This document shows positions 1-54,180 of a DNA stretch of 54,180 nucleotides, in pieces. The stretch lies in assembly GCA_003169735.1 (NCBI GenBank), contig PNAP01000081.1:1-54180 (forward strand), in the 5' to 3' direction. The stretch comes from Chloroflexota bacterium (lineage in GTDB: Bacteria > Chloroflexota > Limnocylindria > Limnocylindrales > CSP1-4). The translations under genes and the position numbers were made by a program. The notes under the pieces were generated by a model. That model had not been told where the DNA came from, made no database searches, and worked only from the letters and a program-made list of their open reading frames with translations. Positions within the stretch are counted from its first letter, which is position 1; every line of letters begins with the position of its first letter.

Positions 1-1
1 C

Positions 2-736
2 ATCGAGACGCTGGGCGGCGTCATGACGCGGCTCATCGATCGCAACACGACCATCCCGACCAGCAAGAGCCAGGTCTTCTCGACCGCCAGCGACAGCCAG
101 CCGCAGGTCGAGATCCACGTCCTCCAGGGCGAGCGGGAGATGTCCGCCGACAACAAGACGCTCGGCCGCTTCATCCTCGACGGCATCCCTGCCGCGCCGC
201 GCGGCGTGCCGCAGATCGAGGTCACCTTCGACATCGACGCCAACGGCATCCTCGACGTCCGCGCCAAGGACCGCGCGACGTCGCGCGAGCAGACCGTGCG
301 TATCACGGCCTCCTCGATGCTTTCCAAGAACGACGTGGACCAGATGGTCCGCGACGCCGCGGAGCACGCCGATGAGGATCGCAAGCGCCGCGATGCCGTT
401 GAGACACGCAACCAGGCCGATGCTCTCGCGTTCCAGGCCGATCGCACGCTGCGTGACCTCGGCGACAAGGTCTCGTCCGACGACAAGACCGAGACCGAGT
501 CCAAGATCGAGGCCGTTCGTGCCGCGCTCAAGGGCGACGACACGGACGCGGTCGCGAAGGCGGCCACCGAGTTGGCAGCCGTCCTCCAGAAGGTCGGCAC
601 CGCGGCGTATCAGGCCGGCGGCACGGCCGAGCCGGGTGCCGAGAACGGCACGGCCGAAGGCCCCGCCGCAGCCGGGGAGGGGACTCCCGCGGATCCAGCC
701 GACGAGACCGTCGAGGGCGAGTTCAAAGAGGTCTAG
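2..736 (+). CDS. dnaK: Chaperone DnaK (Hsp70), C-terminal part
   Basis: This is the 3' end of an Hsp70 chaperone gene, open from base 2 and cut by the window edge, so only about 244 of some 600-640 residues are present. The visible part starts at the end of the ATPase domain and linker ([12 protein letters not shown]). It continues through the beta-sandwich substrate-binding domain ([34 protein letters not shown]) and the helical lid. It ends in a Gly/Ala/Glu-rich tail closing with GEFKEV, comparable to the usual acidic EEV-type end. DnaK binds exposed hydrophobic peptides in the cytoplasm with DnaJ and GrpE. No grpE or dnaJ follows directly; dnaJ lies about 10 kb downstream. A hairpin terminator follows the stop codon. 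Confidence 0.97.
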
Positions 737-779
737 ATCCAGCACCTGCCGGGGATCGGCGGGAACGAGACTCAAGTGG

Positions 780-808
780 AACGGGTCACCCAGTCGGGTG
801 GCCCGTTT
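780..808 (+). terminator. Hairpin terminator after dnaK
   Basis: A 12-bp stem (780-791 with 796-807, one T-G wobble) closes a 4-nt AGTC loop. It runs into a short T stretch (806-808) about 45 bp after the dnaK stop codon. The stem is strong but the T tract is short, as is common in high-GC genomes. Confidence 0.75.
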
Positions 809-812
809 CGGC

Positions 813-1223
813 GTCCTTGCCCGCGGCTATCGTGGATGCCATGGTCGATCCGAGCGGTCCGACGGTCCCGATACGCGGTTGATCGCCTCCCTCGGACCGA
901 TGGCACGCGCGCATGCCGAGCGATCCCAGCCTGGTAGTTGCTGGCGGATCCGCGTCGGGAGTAAGCCGTCACTCATGCCTGGGCGGAGTGCAAAGCTGAG
1001 GATCGCTGGCCCACCGTCCTGATTCCAGGGTCTCGGTGCTGGCCTCAAACGCGCGCGACGCTCGATTCGACAGCCGCCACGCTCGGCCGACCGGCGACCG
1101 CCGCTTATCACTCTGTCCGGGTTCAGGTGACAGGTGTTCGGCCCGGAACCAGCCACTCGACGGAGATGGCACGGTTGCGCGTTCGGGCTCGAGCGGAACC
1201 GGCGGCCGCTGCGATGGCGACGC
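813..1223. other. Gene-free stretch between dnaK terminator and sulfate operon promoter
   Basis: No convincing coding region, tRNA or known riboswitch core is seen here. Short open frames exist on both strands but have no recognisable protein character. One wide inverted repeat is visible (GGTCCGA at 856-862 and TCGGACC at 892-898, 29 nt apart), of unknown meaning. Confidence 0.5.
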
Positions 1224-1253
1224 TTGACGAAGCGAGTCCATCGGGCCTATCAT
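1224..1253 (+). promoter_or_regulatory. Sigma-70-type promoter of the sulfate transport operon
   Basis: TTGACG (1224-1229) and TATCAT (1248-1253) are separated by 18 bp, and each matches the consensus at five of six positions. The predicted transcription start near 1260 lies about 43 nt before the GTG start of the binding-protein gene. Confidence 0.7.
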
Positions 1254-1260
1254 GTCCACC

Positions 1261-1273
1261 AGTCCACAGGACT
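1261..1273. promoter_or_regulatory. Palindrome at the transcription start, candidate operator
   Basis: AGTCC-ACA-GGACT is a perfect 5-bp inverted repeat with a 3-bp centre. It sits directly on the predicted transcription start of the sulfate operon, where a bound repressor would block initiation. The nearby Rrf2/CymR-type regulator (5203-5688) is the obvious candidate ligand, by inference. Confidence 0.45.
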
Positions 1274-1302
1274 TTATGGATTCGCTAATCTTGGAGGTCC
1301 GA

Positions 1303-2436
1303 GTGACATCGACCAACGCCGACCGAACACGCCCGGAGAACGGGCACTCGTCCTTGATGGTGCGCGGCGCCGCGCTCCTGACCGTCGCGTTCCTGATCGC
1401 AGCGTGCAACGGCACCGCTGCCACTCCCACGCCGCCAGCGGCGACGGCTACCCCGGCTACGACACCCGGCGCGTCGGGCAGTCCGGCCGCGTCGGCGTCA
1501 CCGACCTTCGCGACCACGCCGGGCGATGTCACGCTCGTCGCCTACTCCACGCCCAAGGCCGCCTACGACGCCATCATTCCGCTCTTCCAGGGGACACCGG
1601 CCGGCGCGGGCGTCAACTTCGAGGAGTCCTACGGCGCATCGGGCGACCAGAGCCGCGCCGTCGCCGCCGGCCTGCCCGCCGACGTTGTCGCCTTCTCGCT
1701 CAGCCCGGACATCGACCGGCTGGTCACCGCCGGCCTCGTCGCGAGCGACTGGAACAGCGGCACGTACAAGGGCATGGTCACCGACAGCGTCGTCGTCTTC
1801 GTCGTCCGCAAGGGCAATCCCAAGAACATCAAGACCTGGGATGACCTGACCCAGGATGGACTCGGCGTCATCGAGGCCAACCCGTTCACCTCCGGCGGCG
1901 CGCGCTGGAACGTGATGGCCGCCTGGGGTGCCGAGATCAAGAGCGGCAAGACCGAAGCCGAAGCGACCCAGTACCTGTCCGACCTCTTCGCCAACGTCCT
2001 CGTCCAGGACGACAGCGCTCGAGCGTCGATGCAGACGTTCATCTCCGGCCAGGGCGACGTGATGCTCGCCTATGAGAACGAGGCCATCGCCGCTCAACAG
2101 GGTGGCCAGGACATCGACTACGTCATCCCCGACCAGACCATCCTCATCGAGAACCCGGTCGCCGTCGCGACGGGTGGCGACGCCACGGCCAAGGCCGCCG
2201 ACTTCGTCTCGTACCTGACCACCAACGATGCGCAGGAGGCCTACGCCTCGAAGGGTTACCGACCGGTCGTGCCGAGTGTCATGACCGAGCACGCCGCCCA
2301 GTTCCCGAACCCTTCGGGGCTGTTCACCATCGATGATCCGGCGCTCGGTGGCTGGTCCGCCGTGAACACCAAGTTCTTCGACAAGACCAACGGCGTCGTG
2401 GCCAAGATCGAGCTCGGACTGGGGATCCAACCCTGA
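1303..2436 (+). CDS. Sulfate ABC transporter substrate-binding lipoprotein
   Basis: Periplasmic-side binding protein of a sulfate/thiosulfate importer, 377 aa. The GTG at 1303 is chosen because GGAGGT (1293-1298) sits 4 nt before it; an in-frame ATG at 1252 has no ribosome site and overlaps the promoter. A short hydrophobic segment ends in the lipobox LIAAC (Cys35), followed by a Thr/Pro/Ala/Ser linker. The mature part carries Sbp/CysP-family signatures: a VTLVAYSTPKAAYDAI-like start, the GASGDQSRAVAAGLPADVV sulfate-loop region, VVFVVRKGNPKNI and NPFTSGGARWN. It is the first gene of the operon with cysT, cysW and cysA. Confidence 0.93.
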   Translation: MTSTNADRTRPENGHSSLMVRGAALLTVAFLIAACNGTAATPTPPAATATPATTPGASGSPAASASPTFATTPGDVTLVAYSTPKAAYDAIIPLFQGTPAGAGVNFEESYGASGDQSRAVAAGLPADVVAFSLSPDIDRLVTAGLVASDWNSGTYKGMVTDSVVVFVVRKGNPKNIKTWDDLTQDGLGVIEANPFTSGGARWNVMAAWGAEIKSGKTEAEATQYLSDLFANVLVQDDSARASMQTFISGQGDVMLAYENEAIAAQQGGQDIDYVIPDQTILIENPVAVATGGDATAKAADFVSYLTTNDAQEAYASKGYRPVVPSVMTEHAAQFPNPSGLFTIDDPALGGWSAVNTKFFDKTNGVVAKIELGLGIQP

Positions 2437-3278
2437 GCGACAACGCTGTTTCGCGACCTCGGAGCCGGTCCCCCAGGACCGGCTCTCGGTCGTTCGGCAG
2501 CGGTCTCGTCGGGCCGGGATTCGCGGTCAGCTACATCGGGCTGATCGTGCTCATCCCGCTGGCTGCGGTGGCGTGGCGCTCGGTCGAGGATGGCCCCGCG
2601 GCGTTCTTGGCGGCCATCACCTATCCGGAGTCGCTCTCCGCGATGGAGCTGACCTTCGCGCTCGCCATCGGCGTGGTCGCCATCAACGCGCTGATGGGAT
2701 CGCTCATCGCCTGGGTCCTGGTGCGTGACGATTTCCCGGGCAAGAGCGTCATCAACGCGCTCATCGACCTGCCGTTCGCGCTGCCGACCATCGTCGCCGG
2801 GTTGACGCTTCTGACGCTGTATGGGCCGCGCAGCCCGTTCGGGCTGAACCTCGCCTACTCGCAGGCAGGCATCCTGGTGGCGCTGCTGTTCGTGACGCTG
2901 CCGTTCGTCGTCCGTTCCGTCCAGCCGGTGCTGCTGGAACTCGACCGCGACATGGAAGAGGCGGCCGCTTCGCTCGGCGCCGGTCCGGCCACCATCGTCC
3001 GCCGCATCGTGCTGCCGAACCTGCTGCCGGCCATCCTGACCGGGAGTGCCCTCGGCTTCGCCCGCGCCATCGGCGAGTTCGGATCGGTCGTCCTCATCTC
3101 GGGCAACATCCCGTTCAAGAGCGAGGTCGCCTCGGTCAACATCTACACGCAGCTCGAGAACGACGATCCGGGAAGCGCAGCGGCCATCTCGGTGGTGCTG
3201 TTGGTCGTGTCGCTGGTGGTGCTCGCATCGCTGGACTGGCTGCAGCGACGCCAGAGCCGGGGCGAGGCGTCCGCGTGA
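2433..3278 (+). CDS. cysT: Sulfate ABC transporter permease CysT
   Basis: Inner-membrane permease of the sulfate importer, about 281 aa if started at CTG 2433. Homology to CysT clearly begins upstream of the first canonical start (GTG 2547): the stretch [20 protein letters not shown] is the usual first membrane helix. No ATG, GTG or TTG occurs in any frame between 2437 and 2546. The only in-frame candidate is a CTG overlapping the previous stop as CTGA, with GGGG about 9 nt upstream. The permease fold follows, with the EAA loop ([11 protein letters not shown]...RIVLP) that docks on CysA and several membrane helices. It overlaps cysW by 4 nt (GTGA). The function is secure; the start codon is inferred. 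Confidence 0.9.
2461..2486 (+). other. Strong hairpin just after the binding-protein gene
   Basis: A perfect 10-bp inverted repeat (2462-2471 with 2476-2485, CCCA loop, plus one G-T pair) lies 25 nt after the binding-protein stop codon. It has no T tract. Such intercistronic hairpins often stabilise the upstream message or attenuate readthrough, giving more binding protein than permease. Here it falls inside the predicted 5' coding part of cysT. Confidence 0.55.
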
Positions 3279-4231
3279 CCGCCGCTCCGGTGCCCGTGCC
3301 GGCAACGCGTGGCGGTGCCGCACGAGGTGGCGCGCCGCGGGGCGTCAGCCATGCCGTTGCAGCGTCTGGCCGCAGCGCGCACGTCGCCAAGTACGGCGTC
3401 CGCTTCGTCGCCCTCGGCTACCTCGCGCTGTTGCTCGCGCTGCCCGTCGCGCTCGTCTTCTACAACACCTTCGCCAAGGGCCTCGGGCCGGTCATCACCG
3501 CCCTCCAGCAGTCCGACTTCCAGCACGCCTTCTGGCTGACGCTGACCATCACGCTCGTCGCTGTCCCACTCAACACCATCTTCGGCGTCGTCGCGGCACT
3601 CGCCCTGGTCCGCCGCAAGTTCCGCGGCCGCGGCCTCCTCAACGCGCTCATCGACCTGCCGTTCGCGCTGTCGCCGGTGGTCATCGGCCTGTCGCTCATC
3701 CTGGTCTACGGCAAGAACGGCTGGCTCGGCGGCATCCTCCAGGCGAACGGCATCCAGGTCATCTTTGCCCTGCCGAGCATGATCCTGGCCACGATCTTCG
3801 TGTCGCTGCCGTTCGTCGTCCGCGAGGTCATCCCGGTGCTGCGCGAGATCGGCACCGACCAGGAAGAGGCGGCGTACACGCTCGGGGCTTCGCCGTGGCG
3901 GACGTTCTGGCGGGTCACGCTGCCGGCCATCCGCTGGGGCGTCATCTACGGCGTCATCCTGACCACGGCGCGCGCGCTCGGCGAGTTCGGCGCGGTGAGC
4001 ATCGTTTCGGGCAAGATCTCGGGCAAGACCGAGACGCTGACCCTGAACGTGGAGGACCGCTACCAGGAGTTCGATCTTGTCGGTGCGTACACTGCCTCGA
4101 TCGTGCTGGCCCTGATGGCCGTAGCTGTCCTACTCGCCATGAACGTATACCAGTCCGGCCGGTTCCGCGGCAACGGTGGGAAGCTCGTCGACGACGCGGC
4201 TCCAGGAGTCGCGGCAGGGGAGGTCCGCTGA
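3275..4231 (+). CDS. cysW: Sulfate ABC transporter permease CysW
   Basis: Second membrane subunit of the sulfate importer, 318 aa, pairing with CysT. It starts at a GTG that overlaps the cysT stop (GTGA). An Ala/Arg/Gly-rich N-terminus of about 40 residues precedes the first helix ([20 protein letters not shown]). The EAA loop reads [21 protein letters not shown] and is followed by the CysW-type stretch [15 protein letters not shown]. The binding-protein-dependent transport domain spans roughly residues 85-290. The stop codon shares one base with the cysA ATG, so the two are probably translationally coupled. Confidence 0.94.
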
Positions 4232-5190
4232 TGTCCATCGCGGTCAAGGGCGTCATCAAGCGCTTCGGCACGTTCGTGGCGGTCGACGACGTCTCGCTCG
4301 ACATCGCCGACGGGACGCTCACGGCGCTCCTCGGGCCGAGCGGCAGCGGCAAATCGACGTTGCTTCGCATCATCTCGGGCCTCGAAACGCCGGACGCGGG
4401 CACGGTTTGGCTCGGTGACCAGGACGTCACGCGCGTGCCGCCGCAGCAACGCGGCATCGGCTTCGTCTTCCAGCACTACGCGCCGTTCAAGCACATGACC
4501 GTGCGTGACAACGTTGCCTTCGGGTTGACCATCCGCAAGCGTCCCAAGGACGAGATCCGGCGCAAGGTCGACGAGCTGTTGCATCTCGTCCAGATCGAGC
4601 AGATGGGCGACCGGTTCCCGGCCCAGCTATCCGGAGGACAGCGCCAGCGCATGGCGCTCGCCCGGGCGCTCGCGGTCGAGCCCGAGGTGCTGCTGCTGGA
4701 TGAGCCGTTCGGCGCGCTGGACGCGCGCGTCCGGAAGGAGCTGCGGGCGTGGCTCCGTCGCCTTCACGACGAGACGCACGTCACGACCGTCTTCGTGACC
4801 CACGACCAGGAAGAGGCGATGGACGTCGCCGACCAGATCGTCGTCATGAACAACGGCCGCATCGAGCAGATCGGCGCGCCGCGCGAACTCTATGAGCAGC
4901 CTGCCAACGAGTTCGTGATGAGCTTCATCGGGCCGGTCAACCGACTCGGCACGCACTGGGTGCGGCCACACGACATCGACATCCTGCTGGAGCCGACCGA
5001 CTCGGCCGTCGAGGCGATGATCGAGCGGGTGGTATACCTCGGGTTCGAGGTGCGGGTCGAGCTGGTGCGGCAGGACGGCAGCCGCGTGTCGGTCCAGGTG
5101 CCGCGCGATGAGGCCGAGCGGCTCGAACTCGACGCGGGCCAGATCGTCTATGCGCGGGCGGATCGGGAGCACGTCTTCGCCAAGACGTGA
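4231..5190 (+). CDS. cysA: Sulfate ABC transporter ATPase CysA
   Basis: Cytoplasmic ATPase that drives sulfate import, 319 aa. ATG 4231 is preceded by GGGGAGGT. Visible motifs in order: Walker [11 protein letters not shown]-loop (FVFQHYAPF), signature [15 protein letters not shown], Walker [13 protein letters not shown], and the H-loop in [10 protein letters not shown]. After the nucleotide-binding domain comes a short TOBE-type tail with the CysA-typical [13 protein letters not shown]. It is the last gene of the operon and ends 12 bp from the convergent Rrf2 regulator. Confidence 0.95.
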
Positions 5191-5202
5191 CCGGGCCGAA
5201 CC

Positions 5203-5688
5203 TCAGGGCTCGCGCGAGCCGCGGATGCGTCCCAGGGACACCCAGGCGTCAGGCCGGCCGGTCAGCTCGGTCACCGCGGTCGGCAGTTCACCGGAAACCA
5301 GGTCCGCCAGCGTGGTCGTCTCGAGGACGTCTCGGAGCGCTGCCCGCACCGCGATCCAGACGTCCGTCAGGCGGATCGCCGGACCCTGGTACGAGACGTT
5401 CTCCGGGCGGTCGCCGCGCACGTTGGCGAGCGGTCCGTCGACGGCTCGGATGACATCGGCGATGCTGATCTCGGCGGCCGGCCGAGCCAGGGTATAACCG
5501 CCATCCTGGCCACGCTGGCTGCGCACGATCCCGGCGTGCTTCAACTCGAGCAGGATCGTTTCCAGGAACTTGATGGGGATGGCTTGACCGTCGGCGATGC
5601 GCTCGGCCTTGAGCGGCCGCTCGTCACCCGAAGCGGCAAGTTCGGCAACAGCCCGCACGGCATAGTCGGTCTTGGCGGAAACGCGCAT
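5203..5688 (-). CDS. Rrf2-family transcriptional regulator, CymR-like (no Fe-S ligands)
   Basis: A 161-aa winged-helix regulator. The N-terminus (MRVSAKTDYAVRAVAELA) and the helix with the GIVRSQRGQDGGYTLARP wing are typical of Rrf2 proteins. There is not one cysteine in the protein, so it cannot carry the [2Fe-2S] cluster of IscR or NsrR. This resembles CymR-type Rrf2 members that control sulfur and cysteine genes. Its position tail-to-tail with cysA, and a palindrome at the sulfate promoter, make it the likely regulator of sulfate uptake, possibly through a cysteine-biosynthesis enzyme as CymR does. A GGGAG site lies just upstream of the ATG. Confidence 0.85.
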   Translation of the reverse strand: MRVSAKTDYAVRAVAELAASGDERPLKAERIADGQAIPIKFLETILLELKHAGIVRSQRGQDGGYTLARPAAEISIADVIRAVDGPLANVRGDRPENVSYQGPAIRLTDVWIAVRAALRDVLETTTLADLVSGELPTAVTELTGRPDAWVSLGRIRGSREP

Positions 5689-5788
5689 GTCTCTCCCATT
5701 GTGGGGTATCGCGACGCCTACCGGAACGAGGGTCCGACTCTCATCCTGCTCCCGGCTCCGCCACCGGCTCCCGGTTCCGCTACCGCGC

Positions 5789-5800
5789 TACCATCGGCGG
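5789..5800 (+). promoter_or_regulatory. -10 box of a probable leaderless promoter
   Basis: TACCAT (5789-5794) ends exactly 6 nt before the ATG at 5801, and no Shine-Dalgarno sequence is present. Transcription would start at or next to the start codon. Confidence 0.5.
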
Positions 5801-6739
5801 ATGCCCAACGAGCCCAGGCCGGCGCTCATCCATGCCCGCGCCCTGACCAAGCGCTTCGGCGAGATGACGGCCGTCGACGCCATCGACTTCGACGTCGCGC
5901 CCGGCGAGGCCTTCGGATTCCTCGGTCCGAACGGCGCCGGCAAGACGTCGACGATGCGCATGATCGGCTGCGTTTCGCCGCGGAGCGGGGGCACGCTCGA
6001 GGTCCTCGGCATGGACCCGGACCACGACGGTCCGGCCATCCGCGCCAGACTCGGCGTGATCCCGCAACAGGACACGCTGGACATGGAGTTGACCGTCCAG
6101 GAGAACCTGTGGATCTACGCTCGCTACTTCGACCTCTCGTACGCCGAGGCGCGCGAACGGTCCAAGGAGCTCCTCGAATTCGTCCAGCTCCAGGACCGCG
6201 CGAAGGACGAGGTCCAGAACCTGTCGGGTGGCATGAAGCGCCGGCTGACCATCGCGCGCGGACTCATCAACGAACCGGACCTGATGCTGCTTGACGAACC
6301 GACCACCGGCCTCGACCCGCAGGCGCGCCACCTGTTGTGGGACCGCCTCTATCGCCTCAAGCAGCGTGGCGTGACGCTGGTGTTGACGACGCACTTCATG
6401 GACGAGGCGGAGCAGCTGTGCGATCGGCTGGTGGTCATGGACAAGGCCACCATCGTGGCCCAGGGTTCGCCGCGCCAGCTGATCGAGCGATACGCGACGC
6501 GCGAGGTGCTCGAGCTGCGCTTCCCGCAGGGCGTGCAGGAGACGCTCAACGGCAAGCTCGATGGTCTGGCCGACCGGATCGAGCATCTGCCCGACCGTTT
6601 GCTTCTCTACACGCCTGACGGGGATGCGGCGGCGGCCGCCGTCCACGATCGCGGCCTTGCGCCGGAGAGCGTCCTCGTCCGGCGCAGCACGCTCGAGGAT
6701 GTCTTCCTCCGGCTCACCGGCCGCACCCTCATCGAATAG
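5801..6739 (+). CDS. ABC-2 exporter ATP-binding protein (NodI/DrrA-like)
   Basis: ATPase subunit of an efflux-type ABC transporter, 312 aa. It shows Walker A FLGPNGAGKTST, Q-loop VIPQQDTLD, signature NLSGGMKRRLTIARGL, Walker B LMLLDEPTTGLDP and the switch histidine in TLVLTTHFMDEAEQLCDRL. The C-terminal 80 residues form the accessory domain usual in DrrA/NodI ATPases. The ATG at 5801 is chosen since homology starts directly after it (ALIHARALTKRFG). Two ABC-2 permeases follow within 10 bp each. NodIJ/DrrAB systems export lipo-oligosaccharides or drugs; the substrate here is unknown. Confidence 0.92.
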   Translation: MPNEPRPALIHARALTKRFGEMTAVDAIDFDVAPGEAFGFLGPNGAGKTSTMRMIGCVSPRSGGTLEVLGMDPDHDGPAIRARLGVIPQQDTLDMELTVQENLWIYARYFDLSYAEARERSKELLEFVQLQDRAKDEVQNLSGGMKRRLTIARGLINEPDLMLLDEPTTGLDPQARHLLWDRLYRLKQRGVTLVLTTHFMDEAEQLCDRLVVMDKATIVAQGSPRQLIERYATREVLELRFPQGVQETLNGKLDGLADRIEHLPDRLLLYTPDGDAAAAAVHDRGLAPESVLVRRSTLEDVFLRLTGRTLIE

Positions 6740-6747
6740 CGACACCA

Positions 6748-7545
6748 ATGGCTGCGACCATGCCCCGAGTCACCCGCTGGCCGGCGGTCCGCGTCTTCGA
6801 GCATCACGTGATGGTGTATCGCCGGACGTGGCGTGGATCGATCGTGACCAGCTTCCTGTCGCCGGTGCTCTTCCTCTCCGCCATGGGGCTCGGCCTCGGG
6901 ACGCTCGTCGATGCCAACAATCCGGGCGGCATCGCGGGCGTGACCTACCTCGTCTTCCTGGCGCCCGGCCTGCTCGCCTCCAGCGCGATGCAGACGGCGG
7001 CGTTCGAATCGACCTATCCGATCATGTCGGGCATGGTCTGGATGAAGACCTACGAGGCGATGGTCACGTCGCCTATCGCGCCGCGAAGCGTCGTCTTCGG
7101 ACAGTTGGCGTGGGTGGCGACGCGGCTGACCATCGTCGCCAGCGTCTTCCTCGGTGTCATGTTCGCGTTCGGCGCGGCTACCTTCCCGTCCGCACTGATC
7201 GCCGTGCCGTTCGCCGTCCTGACCGGGCTGGCATTCGCGGCGCCGATCCAGGCGTTCAGCGCGACGCAGAAGAACGACACCAACTTCAACGCCATCTTCC
7301 GGTTCGGCATCACGCCGCTGTTCATCTTCAGCGGCACCTTCTTCCCGGTCACCCAGTTGCCCATCTACCTCCAGCCCATCGCGTGGCTGACGCCGCTCTA
7401 TCACGGCGTGGCGCTTTCCCGTGGTGCGGCCCTCGGGACGCTCGACCTTCCGACGGCGCTCATCCACATCGGCGTATTGATCGCCTTCATCGCGATCGGC
7501 ATCGCGGCGTCGCTGGTCACATTCCGGCGGCGGCTGGTCAGCTAG
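6748..7545 (+). CDS. ABC-2 type exporter permease, first subunit
   Basis: A 265-aa membrane protein of the ABC-2 (NodJ/DrrB) family with about six hydrophobic helices. The N-terminal half has the typical STYPIMSGMVWMKTYEAMV segment before a cytoplasmic stretch. The C-terminal half has the family mark FRFGITPLFIFSGTFFPVTQLP followed by WLTPLYHGVALSRG. It lies 8 bp after the ATPase and 2 bp before a second, homologous permease, so the exporter is probably a heterodimer with a homodimeric ATPase. Confidence 0.9.
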   Translation: MAATMPRVTRWPAVRVFEHHVMVYRRTWRGSIVTSFLSPVLFLSAMGLGLGTLVDANNPGGIAGVTYLVFLAPGLLASSAMQTAAFESTYPIMSGMVWMKTYEAMVTSPIAPRSVVFGQLAWVATRLTIVASVFLGVMFAFGAATFPSALIAVPFAVLTGLAFAAPIQAFSATQKNDTNFNAIFRFGITPLFIFSGTFFPVTQLPIYLQPIAWLTPLYHGVALSRGAALGTLDLPTALIHIGVLIAFIAIGIAASLVTFRRRLVS

Positions 7546-7547
7546 CG

Positions 7548-8336
7548 ATGTCGATGCTGCTGCGGCTCTTCCCGATCATCCCCTTCGGCAGCCGGCGTGC
7601 CGGACGCCTCGTCGAGCGCAACGTGTGGGTCTACCGCCACGGCTGGCTGATCATCTTCTCCGGCTTCTTCGAGCCGCTCTTCTACCTGCTGGGGATCGGG
7701 TTCGGACTGGGCAAGCTGGTCGGCAGCGTCAACGGGCTGACCTATGCCCAGTTCGTGGCGCCGGCGCTGCTGGCGACGGCGGCGATGAACGGGGCGATCT
7801 ACGACAGCACGTTCAACATGTTCTTCAAGCTCAAGTTCGCCAAGACCTATGACGCGGTCCTTTCGACGCCGTTGGGCGTAGGCGACATCGCCGTAGGCGA
7901 GGTGGCGTGGGCGCTCATCCGCGGCACGCTCTACTCGCTCGGCTTCATGGTCGTCATCTTCATGCTCGGCCTGGCCCTGTCACCGTGGGCGCTGCTCGCG
8001 GTCCCGGCGGCGATGCTCATCGGGTTCGCGGCCGCCGCCATCGGCACGTCGTGCACCACGTTCATCCGCAAGTGGCAGGACTTCGACATGGTGTTCGTGG
8101 TGACGCTGCCGCTCTTCCTCTTCTCGGCGACGTTCTTTCCCATCACCGCGTACCCGGATGCGATCCGGATCCTGGTCGAATTCACGCCCTTGTACCGCGG
8201 CGTCCACCTGATCCGCGGCCTGACGACCGGCCAGATCGAGCCGATGCTGCTGGTCGACTGCCTGTACCTGATCGTGCTCGGGCTGATCGGCCTCGCCATC
8301 GTCAGCCGACGGCTGAAGTTCCTGCTGCTCAAATAG
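7548..8336 (+). CDS. ABC-2 type exporter permease, second subunit (NodJ-like)
   Basis: A 262-aa permease, paralogous to its neighbour. It starts at ATG 7548, two bases after the previous stop; another in-frame ATG lies at 7554. FSGFFEPLFYLLGIGFGLGKL near the N-terminus and TLPLFLFSATFFPITAYP plus EFTPLYRGVHLIRGL in the second half are characteristic of NodJ-type ABC-2 proteins. Six membrane helices are expected. It ends the exporter operon in front of a hairpin. Confidence 0.9.
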   Translation: MSMLLRLFPIIPFGSRRAGRLVERNVWVYRHGWLIIFSGFFEPLFYLLGIGFGLGKLVGSVNGLTYAQFVAPALLATAAMNGAIYDSTFNMFFKLKFAKTYDAVLSTPLGVGDIAVGEVAWALIRGTLYSLGFMVVIFMLGLALSPWALLAVPAAMLIGFAAAAIGTSCTTFIRKWQDFDMVFVVTLPLFLFSATFFPITAYPDAIRILVEFTPLYRGVHLIRGLTTGQIEPMLLVDCLYLIVLGLIGLAIVSRRLKFLLLK

Positions 8337-8338
8337 GA

Positions 8339-8366
8339 GCGCCGCCCGGCTGGGGCCGGACGGCGC
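8339..8366. terminator. Hairpin between convergent exporter and glycosylase genes
   Basis: A 12-bp stem with one C-A mismatch (8339-8350 with 8355-8366) and a TGGG loop lies directly after the permease stop codon. There is no T tract, so it may act as a weak bidirectional terminator or protect 3' ends. Confidence 0.5.
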
Positions 8367-8401
8367 CGTGGGTGATGCGTCCCTACGCAGTCCACGGCAG
8401 C

Positions 8402-9709
8402 CTACACCCCGGGCACTCCGCCTTGCGAGCTCGTCGCGCGCCGTGCGGGAGTTCGGCGACCACCCGTCCCGAAGAGTCGGCGCTCCCGCCCGAGATGCGC
8501 GGCCCACTCGATCCGCGTCGCGCCACCGAACGCCAGATACGCCGCCAGCGCCTCGCGCATGGCATCGACGAATCCATCGGCCGTGCGCGGATCGAAGCCC
8601 GACTCCCACCAGGTCCCGAGCACCCGGACCGTCGCCGTCGAGCGGTCGATGCGCGGCTCGATCCGGCCGACCAACCGGTCGCCGAAGAGCAGCGGCAGCA
8701 CGTAATAGCCCCAGCGGCGCTTCGCCTCGGGGACATAGACCTCCCAGATGTAGTCGAATCCGAAAAGGGCGCGCACGAAGTCGCGGTCCCAGACGAATGG
8801 GTCGAGCGGCGCGAGGAAAGTCGCCTGTGGTGCTTCCGGCAGGGCGGTCTGCCGCTCGGCCTCCTCCAGGAGCGACATCTCGTCGCGCAGGACATGCCGC
8901 ACGCCGCGCACACCCTCCACCTCCACCGGGATCAGCTCTCCTGCCGCGGTCAGTTCTTCGCGCAGCGCGCCGCGCGTCGGCAGGTGGGCACGCGCAGGGT
9001 CCGCGACGCTCGGCGTGACGCCGAGGAAGATCTCGGTCTGGCCGGTCGCGCCGAGCAGCCCGTGGGCGCGATAGCGCGACAGGAGTCGGTGGCGGACCTG
9101 CTCACGCTCCGACGGTCGGTGGGCGAGCAGCTCAGCGGGGAAGACGCGCTCCACGAGGTCGTAGTAGCGGCGGTTGCCATCGCGCCGGGCGAGGGCGAGG
9201 ACACCCGCTTCGGACAGCGCTTCGAGGACGGCGCGCACTTCGCTGGTCGGGCCCCATGCCCAGGCGACCGGCGGCAGGCGCTCGAAGTCGAGCGAGCTCA
9301 TCGGCCCCTCGGCCCCGATCCGATCGAGCAGGTTCTTGACCGTCGCCGCGTGGCGGACGAAGACGCCGTCCTTGTACATCCTGGCGTGGCGATCCCAGGT
9401 GTGACGGAACCACGGCAGCTCCGAGGTCGGCAGCAGGCTGAGGCCCTTGTTGTAGGCCTCGAACAGGTCGCGCGTCGTGTAGAGAAGGTGCTCGGTCCAG
9501 GCAGTGCGGTAGCCGGCGACCCGGGCGTGGAGCACCAGGTCGTGGTTGCGGCCGGCGACGCCGAGAGGATCGAACTGGACGCTGCCGAGGCGCTCGAACG
9601 CCCGTAGCACGCCTTCCGGTCCGGGCACCAGCGAGCGAGGCGGAGCCAGCAGGTGCCGCGTGACGAAGAAGCGCCGCGCCGCATCCGCCGAGATGGGACG
9701 CGGCGTCAT
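8402..9709 (-). CDS. AlkX/YcaQ-like DNA glycosylase (winged-helix HTH_42 family)
   Basis: A 435-aa protein of the AlkZ/YcaQ family (E. coli YcaQ is about 410 aa), which unhooks alkylated or crosslinked bases from DNA. The catalytic Q-x-D signature of the AlkX/YcaQ branch is visible as VQFDPL (Gln45, Asp47); AlkZ itself has Q-x-Q. Other family marks are GRNHDLVLHARV, the aromatic YTTRDLFEAYNKG region and ATFLAPLDPFVWDRD near residue 300. Homology runs from the first residues, which supports the ATG at 9709. The gene converges with an ABC-2 exporter. The specific lesion it repairs cannot be told from sequence. Confidence 0.85.
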   Translation of the reverse strand: MTPRPISADAARRFFVTRHLLAPPRSLVPGPEGVLRAFERLGSVQFDPLGVAGRNHDLVLHARVAGYRTAWTEHLLYTTRDLFEAYNKGLSLLPTSELPWFRHTWDRHARMYKDGVFVRHAATVKNLLDRIGAEGPMSSLDFERLPPVAWAWGPTSEVRAVLEALSEAGVLALARRDGNRRYYDLVERVFPAELLAHRPSEREQVRHRLLSRYRAHGLLGATGQTEIFLGVTPSVADPARAHLPTRGALREELTAAGELIPVEVEGVRGVRHVLRDEMSLLEEAERQTALPEAPQATFLAPLDPFVWDRDFVRALFGFDYIWEVYVPEAKRRWGYYVLPLLFGDRLVGRIEPRIDRSTATVRVLGTWWESGFDPRTADGFVDAMREALAAYLAFGGATRIEWAAHLGRERRLFGTGGRRTPARRATSSQGGVPGV

Positions 9710-9721
9710 CGAGCCACTCTA
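9710..9721 (-). promoter_or_regulatory. -10 box of a probable leaderless promoter for the glycosylase
   Basis: Read on the minus strand, TAGAGT (9721-9716) ends exactly 6 nt before the ATG at 9709, and no ribosome site is seen. Confidence 0.5.
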
Positions 9722-9751
9722 GCGACCGGGGTCGCCCTCGGCCGGAAGGGC

Positions 9752-10354
9752 CTACATCCGGCCGAGCAGTTTCATTCCAAGCGCCCCGTACCAGACGATG
9801 CCCATGACCGCGGCCACGACGGCCGGTCCGAGCACCAGCACGCTGCCGGCATCGAAGACGATGAGGCGGCTCAGATAGACGATGACCAACACCACGCCGA
9901 GCGCCACCCCGAGTTGGCTCAGCCAGCGCGGGAAGCTCGTGGCACGCAACGCGACCCACGACAGCGTCGCCAGGCCGAGGCCGGAGACGCCGAACGTCAG
10001 CAGGCCGCGGGGGTCGACCGGGAACGGACCTGGGCCCGCTGTGCCGGCCTGCTCGGGATGGATCACGTTGGCCAGGTCGAATGAGCCGTGGATGAAGGCG
10101 CCCATCACGCCCGCGAACCCGAGCGCCACGCCGAGCATGGCCAGGCTCGGGTCGATGGACTTGAGTCGCCCGTAGACCGCGAACAGCGCGACGGCCGAGA
10201 CCAGGCCGCCCGCCATCAGCGAGAACGCGGCGAGTTGCGCACCGAGCGTCTGCCCCTGCAGCACCTTGAAGCCGATCGTGTAGGTGACGGCGAAGAGCGC
10301 CGCAGCCAGCGCTGCCCATCCGCCGAGCCGATCGAGCTTCGCGTCGTCTTCCAT
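9752..10354 (-). CDS. Integral membrane protein of unknown function
   Basis: A 200-aa protein with about six or seven hydrophobic helices (for example WAALAAALFAVTYTIGFKVL, GGLVSAVALFAVYGRL, LGVALGFAGVMGAFIHGSF). The ATG at 10354 is chosen because GGAGGGA lies 7-8 nt upstream; an earlier in-frame ATG at 10399 has no such site. It resembles DUF998/DUF4386-type membrane proteins in size and helix pattern, but no diagnostic motif is seen. It lies 42 bp upstream of the glycosylase on the same strand. Function unknown. Confidence 0.7.
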   Translation of the reverse strand: MEDDAKLDRLGGWAALAAALFAVTYTIGFKVLQGQTLGAQLAAFSLMAGGLVSAVALFAVYGRLKSIDPSLAMLGVALGFAGVMGAFIHGSFDLANVIHPEQAGTAGPGPFPVDPRGLLTFGVSGLGLATLSWVALRATSFPRWLSQLGVALGVVLVIVYLSRLIVFDAGSVLVLGPAVVAAVMGIVWYGALGMKLLGRM

Positions 10355-10484
10355 CCCTGCATCCCTCCACAGCGCCGATCGAAATGGACGAGGCGACATC
10401 TTATGGCCGGCGCGAGCCCGTGATGACCGCCATCCCGCATACGCACGCCGACGCCCGGTGGATGGGCCGACGCAGAGCCTTCCC

Positions 10485-10496
10485 TATACTCGGCCG
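10485..10496 (+). promoter_or_regulatory. -10 box of a probable leaderless dnaJ promoter
   Basis: TATACT (10485-10490) ends exactly 6 nt before the GTG at 10497. No Shine-Dalgarno sequence and no CIRCE heat-shock operator are seen. Confidence 0.55.
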
Positions 10497-11663
10497 GTGA
10501 GTGCCACGCAACGCGATTACTACGAGATCCTGGGCGTGGCACGCGGCGCCTCGGACGAGGAACTGAAGAAGGCGTTCCGTCGCCTCGCGCAGCAATGGCA
10601 CCCGGATGTCAGCACCGAGGCCGCCGCGGACGAACGGTTCAAGGAGATCAACGAGGCCTACCAGGTCCTCTCGGACCCGCAGCGCCGCCAGGCCTACGAC
10701 CTGTTCGGCCGGGCCGGCGTCGAGGGTTCGGGCGCCGGCAGCGGCCCCTTCCCTGGCTTCCAGGGCTTCGGCGACCTATTCGACGCCTTCTTCGGGGCGG
10801 GCGGCGCGACGGGCACACGGCGCGGGCGGCCGCCGGCCGGCGCCGATCTGCGCTACGACATCCGGCTCACCTTCGACGAGGCCATCAAGGGCGTCGAAAA
10901 GGAGATCGAGTTCTCGGCGTTGGTCAAATGCGAGACCTGTGGCGGGAACGGCTCAGAACCGGGCACGCAACCGACGACCTGTCCGCAATGCCAGGGCACG
11001 GGGGAGCTGCGCCAGGTGCGCAGCACGCTCCTCGGCCAGATGGTCAACGTGGTGCCCTGCGGTCGGTGCCGCGGCATGGGCCGCATCATCGAGACGCCCT
11101 GCAAGACCTGCCGCGGCGAGGGCCGCGTCGAGCGTCGGCGCAAGCTGCGCGTCGCCGTCCCGGCCGGTATCGATGAGGGCCACCAGATCCGCCTCTCGGG
11201 CGAGGGCGAAGCGGGGCCGCGCGGCGGTCCGCCCGGCAACCTCTACGTGGTGACCCATGTCGAGGCGCATCCGCAGTTGCGCCGCCAGGAGACCGAGCTG
11301 TACCACGACCTGACCGTCTCGATCTCGCAGGCGGCCCTCGGAGCGCGGATGGCCGTGCCCACGCCGGACGGCCCGGAATTCGTCGACATCCGACCGGGCA
11401 CGCAGCCCGGCACGGAGATCCGGCTGCGCGGCAAGGGCGTGCCTCACCTGCGCCGAGCCGGCAATCGCGGCGACCTCCACGTGATGGTCGATGTCAAGGT
11501 GCCCTCGCGCCTGAGCGCTCGCCAGCGCGAGCTGCTGGAGGCCTTCGCCGTCGAATCGGGAGAGGTCGGCGAGGCCGTGGCGGTCCCCGACCCGAAGCGC
11601 GAGCCCGGTGGTCGCCGACGGCGCGGCGGCATCCGCGACCGACTCAAGGACGCCATCACCTGA
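10497..11663 (+). CDS. dnaJ: Co-chaperone DnaJ (Hsp40)
   Basis: A 388-aa type I DnaJ that stimulates DnaK ATPase and delivers substrates. The J domain (residues 5-70) has the HPD triad (35-37), followed by a Gly/Phe-rich linker. The zinc domain has four CxxCxGxG-type repeats: CETCGGNG, CPQCQGTG, CGRCRGMG and CKTCRGEG. The C-terminal substrate domains follow. GTG 10497 gives the normal start (VSATQRDYYEILGV) and sits 6 nt after a -10 box. The basic tail (GGRRRRGGIRDRLKD) is unusual. The stop overlaps the inferred prmA start. Confidence 0.96.
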   Translation: MSATQRDYYEILGVARGASDEELKKAFRRLAQQWHPDVSTEAAADERFKEINEAYQVLSDPQRRQAYDLFGRAGVEGSGAGSGPFPGFQGFGDLFDAFFGAGGATGTRRGRPPAGADLRYDIRLTFDEAIKGVEKEIEFSALVKCETCGGNGSEPGTQPTTCPQCQGTGELRQVRSTLLGQMVNVVPCGRCRGMGRIIETPCKTCRGEGRVERRRKLRVAVPAGIDEGHQIRLSGEGEAGPRGGPPGNLYVVTHVEAHPQLRRQETELYHDLTVSISQAALGARMAVPTPDGPEFVDIRPGTQPGTEIRLRGKGVPHLRRAGNRGDLHVMVDVKVPSRLSARQRELLEAFAVESGEVGEAVAVPDPKREPGGRRRRGGIRDRLKDAIT

Positions 11664-12637
11664 CGCCGGACGAAGCACCGCCCGACCCGGACGACGAAGG
11701 GATCAGTGCCTCCGGCACGTGGCTCGAGCTGTCCGTGGCGGTCGACCCGGAGGCGGTCGAGGCGGTCAGCGAGATCCTCTCCCGCGTGGCGCCAGGCGGC
11801 GTCTCCATCGAGCAACCCTTCGCCCTGATCGACGAAGGACTCGCCGCGCGGCCCGATCCCGAGCGGCCGGCGATCCTGCGCGCCTACCTGCCGGCTATCG
11901 ATGCTGGCGCGGCCGACCGCGCCGTCCGCGAAGCCCGCACGCTGCTCGGCCACCTGCAGGCGTTCGAGTTGCGTCCGATCGGCGAGCTCGAGGTGCGGCC
12001 GGTCCACGAGTCCGATTGGGCAGAAGCGTGGAAGCGCCATTTCCCGGTGCTTCGGGTCGGGCGGCGCCTCGTCATCCGACCGACCTGGCGACGCCATCGC
12101 GGTGCGCCCGACGACGTCGTGCTGGCGCTCGATCCCGGGATGGCGTTCGGCACGGGGCTCCATCCGACGACGCGGCTCTGTCTTGCGGGCATCGAGGCCT
12201 GGGCGGACGAAGGGCGCGTGACGGGGGCGAGCGTCCTCGATCTCGGCTGCGGATCGGGCATCCTGGCCATCGCCGCCGCGCGCTTCGGGGCACGGTCGGT
12301 GCTCGGCGTGGACACCGACCCGATCGCCGTGGAAGCGACGGTCGCCAACGCGCGGCGCAACCACGTCACCCGGCGTGTCCGGGCCGCTCGTGGCAGTCTC
12401 GCGATGGCGGGTGGGCCGTTCGACCTCGTCCTCGCCAATCTCATCGCCTCGCTGCTGGTCGGTCTCGCCGGCGGGCTTGCCGCGGCCGTCCGTCCGGGCA
12501 CCGGCCGCCTGCTCGCGAGCGGCATCTTCATCGACCGCGAGCCGGACGTCCGAGCGGCCTTCGAGTCGGCCGGTCTGACCGTCATCGGGCGCAGCCACGA
12601 GACCGATTGGGTCGCCCTCGAGGCCCGGGTACCATGA
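11660..12637 (+). CDS. prmA: Ribosomal protein L11 methyltransferase PrmA
   Basis: SAM-dependent trimethylation of ribosomal protein L11, about 325 aa. The SAM site is visible as VLDLGCGSGILAIAAARFGA with VLGVDTDPIAVEA, and the family motif FGTGLHPTT precedes it. The usual N-terminal strand (WLELSVAVDPEAVEAVSEIL) lies upstream of the first canonical start (GTG 11735). The in-frame candidate for initiation is CTG 11660, overlapping the dnaJ stop as CTGA, with AAGGA about 10 nt upstream. That gives an acidic leader before the conserved domain. dnaJ-prmA is a common pair. The end overlaps the HIT gene by 4 nt (ATGA). Confidence 0.9.
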   Translation: MTPDEAPPDPDDEGISASGTWLELSVAVDPEAVEAVSEILSRVAPGGVSIEQPFALIDEGLAARPDPERPAILRAYLPAIDAGAADRAVREARTLLGHLQAFELRPIGELEVRPVHESDWAEAWKRHFPVLRVGRRLVIRPTWRRHRGAPDDVVLALDPGMAFGTGLHPTTRLCLAGIEAWADEGRVTGASVLDLGCGSGILAIAAARFGARSVLGVDTDPIAVEATVANARRNHVTRRVRAARGSLAMAGGPFDLVLANLIASLLVGLAGGLAAAVRPGTGRLLASGIFIDREPDVRAAFESAGLTVIGRSHETDWVALEARVP

Positions 12638-12993
12638 CCGGCGTGATCCAACCGGACTGCCTGTTCTGCCGAATCGCCAGCGGCGAGATCCCGGCGAAAC
12701 TGGTCCATGACGACGATCTGGTCGTGGCGTTCAACGACATCAACGCGCGCGCTCCGACCCACATCCTTCTCATCCCGCGCGAGCATCTGACGTCGGCCGC
12801 CGACCTGACCGAGGACCACGCCCCGATGCTCGGCCGCCTGTTCGCCGTGGCCGCTGGCATCGCCCGCGACCGGGGTCTCGCCGACCAGGGCTACCGGCTC
12901 GTCAGCAACGTCGGGCGGGCCGCCGGCCAGTCGGTCGACCACCTGCACTGGCACCTCATGGGAGGTCGAACGTTCACGTGGCCGCCAGGCTGA
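12634..12993 (+). CDS. HIT-family nucleotide phosphohydrolase (HinT-like)
   Basis: A 119-aa histidine-triad protein, the normal length for HinT-type purine nucleoside phosphoramidases. It begins with the HinT-like CLFCRIASGEIPA, and the catalytic triad is HLHWHLMGG at the C-terminus. IPREHLTSAADLTEDHAP is also typical. It starts at an ATG overlapping the prmA stop and overlaps the next gene by 16 bp, so it belongs to the dnaJ operon. Confidence 0.94.
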   Translation: MTGVIQPDCLFCRIASGEIPAKLVHDDDLVVAFNDINARAPTHILLIPREHLTSAADLTEDHAPMLGRLFAVAAGIARDRGLADQGYRLVSNVGRAAGQSVDHLHWHLMGGRTFTWPPG

Positions 12994-13547
12994 AGGGTCG
13001 CGGCCGCCTTAAGCGCCACGCCCTGCTGCTCGGGTTGATGGCCACGGTCGCCGTCGCCGGATGTGCGCCGGAGTCGAGTGGTCAGCAGGGCGGCCAACCG
13101 GCGGTACCGCAGGTCACGCCGGAGGCCAGTTACTCGGCTCAGATCGCCGGCACGGCGTTGCTGGTCACGAATGCCCTGGCCGCGGTCGGTATCCGCGCCG
13201 ATCCGCCGTCCGTGCCGTATGTCTCGGGCGAGCCTGCCGACATCGCCACGGCGCAGCGGATCGTGCTCCAGGCCGATGTCCATGATCCGAACGGCGGGTA
13301 CGTGGTGATCTACGAGTTCACGGATCCGGCCACGTCCGCGACGCGTGGCGCGGAGTTCGCGAGTTACCTCGAAAGTGGGTTCGGGCAGACGAACTTCCCG
13401 ATCGACGCGCAGTTCTCGCTCACGGAAGTCGGCGGAACGCTGATCTTCACGTGGTGGTCGTCGGATAACGCCTCGGATCGCGACACCGCCCGAACGGCCT
13501 TCGATGCCATCGCCTCGGTCGGCGTGCCCATCACGATCGTCAAGTAG
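12978..13547 (+). CDS. Hypothetical lipoprotein
   Basis: A 189-aa exported protein. It starts at GTG 12978 with GGGAGGT about 11 nt upstream, inside the HIT gene. A basic N-terminus and hydrophobic stretch (ALLLGLMATVAVAGC) end in a lipobox Cys near residue 29, followed by a Gln/Gly/Pro linker. The rest (about 140 residues) looks like a small globular alpha/beta domain with YVVIYEFTDPATSATRGAEFASYL. No family recognised. It is co-transcribed with dnaJ-prmA-HIT, and its tail overlaps the convergent DapA-like gene by 8 bp. Confidence 0.75.
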   Translation: MAARLKGRGRLKRHALLLGLMATVAVAGCAPESSGQQGGQPAVPQVTPEASYSAQIAGTALLVTNALAAVGIRADPPSVPYVSGEPADIATAQRIVLQADVHDPNGGYVVIYEFTDPATSATRGAEFASYLESGFGQTNFPIDAQFSLTEVGGTLIFTWWSSDNASDRDTARTAFDAIASVGVPITIVK

Positions 13548-14421
13548 CGACGGGCTCCCGCACCTGGGCGAGGGCGCGGGCGATGTCGTCGCGCGCTGTG
13601 TCATCCAGGCGCGCTCCGGCCCGCCGGCAGTAGGCCGAAGCGATGACCCCGCGGAGCCGCCAGACCTCCTTGCGCGCGATCAGGCTGAACGGTGCGAATG
13701 CCTCGAAGCGCATCAGCGGCAGCAGCTCGGTCCACGCGCGTTCGGCCGCAGCTGGATCGCTCGGGAACGTCCGCACGATCGACACGAGTCGATCGGGAAG
13801 GGCGAAGCCGGTCATCACGCCGGTCGAGCCCGCGCGCAACTCGTCGATCAGGAAGAGGCCGCCCAGGCCACCCATCGCGGCGAGCTGCGGCCAGCGCTCC
13901 CGCAGACGGGCGATGACCCCGCTGGTCGGTGGGCCTTCGGCTTTGACGCCGACGACCAACGGCTGCTGCTCCGCCGCAATGCCGATCTCGTCAACGGTCA
14001 GCGTGACGCCCGAGGCCGCGGGCTGGTCCTGGATGACGATGGGCAGTCCGCCGGCCGCCGCCGCTGCGACGCTCGCGGAGAGACCCAGCGTCGGGCTCGG
14101 GCTGGCCATCAACGCCGATACGCCACGTCCGGCAGCGTCTCGCCCACGGGCGGCGACCAGGTCGGCGGTCGCGCCGGTCACCCCGACCACCACTGGCACA
14201 GAACCGGCCTCGCCCACGGCGAGTGACACGACGTCGGCGCGTTCCGCCTCGCTGAGTTCGGCGGCCTCGCCCATCACGCCGAGGACCGTCAGGCCCGAGA
14301 CACCGGCTCCCACGTAGGCTCGAACCAGCGCCGCTGTGCCGTCGCGGTCGAGCGCGCCATCGTCGGTGAACGCCGTTGGCAGGACGCCGAAGACGCCGCG
14401 CAGCGCGAACGGCTGACTCAC
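13540..14421 (-). CDS. DapA-family class I aldolase/lyase
   Basis: A 293-aa TIM-barrel protein of the dihydrodipicolinate synthase/N-acetylneuraminate lyase family. Schiff-base Lys is seen in VVGVKAEGPPT, and the pyruvate-binding loop appears as GVMGEAAELS (normally GTTGE). The usual YNVP motif with the proton-relay Tyr is replaced by IQDQPAASG, so it is unlikely to be a true DapA. Related enzymes handle pyruvate-derived keto acids; the substrate is unknown. It starts at GTG overlapping the SDR stop (GTGA) and is therefore in an operon with the SDR. Confidence 0.8.
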   Translation of the reverse strand: MSQPFALRGVFGVLPTAFTDDGALDRDGTAALVRAYVGAGVSGLTVLGVMGEAAELSEAERADVVSLAVGEAGSVPVVVGVTGATADLVAARGRDAAGRGVSALMASPSPTLGLSASVAAAAAGGLPIVIQDQPAASGVTLTVDEIGIAAEQQPLVVGVKAEGPPTSGVIARLRERWPQLAAMGGLGGLFLIDELRAGSTGVMTGFALPDRLVSIVRTFPSDPAAAERAWTELLPLMRFEAFAPFSLIARKEVWRLRGVIASAYCRRAGARLDDTARDDIARALAQVREPVAT

Positions 14422-15185
14422 GGGAGGCTGCGGATCAGGCCGCCGTCGACACCGATGATCACCCCATCCACGTACGAGGCCGCTGGCGAGAGCAAGAACG
14501 CGGCCACCCGCCCGAGCTCGTCAGGGTCGCCGTAGCGCCCGAGCGGGATACGCGCCCGCATCGCGGCCTGGACCGACTCGACCGAGGTGCCGGCCCGCTC
14601 GGCGCGGCCGATGTCGAGCGAGCGCACGCGCTCGGTATCGAAACGGCCTGGCGCGATGCCGTTGATGCGGATCGGCGCGATCTCGTCGACCAGGCCCTTG
14701 ATCAGGCCGGCGAGACCGGGCCGCAGCACGTTCGAAGTCATGAGGCCGGCGATCGGCTCGCGGACCGACGACGACAGGATCACCAGGATGGACGGATCGC
14801 GGCCATCGCGGAGGAGTGGCAGCGCCGCCCGGATCAGGCGCAGCGAACTCTGCAGCGTCCCGTTGATGGCGCGCGCCCAGGTGGCCTCGTCGAGTTCCGC
14901 GAAGGTGCCGGCCGGCGGTCCGCCCGTGTTCACGACCAGGCCGTCGAGACCGCCGAGCGATCCGGCAGCGCGGCGGACGGCGTCGGCCGGGCCGTCGGCA
15001 GTCGACAGATCGGCACCGATGGCGATGCCGTTGATGGCTGCCGCCGAGGCATCGAGTTCGGCCGATGCGCGCGCGGTCACAGCGACGGCCGCCCCTTCCT
15101 GGGCAAGTGCCCGAGCGACCGCCCCACCGAGTCCGCGGCTGCCACCGCCGACCAGGTAGCGCCGCCCCTTGATGCCGAGATCCAT
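14418..15185 (-). CDS. Short-chain dehydrogenase/reductase, Tyr-less variant
   Basis: A 255-aa SDR with a Rossmann fold: nucleotide loop VGGGSRGLGGAVA, GADLSTADG and the NTGG motif (replacing NNAG). The catalytic Ser is in ILSSSVREPI. Where the YxxxK pair is expected the sequence reads SNVLRPGLAGLIK: Lys is kept but Tyr is absent. The C-terminal YVDGVIIGVDGGLIRSLP is typical of the family. The ATG at 15185 has GGAGGGA upstream. It is transcribed with the DapA-like gene and divergently from proline dehydrogenase. Substrate unknown. Confidence 0.85.
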   Translation of the reverse strand: MDLGIKGRRYLVGGGSRGLGGAVARALAQEGAAVAVTARASAELDASAAAINGIAIGADLSTADGPADAVRRAAGSLGGLDGLVVNTGGPPAGTFAELDEATWARAINGTLQSSLRLIRAALPLLRDGRDPSILVILSSSVREPIAGLMTSNVLRPGLAGLIKGLVDEIAPIRINGIAPGRFDTERVRSLDIGRAERAGTSVESVQAAMRARIPLGRYGDPDELGRVAAFLLSPAASYVDGVIIGVDGGLIRSLP

Positions 15186-15258
15186 GCTTCTCCCTCCGGC
15201 CGTTCGCGATCCGTTCTTCGGTGCGCGCATCGTAGAGCGCGGTGCCTCGCCGCCGCGG

Positions 15259-15270
15259 TAGAGTCGCGCC
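15259..15270 (+). promoter_or_regulatory. -10 box of a probable leaderless promoter for proline dehydrogenase
   Basis: TAGAGT (15259-15264) ends exactly 6 nt before GTG 15271, without a ribosome site. Confidence 0.5.
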
Positions 15271-16191
15271 GTGCGAAGGATGCTCCTGTGGGCGGCGCGG
15301 AACCGGTGGCTGCGTGACCACCTGTCCCATTGGTGGTGGGTTCGTCGCGCCGTCCGGAAATTCATGCCGGGCGAGCAGCGCTCCGATGCGCTCGCCGCCG
15401 CCGAGCGGTACAAGGAAGCTGGGATCTTCGCCGTGTTCACGCTGCTCGGCGAGAACCTGACCGAATTCGCTGAGGGCGAAGCGGTCGCCGCCGAATACCA
15501 GCGGCTGCTGGCTGACGTGGTCGAACGGAAGCTGCACGGCGAGATCTCGCTCAAGTTGACCCAGCTCGGCTTCGACATCGACGCCGAGGGCGCCTACCGC
15601 CTGTTCGACCAGCTGGCCGTCGAGGCCGCCTCGACCGGCAACTGGGTCTGGATCGACATGGAGGGCAGCGCCTACACCGAGCGCACAGTCGCCTTCTACG
15701 AGCGCGCGCTGGCCGCTCACCAGAACGTCGGGCTGTGCCTCCAGGCGTACTTGCTGCGGACGCCGGCCGACGTACAGCGGTTGCTGCCGAAGAAGCCGGC
15801 CATCCGCCTCGTCAAGGGCGCCTACGACGAGCCCGCGTCGATCGCGCTGCACAAGCGCACCGAGGTCAGCGCCGCGTACCTCGCCGTCGCGTCGATGATG
15901 CTCGAGGCGCTCGCGGCGGGCCGGATGTCGCGCGCCATCCTCGCCACGCATGACACCGAGCTGGTCGGGCGGATCGCCGGTTTCCCGGCTGCCTTCGGCC
16001 TCGCGCCCGCCCGCATCGAGGTCCAGATGCTGTATGGCATCCGCGCAGCTGAGCAGCGCCGCCTCGTCGCAGAGGGCTACGACGCCAGCGCGCTCATCGC
16101 CTACGGCACGTACTGGTATCCCTGGTACATGCGCCGCCTCGCCGAGCGCCCCGCCAACGTCATCTTCGCGCTCCGTCAGCTGCTGCCCTAG
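15271..16191 (+). CDS. Proline dehydrogenase (monofunctional, PutB type)
   Basis: FAD-dependent oxidation of L-proline to pyrroline-5-carboxylate, passing electrons to quinones; 306 aa, usual for the monofunctional enzyme. The barrel shows SLKLTQLGFD, WIDMEGSAYTERT, RLVKGAYDEP, LATHDTEL and VQMLYGIR, ending with the substrate-binding motif WYPWYMRRLAERPAN. It starts at GTG 15271. No P5C dehydrogenase lies next to it. Its TAG stop is shared, through the palindrome CTAG (16188-16191), with the convergent ligase gene. Confidence 0.95.
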   Translation: MRRMLLWAARNRWLRDHLSHWWWVRRAVRKFMPGEQRSDALAAAERYKEAGIFAVFTLLGENLTEFAEGEAVAAEYQRLLADVVERKLHGEISLKLTQLGFDIDAEGAYRLFDQLAVEAASTGNWVWIDMEGSAYTERTVAFYERALAAHQNVGLCLQAYLLRTPADVQRLLPKKPAIRLVKGAYDEPASIALHKRTEVSAAYLAVASMMLEALAAGRMSRAILATHDTELVGRIAGFPAAFGLAPARIEVQMLYGIRAAEQRRLVAEGYDASALIAYGTYWYPWYMRRLAERPANVIFALRQLLP

Positions 16192-17921
16192 TCGTCGCGC
16201 ACCTGGATCGGCAGCGGGGCGTCGGCATGGACCCAGGCGCGAACGGCATCGCGCTTGATCTTGAGCGTGTGGGTGCGCGGGAAATCGGGCTCGGGCCAGA
16301 GTCGCCAGCCGTCGATCCGGCCGTGCATGCTCAGCCGCGCGTTGGCGCGCTTGATCGCGGCATCGATCTCGGCGTCCATCTGCGCGACACCCTCGGCGTC
16401 GGTGGGTCGCTCTGCTGCTGGGACGCTCGCAGAGATGATCGGCACGCTGCCCGGCGGCAGCACGACCGCTTCGATGCGGCCGGGCCGCGTCTCCAGCACG
16501 ACCGTCTGCGACAAGCCCGATTCGTCGAGGATGTTCTCGACGTCCTCGGGATAGACGTTGAAGCCGTTGGGCAACACGATGATGTCGCGGAGCCGGCCCT
16601 TCAGGTGCAGCCGACCGTGCTCGTCGATCTGTCCGATGTCGCCCGTGTGATACCAGCCGTCGGCGTCGATGACGGCGGCCGTCGCTTCAGGGTCGCTCCA
16701 GTAGCCCGGCATCACTGTCGGCCCGGCGACGAGGATCTCCTGGTCGGTCGGGGCCAATCGAAGTCGGACGGGCGGGACCGTGCGCCCGACGGTCGCCGTC
16801 GGATGATCCTTCGTATCGGTCGCCGCCGCCGGCCCACACTCGGTCGCCCCGTAGCCCTGGACCACGACGATGCCAAGGTCTTCCCAGGCAAGCTGGACAT
16901 CGGGCGGCAGGAATGCGCCGGCCACGACGAAGAGATCGAGTCGACCCCCGAGCTGGGCATGGACCCGCCGGAAGAGCAGGCGACGGGCGGGGTAGGGGAG
17001 GTGACGAGCGACCGAGCGGAGACGATCGAAGGCCTTCTGGCGGCCCTGCCGGGCGACCTCGCGGGTGATGGCGCTCCAGAAGAGCTGGAGCAGCTGCGGC
17101 GTCACCACCATCGTGGTCACGCGGTGGTCGCGCAGCGACTCGAAGATGACGCGTGGCTGGCGCGAGCGGACGTACAGCACATCCGCGCCGATGAGGACGC
17201 TGCCGTAGAAGAGGACCGGCGCCTGCTCGAAGAGGTGGGAGAGCGGCAGCAGTGAGACAGCGCGGTGTTCGCGCGGCGGCAGGATCAGCGTGCACGCCTC
17301 GAGAATGGAAAGGACCGTGCCGTGGGTGACCATCACGCCCTTCGGATGGCCGGTCGAGCCCGACGTGTAGATGACCTCCCAGAGGGTGGCACGGGTCGGC
17401 TTCGGCCACGCATCGAGGGTCGTCTCCCAGTCCTTCGGGAAGGTAACCCGGGTGTGGTCGCCGTCGTCCTCCGATGGGTCCGCGGCCAGGTAGTCGAGCG
17501 TGCGGACGTCGAGATGGTCGAGGCCGGCGGCCTTCGGGTCCGGCGCGTCCAGGCCCGTGCCGATGATCAGCCACCTGGTGTCGGCTTTGGCGGCGATGCG
17601 CTGGAGCACCTCCGGTGCCATGCGCAGGTCGAGCGGCACGACGATGAGCCCCGCCATCATCGCCCCGAAATAGGCCGCCGGAAGGGTCGGTGTGGAGGGG
17701 CTCCACATCAGCACGCGGTCGCCCGCGTTCAGGCCAAGGCCGCGCAGCCGCCAGGCCGCAAGCCGGGCTCGCTTTCGAAGTTCGACCGGCGTCCACTGCG
17801 CCTGGATGCCCTCGTCCGTGCGCAGCGAGAGGATCGTCCTCGTCGCGTGCCGCACGGCCACGTCATCGAGCAAGGCGACCAGCGACGCGTAGTCGCGCGG
17901 ATCCGGATACGCGTTGGGCAT
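16188..17921 (-). CDS. AMP-forming acyl-CoA ligase family protein
   Basis: ANL-superfamily adenylating enzyme of about 577 aa. Motifs: P-loop YTSGSTGHPKGVMVTHG, A5 GYGATECGPA and the hinge region GWYHTGDIGQIDEHGRLHLKGRLRD, followed by IIVLPNGFNVYPEDVE. The layout fits a fatty-acid or related acyl-CoA/acyl-AMP ligase. The usual C-terminal catalytic Lys would lie in THTLKIKRDAV. ATG 17921 is preferred: a TACACT box lies 8 nt upstream and homology begins soon after; in-frame ATGs at 17945 and 17984 are alternatives. The exact substrate is not visible. Confidence 0.87.
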   Translation of the reverse strand: MPNAYPDPRDYASLVALLDDVAVRHATRTILSLRTDEGIQAQWTPVELRKRARLAAWRLRGLGLNAGDRVLMWSPSTPTLPAAYFGAMMAGLIVVPLDLRMAPEVLQRIAAKADTRWLIIGTGLDAPDPKAAGLDHLDVRTLDYLAADPSEDDGDHTRVTFPKDWETTLDAWPKPTRATLWEVIYTSGSTGHPKGVMVTHGTVLSILEACTLILPPREHRAVSLLPLSHLFEQAPVLFYGSVLIGADVLYVRSRQPRVIFESLRDHRVTTMVVTPQLLQLFWSAITREVARQGRQKAFDRLRSVARHLPYPARRLLFRRVHAQLGGRLDLFVVAGAFLPPDVQLAWEDLGIVVVQGYGATECGPAAATDTKDHPTATVGRTVPPVRLRLAPTDQEILVAGPTVMPGYWSDPEATAAVIDADGWYHTGDIGQIDEHGRLHLKGRLRDIIVLPNGFNVYPEDVENILDESGLSQTVVLETRPGRIEAVVLPPGSVPIISASVPAAERPTDAEGVAQMDAEIDAAIKRANARLSMHGRIDGWRLWPEPDFPRTHTLKIKRDAVRAWVHADAPLPIQVRDD

Positions 17922-18005
17922 CGCGCGGCAGTGTAGGGCGTCCATCGGGTGCCACGACGGGCCGGCCACGAGCCTGAACGTCACCGCTAGCGAACGCGGC
18001 GCGTC

Positions 18006-18017
18006 TACAGTTCGAAC
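18006..18017 (+). promoter_or_regulatory. -10 box of a probable leaderless promoter
   Basis: TACAGT (18006-18011) ends exactly 6 nt before ATG 18018, and no ribosome site is present. Confidence 0.5.
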
Positions 18018-19307
18018 ATGACGATTCGCGGACGTCGGCAGTCAACCTGCGCGATCGGTGTCATCGTGGCTTTGACGATGTGCCTAGTAGGCTGCGCCGC
18101 CCAGCCGCGAGCATCGAGCGAGGGCCCGACTCCAACGACGCCCGCATCGTCGACCGCTCCCACGCTGACGGCAAGTCCCAGTCCGACTGTTGCGTTGACG
18201 ACGCCATCGCCGGCCGCGATTGAGCCGAGGCCGAGCGGATCGCCGGACGAAACCTCAACGGCCATACCGACGCACTCGTCTCAGCCATCGCCTACGGCGG
18301 CGCCGACGCCCGGGCGCGGGACCCTCCCGGCGGCCGTACTCGACAAGATGACGTGGGTGAGACCGATCGACACGGAGGAGGCCGGTGTGCCCGGCGACTC
18401 GGACGGCGAGACCGAGGAGCTCTATGTCGGAACGTTGGCGGGCACGATCTGGGACGTGGAGACGTCGCCATCCGAGATCGAGTTTTCGAGGCCGGTCGAC
18501 GGCAAGGTCATCGCAACGCACCTGATCAGCGATGCGCGTGATTCTGGAAGCGTCGCCGACCTCGTGGACGTGCACACCGGCGCGACCACCAGGCTCGGCG
18601 AGTTCGAGGGCATCATCGGAGACGCCATCATCGATCCGGGTACGAATGAGTGGTATTGGACGATCTGGCCGGGAGACGGAGGCATCAGCGGCGTATGGCG
18701 GCAATCACTCGATGGCGGCCCAGCCGAACGAATCACCGGTCCCGACCCCAATACCGCCGGATACCTCGTAGCGTCACTCGATGGCCGTTGGATCGCCGTG
18801 TGGGGCGGACACCCCAACGATCTCGTCTTCGACACCACGGATTCAACGTTCACGTTGGTCCCGACCGCCCACATCGGCGACATCGTCGGGTTCATGGGTG
18901 ATCGATTGATCGCCTATGTTCGAGGCAGGAGTGACGGCGGACTGCATTTTCCGCTCTATGCGATCGATGTCCACGATGGTTCGATGACAACGATCGTGGA
19001 AGGCAACGGCATGTTCGCCGTGATCTTCGGCAGCGACGATGGACCGCAGTTACTCCACGATGGCTACGACACCAATGGCTCACGCCAGTTCTACGCGCAA
19101 AGCCGCTCGGATCAGGGGCGTGATCGATTGATCTATTCGGCCGACTCGGCGTCGGATCCCGAGGAGGACGGGCCCTTCCTTGCGCGATACGGTCTCGACG
19201 AGTCCGGGTATGCCCCGCTTGTCCTCCACTCGCCTTACCAAGTGCCGGGCCTGCTCGTGAGCTTGAGTGACGGCACGGTCTATTCCGTCCCGCCCATCGG
19301 CGGCTGA
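18018..19307 (+). CDS. Hypothetical lipoprotein with beta-propeller-like repeats
   Basis: A 429-aa exported protein. A signal peptide ends in lipobox LVGC (Cys26), followed by a Thr/Pro/Ser-rich linker to about residue 105, which probably spans the cell envelope. The remaining 320 residues have repeated short strands with Trp/Gly/Asp turns (GVWRQSLDGGPAERITG, YLVASLDGRWIAVWGG), reminiscent of TolB/WD-like beta-propellers. No family assigned. By eye its base composition is clearly lower in GC than its neighbours, which could mean recent acquisition. It stands alone, with a 480-bp gap after it. Confidence 0.75.
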   Translation: MTIRGRRQSTCAIGVIVALTMCLVGCAAQPRASSEGPTPTTPASSTAPTLTASPSPTVALTTPSPAAIEPRPSGSPDETSTAIPTHSSQPSPTAAPTPGRGTLPAAVLDKMTWVRPIDTEEAGVPGDSDGETEELYVGTLAGTIWDVETSPSEIEFSRPVDGKVIATHLISDARDSGSVADLVDVHTGATTRLGEFEGIIGDAIIDPGTNEWYWTIWPGDGGISGVWRQSLDGGPAERITGPDPNTAGYLVASLDGRWIAVWGGHPNDLVFDTTDSTFTLVPTAHIGDIVGFMGDRLIAYVRGRSDGGLHFPLYAIDVHDGSMTTIVEGNGMFAVIFGSDDGPQLLHDGYDTNGSRQFYAQSRSDQGRDRLIYSADSASDPEEDGPFLARYGLDESGYAPLVLHSPYQVPGLLVSLSDGTVYSVPPIGG

Positions 19308-19537
19308 CGTTCCGAGTCGACGCGTCGTGTCCATGGGGCGTGCGGAACGACCGGATCAGGCCGTTGCGCAAGCGACTCGGTCAGGATGGGCGTCGTCGCC
19401 TCCTTCCTGCTGAGCGTGAGAAGCCGTTCAGTCATGCTGAGGAGGCGCCAGATTCGACCGATGCCGCGAGACTGAGCCCCTGACGGAGACGGTTTTCGGT
19501 CGTTCTGCACGCCGGGTGTACATCGTGCCGGCCGGCA

Positions 19538-19580
19538 GCCCGCCGAGCGTCGGCAAGCGGCCCGCCGAGGGCCCGCCGAG
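19538..19580. repeat. Three direct copies of a 10-bp GC-rich repeat
   Basis: GCCCGCCGAG occurs at 19538, 19560 and 19571; the starts are 22 and 11 bp apart. The cluster ends about 45 bp before the rpsU -35 box. It may be an upstream protein-binding region or merely low-complexity sequence. Confidence 0.5.
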
Positions 19581-19623
19581 TGCCCACTCACGGCGTTGGA
19601 CGCGATTCCGACCGATGCCACGC

Positions 19624-19653
19624 TTGGGGCTCGCCCAACGCGTCCGGTATACT
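19624..19653 (+). promoter_or_regulatory. rpsU promoter
   Basis: TTGGGG (19624-19629) and TATACT (19648-19653) are 18 bp apart. Transcription would start near 19660, leaving a leader of about 130 nt before the TTG start of rpsU. Confidence 0.55.
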
Positions 19654-19791
19654 CCGCCAGCCCTCGCGCCATCGGGGATCGGACTCGGCAACGAGACCGC
19701 CACTCCACGGACATGGCGCGCACCCTGCACCGGACCCCGGCCCCGGACAGACGTGAAGAGGCGACTTTCGCCGGCAGGAGGTGATCCTCGA

Positions 19792-19971
19792 TTGGCTGAG
19801 GTCCGTGTCGGAGAGAACGAGACCTTCGAGAGCGCGCTGCGACGCTTCAACAAGAAGATCCAGCAGAGCGGCATCCTCGCGGAGGCTCGCAGGCGCGAGC
19901 ATTACGAGAAGCCGAGCGTCAAGCGCAAGCGCAAGGAAGCGAAGCGCAAGAAGGCCACCCGCCAGGACTAG
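19792..19971 (+). CDS. rpsU: 30S ribosomal protein S21
   Basis: A 59-aa small-subunit protein needed for initiation at Shine-Dalgarno sites. It has the family sequence [20 protein letters not shown], then [15 protein letters not shown] and a very basic tail. The start is a TTG (19792) behind GGAGGTGATCC (19777-19787), which matches the anti-Shine-Dalgarno end of 16S rRNA almost completely. The strong site probably compensates for the weak start codon. It lies in the classic order rpsU-yqeY. Confidence 0.95.
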
Positions 19972-20007
19972 CAGGTCCGCCCCGGGCGGCCGGGGGATCA
20001 TCGACGA

Positions 20008-20481
20008 GTGAATCTTTCTGAAAGACTCCAGGCGGAGATGCACACCGCCATCCGCGAGCACGACGAGCTTCGTCGCGACACGCTGCGGATGGCCATCGCC
20101 GCGGCCTACAACGCCGAAAAGGCCGCTCGTCGTCCACTCACGGATGACGAGGTCACCAGCGTGCTCGTGCGCGAGGTGAAAACGCGCCGCGAATCGGTCG
20201 TGGCGTTCCGCGCCGGCGGCCGCGAGGAGATGGCCAAGCGCGAGGAAGCCGAGATCGGCATCTTGTCCGCCTATCTCCCCCAGCAGCTCGGCGAGGACGA
20301 GTTGCGCGGCATGGTGACGGCGGCCATCGAGCAGACCGGCGCGGCCTCCGCACGCGACCTCGGCAAGGTGATGGCCGTCCTCTCTCCCCAGACTCGCGGC
20401 CGCGCCGACGGCAAGATCGTCAGCGGGCTCGTGGCGCAGGAACTCGCCAAGCGCGATCTGGCCGCGCACGATCACCCATGA
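20008..20481 (+). CDS. yqeY: GatB/YqeY domain protein
   Basis: A 157-aa helical protein related to the C-terminal tRNA-binding domain of GatB. Family marks are NLSERLQAEMHTAIREHDELRRDTLRM at the N-terminus and the AYLPQQLGEDELRGMV motif, followed by GKVMAVLSPQTRGRADGK. It starts at GTG 20008. The role of free-standing YqeY is not settled; a tRNA-related function is assumed. It lies 36 bp after rpsU and overlaps the next gene by 4 nt. Confidence 0.93.
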   Translation: MNLSERLQAEMHTAIREHDELRRDTLRMAIAAAYNAEKAARRPLTDDEVTSVLVREVKTRRESVVAFRAGGREEMAKREEAEIGILSAYLPQQLGEDELRGMVTAAIEQTGAASARDLGKVMAVLSPQTRGRADGKIVSGLVAQELAKRDLAAHDHP

Positions 20482-22634
20482 TGTTCGTGCCGCGGCGCCG
20501 CCTCCTGACCGGCTTCACCCGCCGAGATGCCGTGCGGCTCTTCGTGGCGGCCGGGCTGATGATCGTGTCGCTCACGGCCATCCTCTCGGTCGACGTGCTG
20601 CCGACGAGTTTCACGGGCGCCATCGGGGACATCGCCGACCGCGACATCACCGCGCCGCGTTCGCTCGACTACGTCTCGGACACCGAAACCGCGACGCGCC
20701 GCGCCGAGGCCCGCCTCCAGGTCCCGCCGGTCTACGACTACACGTCCGACAAGGGCTTCAATTCCGCGGAACAGGAGGCAGCCGCCTTCGACACGGAGAT
20801 GGCTCCGGTCGACGCGGCGTTCGCCGCCATCCTGCCGGCCGACGCGCGTGCCACGGCGCTCGCCCAGGCCCTGCCGACGCTCTCGGCCGCGTCGCTGGCG
20901 ACGCTCCAGGGCCTGAGCTCGGCCGAGTGGACGTCGCTCCGCTCCGAGATGGCCCGCGACCTCCAGACTGCACAGCGCGCCGAGGTCCGTGACACCCAAC
21001 TCGTCGAGGCGCGCGCTGCTCTGCCGAACCAGATCTCGTCCCGGTTCGATGCAGCGGAGCGGGCCCTGGCCGGCGAGATCCTGCCGCCGCTGCTGATCGC
21101 CAACTCCACGTACGACGCGGCCGCGACGACCGCCGCGCAGGAGAGTGCCGCGGCCGCGGTTCCGCCCGTCCGGTACAGCATCAGCAAGGGCCAGATCGTG
21201 GTCGCCGAGGGTCAGGTCATCGATTCGACCGTCTTCGAACAACTGGATCGATTAGGCCTGCTCGACCCGCAGCTCGACCTCGCCAAGTCGGCCGGCTGGG
21301 CGCTTGCTGCGACCCTGCTCGTGGCGCTGCTGCTTGGCTGGGTGTGGCGTTTCCGGCCGGAGGTCTGGCACCGCGCCAATTCGCTGCTCCTGCTCGCACT
21401 GGTCATCGTGCTCGCGACCATCGCCCTGAAAGTGACGGGCGACCGCTCGGTGCTGCCCTACTTCATGCCGACCGCCGCCGTTGGGTTACTGCTGGCGGTG
21501 CTGATCGACAGTGGCACCGCGCTCGTGGCGATGGCGTTCCTTGCCGTCGTTGCCGGGGCGATCACGGGCACGGTCGAATTGACGAGTTACGTCCTGCTCG
21601 GCGGCATGGCCGGCATCATCGTCGTCCGGCGCGGTGAGCGGCTGGGAAACTTCGTCCAGGCGGCCATCGCCATGGCCATCGTCAACGCCACGGTGGTGAC
21701 CGCGTTCACGCTCCTCGGCGATCAGGACCTGGCCGGGCTCCTCCAGCTCGTCGGGGCAGCGCTGGCAGCAGCCGGCGCGTCGGCGGTAGCCGCCGTCGGG
21801 TCGTTCGTGGTGCTGGGCAACGTGTTCGGCATCACCACCTCGTTCCAACTGCTCGAGCTGGCCAACCCATCGCAGCCACTGCTGCGCCGGCTGCTGCTCG
21901 AGACGCCCGGCACGTACCACCACTCGCTGATGGTCGGCAACCTCGGGGAGCGCGCGGCCGAGGCGATCGGCGCCGATCCGCTCATCACCCGCGCCGCCGC
22001 CTACTACCACGACATCGGCAAGCTGGCCAACCCGCAGGCGTTCATCGAGAACCAGGGCGGCCACGAGAACCTGCACGACGAGATCAGCCCAGAGGATTCG
22101 GCCGCCCTCGTGAAAGCGCACGTCGCCAACGGCATCGACCTCGGCTACAGGTACAAGCTGCCCAAGCCGATCATCTCGTTCATCCCGCAGCACCACGGGA
22201 CGGCGTTGATGAGCTATTTCTATGCCAAGGCCAAGGAGCAGGCGGTCGAGACGGCCGGTGCGGTGCCGGGCACGCCCCAGGCGAAGGCTGCCGAGGCCAC
22301 GGTCGATCCGGCACGCTTCCGACATGCGGGGCCGAAACCCCAGTCCAAGGAGGCGGCCATCCTGATGCTCGCCGATGGTGTCGAGGCGTCGGTCCGCTCG
22401 CTCACCAGCCAGGACGAACCGGCCATCCGCGGCATGGTCGATCGCATCGTCCGCGAGCGCTTCGACGACGGCCAGTTCGATGAGTGCGACCTGACGCTGC
22501 GCGACCTCGATCAGATCCGCGGAGCGTTCGTTGCGCAGTTGCTGGGTATGTACCACCGCCGCATCGAGTACCCGCAGAACAAGATCGTCGAGCTCGAGTC
22601 GCGGCGTCCTGCGTCGTCCACCAAGACCGGGTAG
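20478..22634 (+). CDS. 7TM-HD membrane protein, PgpH-like c-di-AMP phosphodiesterase
   Basis: A 718-aa protein with the PgpH layout. One N-terminal helix (residues 18-38) is followed by an extracytoplasmic 7TMR-HDED domain of about 230 residues, a bundle of about seven helices (270-460) and a cytoplasmic HD domain. The HD metal-site motifs are TYHHS, YYHDIGKL, HENLHDEISPEDS, KAHV and IPQHHGT. In Firmicutes such proteins degrade c-di-AMP. Helices run down to the FGITTSFQLLELANPSQPLLRRLL linker just before the HD domain. The order yqeY-pgpH-ybeY matches the ancestral cluster. It starts at ATG 20478, overlapping the yqeY stop. Confidence 0.92.
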   Translation: MMFVPRRRLLTGFTRRDAVRLFVAAGLMIVSLTAILSVDVLPTSFTGAIGDIADRDITAPRSLDYVSDTETATRRAEARLQVPPVYDYTSDKGFNSAEQEAAAFDTEMAPVDAAFAAILPADARATALAQALPTLSAASLATLQGLSSAEWTSLRSEMARDLQTAQRAEVRDTQLVEARAALPNQISSRFDAAERALAGEILPPLLIANSTYDAAATTAAQESAAAAVPPVRYSISKGQIVVAEGQVIDSTVFEQLDRLGLLDPQLDLAKSAGWALAATLLVALLLGWVWRFRPEVWHRANSLLLLALVIVLATIALKVTGDRSVLPYFMPTAAVGLLLAVLIDSGTALVAMAFLAVVAGAITGTVELTSYVLLGGMAGIIVVRRGERLGNFVQAAIAMAIVNATVVTAFTLLGDQDLAGLLQLVGAALAAAGASAVAAVGSFVVLGNVFGITTSFQLLELANPSQPLLRRLLLETPGTYHHSLMVGNLGERAAEAIGADPLITRAAAYYHDIGKLANPQAFIENQGGHENLHDEISPEDSAALVKAHVANGIDLGYRYKLPKPIISFIPQHHGTALMSYFYAKAKEQAVETAGAVPGTPQAKAAEATVDPARFRHAGPKPQSKEAAILMLADGVEASVRSLTSQDEPAIRGMVDRIVRERFDDGQFDECDLTLRDLDQIRGAFVAQLLGMYHRRIEYPQNKIVELESRRPASSTKTG

Positions 22635-22672
22635 TCGCGACGGGCACGAGCGTCTATCTGCCTCCGTGGCGG

Positions 22673-23194
22673 GTGGACATCGAACGTCGCCACGGCGTCG
22701 CCCGGCTCATCGCGGACCGCGAAATGGCACGACGGGTCGTGACTGCCCTCGTCGCCGGAGGCGCGCCGTCACCGGCCGCGGTCGGCCTGATCCTGACCGG
22801 CGACGCCGAGATCGCCGAGCTGAACGAGCGGGCGATGGGCCACTCCGGCCCGACCGACGTCCTCTCGTTCCCGCTGTTGCCGCCAGCGGCGTTCCCGAGC
22901 CACGAGGGCCAGGATCCGGCTCTTCGCCACGCGGCGGATTTGCCGGCATTCGCGCTGCCACCGGGCCAGCGCATCCTCCTCGGGGAGATCGTCGTGTCGG
23001 TCGAGCGTGCCGTCGCGCAGGCCGAGGAGGGCCGCGGTGGTCAGACGAGCGATGTGCGCTGGTCCGCTGCGGACGAGCTGCGACTGCTCGTCACGCACGG
23101 CGCACTTCACGTCTGCGGATGGGATCACGCCCGGCCGGCCGAGGAAGCGGCGATGCGCGCCGTGGAGCGAACGCTGCTGGCCGATCAAGCCTGA
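22673..23194 (+). CDS. ybeY: Endoribonuclease YbeY
   Basis: Zinc-dependent RNase for 16S rRNA 3'-end maturation and ribosome quality control, 173 aa. The metal site HGALHVCGWDH matches the family pattern HGxLHLxGYDH. The preceding NERAMGHSGPTDVLSFPL and LLGEIVVSVERA are also characteristic. GTG 22673 is the best start; coding potential continues upstream in frame to the pgpH stop but without a canonical start. It is the last gene of the rpsU cluster, ending 22 bp from the convergent histidine kinase. Confidence 0.94.
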   Translation: MDIERRHGVARLIADREMARRVVTALVAGGAPSPAAVGLILTGDAEIAELNERAMGHSGPTDVLSFPLLPPAAFPSHEGQDPALRHAADLPAFALPPGQRILLGEIVVSVERAVAQAEEGRGGQTSDVRWSAADELRLLVTHGALHVCGWDHARPAEEAAMRAVERTLLADQA

Positions 23195-23216
23195 ACGGCT
23201 GGCGACTCCCGCGGGC

Positions 23217-24746
23217 TCAGATCGTCGACAAACGCAGCACGAATCTCGCTCCGCCACCGGGCGCATCCTCGACGCGGAGGGTGGCGTCGTGACGATCGGC
23301 GAGCGTCCGCGCGATGGCCAGGCCGAGACCGCTGCCGCCATCGTGGTTTCGTCGTGAGGAGAGGCGCGCGAACGGCTCGAAGATCCGTTCGCGCTCGGCC
23401 GCGGGGACGCCCGGTCCGTCGTCGCTGACCGCGATCTCGGCGCTCGGATGCGCGCCGCCGACCGTCTGGAGGGAGACGCCGACGGCGCCGCCCGGTGGCG
23501 AGTGGTCGAAGGCATTGTCGAGCAGGATCAGCATCAATTGGGAAAGCCGCTCGCCGTCGGCCAGAACGGTCACCGGCCCCGTCGGCGTGGATCGCGTCAG
23601 CCGGACGCCCCGTTCGGCCGCCACCGGACCGGCGCGACGCTCCACGTCCGCCAGGAATGGCACCAGGTCGAGCGGCACGCGATCGACGGTCATCGCGCCG
23701 GCTTCGGAGGACGCGAGCGACAGCAGGTCCGCCACGAGGCGGGAGAGCCGGTCAGACTCGTCGATGACGTCCTGCACGAGCGGCTGTCCGGCCGGTGAGA
23801 CCAACCCCTCGCGGTCGATGATCTCGGCCGATGCCCGCACGATGGCGACGGGCGTGCGCAGCTCGTGCGAGGCCGCGGCCACGAACCGCCGCTCGGTGGC
23901 GAACGCGGACCGGATCGGCCGGAGCGCGAAGCGCGTCACCAACAACGTGACGATGGCGGCGCCCAGCAGGCCGATCGCTCCCGCCACGCCAATGGCGACC
24001 AGCAGCTGGTTGAGCTGATCGTCGTGGAGGGTCAGCACGAAACCTGCCTGGAGGTAGCCGACGGTCTCGGTCACGCTGCCGTTCGAAGCCGCCACCGGCA
24101 GCGTCAGCAATCGGACGCTGATGCCGTCCGCTTCGACCGTGCGAAGGTCTCGCCCGGTCTCCTGCGCGGCGGTGAAGGCGGCGGCGTCGGGAAGGCCGGG
24201 GATGCCGAGATGCTGGAGGTTGGCGACCAGCGAACCGTGGGGATCGAGGACGAGGAAGAAGGTGTCGGCGGATTCGGGCGTTCGATCGTCGGGCTCGTTG
24301 CCCGGGTTCGGCAGGATCAGCCCGAACGTCGGCGCCGGTGTCGGGACCGGAGTGGGCGCGGGCGTCGCAGTGGGCAGCGGTGACGGAACGGTGGTCGCCG
24401 TCGGCTTGGCACTGCCATCGCCGTTATCCCCACCCTCGCCACCTTCGCCCGGGTCGTTGCGCTCGCTCGGCTCGGCATCCGCGGTCGGCGGGGCGGAGGT
24501 CGGGGACGGTGTGACGACCGGCTTCGGTGGCTCGGGCACGAGGGTGGGCAGGACCGCCTCGGCGGCCGCCTCAAGGCTGCGGTCGACGCCGTCATCCAGC
24601 GCCCGCGTGGCGATCGAAGCCGTCACGACGCCGAACGCCACGGTCAGCGCGGCGATCAGCACGAGCGTCACGGTCGCCAGACCGAACCCGGTTCGACGTA
24701 CCAGTCGATCGACGCGATCGACCGCCGAGCCGCGCGGCCGCGTCAT
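23217..24746 (-). CDS. Sensor histidine kinase with large extracytoplasmic domain
   Basis: A 509-aa two-component kinase. TM1 is near residues 18-40; an outside region of about 210 residues follows, then TM2 (LLVAIGVAGAIGLLGAAIVTLLV). The outside part is largely low complexity, rich in Pro/Thr/Ser/Ala and Asp/Gly, with a small alpha/beta piece after it (TFFLVLDPHGSLVANLQHLGIPG). There is no obvious HAMP domain. The kinase core shows the H-box ASHELRTPVAI, N-box LILLDNAFDHSPPGG, G1 SDDGPGVP and G2 GGSGLGLAIAR. The ATG overlaps the response-regulator stop (ATGA). The signal is unknown; context suggests redox or metals. Confidence 0.92.
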   Translation of the reverse strand: MTRPRGSAVDRVDRLVRRTGFGLATVTLVLIAALTVAFGVVTASIATRALDDGVDRSLEAAAEAVLPTLVPEPPKPVVTPSPTSAPPTADAEPSERNDPGEGGEGGDNGDGSAKPTATTVPSPLPTATPAPTPVPTPAPTFGLILPNPGNEPDDRTPESADTFFLVLDPHGSLVANLQHLGIPGLPDAAAFTAAQETGRDLRTVEADGISVRLLTLPVAASNGSVTETVGYLQAGFVLTLHDDQLNQLLVAIGVAGAIGLLGAAIVTLLVTRFALRPIRSAFATERRFVAAASHELRTPVAIVRASAEIIDREGLVSPAGQPLVQDVIDESDRLSRLVADLLSLASSEAGAMTVDRVPLDLVPFLADVERRAGPVAAERGVRLTRSTPTGPVTVLADGERLSQLMLILLDNAFDHSPPGGAVGVSLQTVGGAHPSAEIAVSDDGPGVPAAERERIFEPFARLSSRRNHDGGSGLGLAIARTLADRHDATLRVEDAPGGGARFVLRLSTI

Positions 24747-25417
24747 CGGGCATCCAGCGAATAGCCGACGCCCCGCACCGTGCGCAGCGAGCGGCTTCGC
24801 CCGAGGTTCTCCAGCTTGCGTCTCAGGTAGTGGACGTAGAGGTCGACCACGTTCGAGTAGACATCGGGGTCGGCGCCCCACACCGCATCCAGGATCTGGT
24901 GCCGCGACACGACCTGGCTCTGGTTGCGGATGAGGTAGCCGAGCAGCGCGTACTCACGGGCCGAGAGGTCCTCGCTTCGCTCACCGACCGTGACGCGATG
25001 CCGCAATGGGTCGAGTTCGATGTCGCCGGCCGCCAGCCGCTCGGTGGCGACTTCGCGGGGCCGCCGGGCGAGGGCGCGGATCCGAGCCAGGAGTTCGCTG
25101 AAGGCGAACGGCTTGACGAGGTAGTCGTCGGCGCCGGCCTCGAGGCCGCCCACCCGTTGGTCGACCGTGCCGAGCGCCGTCAGCATCAGCACCGGCGTCT
25201 GGTCGTTGCGGGACCGCAGGACGCGCACGACATCGAGGCCGTCGATGCCCGGCATCATCCGGTCAAGGACGATGACGTCGAAGGTGCCGCCCGCCGCCGC
25301 CAGGAGCGCCTCGACGCCGTCCTTCGCCGACTCGACCGAGCAGCGTTCAGCGGTCAGGACGCGCCGGATGGCGGCCGCCATCTTCGGCTCGTCCTCGGCG
25401 AGGAGGACTCTGATCAT
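24743..25417 (-). CDS. OmpR-family response regulator
   Basis: A 224-aa transcription factor paired with the kinase. The receiver domain has the acidic pair Glu8-Asp9-Glu10, phosphoacceptor Asp52 (VIVLDRMMPGIDG), and Lys in DDYLVKPFAFSELL. The C-terminal winged helix follows (LSAREYALLGYLIRNQSQVVSR, VVDLYVHYLRRKLE). It is divergent from the small membrane protein/apbE operon across a 142-bp region, so that operon is the likely target. Confidence 0.94.
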   Translation of the reverse strand: MIRVLLAEDEPKMAAAIRRVLTAERCSVESAKDGVEALLAAAGGTFDVIVLDRMMPGIDGLDVVRVLRSRNDQTPVLMLTALGTVDQRVGGLEAGADDYLVKPFAFSELLARIRALARRPREVATERLAAGDIELDPLRHRVTVGERSEDLSAREYALLGYLIRNQSQVVSRHQILDAVWGADPDVYSNVVDLYVHYLRRKLENLGRSRSLRTVRGVGYSLDAR

Positions 25418-25423
25418 GACCCC

Positions 25424-25452
25424 ATCGTGTTCGCCGCGCGACGGGTTGGCAA
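25424..25452 (-). promoter_or_regulatory. Promoter of the two-component genes
   Basis: On the minus strand TTGCCA (25452-25447) and CACGAT (25429-25424) are 17 bp apart, and the -10 box ends exactly 6 nt before the ATG at 25417. This implies a leaderless or near-leaderless transcript. Confidence 0.45.
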
Positions 25453-25559
25453 CGGCCGAACGGCCTTTGTTGGAGAAGTCTCACGTGGCTCACAGCCCTG
25501 ACCAACTGATGCTTGCGACGCTCTTTGCCTCGACCCGATCCACAGCAAGGAGTCTCCCG

Positions 25560-25904
25560 ATGGTCCATCGCATCGCCCTTCTGATCGCCGGCGTCGCGGC
25601 CGTTTCGGTGCTCGTCATCGGCATCGTCGCGGCCGGTAACGGCCCGTCCAAGGTGACCACCGCCGACGCGGCCACAGCCGCGCCGCAGACCGCGGCCGCG
25701 CCGGCCGTCAAGACCCAGACCGACACGGTCTACGTGCGGCCGGCGCCTCCCCCGCAGGTCATCCACGTGACCAAGCAGGACATGCCAGCCGCGACCGCGC
25801 CAGCCCCGAAGACGGTCGTCGTCACCCGCACCGCCCATAGCGGCGAGCACGAACGCGGCGACGGTGGCCATGGCGGCGGCCACCAACCGGGCGGGGACGA
25901 CTGA
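25560..25904 (+). CDS. Small membrane-anchored protein with His-rich tail
   Basis: A 114-aa protein. ATG 25560 has AAGGAG 7 nt upstream. One N-terminal helix (ALLIAGVAAVSVLVIGIVAA) is followed by an Ala/Thr/Pro-rich outside part with TVYVRPAPPPQVIHVTKQD and APAPKTVVVTRTA. The tail (HSGEHERGDGGHGGGHQPGG) is rich in His, Gly and acidic residues and may bind metal. No known family recognised. It shares layout and the PAP[KR]xVVV element with the next gene, so the two look paralogous. It is the first gene of an operon with apbE and a haem protein. Confidence 0.75.
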   Translation: MVHRIALLIAGVAAVSVLVIGIVAAGNGPSKVTTADAATAAPQTAAAPAVKTQTDTVYVRPAPPPQVIHVTKQDMPAATAPAPKTVVVTRTAHSGEHERGDGGHGGGHQPGGDD

Positions 25905-26284
25905 TGGCCGGCGAGGAACCGACCTGGCAAGACGAACCGGTCCGGCGCCGGCCGGACCCTCGACCGATGCGGCTGACGCTCGGCATGGGTGCTGTCGCGG
26001 CGGTCAGCGTGATGGCCGCCGGCATGATCCGCTTTCCGCCGGCCAAACCGACCAGCACGGACGTCGTGACCGAACCGGCGGCGCCACAGGCACAGACCGT
26101 CGAGGTCCACCACATCGTCCAGTACCTCCACCTCAAGCCCGGGCAGCAGGCGCCTCTCGGGGCCACCGTCATCGACGCCAACGCTCCGGCGCCACGCGTC
26201 GTGGTCAGCCACGTCGCCGCGCCGCCTGGCCCGGCACCCACACCGCGGGTGATCGTCAAGACCCACCAGTCAGGCCACCCATGA
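25904..26284 (+). CDS. Small membrane-anchored protein, paralogue of its neighbour
   Basis: A 126-aa protein starting at an ATG that shares one base with the previous stop. A charged N-terminus (about 22 residues with many Arg/Pro) precedes a single helix (LTLGMGAVAAVSVMAAGMI). The outside part is Pro/Val-rich with VEVHHIVQYLHLKPGQ and APAPRVVVSHVAAPPG. Several His residues could bind metal or haem, but no CxxCH is present. There is no FMN-binding domain motif, so it is not an obvious ApbE substrate. Function unknown; context suggests a part in extracytoplasmic electron transfer or metal handling. Confidence 0.72.
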   Translation: MAGEEPTWQDEPVRRRPDPRPMRLTLGMGAVAAVSVMAAGMIRFPPAKPTSTDVVTEPAAPQAQTVEVHHIVQYLHLKPGQQAPLGATVIDANAPAPRVVVSHVAAPPGPAPTPRVIVKTHQSGHP

Positions 26285-27243
26285 TCGGCGGCGTGGGGGT
26301 CACCGAGCTCGACCGCCGCTCCCGTTGCGGCCCGTCGATGGGTGGCCGCCTCGAGATCCACATCGCGTGCCCGCCCGAGAGCGTCGATCGGGCACAGCGG
26401 GACGCCGACCTCGTGTGGCAGCGCGTCGAGGCCTGGGCAGCGCGGCTGACGCGGTTCGATGCCGCCTCGGACCTCAGTCGACTGAACGCCGGCAGGGCGT
26501 GCCGGGTCTCGCTGCGGCCGACGCTCGCGGCCGTCCTGGCCTGGGCGGACCGCGCCGGCGAGATCTCGGATGGCATCGTCGATGTGGGCATGCTCGACGC
26601 GCGGCTGGCGGCCGAGGCCGGCGCTGACCGAGGGCCCGACGCCGATACCGGGGACCGCGCGACGCTCGAACAGCGCGGCTGGCACCTCGAGCGTCACCCT
26701 CGCGGCGCGTGGCTCCAGCGCACGGCCGCCCTGCACCTCGACCTCGATGGCGTGGCCAAAGGGTGGCTGGCCGATCGGGCACTGGCCAGGCTCGGCCGGC
26801 ATCGCGGTGCCATCGTCGATGCCGACGGAGATATCGCGCTGCACGCCGGCCGCGAGGTCGAGTGGCTGGTCGGTGTCGCCGATCCGCGGGAGCCGGACGC
26901 TCCCGACCTGGCGACCTTCCGCGTCGGTGGGGAGGGCATGGCCGTGACGTCCGGCATCGCCACGTCGGGAACCACCGTGCACCGCTGGCGGCACCAGGAC
27001 GGAGCGACTGCGCACCATCTCATCGATCCGCGGACGCGCCGCCCCGCGCTGACCGACGTCGTCCAAGCCACCGTCCTTGCGTCGTCGGCGCGGGCCGCCG
27101 AGGTCTACGCCAAATCGGCCGTCATCGTCGGCTCGCAGGAGGGATTCGGGCTGCTCGAGCGCGCGCGGGTCGACGCCGCGGTGCTGCTGCTGGGGTCCGG
27201 CGAGGTGCTGGCACTCCCCCAGACGTTGCGGTGGTTGGCGTGA
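26281..27243 (+). CDS. ApbE-family FAD:protein FMN transferase
   Basis: A 320-aa enzyme that attaches FMN covalently to Thr/Ser of target proteins outside the cytoplasm. Family motifs: GGRLEIHIAC at the start, RFDAASDLSRLNA, LDLDGVAKGWLADRAL near residue 156, AVTSGIATSG and HHLIDPRTRRPA near residue 245. The N-terminus shows no clear signal peptide or lipobox when started at ATG 26281, which is unusual for an exported ApbE; it overlaps the previous stop as ATGA. No FMN-binding target protein is encoded nearby. It lies directly before a ferric-reductase-like membrane protein. Confidence 0.88.
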   Translation: MIGGVGVTELDRRSRCGPSMGGRLEIHIACPPESVDRAQRDADLVWQRVEAWAARLTRFDAASDLSRLNAGRACRVSLRPTLAAVLAWADRAGEISDGIVDVGMLDARLAAEAGADRGPDADTGDRATLEQRGWHLERHPRGAWLQRTAALHLDLDGVAKGWLADRALARLGRHRGAIVDADGDIALHAGREVEWLVGVADPREPDAPDLATFRVGGEGMAVTSGIATSGTTVHRWRHQDGATAHHLIDPRTRRPALTDVVQATVLASSARAAEVYAKSAVIVGSQEGFGLLERARVDAAVLLLGSGEVLALPQTLRWLA

Positions 27244-27977
27244 TGTCTGCGTGGCTCGATCCGCGGACTCGACCACTGCGCTGGGGCCTGTTCCTGATCG
27301 GCATCGCCATCGTCCTCGTCCTGACCGGGCCCGAGGCGTATCGAACCGTCGCCATGTGGCTCCATCGCGAGCAGTCGATGCTGCCGTGGTACGCGACCCG
27401 GTTGTTCGCGTTCCTGTCCTATTTCGCGCTCGCCGGCTCGGTCATCTATGGGCTGATGCTCTCGTCGAAGCTGCTCGACCGCATCACGCACCGCAGCGTC
27501 TCGTTCACGCTCCACCAGGACCTGGCCTCGATCGGCCTTGGGCTGGGCATCGTCCACGCCGCGCTGCTGACCCTGGACGGGTCCGTGCCGTACTCGCTGA
27601 CCGATCTCCTCGTCCCGTTCGCCGGTCCGTACCGACCGCTGTGGGTGGGCATCGGGCAGCTCGCCGGATACCTGACCCTGGTCATCGTGCTCAGCTACTC
27701 CGTCCGCCGGCGGATCGGGCTGCGCGCCTGGCGGACGCTCCATTACGCGACCTTCCTGATCTTCGTCGGATCGACCGTCCACGGCCTCATGTCGGGCACG
27801 GACACGTCAGCGCCCTGGGCGTTCTGGAGTTACCTCGGCGCGTCGGGCATCGTCGCCTTCCTGTTCGCGTATCGGGTGATGAGCGTTGCGCCGGGCGCCC
27901 GTCGTTTCGACTTGGCGCACCTGCGCCGCGTTCGGCCGTCAACGGAGGTTGCCGCCTTCTACCGCGACGAGCGCTGA
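27243..27977 (+). CDS. Ferric-reductase-like transmembrane haem protein
   Basis: A 244-aa membrane protein with six helices, resembling the ferric reductase/MsrQ (YedZ) domain. Two His pairs on helices 3 and 5 would hold two b haems: His91-x13-His105 (HQDLASIGLGLGIVH) and His167-x12-His180 (HYATFLIFVGSTVH). It lacks the FAD/NAD(P)H-binding reductase domain of full NOX/FRE enzymes, so it probably moves electrons across the membrane between quinone or a partner and an outside acceptor. The ATG shares one base with the apbE stop. ApbE plus such a haem protein is a known pairing in flavinylated electron-transfer systems. Confidence 0.87.
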   Translation: MSAWLDPRTRPLRWGLFLIGIAIVLVLTGPEAYRTVAMWLHREQSMLPWYATRLFAFLSYFALAGSVIYGLMLSSKLLDRITHRSVSFTLHQDLASIGLGLGIVHAALLTLDGSVPYSLTDLLVPFAGPYRPLWVGIGQLAGYLTLVIVLSYSVRRRIGLRAWRTLHYATFLIFVGSTVHGLMSGTDTSAPWAFWSYLGASGIVAFLFAYRVMSVAPGARRFDLAHLRRVRPSTEVAAFYRDER

Positions 27978-28112
27978 GGGGCGCGATTCGGCGGCCGAAC
28001 GAGCATCACCAAGCGGTTCCCATCCCCGGTACCATCGCCGATACGGGTCGCTCCCCATCGGACGGGAAGTGGCCCCATCGGCATGCCCGGAAGCAGGCGG
28101 GAACGAGCGCAC

Positions 28113-28798
28113 GTGAAGATCGTCGTCGGGCTGGGCAATCCCGGCCGTCAATACGACCAGACCCGGCACAACGTCGGCTGGATGGTGCTCGACCGCATCG
28201 CGGATCGGGCCGGTTGGAGCGGGCGCGGCAAGACGCGCGACGCGGCCTCGGTGGCGCGCGGGCGGGTCGGCGACCTCGATCTCGTGCTGGTCAAGCCGAC
28301 CACGTACATGAACCTCTCCGGCGAGGCGGTCCGGAAGGTGCTGGCGCGCGAGCATGCTCCGCTCGCCGACCTGCTGATCGTCCTTGATGACTTCGACCTG
28401 CCCTTCGGCCGGCTGCGCATGCGCGCTGAAGGGAGCGCGGGCACGCACAACGGGTTGCGATCCGTGGTCAGCGAACTCGGCACGCAGAAGATCGCGCGGC
28501 TGCGCGTGGGCATCGGGGCGCCGGCGCGCGATGCCATCGACCACGTCCTGACGCGCTTTGACGCCGCCGAGCGAGCGACCCTCGATCGTGTCCTCGACGC
28601 GGCGGCGGAGGCGGTCGAAGAATGGGCCAGGGAAGGGACCGCGCGCGCGGCTAATCGATGGAACCCGTGGCTGATCGAAGACGCCGCCCCGGTCGACGTC
28701 CCCACGGCCACGACGGACGCCTTGCCAGACGCATCCGGCATCGTCCGAACGCGGACCGGCTGGCGCCGCCTCCTCGGGCGCGGCGACGAGCCACGCAG

Positions 28799-28802
<4 letters not shown>
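28113..28802 (+). CDS. pth: Peptidyl-tRNA hydrolase
   Basis: Releases peptide from peptidyl-tRNA in the cytoplasm. GTG 28113 gives the standard start VKIVVGLGNPG; an in-frame ATG at 28083 would add ten residues without homology. Active-site residues are present: Asn9, His19 (TRHNVG), Asn67 (TYMNLSG), Asp93 (DDFDLPFG) and Asn113 (GTHNGLRS). At 229 aa it is about 35-40 residues longer than usual, with a charged C-terminal extension after residue 185. The stop overlaps the mfd start (GTGA), giving the well-known pth-mfd pair. Confidence 0.95.
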
Positions 28803-32443
<3,641 letters not shown>

Positions 32444-32672
32444 GCCGGCGCGCGCTCGCTCAGCGGGCACATCCGACGGGTTCCCGCGTAACCCACGCAA
32501 GGTTTGGTCGGAGATGAGTTTCGCCTCTTCCATGCCACGCTCGGATGCCGATCGAAGAGGGCGCGAGATCGGCCGCAGCGCGCTCGCAGTGGACGTCTTG
32601 CAAAGCCGGACGCCTCGTGCGCGTCGAATGTGCTCGCTCCGCGGACACACGTGAGGAGAGGAGGGCTGGTCG

Positions 32673-33269
32673 ATGGAGTTCCGTGAGGTCGTGCAGCGGC
32701 GACGCATGGTTCGGCATTTCGCCGATGAGCCGGTGTCGCGCGGGGTCTTGGAGCGCATCGCGGCCGTGGCTCAGCGCACGCCGAGTGCCGGATTCAGCCA
32801 GGGCCAGCGGCTGCTGATCGTCACGGATCCAGCGACGCGGCTCGAGATCGCGCGCATCTGCGGCGAGGAGGACATGGACGGGGCCGGCTACGACCGCTGG
32901 GTGAGCGAGTGCGCCGCTCTCTTCATCCCGTGCGTCAGCGAGGAGGTCTACCACCGTCGGTATCGCGAGGACGACAAGATCGACGAATCGGGCGCCGAGA
33001 TCGACTGGCCTGTGCCCTACTGGTGGATGGACATCGGCTGCACCGTGATGCTGCTACTGCTCGCAGCCGTTGACGAGGGCCTGGCCGCGGGTTTCGCGGG
33101 CGCCGATGCCGATGGCTACGTGAAGATGCGCTCCCTCCTCGGCATACCGGACGAGTTCTCGCCGGTCGGCGTCATCCCGGTCGGGCGGCCGCTGCCGGAC
33201 AAGCGCTCGCCGTCGCTGAAGCGTGGCTGGGTGCCGACCGACGAGTTCGCCCGCTGGGAGCGGTGGTAG
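32673..33269 (+). CDS. Nitroreductase-family flavoprotein
   Basis: A 198-aa FMN-dependent oxidoreductase. The N-terminal FREVVQRRRMVRHFADEPVSRG carries the FMN-phosphate Arg cluster, and AQRTPSAGFSQGQRLLIV is the usual second motif. LLLLAAVDEGLAAGFAG and the GIPDEFSPVGVIPVGRP ending are typical of the family. GAGGAGAGGAGGG lies 7 nt before the ATG. It seems to be transcribed alone. The 229-bp gap before it holds nothing recognisable. Substrates of such enzymes are broad, including nitroaromatics and quinones. Confidence 0.9.
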   Translation: MEFREVVQRRRMVRHFADEPVSRGVLERIAAVAQRTPSAGFSQGQRLLIVTDPATRLEIARICGEEDMDGAGYDRWVSECAALFIPCVSEEVYHRRYREDDKIDESGAEIDWPVPYWWMDIGCTVMLLLLAAVDEGLAAGFAGADADGYVKMRSLLGIPDEFSPVGVIPVGRPLPDKRSPSLKRGWVPTDEFARWERW

Positions 33270-33277
33270 GCCGATGC

Positions 33278-33640
33278 TCAGCGGTCTCGCGGTCGTCGCT
33301 CCGCGACGCGCTCGCGGACGATCCTGGTCACGAGTTCGTCGGGGATCGGCTTGTCCGGCTTGAAGCCGATGGTGCCCTTGGACAGCCGATAGCCGACGAG
33401 TTCGTCCGCGTGCACGGTCCGCGGCTCGCCGCCCGTGTAGAACGAGCAATCGTCCTTCGTCGCGCCGAAGCCGAGGAGGTAACGGCCGTCGATCCTGAAG
33501 CCGGGGATGCCGTACGCGATGGTCTCGGTGGCGTCCGGCGCCGCCGCCCGGATCTGGGCCCGGAGTCGCTCGAGCGCGGCGCGCTTGTCATCGGGCAGGG
33601 TGGCCAGGTACTCGTCGATCGTCGTCCAGGCCATCGTCAT
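33278..33640 (-). CDS. DUF1801/YdhG-like small protein
   Basis: A 120-aa protein of the DUF1801 (YdhG, frataxin-like fold) family: TIDEYLATLPDDKRAALERLRAQI, TIAYGIPGFRIDGRYLLGFGA and a C-terminal SKGTIGFKPDKPIPDELV. B. subtilis YdhG is proposed to be an iron chaperone; many relatives are uncharacterised. ATG 33640 overlaps the stop of the upstream phosphotransferase gene (ATGA), with GGAGG just before it. Convergent with the nitroreductase gene, 8 bp apart. Confidence 0.85.
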   Translation of the reverse strand: MTMAWTTIDEYLATLPDDKRAALERLRAQIRAAAPDATETIAYGIPGFRIDGRYLLGFGATKDDCSFYTGGEPRTVHADELVGYRLSKGTIGFKPDKPIPDELVTRIVRERVAERRPRDR

Positions 33641-34644
33641 CGGTCCTCCGTGTGTGGTGGTTCCCACGGCCGCTCGCCACGCTCGAGCCGCCGCAGGACC
33701 TCGTGCAGCTCCTCGACGGAACTCTGGAACCAGCCCAAGTATCGGGCCCTCGTCTCCGCCTCGACAGCCGAGTCAAGCATCGGCGCGAGCAGGCCCTCGA
33801 TCTCCTCGAAGTACCAGGTCAGGACATAGTGCCGCAGCGCGTCGATGTCGGGCTCATAGTTCGGTGCGGTGTCGCGGTATCGCTCGAGGAACCGAGTTGC
33901 GCGGTGCGGTTGGACGAGCTGGGTCCACGTGTCGCGCTCCCGCGGCGCCAGCATCAACTCGTCCCAATCGACGAGGTTGAGCCTACCGTCGGGTGCGATC
34001 ATCACGTTGTGGTGGGCGTCGTAGTGGGTGACGACCATCGGCAGTGCGCCGGCCAGGGCGCGTCGGCGCAGTGCGTCGCGCGCCTGACGGGCCTCGGCTT
34101 TGTCGCGCTCCAGCGTCGGTGCGATGAGGTCGAGCGTCTCGCGGGCGGCGAGGATGAGCGGGTCTGGCTCGGGCTGGACCAGGGCGGCCGCCACCACCGG
34201 CTCGGCTCGAGCCACCGCATCGATCTCGAACGTCTCGACCTGGCCGTCGACGTCGACCGCCGTCCCGTGGAGGGCGGCCAGAAGGTCGGCGAAGGGCTCG
34301 ACCGGGAAGTCGAACGAGACGAAGCCCGGGACGACCGCGTAGACCGCCAGGATGTGGTCGCCAAGGGGAAACGTCAGCGCGCCCGATCTGGTCGGGATCG
34401 GTGGACCCATCTGCGAGAAGCCGGCGCGCCAAAGTCGGTGCTGGATGGGAACCGCGCGTTCCAAGAGCCCGGAGTACCGCCCGATCGGCACGGCCTTGAC
34501 GAAGAAAGCGGCCTCGAGCGAGTGCGCGATCCAGGTCTGGGCGACGGTCCCGCGGGCCGCCGGCTCCAAGCTCTGGACCGCCATGCCGTATGTGTCTCGG
34601 AGGATGGATCGGACGTGAGAGGGATCGACGGTCCGCGGTGGCAC
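33637..34644 (-). CDS. Aminoglycoside-phosphotransferase-like kinase
   Basis: A 335-aa APH/choline-kinase family protein. The catalytic loop reads VVTHYDAHHNVMI (in place of HGDLHxxN; Asp and Asn are kept) and the metal-binding Asp is in LNLVDWDELML. The N-lobe is recognisable but divergent (TWIAHSLEAAFFVKAVP). Such proteins phosphorylate antibiotics, sugars, homoserine or other small molecules; the substrate is unknown. The GTG start at 34644 lies 7 nt after a TAGAGT box. It forms an operon with the DUF1801 gene. Confidence 0.82.
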   Translation of the reverse strand: MPPRTVDPSHVRSILRDTYGMAVQSLEPAARGTVAQTWIAHSLEAAFFVKAVPIGRYSGLLERAVPIQHRLWRAGFSQMGPPIPTRSGALTFPLGDHILAVYAVVPGFVSFDFPVEPFADLLAALHGTAVDVDGQVETFEIDAVARAEPVVAAALVQPEPDPLILAARETLDLIAPTLERDKAEARQARDALRRRALAGALPMVVTHYDAHHNVMIAPDGRLNLVDWDELMLAPRERDTWTQLVQPHRATRFLERYRDTAPNYEPDIDALRHYVLTWYFEEIEGLLAPMLDSAVEAETRARYLGWFQSSVEELHEVLRRLERGERPWEPPHTEDR

Positions 34645-34657
34645 GAAGCAGACTCTA
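34645..34657 (-). promoter_or_regulatory. -10 box of a probable leaderless promoter for the kinase gene
   Basis: On the minus strand TAGAGT (34657-34652) ends 7 nt before the GTG at 34644, with no ribosome site. Confidence 0.45.
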
Positions 34658-34813
34658 CCCGCGGTCCATCTTCGCGGGGCTCACTATCGCGCCGAATGGG
34701 CGAACCTGGACGGGCCGGTCGGCCCTTGCACGAGCGGTCCTGAAGAGCCACGATCGTGCTGCCCCGGTGAGTCGCCATGTCCCGCCATGGAGCCATCCAT
34801 GAGGAGTGCCTGC

Positions 34814-37800
34814 ATGTCCCGAACCCTCAGCACCGCCGTCTCCGCCGCGCTCGTTGCCGGTCTTCTCCTCGTCGTCAGCGCACCACTCGCGACCGCATCC
34901 AGCACTACCGCCGGTGTCTCGGTCGACGTACCCAGCACGGCCGTGCCGGGACTCACCTTGACGGTGACGGTGCGTTTGCCGGCTGGTGTCGCGGCGGTCG
35001 ATGGCCGCGTCCTGTTCCAGCGGTCGGCCGCCGAACTGCTCGGCGTGGCACCGCTCGGCGGGGGCACGGCCTTCATGCCCGTGGTCATCAACGGTGGCGC
35101 CGCCTTCGGCGCCTACGGCCTTACCAGCACGGCCACAGCGACCATGCTGCGCCTGGTGCTGGTCCCCCACCAGGCCGGGCAGCTCCAGCTGCGCGTGGTC
35201 ATCGACTCGGCGGCCGATCGACTCGGCCAGCGGCTTTCCCTGACCGACACCGAGCACGCGGCCAGCGTCGGCGTGGCGGATAGTGCGATCGTCCGGCCAG
35301 CCCCGGCATCGACCGGCCATCCCACGCCGACCGCCAGCGCCGGTCCGCTGCGCGCGCTCGACGCGACCGGTCGCATCGACAAACGCGACCTCGACATCGC
35401 CCGCGCCGACTGGGAGACCCAGCGGGCGCTCGGCGCGACCTGCGGCGCGGGTCTCGCGGCCGATGCCAACGGTGACGGCTGTGTCGACATCGTCGACGTC
35501 CAGGCCATCCTCGCCCATCAGGGACTCTCGGTCGCTGGCGGCACGTCGATCAGCGCCGCGAACCCGGTTCCCCAGACCTACACGGTCACGAGCACCGCTG
35601 ACACACCCGACGCCAACCCCGGCGACGGCACATGCGCCGATTCCCAGGGTCGGTGCACCCTGCGCGCGGCGATGACCAGCGCTGACTATCACGGCGGTTT
35701 CGACACGATCGCTTTCCGACTGCCCGGCACTGCGCCGGTGACGATCCAGCTGACCAGCGCCTTGCCGATCATCACGTCGATGTCAGGTGGCGTCCTCATC
35801 GACGGTTATACGCAGCCGGGCAGCTCGGTCAACACCCAGACGTTCGGCTCCAACGCCATCCCGGGCGTGGAACTCCGCGGCAACGGCCCGGGTGCCAGCG
35901 AAGTCGGGATCCGCATCACGAGCGCGAAGAACACCATCCGCGGCATGGCCATCGACAACGTCTGGCGAGGCCTCTATCTGGACGGTTCGAACGCTCACGG
36001 CAATCGCATCGTCGGCAACTGGTTCGGCTTCGCTCGCGACGGCTCGCTCGCCGCCGCCGGCCAGTACGGCATCCTCATCAACACCGGCGCCAACCACAAC
36101 TTCATCGGCAGTGCCGCACCGGGCGACCGGAACGTCGACGGCAACTGGACGACGGCCATCGACAACTACGGCACGGGCGTCGAGGCCAACACCATCCAGG
36201 GCAACCTGCTCTGCATCCGGCCGGGCGGCGGCAGCACCGGCGGCGGCAGCGCCACGTGCGGCACCGGCATCGATCACAACTTCGGGCCCAAGGACTCCGT
36301 CATCGGTGGCCCAGGCGCCGGCGAGGGCAACGTCATCGGCCCAACGACGCTCCAGGGCATCGAGTTCTCGCACGGCTGGAACCCTGCCGACCACACCTCG
36401 ACGACCACCTGGCAGATCAACGGTCACCAGGTCATCGGGAACTGGGTCGGGTTCCGTGCCGACGGACGCTATGACGTCAACTACCGGTCCGGCCTGAACT
36501 TCTCCAACAGTGACAACGGGCAGGGCATCAACGTCTATGACGGCGTCTATGACAACCTTGTCAAAGGCAACTACATCGCCGCAGCCTATGACGGCATCCA
36601 GCTGTCGTCGCCCATCGCCCAGCGCAACACGGTCGAGGGCAACACGATCGGTGTCTCGCCGCAGGGCCAGACTGCGCCCTTGGGACGGTGGGGCATCGTG
36701 GTCCGCTGGGGCACCAAGTACGACGTGATCCTGGGCAACACGATCCGCAATGCGGCCGCGGGCGGCATCGGCCTGATCACCACGAATAACACCGGCACGG
36801 CGACTTCTCCGGCCTACAACATCACGATCAGCCAGAACATCATCACCGACACGAGCGGTCCGGCGATCTACCTCCAGCCGGCGCAGTCCGACCCGACCCA
36901 GGGCGCGAACGCGCTGGTGGCCGCGCCGGTCGTCACCTCGGCCACGACCACCCGCGTCCGCGGCACCGCCACTGCCGGAGCGACCGTCGAGGTCTATCGG
37001 GCGTCACGACCGGCCGGCCAGGCGGGACTGCCGACCGCCTACCTCGGTTCTGCGCTCGCCGCTTCGGACCGGACCTGGAGCCTCGCGCTCACGCTGGCTG
37101 CCACGGACCTCGTCACGGCACTCCAGATCCGGTCCGACAAGAACACGTCCGGCCTGGCCTCCAACGTGGCTGTCGGTGGCGCGCCGCCTCCCGCTTCCGG
37201 TGACCTGATCGCCAGTGACGACTTCCAGCGCAGCGTCTCCGCCGGGTGGGGCACTGCGACGCTGGGCGGTAACTGGGCGCTGACGGGACCCGCCGCCGAC
37301 TTCTCCGTTACCGGCGGGACGGGCCACATCTCCGTCGTGGCCGGCCAGTCCCGTGAGGCACGGCTGGCCGTCGGCACCGCTGACGTCAGCGTCACCGGCC
37401 GGGTCACCTTCGATCGGCTGCCCGCCGCCGGCAATGACTACGTCTATCTGCTGGCCCGCGCCAACGGCACGACCGCCTATCGGGCCGCGATCCGTGTCGC
37501 GCCGAACGGCGCCGTCTTCGTCCAACTCAAACGAGCCATCAACGGCGCGGAGTCGAACATCGCCGGTGAGGTGCCCGTGGCCGGCCTGACCGCGTCGGCT
37601 GGATCGCAACTCGCCTTCCGCTTCGACGTCGTCGGCACGCAGCTCAAGCTGCGCGTCTGGGATGCCGCCGGGGCGGACCCGGGAACGTGGCAGACCACCG
37701 CTACCGACTCGACCGCGGGACTCGCCGTCGCAGGCGCCGCGGGGCTGCGCGTCTACGTCGGCGCGAACGTCCCGAACGGCCCGGTGACCTTCTCGTTCGA

Positions 37801-37825
37801 CGGGATCGAGATTCGCAAAGGCTGA
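34814..37825 (+). CDS. Secreted multidomain protein: cohesin-like, dockerin, CSLREA, beta-helix
   Basis: A 1003-aa surface protein. ATG 34814 is chosen for GAGGAG 8 nt upstream and a signal peptide starting directly after it (STAVSAALVAGLLLVVSAPLATA). Residues 32-155 look like a cohesin-type beta domain. Residues 181-240 form a type I dockerin with two calcium loops (DATGRIDKRDLDIARADW and DANGDGCVDIVDVQAILAH). A CSLREA domain follows (TVTSTADTPDANPGDGTC, CTLRAAMTSA), then a right-handed parallel beta-helix (repeats of the NRIVGNWFGFARDG kind) to about residue 700. A C-terminal lectin-like beta-sandwich begins at LIASDDFQRSV. The target polysaccharide or partner is unknown. Confidence 0.85.
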   Translation: MSRTLSTAVSAALVAGLLLVVSAPLATASSTTAGVSVDVPSTAVPGLTLTVTVRLPAGVAAVDGRVLFQRSAAELLGVAPLGGGTAFMPVVINGGAAFGAYGLTSTATATMLRLVLVPHQAGQLQLRVVIDSAADRLGQRLSLTDTEHAASVGVADSAIVRPAPASTGHPTPTASAGPLRALDATGRIDKRDLDIARADWETQRALGATCGAGLAADANGDGCVDIVDVQAILAHQGLSVAGGTSISAANPVPQTYTVTSTADTPDANPGDGTCADSQGRCTLRAAMTSADYHGGFDTIAFRLPGTAPVTIQLTSALPIITSMSGGVLIDGYTQPGSSVNTQTFGSNAIPGVELRGNGPGASEVGIRITSAKNTIRGMAIDNVWRGLYLDGSNAHGNRIVGNWFGFARDGSLAAAGQYGILINTGANHNFIGSAAPGDRNVDGNWTTAIDNYGTGVEANTIQGNLLCIRPGGGSTGGGSATCGTGIDHNFGPKDSVIGGPGAGEGNVIGPTTLQGIEFSHGWNPADHTSTTTWQINGHQVIGNWVGFRADGRYDVNYRSGLNFSNSDNGQGINVYDGVYDNLVKGNYIAAAYDGIQLSSPIAQRNTVEGNTIGVSPQGQTAPLGRWGIVVRWGTKYDVILGNTIRNAAAGGIGLITTNNTGTATSPAYNITISQNIITDTSGPAIYLQPAQSDPTQGANALVAAPVVTSATTTRVRGTATAGATVEVYRASRPAGQAGLPTAYLGSALAASDRTWSLALTLAATDLVTALQIRSDKNTSGLASNVAVGGAPPPASGDLIASDDFQRSVSAGWGTATLGGNWALTGPAADFSVTGGTGHISVVAGQSREARLAVGTADVSVTGRVTFDRLPAAGNDYVYLLARANGTTAYRAAIRVAPNGAVFVQLKRAINGAESNIAGEVPVAGLTASAGSQLAFRFDVVGTQLKLRVWDAAGADPGTWQTTATDSTAGLAVAGAAGLRVYVGANVPNGPVTFSFDGIEIRKG

Positions 37826-37830
37826 CGGAA

Positions 37831-37867
37831 TTGACCCGCGCGCAGGCGAAGCCTATGCTCGGGTCAA
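37831..37867 (+). promoter_or_regulatory. Promoter of the CO dehydrogenase locus with an overlapping inverted repeat
   Basis: TTGACC (37831-37836) and TATGCT (37854-37859) are 17 bp apart. A perfect inverted repeat, TTGACCC (37831-37837) and GGGTCAA (37861-37867), with a 23-nt spacer, covers the -35 box and the expected start point. That is a plausible operator for a dimeric regulator or for two cooperating dimers. The leader to coxM is about 85 nt. Confidence 0.6.
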
Positions 37868-37952
37868 CGCACACGAACCCGACGGCGGCCTGGATGGCGG
37901 ACATCCGGCTGGCCGCAGCGCTCCGTATCTGACCATCAGGAGGGCGGCAGCG

Positions 37953-38825
37953 ATGATCCCACCCCAGTTCGACTACGTGCGGCCGGCGAACCTGGACGAG
38001 GCGCTGGCCATCCTGCGCGACCGGGAGGGCGCCAAGGTGCTGGCGGGTGGCTACAGCCTCCTGCCGCTCCTCAAGCTCCGGCTCGCGAGCCCCGAAGTGC
38101 TGGTCGACATCGGCGCCATCGCCGGCATGGACGGCATCGCCGAGGTGGAGAAGGGCCTCCACATCGGCGGCCGCGCCACGCACCGCAGCATCCACGAGAA
38201 CGCCGCGGTCAAGGCGCGCTATCCGCTTCTCGAGGATGCGGCGGCCGGCATCGGCGACCCGCAGATCCGCAACTGGGGCACGATGGGTGGCTCGGTCGCC
38301 CACGCCGATCCATCGGCCGATTGGCCCGCCGTGCTCATCGCCAGCCGCGCGGCCATCAACGTGCGCAGCGCCGGCGGCGATCGCTGGATCGACGCCCGTG
38401 ACTTCTTCATCGACTCGTTCCAGACGGCCATCGAGCCGAACGAGATCCTGACCGAGATCCGGGTCCCCGCGCCGGGCGCGAACGCCGGCGGCGCCTACGC
38501 GAAACTCGAGCGCCGCGCCGGCGACTTCTCGACGGTCGGTGTCGCGGTCCAGCTCAACCTTGGCGCGGACGGCCAGATATCGGCGGTCGGCATCGGTCTC
38601 ACTGCGGTCGCCCCGACCCCGTTCGCGGCGACCGACGCCGAGGCGATCCTGATGGGCGCCACACCGGACGAGGCGACCTTCCGTCGCGCCGGCGATGCGG
38701 CCGCCGCCCAGAGCTCACCCACGACCGACGCCCACGGCCCGGCCGAGTACAAGAAAGCCATGGTCTCCGAGATGGTCGTCCGCGCGCTGCGGAGCGCCGT
38801 CTCCCGTGCCCGCAAGCAGGCCTGA
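37953..38825 (+). CDS. coxM: Form I CO dehydrogenase, FAD subunit CoxM
   Basis: Medium subunit (290 aa) of the aerobic Mo-Cu CO dehydrogenase; it carries FAD and hands electrons to the respiratory chain. FAD motifs [15 protein letters not shown] and [19 protein letters not shown] are clear. ATG 37953 is preceded by AGGAGGG with 8-nt spacing. It is the first gene in the order M-S-L, which is typical of true form I CO dehydrogenase. The promoter with the inverted repeat lies just upstream. Confidence 0.95.
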
Positions 38826-38836
38826 GAAGGAGCGAC

Positions 38837-39352
38837 ATGACCACCAAGCACATCTCCGTCACGGTCAACGGCGAGGCCCGCGAAGCTGACGTCGAGCCTC
38901 GCCTCCTGCTCGTCCACCTGCTGCGCGACGTCTTCATGCTGACCGGCACGCACATCGGGTGCGACACATCGAACTGCGGGGCGTGCACGATCCACCTCGA
39001 CGGCGAGTCGGCCAAGTCGTGCACGTTGCTGGCAGTCCAGGCCGACGGCAAGTCGGTCACGACCATCGAGGGCATGGCCAGCGGGGCCACGCTCCACCCG
39101 CTCCAGCAGGCGTTCTGGGATCAGCACGGTCTTCAGTGCGGCTTCTGCACGCCGGGCATGATCATGCAGGCCGCGTGGCTGCTCAAGCAGAACGCGGACC
39201 CGACCGAGACCGAGATCCGCGCTGGCATCGCCGGTAACCTCTGCCGCTGCACCGGCTACGTGAACATCGTCAAGTCCATCCAGCAGGCGGCCGGCGAACT
39301 GGCCCCCAGCGAAGACGCGGCAACCGAAGCCGCCGCCACGATCCAGGCATAG
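38837..39352 (+). CDS. coxS: Form I CO dehydrogenase, iron-sulfur subunit CoxS
   Basis: Small subunit (171 aa) with two [2Fe-2S] clusters that link the Mo centre to FAD. The plant-ferredoxin cluster uses Cys42, 47, 50 and 62 ([10 protein letters not shown]). The second uses Cys101, 104, 136 and 138 (CGFCTPG and CRCTGY). A C-terminal Ala/Glu extension follows residue 155. AAGGAG precedes the ATG, 11 bp after coxM. Confidence 0.96.
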
Positions 39353-39362
39353 GAGGCTGACG

Positions 39363-41731
<2,369 letters not shown>

Positions 41732-41735
<4 letters not shown>

Positions 41736-42775
41736 CCGCGCTCAAACCTGGCGCCGTCTACGCGAGGGCGGCGGAGCTGATCGCCGAGGGGCGGCCTTTC
41801 GTGGTCGCCACGGTCGTCGCCGTGCGGCGGCCGACCTCGGCGCGGCCGGGGGCACACGGCATCATCCATCCCGACGGCACCATCGAGGGCTGGGTCGGCG
41901 GCTCGTGCGCCCAGCCCGTCGTGGTGCGCGAGGCACTACGGGCACTCGCCGATGGGCAGCCGCGCCTGCTGCGCATCTCCAAGGATCCACCGTCAGACGC
42001 GCGTCGCGGCGACGGCATCGTCGAACTGGTCATGACCTGCCACTCCGGTGGCACGCTGGAGATCCATGTGGAACCGATGCTTCCGGCCCCGGCCCTCTGG
42101 GTCGTCGGCACGACCCCCATCTGTGGCTCCCTCGTGGAACTGGGCGCAGCGGCGGGCTTCACGGTCACGTTGATCGACCCGGTCGCGGACGCGGAAGCGT
42201 TCCCCACCGCCGACCGGGTGGTCAGCTCCACTGACTTGGCCAGCCTCGACCCCGGAACGGCGCCCTACCTCCTCGTCGCCAGCCAGGGCCAGTGGGACGA
42301 GGAGGCGCTCGAATCGGCCCTTCGTCGCGATCTGTCGTACGTGGGGCTCGTGGCCTCGCCGACGCGCGCGGCGGTCGTCCGCGAGTACCTGCTCGGCGCG
42401 GGCGTGGCACCCGATCGGGTCGCCGCCATCCGTGCCCCCGCCGGCATCGATCTCGGCGCCGAGACGGCCGCGGAGGTCGCCCTCTCCATCCTCGCCGAAC
42501 TCGTTCAGGTCCGCCGCGGCCGCGCCTCGTTCGTGGCCGCGCCCGGTCCTGCGACGCTCGCCGGAGCGGCGGCCGCGCCCGCTAGCCCGCCCCCGCCCGA
42601 AACATCCGAGATCGTGCTGATCGATCCGGTCTGCGGCATGACCGTCGACGCCGATGACGTCCGTCACCTCGCCGAACATGCCGGAGTCGTGTACGCCTTC
42701 TGTTGCCTCGGCTGTCGGACGCGGTTCATGAAGGACCCGACGGCGTTCGTGCCCGCTGCTTCGGCGACGGCCTGA
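41732..42775 (+). CDS. XdhC/CoxI-like maturation protein fused to a YHS domain
   Basis: A fusion of about 347 aa. The N-terminal XdhC domain has VVATVVAVRRPTSARPGAHG and GGSCAQPVV, and the central Rossmann domain (LWVVGTTPICGSLVELGAA to IGLD-like APAGIDLGAETAAEVALSILAEL) follows. The last 50 residues form a YHS metal-binding domain (DPVCGMTVDADD, FCCLGCRTRF). XdhC proteins hold and sulfurate the Mo cofactor; YHS domains occur in copper proteins. No ATG/GTG/TTG lies near the expected N-terminus (TALKPGAVYARAAELIAEG). The best candidate is ATA 41732 overlapping the coxL stop as ATAA, with AAGGGGG about 9 nt upstream. Confidence 0.85.
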
Positions 42776-42776
42776 T

Positions 42777-43220
42777 ATGGAGTTTTCCGGACAGACAACC
42801 ATCAAGGCGCCGCGCGAGCGCGTCTTCGCCTTCCTCATCGATCCGAATCTGGTCGGCCGGTGCGGGCCCGGGGTGGAGTCGATCGAGGTCATCGACGACC
42901 GGCACTTCAAGGCGAAGGCCAAGGTCGGCGTCGGATTCATCTCGGCCCGCTTCGTCATCAACATGGAGCTGGCCGAGGCGGACGCTCCCAGCCATGCCGT
43001 CATCAAGGCACGCGGTCAGGCGCCGGGCACGGCCGTCGACGCGACCGGGACGATGGACCTGGCTCCCGGTGACGAGCCGGATACGACGGTCATGAAGTGG
43101 GGCGCCAACGTCATCATCTCGGGGATGATGGCCTCGGTCGGCGCGCGGATGATCGAAGGCACCGCCAACAAGATGATCGCCCAGACCTTCGACTGTATCC
43201 GGGCCAAGCTGGAGGAATAG
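42777..43220 (+). CDS. coxG: CoxG-family SRPBCC protein
   Basis: A 147-aa START/SRPBCC-fold protein of the CoxG family: [26 protein letters not shown] at the N-terminus, then the [12 protein letters not shown] and [11 protein letters not shown] strands. CoxG of Oligotropha is thought to help anchor CO dehydrogenase at the membrane. The ATG starts one base after the XdhC-YHS stop. A hydrophobic stretch ([15 protein letters not shown]) near the C-terminus could be the membrane-contacting helix. Confidence 0.9.
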
Positions 43221-43222
43221 CG

Positions 43223-43723
43223 ATGGAATCGGTCGCCCTCGTCGTCAACGGAGTCGCCCGGACGGTGGAGGTCGAGCCGAGACGCCTCCTCGTCCAGTTG
43301 ATCCGCGAGGATCTCGGGCTGACCGGCACCCACGTCGGCTGCGACACCAGCCAGTGCGGGGCCTGCACCGTCCACATGGACGGCGTGGCGGTCAAGTCGT
43401 GCACCGTGCTCGCGGTCCAGGCCGACGGTTCGTCGGTCACGACCATCGAGGGCATGGCGCCCGAGGGCGGGCTGCACCCGCTCCAGGCGGCTTTCTGGGA
43501 GAAGCACGGTCTCCAGTGCGGCTTCTGCACGCCGGGCATGATCATGACCGCCGCCGATCTCCTCGCATCCGATACCGACCCCGATGACGACGCCATCCGC
43601 CACGCGCTCGAGGGCAACTTCTGTCGCTGCACCGGCTACCACAACATCGTTGCCGCCATCCGCGAGGCAGCGAACAAGATGCAGGTCGGCGCCGCGACGT
43701 CGGCGGAAGGGGCGCCGCGATGA
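43223..43723 (+). CDS. Form II-type molybdenum hydroxylase, iron-sulfur subunit
   Basis: A 166-aa CoxS homologue with two [2Fe-2S] sites: Cys40, 45, 48 and 60 ([10 protein letters not shown]) and Cys99, 102, 134 and 136 (CGFCTPG, CRCTGY). It begins at ATG 43223, two bases after coxG, and overlaps the next gene by 4 nt. The order S-L-M is that of form II (putative) CO dehydrogenases. It is closely similar to the form I CoxS upstream, suggesting an ancient duplication. Confidence 0.94.
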
Positions 43724-46119
43724 CCATCGACATGCTCGGCGAGCGCGTCAAGCGGACCGAGGATCCCAAGTTCATCACCGGCAAGGGCCGGTACCTCGAC
43801 GACATCCAGATGCCGGGGATGACGCATATCGCCATCCTGCGCAGCCCGTACGCGCACGCGAACATCCGCTCCATCGATACCTCGGCAGCGAAGTCCATGC
43901 CGGGCGTCATCGCCGTCTTCACCGGTGCCGATATCCCCTACAACCCGCTGCCGATGGCCTGGCCGGCCGGCGGCGTGGCCGGTATCCGGAACAACATCAA
44001 CACGCCCCGCACGCTCGCTACCGACAGCGTCAAGTGGAGCGGCGAAGGCGTTGCCGCGGTCGTCGCCGAGACGGCGGAGCAGGCACACGACGCGCTCGAA
44101 GCGATCACCGTCGATTGGGAGCCGCTGCCGACCGTGGTCGACGCCGAGAAGGCGACGCAGCCCGGGGCCGTCCAGCTCCACGAGAACGCACCCAACAACA
44201 TCGTCTTCGAGTGGACCGTCGGCGACAAGGCCGGCACTGACGCGGCCGTCGATGCCGCCGAGGTCGTGGTCCGTCAGCGGATCGTGAACCAGCGCCTCAT
44301 CCCGAACCCGATGGAGGTCCGTGGCGACATCGGCTGGTACAACCCCGGCACGGACGAATACACGGTCTGGATGTCGAGCCAGACACCGCACATCCAGCGG
44401 CTGCTGCTGACCGCGTTCGTGACCGGCATCCCCGAGCACAAGGTGCGCTGCATCAGTCCCGATGTCGGCGGCGCGTTCGGGACCAAGATCTTCTGCTACG
44501 CCGACATGGCGCTGGTGATGTTCGCGTCCAAGGCCATCGGCGGGCGTCCCGTGAAATGGGTCGAGGGGCGCCGCGAGAGTTATCAGAGCACGATCCACGG
44601 TCGCGACCACATCACCTACCTGGAGATCGCCGGCAAGCGCGACGGCACGATCACGGGCTTGCGCGTCAAGACGTTCGCCAATCTCGGCGGCCGCCTCTCG
44701 ACCATCGGTCCAGGCATCCCGACCACCCTCTACGGCCGCGTCCTGTCGGGCTGCTACAAGATCCCCAATGTCTACTGCGAGGTCACGGGGGTCTACACGA
44801 ACACGACCTTCGTGGACGCGTACCGCGGCGCCGGCCGCCCCGAGGCGACCTACGTCATCGAGCGGGCGATGGACCTCTTCGCGGCCGAGATCGGCATGGA
44901 TCGGGCGGAGCTTCGGCGCCGCAACTTCATCGCGCCGGACGCGTTCCCGTACGACAACCCGTCGGGTCTGGGCACGGCCAGCGGAGGTGCCAAGATCTAC
45001 ATCGATTCCGGCAACTACGAGCCGGCCATGGACATGGCACTGGCCGCCGTCGGGTATGCCGATCTCGCAGCCACCAAGGCCGAGGCCGCGTCGCGCGGCA
45101 AGCTTCTCGGTCTCGGGTTCTCGACCTACATCGAGGTCTGCGGCGTCGCGCCATCGAAGTGGATCGGCGCCGTCGGCGAAGGCTGGGGCGCGGCGATGTG
45201 GGAATCGGCCAACATCCGTGTCCATCTCACCGGAAAGACGGTGGTCACGGTCGGCACCCAGCCGCAGGGCCAGGGCCACGAGACGACGTATGCCCAGGTC
45301 ATCTCGCACGAGCTGGGCATCCCCATGGACGACATCGTCATCCAGCACTCCGACACGCTGGGCACGCCGTTCGGCTACGGCTCGTACGGCTCGCGAACCT
45401 CCTCGGTCGGCATGACCGCTGCCATCAAGGCCGCCACCAAGATCCGCGAGAAGGCCCGGAAGTTCGCCGCACACATGCTTGAAGCATCGGTCGACGACAT
45501 CGAGATCGATGGACCGAACTACTTCGTCAAAGGCTCGCCCGACAAGAAGAAGACCATCCAGGAGATCGCCTTCGCGCTCGACCTGGGCTTCGACCCACCG
45601 GAGGGCATGGAGCCCTACCTGGACGAGACCGCCTACTGGGACACGCCCAACTGCACGTGGCCGTTCGGCACGCATGTGGCCATCGTCGAGATCGACAAGG
45701 AGACTGGCCAAGTCGACCTGGTGCGCTATCTGGCGGTCGATGACGTCGGCAAGAAGATCAACCCGATGATCGTCGACGGACAGCTCCACGGCGGCATCGC
45801 CCAGGGAGTCGGCCAGGCGCTCTGGGAGGGCGCCGTCTACAGCGATGACGGCCAGCTGCTGTCGGGCTCGATGCTGGATTACGCGATGCCGAGAGCGTCG
45901 TGGTTCCCGGACATCGAGTTGCACGAGACGGTGACGCCGTCGCCGGTCAACCCGCTCGGGGTCAAGGGCGTCGGCGAGGCCGGCGCCATCGCCAGCACCG
46001 CGGCGGTGTCGAACGCGGTGATGGACGCGCTCGCTCCGCTCGGCATCCGGCATCTCGATATGCCGTACACGCCACAGACCGTCTGGCACGCCATCCAGAC
46101 CGCGGAGGTGTCGCGATGA
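43720..46119 (+). CDS. Form II-type CO dehydrogenase-like catalytic subunit
   Basis: A 799-aa molybdenum hydroxylase large subunit. The active-site loop is AYRGAGR (residues 367-373), the form II motif; the Cu-binding Cys of form I is absent. Other cofactor motifs: [16 protein letters not shown] and [17 protein letters not shown] with the catalytic Glu. Form II enzymes have weak or no shown CO activity and may oxidise other small substrates such as aldehydes or N-heterocycles. It overlaps both neighbours by 4 nt (ATGA). Confidence 0.95.
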
Positions 46120-46979
46120 GCATGGCAGGGTTCGGGTACACCCGGCCGGCGACCTTGGATGAGGCACTGGCCGATCTCGCCAAGCACGGGCCGGATGCGA
46201 AGCTCATCGCCGGCGGCCACAGCCTGCTGCCGTTGATGAAGATGCGGTTGGCGTCGGTCGGCCACCTGGTCGATATCGGGCGCCTCCGCGAGCTCAAGGG
46301 CATCCGCGACTGGAACGGCGGCCTCGCCATCGGGGCGGCGACGACGTACCGAGAGGTGCTTGGATCCGCGCTTGTACGCGACCGATTCCCGCTGCTCATC
46401 GAAGGGCTCGACGACATCGGCGACATCCAGGTCCGCAATCGCGGCACGCTGGGCGGGTCGCTCGCCCACGCCGATCCCGCCTCGGATATGCCCGCCCTCG
46501 CGCTGGCACTCGATGCCGAGCTGTTGCTTCGTTCGAGCGGCGGCGAGCGGACGGTGAAGGTCGATGGCTTCTTCCATGGCGCCTTCGTGAGCGACCTCCA
46601 CCCTGACGAGGTGATGGTCGAGATCCGGATCCCCGCATCGCCCGATGGAGCCGGGACGTCGTACGTGGAACTCACCCAGCCGGCGTCGGGTTACTCCCTG
46701 GTCGGTGTGGCCGTGGTCCTCGCGAAGTCGGGTGGCACGGTCTCGCATGTTCGCGTCGGCGTGACCGGTGTCGCCGATCACGCCTACCGGGCATCCGCGG
46801 TCGAGTCGACGCTGATGGGCTCGGATGGCGGCTCCGCGGCCATCGCGGCAGCAGCGGCGCATGCAGCCGACGGGCAGGAGGTCAATAGCGATATCCACGC
46901 CGACCGGGAATACCGGACGGCGATGGCCACCGCATTCACCCGGCGCAGCGTGGAGTCGGCCGCCGCCCGAGCGACTTGA
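46116..46979 (+). CDS. Form II-type molybdenum hydroxylase, FAD subunit
   Basis: A 287-aa CoxM homologue. FAD-binding motifs IAGGHSLLPLMKMRLA and GTLGGSLAHADPASDMPAL are present, and the C-terminal domain follows from about residue 175. ATG 46116 overlaps the large-subunit stop. It completes an S-L-M enzyme. Its stop overlaps a TTG start of the next gene (TTGA), so a molybdenum-cofactor protein is coupled to it. Confidence 0.94.
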   Translation: MSMAGFGYTRPATLDEALADLAKHGPDAKLIAGGHSLLPLMKMRLASVGHLVDIGRLRELKGIRDWNGGLAIGAATTYREVLGSALVRDRFPLLIEGLDDIGDIQVRNRGTLGGSLAHADPASDMPALALALDAELLLRSSGGERTVKVDGFFHGAFVSDLHPDEVMVEIRIPASPDGAGTSYVELTQPASGYSLVGVAVVLAKSGGTVSHVRVGVTGVADHAYRASAVESTLMGSDGGSAAIAAAAAHAADGQEVNSDIHADREYRTAMATAFTRRSVESAAARAT

Positions 46980-48034
46980 GGGTCGAACGGGTCACGCCCG
47001 GCGAGCCCGTCAGCGACCGCCGGGCTCAGGGCCTGGCGGGCGCGGTGCTGACGCGCGACCTGTCGGTGGCGGGCGAGCGCTGGGCGAAGGGTCGTCGGCT
47101 GACATCGGGCGATGTCGAGCGGCTCGCCGAAGGTGGGGCAGGGGAGCCGGAGCGTCCGATCACCCTGCTTGTCCTCGAGGACGGCGATCTCCACGAGGAC
47201 GAGGCCGCACTTCGTCTGGCGGCCGCGGTCGCGGGAAGCGGCCTGACGCAGCGTGGCCCGGCGGAGAGCCGGGTCGACCTGCTGGCCGCTCACGACGGCG
47301 TGCTCCATGTCCGGACGGCCGTCCTCGAGCGCGTCGACCGCATCGACCCGCTGGAGGTCTTCACGCGCCTCGACGGTCAGATCGTCCAGGCCGGCGAGCT
47401 GGTCGCGAGCGTCAAGGTCGCGCCACACGTCGTCTCGGCTGAGCTCATCGAGCGGGCTGAGCGGATCATCGGCCGTCGCGGGATCGTCCACGTGGCGGCA
47501 TTCCGGCCGCGTACGGTCGGCGTCGTCGTCAAGCAATCGCTCCACGCCCCCGCCCGTGAACGGTTCGAGCTCAGCGTCCGTCAGAAGGTCGAGGCGTTGG
47601 GGTCGACCGTCACGGCCATCCTTTACGTCGCCGACGCGGCCGACCCGGTGACGGATGCGCTGGCATCGGTCGTCGGTGGCACCGGGCGGGTCGATCTGGT
47701 GCTGACCGCGGGGGGTGCCTCGACCGATCCCTTCGACCCGTTCTTCGTGGCCATCGATCGGCTCGGTGGCAAGCTCGTTCGTCATGGCATCCCCGCCCAC
47801 CCGGGCTCGATGCTCTGGCTGGCCCGTGTCGGCCGAACCGACATCCTCGGCCTGCCCACCTGCGGTGCCTACTCCAAGGCCACCGCCGCCGACCTGTTAC
47901 TGCCGCGGCTGTTGTCCGGCGAGCGCGCCGATGCTCGGACGGTTGCGCGACTTGGCCACGGCGGCATCCTCACGCGCGAGATGCGCTTCCGGATGCCGCC
48001 CTATGCGCGCGACCTGGACGCTCCGGAGGGCTGA
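46976..48034 (+). CDS. Molybdopterin-binding protein (MoCF/MoeA-like)
   Basis: A 352-aa protein linked to the molybdenum cofactor. The C-terminal half has the MogA/MoeA-type molybdopterin fold: VASVVGGTGRVDLVLTAGGAST, then GIPAHPGSMLWLARVGRTDILGLPTCGAYSKATAADLLLPRLLSG. The N-terminal half (REG-like GQIVQAGELVASVKVAP) resembles proteins that accompany Mo hydroxylase operons rather than full-length MoeA. It starts at TTG 46976, overlapping the CoxM-like stop. It probably delivers, inserts or matures the cofactor for one or both enzymes. Confidence 0.8.
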   Translation: MRVERVTPGEPVSDRRAQGLAGAVLTRDLSVAGERWAKGRRLTSGDVERLAEGGAGEPERPITLLVLEDGDLHEDEAALRLAAAVAGSGLTQRGPAESRVDLLAAHDGVLHVRTAVLERVDRIDPLEVFTRLDGQIVQAGELVASVKVAPHVVSAELIERAERIIGRRGIVHVAAFRPRTVGVVVKQSLHAPARERFELSVRQKVEALGSTVTAILYVADAADPVTDALASVVGGTGRVDLVLTAGGASTDPFDPFFVAIDRLGGKLVRHGIPAHPGSMLWLARVGRTDILGLPTCGAYSKATAADLLLPRLLSGERADARTVARLGHGGILTREMRFRMPPYARDLDAPEG

Positions 48035-48152
48035 CTGCTCGCACCAACGTACGATCGACATCTTGATGACCGTCTCTCTGTCGCTGACCGAGCGGCGTCG
48101 GCGGCGGGTCGGAACACGGAGCGACGCACGTCCAGTACGAGGGAGCTGGTCG

Positions 48153-48187
48153 ATGTGACGCGGTTGACCGCCAGGTTCTTGTCACAT
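48153..48187. promoter_or_regulatory. Wide inverted repeat, candidate operator
   Basis: ATGTGAC (48153-48159) and GTCACAT (48181-48187) form a perfect 7-bp inverted repeat with a 21-nt spacer. The second half overlaps a possible -35 box (TTGTCA). The half-site resembles a CRP/FNR half-site but the spacing is much larger than the usual 6. Confidence 0.4.
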
Positions 48188-48290
48188 GCCCATGCGGTGG
48201 GTACTACGCCACGATCGCGGCCTGGAGGCGATACGGTCATGGCCTCGGTGAGCGTGGATCGAGCAGGCGGGAGCACTCTGCTGAGTTCGT

Positions 48291-48308
48291 TATGCCCAAC
48301 GGTGCATA
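48291..48308. promoter_or_regulatory. Inverted repeat TATGC-N8-GCATA
   Basis: A perfect 5-bp inverted repeat with an 8-nt spacer, about 160 bp before coxD. This geometry suits a helix-turn-helix dimer, but no regulator gene is nearby. Confidence 0.3.
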
Positions 48309-48467
48309 GCTTCTTCGCGTAACACCCGCCCGGCGGGCGAATGACAAGAACACCTTCCGACTCAGGCCGCGCCGCACGGCCGCGGTGCGGCCCCCGCTGC
48401 GCAGCGCCGCCACCACGCGCCGCGCAGGCCGACGCTCCGCGCTCGGCCGTGCTTACATAGCACCAGC

Positions 48468-49385
48468 ATGACCGCGCCTCTCTCCCCACTCAGCATCGAC
48501 GGGCTGCGCGACGCCTTCGAGCGTCAGCACTACGTGTGCGACCGCGCGCTCGCGACCTCGCTCTACCTGAGCCTGAGTCTCGGCCGGCCGATCCTGCTCG
48601 AGGGAGAGGCGGGCGTCGGCAAGACCGAAGTGGCCAAGGTGCTTGCCGCGGTGCTCGGTGCGCGGCTCATCAGGCTCCAGTGCTACGAGGGGCTCGACGT
48701 CAACACCGCCGTCTATGAGTGGAACTACCCGCGGCAGATGCTCGAGATCCGGCTGCGCGAGGCGCGCGGCGAGGCCGGCACGGCCACGGCCCATGACATC
48801 TTCGGGCCGGAGTTCCTCATCAAGCGGCCGCTCCTTCAGGCGCTCGAGGCGACCGACGGCACGCCGCCGGTGCTGCTCATCGATGAGCTCGACCGAGCGG
48901 ACGAGGAGTTCGAGGCGTACCTGCTCGAGATCCTCAGCGACTTCCAGGTGACCGTTCCCGAGATCGGCACCATCACCGCCGAGCATCCGCCGCGCGTCGT
49001 CCTCACGTCGAACCGGACGCGCGAGATCCACGATGCGCTGAAGCGGCGTTGCCTCTACCACTGGATCGACTACCCGACCGCCGAGAAGGAGTACGCCATC
49101 GTCGTCGCCCGGCTGCCCGGCGTGCCCGATAGACTGGCGCGCCAGGTCGTCGGCTTCGTCCAGCGGCTGCGCGAGGCGGATCTGACCAAGCTCCCCGGTG
49201 TCGCGGAAACGCTCGATTGGGCAGCCGCGCTCGTCTCGCTCGGCGCGACCGAGGTGACCACGGACGTGGTCGACCCGAGCCTGGGCGTGCTCCTCAAGTA
49301 CCAGGAGGACGTCCGCCTGGTGCGCGGCGATCTGGCCGAGCGGTACGTCGCTGAGGTCATGGCGGAGGTCCCGGCGGGCGGCTGA
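48468..49385 (+). CDS. coxD: CoxD, MoxR-type AAA+ ATPase
   Basis: A 305-aa AAA+ ATPase. Walker A is GEAGVGKTE and Walker B is VLLIDELDRADEEFEAYLLE, with sensor LTSNRTREIHDALKRR. In Oligotropha CoxD acts as a chaperone-like ATPase in sulfuration of the Mo centre of CO dehydrogenase. The ATG has no ribosome site; a TACATA box lies 8 nt upstream, so the message may be leaderless. Two bases separate it from coxE. Confidence 0.93.
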   Translation: MTAPLSPLSIDGLRDAFERQHYVCDRALATSLYLSLSLGRPILLEGEAGVGKTEVAKVLAAVLGARLIRLQCYEGLDVNTAVYEWNYPRQMLEIRLREARGEAGTATAHDIFGPEFLIKRPLLQALEATDGTPPVLLIDELDRADEEFEAYLLEILSDFQVTVPEIGTITAEHPPRVVLTSNRTREIHDALKRRCLYHWIDYPTAEKEYAIVVARLPGVPDRLARQVVGFVQRLREADLTKLPGVAETLDWAAALVSLGATEVTTDVVDPSLGVLLKYQEDVRLVRGDLAERYVAEVMAEVPAGG

Positions 49386-49386
49386 C

Positions 49387-50649
49387 ATGGAACAGCCGCA
49401 GCTCGTCGACGGCGATGCGTTCCTGCGGAACGTGCTGGTCTTCGGGCGGGAACTGAAGGCCGAGGGCCTGGCGGCGGACCTCGCGACAGTCCTCGACTAC
49501 GCCCGCGCGCTCGAGCTCGTCGATATCGGCGATCGCGAGGAGGTTCGTGCGGCCGGCGCCGCGCTATTCGTCCGGCGCCATGACGAGCTTGAGCCCTACG
49601 ACGTCGTCTTCGCACGGTTCTGGCGGCGCCAGCGCCAGCGGCGAGCGGCCGGCGGAGCCCAACCGCAGCGTCGCGAACCAGACAACGACGCCCCGACGTC
49701 CGACGGCGTACCTTCAGCCAAGTCTGCCCAACCGTCGGCCACGTTGATGGCGGTCGAAGCGGAAGAGGGCGGAGAACCGGAGGGCGAGACGCCGACGGTC
49801 TCGCCGACCTCGTGGAGCGCCTACGAATCGCTGCGCACCAAGTCCTTCGAGCGGATGACCGCGGCCGAGATGCGCGAAGCCGAGCTGGCAATCGACGCGA
49901 TGAGCCCGACGCTGCCGATGCGGCGCACGCGACGCTGGGATCTCGATCGTCGCGGCACGCTGCTCGCGCCGCGGGCGATGCTGCGGCGCAACCTCTCCAA
50001 CGGCGGCGACCTCGTCGAGTGGGTCTGGCGGCGACCGGTCCGCCGGCCGCGGCACGTGATCATCCTGTGCGACATCAGCGGCTCGATGGAGCGCCACTCT
50101 CGGCTACTGCTCCGATTCGGGCACGCCCTCGCGCGGTCCCGCGTCAAGACCGAGGCGTTCGTCTTCGGGACGCGGCTCACGCGCATCACGCCGCTGCTCA
50201 AGCAGCGCAACCCCGATGACGCGCTTCGCGACGTGGCGGAGGCGGTCGGCGACTGGTCCGGTGGCACGCGCATCGGCGGGGCGTTCCGCGAGTTCAACCT
50301 GCGGTGGGCGCGGCGCGTGCTGCGCAGCAGCGGCATCGTCATCGTGATCTCGGACGGTTGGGATCGCGGCGATCCGGCCGTGGTCGGCGCCGAGACTGCC
50401 AGACTCAAGCGCAATTGTCATCGATTGATCTGGCTCAACCCGCTGGCCGGCACGGCCGACTACCGTCCGTTGGCGGCGGGCATGGCGGCGGCCTACCCGC
50501 ACATCGACCGGTTCCTGCCCGCCCACGACCTGGCCAGCCTCGAGGTATTGGCAGATCTGCTCTCCCGCGAGGCGTTCCTGCCGGTCACGCCCAGCGTTCA
50601 CACTGCCGGCGTCGCGGCGGCGATGGCATCCCAAGGAGCTGCGTCATGA
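49387..50649 (+). CDS. coxE: CoxE, VWA-domain protein for CO dehydrogenase maturation
   Basis: A 420-aa protein with a C-terminal von Willebrand A domain. The MIDAS site reads IILCDISGSMERHSR (DxSxS) with WSGGTRIGGAFREF and VIVISDGWDRGDP downstream. The middle (about residues 80-140) is a low-complexity Arg/Pro/Glu segment. It pairs with the CoxD ATPase, as MoxR-VWA pairs usually do; in Oligotropha CoxE takes part in introducing copper. Its stop overlaps the next gene by 4 nt (ATGA). Confidence 0.92.
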   Translation: MEQPQLVDGDAFLRNVLVFGRELKAEGLAADLATVLDYARALELVDIGDREEVRAAGAALFVRRHDELEPYDVVFARFWRRQRQRRAAGGAQPQRREPDNDAPTSDGVPSAKSAQPSATLMAVEAEEGGEPEGETPTVSPTSWSAYESLRTKSFERMTAAEMREAELAIDAMSPTLPMRRTRRWDLDRRGTLLAPRAMLRRNLSNGGDLVEWVWRRPVRRPRHVIILCDISGSMERHSRLLLRFGHALARSRVKTEAFVFGTRLTRITPLLKQRNPDDALRDVAEAVGDWSGGTRIGGAFREFNLRWARRVLRSSGIVIVISDGWDRGDPAVVGAETARLKRNCHRLIWLNPLAGTADYRPLAAGMAAAYPHIDRFLPAHDLASLEVLADLLSREAFLPVTPSVHTAGVAAAMASQGAAS

Positions 50650-51722
50650 AGGAGTTGCTGCCCGACCTGGATACGTGGCGCGCGGGCGGTGCCGACGCCG
50701 CGCGAGCCGTCGTGGTGCGCATGTTCGGGTCCGCGCCGCGCCCGCCGGGTGCGACGCTGCTCGTGGCCACGGACGGCCGCTTGGCCGGCTCGGTGAGCGG
50801 CGGTTGCGTCGAGGGCGCCGCGTTCGAGGAGGTCGAGGAGGCGCGCCGAACCGGTCGCTCGCGCGTCATCCGGTACGGCATCAGCGACGAGCAGGCGTGG
50901 GACGTCGGGCTGGCGTGTGGAGGCACGATCGATGTGCTGGTCGAACCGATGCTTCGGCCCGAGGTGGAGGCTGCGGCACGATCGCTCGGCCAAGCGGTCA
51001 TCACGCCACTCCCGGCTGATGCGCCGGGGCCGGCCTTCGGGCCGGCCGGCCGAGGGGAGGGAGCCGCGCCGGAGCCGGCACTCGTGGCAGAGGAATCGGG
51101 CGTCTTCCGCGGGACGAGCGGGGATGCGGCAACGGACGCGGAGCTGCAGCGGCTGGCCGGCGACATCCTCCTGCGTGGGACCTCGCGCACCGTCGAAGCC
51201 GGCGGCCGTTCGTGGTTCATCGAGGCGTTCCCGCACCGGCCGCGGCTGGTCATCGTCGGTGCCGTCCAGGTCGCCATCGCCCTCGTCGCGCTCGCCCGGA
51301 CGATGGGCTACGAAACGGTGGTCATCGACGGACGTGCCACGTTCGCCACCCGCGAGCGGTTCCCCGACGCGGACCAGGTCATCGTCGGATGGCCCGATGA
51401 ACTGGCCGATGAGATCGGTCTCGGCCCCTCCGACGCGGTGGCCGTGCTGACCCACGACGTGAAGTTCGATGAGCCGGCCATCGTCGCGGCGCTGGCGCGC
51501 GGGTGCCGCTATGTCGGCGCGGTGGGCAGCCGCAAGACGCAGGCCGACCGCCGCGCTCGCCTGCTCGAAGCTGGCGTCCGTCCGGACGACTTGGCGCGAC
51601 TCCGTGGCCCGATCGGGCTCGACCTCGGCGGCCGCGAGCCGGCCGAGATGGCGCTCGCCATCATGTCCGAGATCGTCGCTGCGCGATACGGCGCCAGTGG
51701 CTCGCCGATGAGCGTGCGCTAG
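50646..51722 (+). CDS. XdhC/CoxF-family molybdenum-cofactor maturation protein
   Basis: A 358-aa protein with the N-terminal XdhC domain ([44 protein letters not shown]) and a C-terminal Rossmann domain ([59 protein letters not shown]). It follows coxD-coxE with a 4-nt overlap, the position of coxF. Unlike the other XdhC protein of the window it keeps the canonical SGGCVEG motif and has no YHS domain. It probably loads sulfurated cofactor, and perhaps copper, into one of the two enzymes. Confidence 0.9.
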
Positions 51723-51778
51723 ACTTCGAAGCGCCACCAGTTCGGCTCATCCCAACCATCCCTCGGAGCCCGAATCGC

Positions 51779-52300
51779 TTGTCCGCCCAGACCCTTCGCG
51801 CCCGGATCCGCGAGATCCCGGACTTCCCGAAGCCCGGCATCCTGTTCTACGACATCACCACGCTGCTCAAGGACGCTGGCGCGTTCAAGGAGTCGATCGA
51901 CCTGCTGACCGCGCCCTACAAGGGCGAGCGCATCGACGCGGTCGTCGGCATGGAATCGCGCGGCTTCATCTTCAGCGCGCCGATGGCCTACGAGCTCGGT
52001 GCCGGCTTCGTGCCCGTGCGCAAGCTCGGCAAGCTGCCGGCCGAGACCGTCAGCGTGGAGTACGCCCTCGAGTACGGCACGAACACGCTCGAGATCCACA
52101 AGGACGCCATCCAGCCGGGTGAGCGCGTGCTCATCGTCGATGACCTGCTGGCCACCGGCGGGACCGTGCTCGGCACCATCGAACTCATCGGCCAGCTCAA
52201 GGCCGAGGTGGTCGGGCTGGCCTTCCTGGTCGAGCTGCTCTTCCTCAAGGGCCGCGAGCGGCTCAGCGCGTACGACATCCACAGCGTCATCCAGTACTGA
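51779..52300 (+). CDS. apt: Adenine phosphoribosyltransferase
   Basis: Salvage of adenine to AMP with PRPP; 173 aa, the normal size. The start is TTG 51779, with a GGAG about 10 nt upstream, giving the standard N-terminus ([25 protein letters not shown]). The PRPP loop is [13 protein letters not shown], and the [18 protein letters not shown] and [10 protein letters not shown] motifs are present. It lies 56 bp after the CO dehydrogenase locus and 22 bp before a MtnA-like gene. Confidence 0.95.
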
Positions 52301-52322
52301 CCGAACGCCCGCGGATCGACCG

Positions 52323-53648
52323 ATGAGCGACCCGGAGGACGGGGCTGATGTCGGACGGCGGGGCTTCTTCCGCGTCTTCGGGCGAAGCGCGGTCCGGACC
52401 GCCGGGCAGGTCGTCGGTGCGGCCGAGGCGATCCGCAGCCAGGCCACGGCGGCGGCGTCGGATCTGTTCGAACTCGGCGTCGCCGGACCGGACAGCGCGG
52501 CCGGGCAGATCCAGGCACGCGCCGCTACGAGCGCCGCGCCTCGTCCCACGGCCGAGCCGGCCATCAAGCAGAACGCCCTCGCGACCCAGGCCACCGGTGG
52601 CGGCGCGACCTATCGAAGTCCGTACCGCCTGACCGATGACACGTTGATGATCCTCGATCAGCGTGGCCTGCCGTCACGGCTGGACGAGATGGCGTGCGAC
52701 GGCGGGCGGGATGTGGCGCGCGCGATCCGAGCGGGCGCGGTGCGAGGCGGACCGCTCGTGGCGCAGGTCGCGGCGTATGGGCTGGCTCTGACCGCCGATC
52801 ACCGCCGCGATGTCGTGCCACGCGTCGTGGTGTCGGAACTCGACCTCGTGTCCGACACGCTCCGCCGTTCCGACCCGACCGCACGCGCGCTGGTCACGGC
52901 GCTCGAGCGGATGGCCGCACGGCGGGCGGCACTCCCCGCCGACGCGTCGACCGCGGACATCGCTGACGCGCTGCGCGCGGAGGCCAACGCCATCTCGACG
53001 GAAGCGGCGCTCGACCACTCGGCGCTGGCCCGCCACGGCGTGCCGCTCCTGCCCCGATCCGAGGATCGCCCGATCGAGATCCTCGTCCACGGCCTGCTCG
53101 GGCCCATGGGCAACGGTCTGGTGGGGACCGGTATCGGCATCGTCCAGGCGCTCACGATGGCCGGGCAGGCGGTGCACGTCTGGGTGCCGGAGGGTCGGCC
53201 GACGCTCGATGGCGCCCGTGTCACGACGTGGGAGCTCGAACAATCAGACGTTTCGTGCACCGTCCTGCCCGATGCCGCCATCGCGTGGCTGTTCGAGCAG
53301 CGCATCGTTGACGCCGTGTTGCTCTCCGCCGAATGGGTCGGCGGCAACGGAGACGCCATCGCTGCCATCGGCAGCGCATCGATCGCCGCGCTTGCCACGA
53401 TGCCCGTCTACGTCTGTGCCCCGTGGAGCAGCATCGGCCCGGGTACGGATGCGGCGGCCATCGCCGCGCCAAGCATCGCGCGCGCCGCCGGCCGGCCGAC
53501 CCGCGGAGAGCCGGGGACAAGGACGGCGGTCGTCACGCCCACGATCGATGTCACCCGCGCCGAGTACATCAGTGCCATCGTCACCGAGACCGGCGTCCTG
53601 CGCCCGCCATTCGGGGCCGCGCTCTCGATGACCCAGAAGGCTGGCTGA
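52323..53648 (+). CDS. MtnA/eIF2B-like protein lacking catalytic residues
   Basis: A 441-aa protein. The first 110 residues are a low-complexity Ala-rich extension. The rest follows methylthioribose-1-phosphate isomerase (MtnA) and eIF2B-alpha: a helical N-domain, then GLVGTGIGIVQALTMAG, VPEGRPTLDGARVTTWEL, a VGGNGDAIAAIGS stretch and YVCAPWSSI. The MtnA catalytic Cys (THCNAG) is replaced (VHGLLG), and the Asp of GADRIAANGD is Glu (SAEWVGGNGD). It is therefore probably not an active MtnA and could be a regulatory or different sugar-phosphate protein. Placement after apt is suggestive, since methylthioadenosine salvage yields adenine. Confidence 0.75.
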   Translation: MSDPEDGADVGRRGFFRVFGRSAVRTAGQVVGAAEAIRSQATAAASDLFELGVAGPDSAAGQIQARAATSAAPRPTAEPAIKQNALATQATGGGATYRSPYRLTDDTLMILDQRGLPSRLDEMACDGGRDVARAIRAGAVRGGPLVAQVAAYGLALTADHRRDVVPRVVVSELDLVSDTLRRSDPTARALVTALERMAARRAALPADASTADIADALRAEANAISTEAALDHSALARHGVPLLPRSEDRPIEILVHGLLGPMGNGLVGTGIGIVQALTMAGQAVHVWVPEGRPTLDGARVTTWELEQSDVSCTVLPDAAIAWLFEQRIVDAVLLSAEWVGGNGDAIAAIGSASIAALATMPVYVCAPWSSIGPGTDAAAIAAPSIARAAGRPTRGEPGTRTAVVTPTIDVTRAEYISAIVTETGVLRPPFGAALSMTQKAG

Positions 53649-53650
53649 GC

Positions 53651-54180
53651 GTGGCCGCCGCCATCGCCCGGTCCGGCTCGCTCCGACGCGGCTCGCTCGA
53701 GGTGCGCACGACGCGCGACCGCGAGATGTTGCGCGACTTCCTGGAGCAGGATCGGCTCCTGGCCGCGTACGCCATCTGCGACCTGGACGAGCGCGAGTTC
53801 GCACGGACCCGGTGGGGCGTGGCGCTGGACCGCGGTCAGCCGGTCGCGGTCGTCCTCGAATACTCCGGGTCGGCGCCGCAGCCCGTCTTCGTGATGGGCC
53901 AAGCCGACGGTGTCGAAGCCGTCCTGCAGGACTTCATCCGGCCCCGCATCGCCTACATCGCCGCGCCGACCGAACTGTTCCCGGCCGTCGAGAAGGTCTA
54001 TCGCGTCGATCCCGGCCCGCCGATGGTGCGCATGTGGGTCGATCGCTCAACGTTCGTGCCCCAGAACGCGATCGTGGCGCGCCTGCTGCCGACGGAGGTC
54101 GGTGATCTGAACCGGCTCTACGACCTCGGTTTCGCAGCGTGGTTGCCGGCCGATGCCGTGGCTCGCGGCGTCTACTACGG
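53651..54180 (+). CDS. GNAT-family acetyltransferase, 3' truncated by the window
   Basis: Open from GTG 53651 to the window edge (176 residues visible). The start lies 2 bp after the MtnA-like stop. The sequence includes MLRDFLEQDRLLAAYAICDLDE, then WGVALDRGQPVAVVLEYSG and FIAP-like IRPRIAYIAAPTELFP, and ends in LNRLYDLGFAAWLPADAVARGVYYG. That last segment is typical of two-domain GNAT proteins just before the acetyl-CoA-binding part, which lies outside the window. Substrate unknown. Confidence 0.8.
   Translation, partial: MAAAIARSGSLRRGSLEVRTTRDREMLRDFLEQDRLLAAYAICDLDEREFARTRWGVALDRGQPVAVVLEYSGSAPQPVFVMGQADGVEAVLQDFIRPRIAYIAAPTELFPAVEKVYRVDPGPPMVRMWVDRSTFVPQNAIVARLLPTEVGDLNRLYDLGFAAWLPADAVARGVYY

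Follow-up and report, generated by a model that had tools for sequence, protein, structure and literature searches.

A CoxF protein with a C-terminal YHS domain in form I carbon monoxide dehydrogenase clusters: a candidate copper donor

The gene directly downstream of the form I coxL in the window, the analysed stretch of 54,180 nucleotides of Chloroflexota DNA, belongs to a form I (Mo/Cu) CO dehydrogenase cluster as its coxF, and its product joins an XdhC-type protein to a C-terminal YHS domain. Because the fusion almost always accompanies the copper-using form of the enzyme, its tail is probably a copper supply. In the reading that we favour, and consider reasonably probable, the YHS domain, itself probably ancestral in CoxF and carried on a flexible linker, loads copper, and CoxF delivers it to CO dehydrogenase. 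A conserved copper-type domain on the chaperone of this enzyme alone brings the copper route to the Mo-S-Cu centre within reach of direct tests in the organisms that have the fusion. An XdhC-family copper donor for the Mo/Cu centre is not a new idea, since CoxF of Afipia (Oligotropha) carboxidovorans was already proposed as such in 2014 (PMC4240915). Among the papers searched, which cover few subscription journals and no preprints, none describes the conserved XdhC-YHS form of CoxF, the link of this form to form I or the likely loss of the YHS by the model organism; domain databases may list the architecture. None of these papers contained both 'YHS domain' and 'carbon monoxide', and none paired XdhC with YHS.

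The fusion gene of the window belongs to a form I coxMSL cluster that also contains coxD, coxE and coxG. The other genes of the locus are as follows:

37953-38825, forward strand: coxM, FAD subunit (open reading frame; matches coxM of related clusters)
38837-39352, forward strand: coxS, 2Fe-2S subunit (open reading frame; comparison with related clusters)
39363-41735, forward strand: form I coxL (AYRCSFR), catalytic subunit of Mo/Cu CO dehydrogenase (open reading frame; TIGR02416)
42777-43220, forward strand: coxG, SRPBCC family (open reading frame; comparison with related clusters)
43223-43723, forward strand: second coxS, form II set (open reading frame)
43720-46119, forward strand: form II coxL (AYRGAG) (open reading frame; TIGR02416)
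46116-46979, forward strand: second coxM (open reading frame)
48468-49385, forward strand: coxD, MoxR AAA+ ATPase (open reading frame)
49387-50649, forward strand: coxE, VWA protein (open reading frame)
50646-51722, forward strand: second XdhC, no YHS, outside the CoxF clade (domain search; trees)

The coxL preceding the fusion has the AYxCSFR motif of form I and scores 1203 bits with TIGR02416, above the curated cut-off of 991, whereas the AYRGAG coxL scores 729 bits, below it. The first-pass annotation had placed an XdhC-YHS fusion directly after a form I coxL and had described the second XdhC of the locus as devoid of YHS, and the domain searches bear out both statements. An open reading frame upstream of the cox genes (33637-34644, reverse strand) resembles, by eye, the aminoglycoside phosphotransferase (APH) family.

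The fusion protein is composed as follows:

41732-42775, forward strand: CoxF-type XdhC protein with C-terminal YHS, 347 amino acids (open reading frame; Pfam; CoxF clade in trees)
41780-41977, forward strand: XdhC_CoxI domain, residues 17-82, with Cys59 in GGSCAQP (Pfam PF02625)
42032-42052, forward strand: MTCHSGG motif with Cys103, aligned to the proposed copper motif MCPSHGTM of Afipia CoxF
42095-42502, forward strand: XdhC_C Rossmann domain, residues 122-257 (Pfam PF13478; fold match to 2we7/2we8 and 3on5)
42530-42607, forward strand: linker, residues 267-292, predicted to be disordered (pLDDT <50)
42620-42757, forward strand: YHS domain, residues 297-342 (Pfam PF04945; conservation; pLDDT about 90)

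Pfam assigned the XdhC_CoxI and XdhC_C domains with E = 1.2e-20 and E = 1.6e-27, respectively, and the YHS with 2.7e-07 at 30.9 bits, marginally above the gathering score of 30.3. The YHS was matched in all 21 fusions of our alignment A2 at E<=0.01, with a best value of 5.9e-15. An AlphaFold2 model of the window protein (21 sequences) reached a mean pLDDT of 86 and matches the XdhC crystal structures 2we7, 2we8 and 3on5. Values near 90 for residues 300-340 and below 50 for the linker predict a confidently folded YHS behind a disordered connection, as would be expected of a tethered domain.

The overlap of the fusion gene with the coxL stop codon, as annotated in the first pass, is real, but the start codon needs correction. 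The coxF frame begins at an ATA (41732) that overlaps the TAA of coxL (41733-41735), giving ATAA, and no ATG, GTG or TTG is present near the coxL/coxF boundary of the window. At the equivalent junction two relatives (L005 and L009) have ATAG in the same frame, and three others (L006-L008) have GTG or ATG starts slightly further on. At the junction in the window (41728-41740), ATA may serve as a rare start codon; the alternative is coupled re-initiation. The genome of the window also has a further small YHS protein, a 95-residue open frame (L003, G000:C31:19590-22736).

The tie of the fusion to form I was assessed in 400 genomes of the phylum, which were searched with both the fusion and form I coxL. 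Form I coxL was present in 86 of them and a full-length hit running through the YHS in 77 (scoring was limited to the five best candidates of each genome, and a weak second fusion could escape), with 76 genomes having both. Form I coxL was thus found in 76 of the 77 fusion genomes, and in 10 of the 323 that gave no full-length hit. The nominal Fisher p for this table (76/10/1/313) is about 1.8e-69, uncorrected for kinship; as the genomes are related, it serves as a description and not as an independent test. In 71 pairs the fusion and coxL share contig and strand, the fusion always downstream of coxL, and 70 of these pairs are separated by no more than 730 bases, the remaining one by 2555. The ten form I genomes that lacked a full-length hit were examined by reading their contigs. 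Seven of them show a divergent YHS, so they were rejected as cases of form I without the fusion; in the other three the contig ends at coxG or inside coxF. The sole fusion without form I coxL (G245) lies at a contig edge, is split into three frames by frameshifts and has lost the FC cysteine of its YHS. The XdhC proteins of form II clusters have no YHS. The first-pass annotation had expected the fusion to occur with the coxL of form I, not of form II, and not to be common in genomes without form I; both expectations clearly hold in this sample, in which the 77th copy is the broken one.

Outside Chloroflexota, a scan of genome contigs found the fusion in nine more phyla of bacteria and in two groups of archaea, so the idea that it is peculiar to the window genome or a chance join was rejected. 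The bacterial fusions come from Chloroflexota, Rokubacteria, Acidobacteriota, Bacteroidota, Actinomycetota, Deinococcota, Eremiobacterota, Armatimonadota, Bacillota and Gammaproteobacteria, and the archaeal ones from Halobacteria and Thermoplasmata. In many of these clusters the fusion occupies the coxF slot, and outside Chloroflexota the gene order is coxMSL-F or coxMSL-(G)-D-E-F. A form I coxL adjoins the fusion, or occupies the cut contig end, in all but two cases. One is a short Thermoplasmata contig (L046) whose genome has a form I coxL at the end of another contig. In the other (L037:9986-11173) two tandem YHS domains follow an XdhC away from the cox genes, and form I coxL is located elsewhere in the genome. 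Orphan fusions were therefore rejected as an argument against the form I tie, the L037 genome holding form I coxL and the G245 copy being broken. The L044 contig opens within a coxL-like frame that immediately precedes the fusion, and no coxL hit was obtained in that draft genome at the threshold used.

Five of the 398 genomes sampled from Actinomycetota have form I, and the fusion is present in all five. Among 16 form I regions read in a Pseudomonadota sample, the fusion occurs in one (G732) and a CoxF without YHS in 14. The form I cluster of G776 (L127, G776:C29:11500-31400) has coxD and coxE and no CoxF nearby, and elsewhere in that genome only weak XdhC and YHS matches were found. The fusion is also present in Saccharospirillum (the centre genome of the Pseudomonadota sample), in another gammaproteobacterium, in Paraburkholderia and in Caballeronia. 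Matches covering 80% or more of the fusion were found on six plasmids, each of which has a form I coxL. Form I together with a YHS-less CoxF was found on plasmids of Afipia, Bradyrhizobium and Rhizobium, and likewise in Nonomuraea.

A 2010 review noted that CoxF clusters with the XdhC homologues of other CO dehydrogenase operons (PMC2997495). In our trees, the fusion falls together with A. carboxidovorans CoxF and separately from XdhC proteins of the CoxI type. The CoxF clade comprises 79 rows (bootstrap 95, SH-aLRT 86), 65 of them with a YHS. The 14 YHS-less rows, A. carboxidovorans and 13 others, form one proteobacterial clade (100/96), nested among YHS-bearing proteobacteria (group support 96/89). 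The distribution of the YHS needs a minimum of two changes, which is forced by well-supported branches; one change does not suffice in 96% of bootstrap trees. With ordinary XdhC proteins as the outgroup, the YHS was most likely gained once at the base of CoxF and lost once in the proteobacterial clade. An additional loss would account for Nonomuraea, which the tree does not include. The fusion could also track form I through common descent instead of copper.

The A. carboxidovorans CoxF, encoded on pHCG3 in coxMSLDEFGHIK, shares with the window protein both XdhC domains, the form I cluster, the clade and about 40% identity (over residues 48-262 of the window protein). It differs in having 280 amino acids and no YHS, as well as in the motifs MCPSHGTM and RHGQRQS, with which the window protein has no more in common than the Cys and a few residues beside it. 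Mutants of A. carboxidovorans in coxE and coxF make CO dehydrogenase without Cu (PMC4240915). The YHS is not strictly essential, as it is absent in A. carboxidovorans, whose enzyme is active, and also in Nonomuraea. MHYT copper proteins were considered as a substitute for the YHS and rejected: within our set they match only in proteobacterial clusters, in most of these with or without YHS, and thus track the phylum. CoxC, in turn, is a CO-responsive regulator (PMC11347149).

The 2014 model of copper acquisition was built on the MCPSHGTM copper motif and the phytase motif RHGQRQS of Afipia CoxF (PMC4240915). The window protein has the CxSxG motif with the Cys of the proposed copper site. Every one of the 79 CoxF proteins, YHS-bearing or not, has Cys103, and Cys59 is equally kept (65/65 with YHS, 14/14 without). 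The equivalent of Cys103 also stands in most ordinary XdhC proteins compared, so this cysteine is not copper-specific. The proteins XdhC, PaoD and CoxI have the same two domains as the window protein and, in most members, both conserved cysteines, but they lack the YHS, have CGG in place of CxSxG, serve copper-free enzymes and fall outside the CoxF clade. The phytase motif RHGxRxP is absent from the window protein and occurs only in Afipia among the 79 CoxF proteins, hence it does not define the family. With the XdhC cysteine widely shared and the phytase motif unconserved, the YHS with its three Cys and Met would be the sole CoxF-specific metal site. Its candidate ligands in the window protein are D298, C301, M303, C324 and C328, and among the 65 YHS-bearing CoxF proteins these residues are kept in 62, 64, 64, 64 and 65, respectively.

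Small YHS proteins and P-type ATPases make up the YHS relatives retrieved by the same contig scan, and each of the 38 ATPases has CPCALG, CPCAMG or CPHALG, which are motifs of copper-type ATPases. Their YHS domains and those of the small proteins share the signature DPVCGM...YFCxxGC with CoxF, but they sit on membrane transporters or are free-standing and are not part of Mo-cofactor chaperones. From these relatives, from a cyclase described next and from the coxF mutant phenotype of A. carboxidovorans, whose CoxF has no YHS, we infer that the YHS of CoxF binds Cu(I) and donates it. The YHS of a Mycobacterium phlei adenylyl cyclase confers a copper-specific response, and the same paper states that copper binding is unproven for the YHS domains of Cu-ATPases (PMC4626032). 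As in CoxF, the cyclase YHS is placed at the C-terminus of a larger protein, there a catalytic one; unlike in CoxF, it is regulatory and no metallochaperone. A sequence search of solved structures found no metal-bound or sequence-close YHS of the CoxF kind.

Other roles for the domain were also considered. The YHS could be a copper sensor or gate, so that copper-bound CoxF acts on the sulfurated apo-enzyme while the metal arrives otherwise. We consider this unlikely, although the only functionally tested YHS is the copper switch of the cyclase (PMC4626032) and copper is still inserted without YHS, as in Afipia (PMC4240915): our own query set recognised no other copper-donor gene beside the fusion genes, and a chaperone that acts on the enzyme itself is a natural donor. 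Similarly improbable in our view is that the YHS, with Zn bound or with no metal at all, acts as a structural or docking module that aids CoxF in binding CoxE, CoxL or the membrane and plays no part with copper. YHS and TRASH domains are treble-clef-like folds, the toluene-4-hydroxylase crystal contains a YHS without metal (stated in PMC4626032), and CoxF of Deinococcus sp. AJ005 (L116:7896-8957) retains a YHS-like end in which the first Cys and the Met are missing, its form I coxL being intact. The near-invariance of the three Cys and the Met over distant phyla, and the presence of the closest YHS relatives found in Cu-ATPases, speak against such a module. Finally, the XdhC part alone might carry the copper through Cys103 of the MCPSHGTM-type motif, as in the 2014 model, and the YHS would then be an accessory store or a relic. 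The invariance of Cys103 irrespective of the YHS and the lack of the domain in the model organism agree with this proposal; nevertheless, we regard it as quite improbable, given that the same Cys recurs in most ordinary XdhC proteins compared, which serve copper-free enzymes, and that the phytase motif of that model is confined to Afipia.

If, as we favour, the YHS loads copper for delivery by CoxF, the chaperone would act on apo-CO dehydrogenase after the CoxD-dependent sulfuration of the Mo site. Three Cys and a Met of the YHS, perhaps joined by an Asp, would capture copper from the pool in the cytoplasm, and the XdhC part would dock onto CO dehydrogenase above the Mo cofactor. The tethered YHS would then pass Cu(I) to the sulfurated Mo site next to the Cys of AYxCSFR, perhaps via the conserved Cys59/Cys103. 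More tentatively, all form I enzymes may share CoxF-YHS as the ancestral Cu(I) donor dedicated to their Mo-S-Cu centre. We would likewise suggest with some reserve that the published scheme of phytate, phytase motif and XdhC cysteine derives from an exceptional case, as the lineage of the only species in which maturation was studied would have lost the YHS. Heterologous systems now use the A. carboxidovorans genes, and we suggest adding a YHS-bearing CoxF to them.

Several variants of this architecture and its surroundings were encountered. The CoxL of a Caballeronia cluster with CoxF-YHS (L182:2680-5124) has AYRCSFM in place of AYRCSFR. In the cox cluster of a relative, a stand-alone YHS gene of 50 residues, which shares 57% identity with the YHS end of the protein from the window, lies between a second XdhC and coxG (L055:2278-2432); form I coxL was not found in that draft genome. 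On the Thermoplasmata contig, a MocA-like nucleotidyltransferase is apparently fused ahead of the XdhC-YHS in a 618-residue frame (L046:2143-3996), possibly a triple fusion for cofactor plus copper. The XdhC-YHS linkers of a gammaproteobacterium (L045:9977-11017) and of Natronorubrum (L117:7878-9017) contain the di-cysteine motifs SCCG / SCCA, which are possible extra metal sites.
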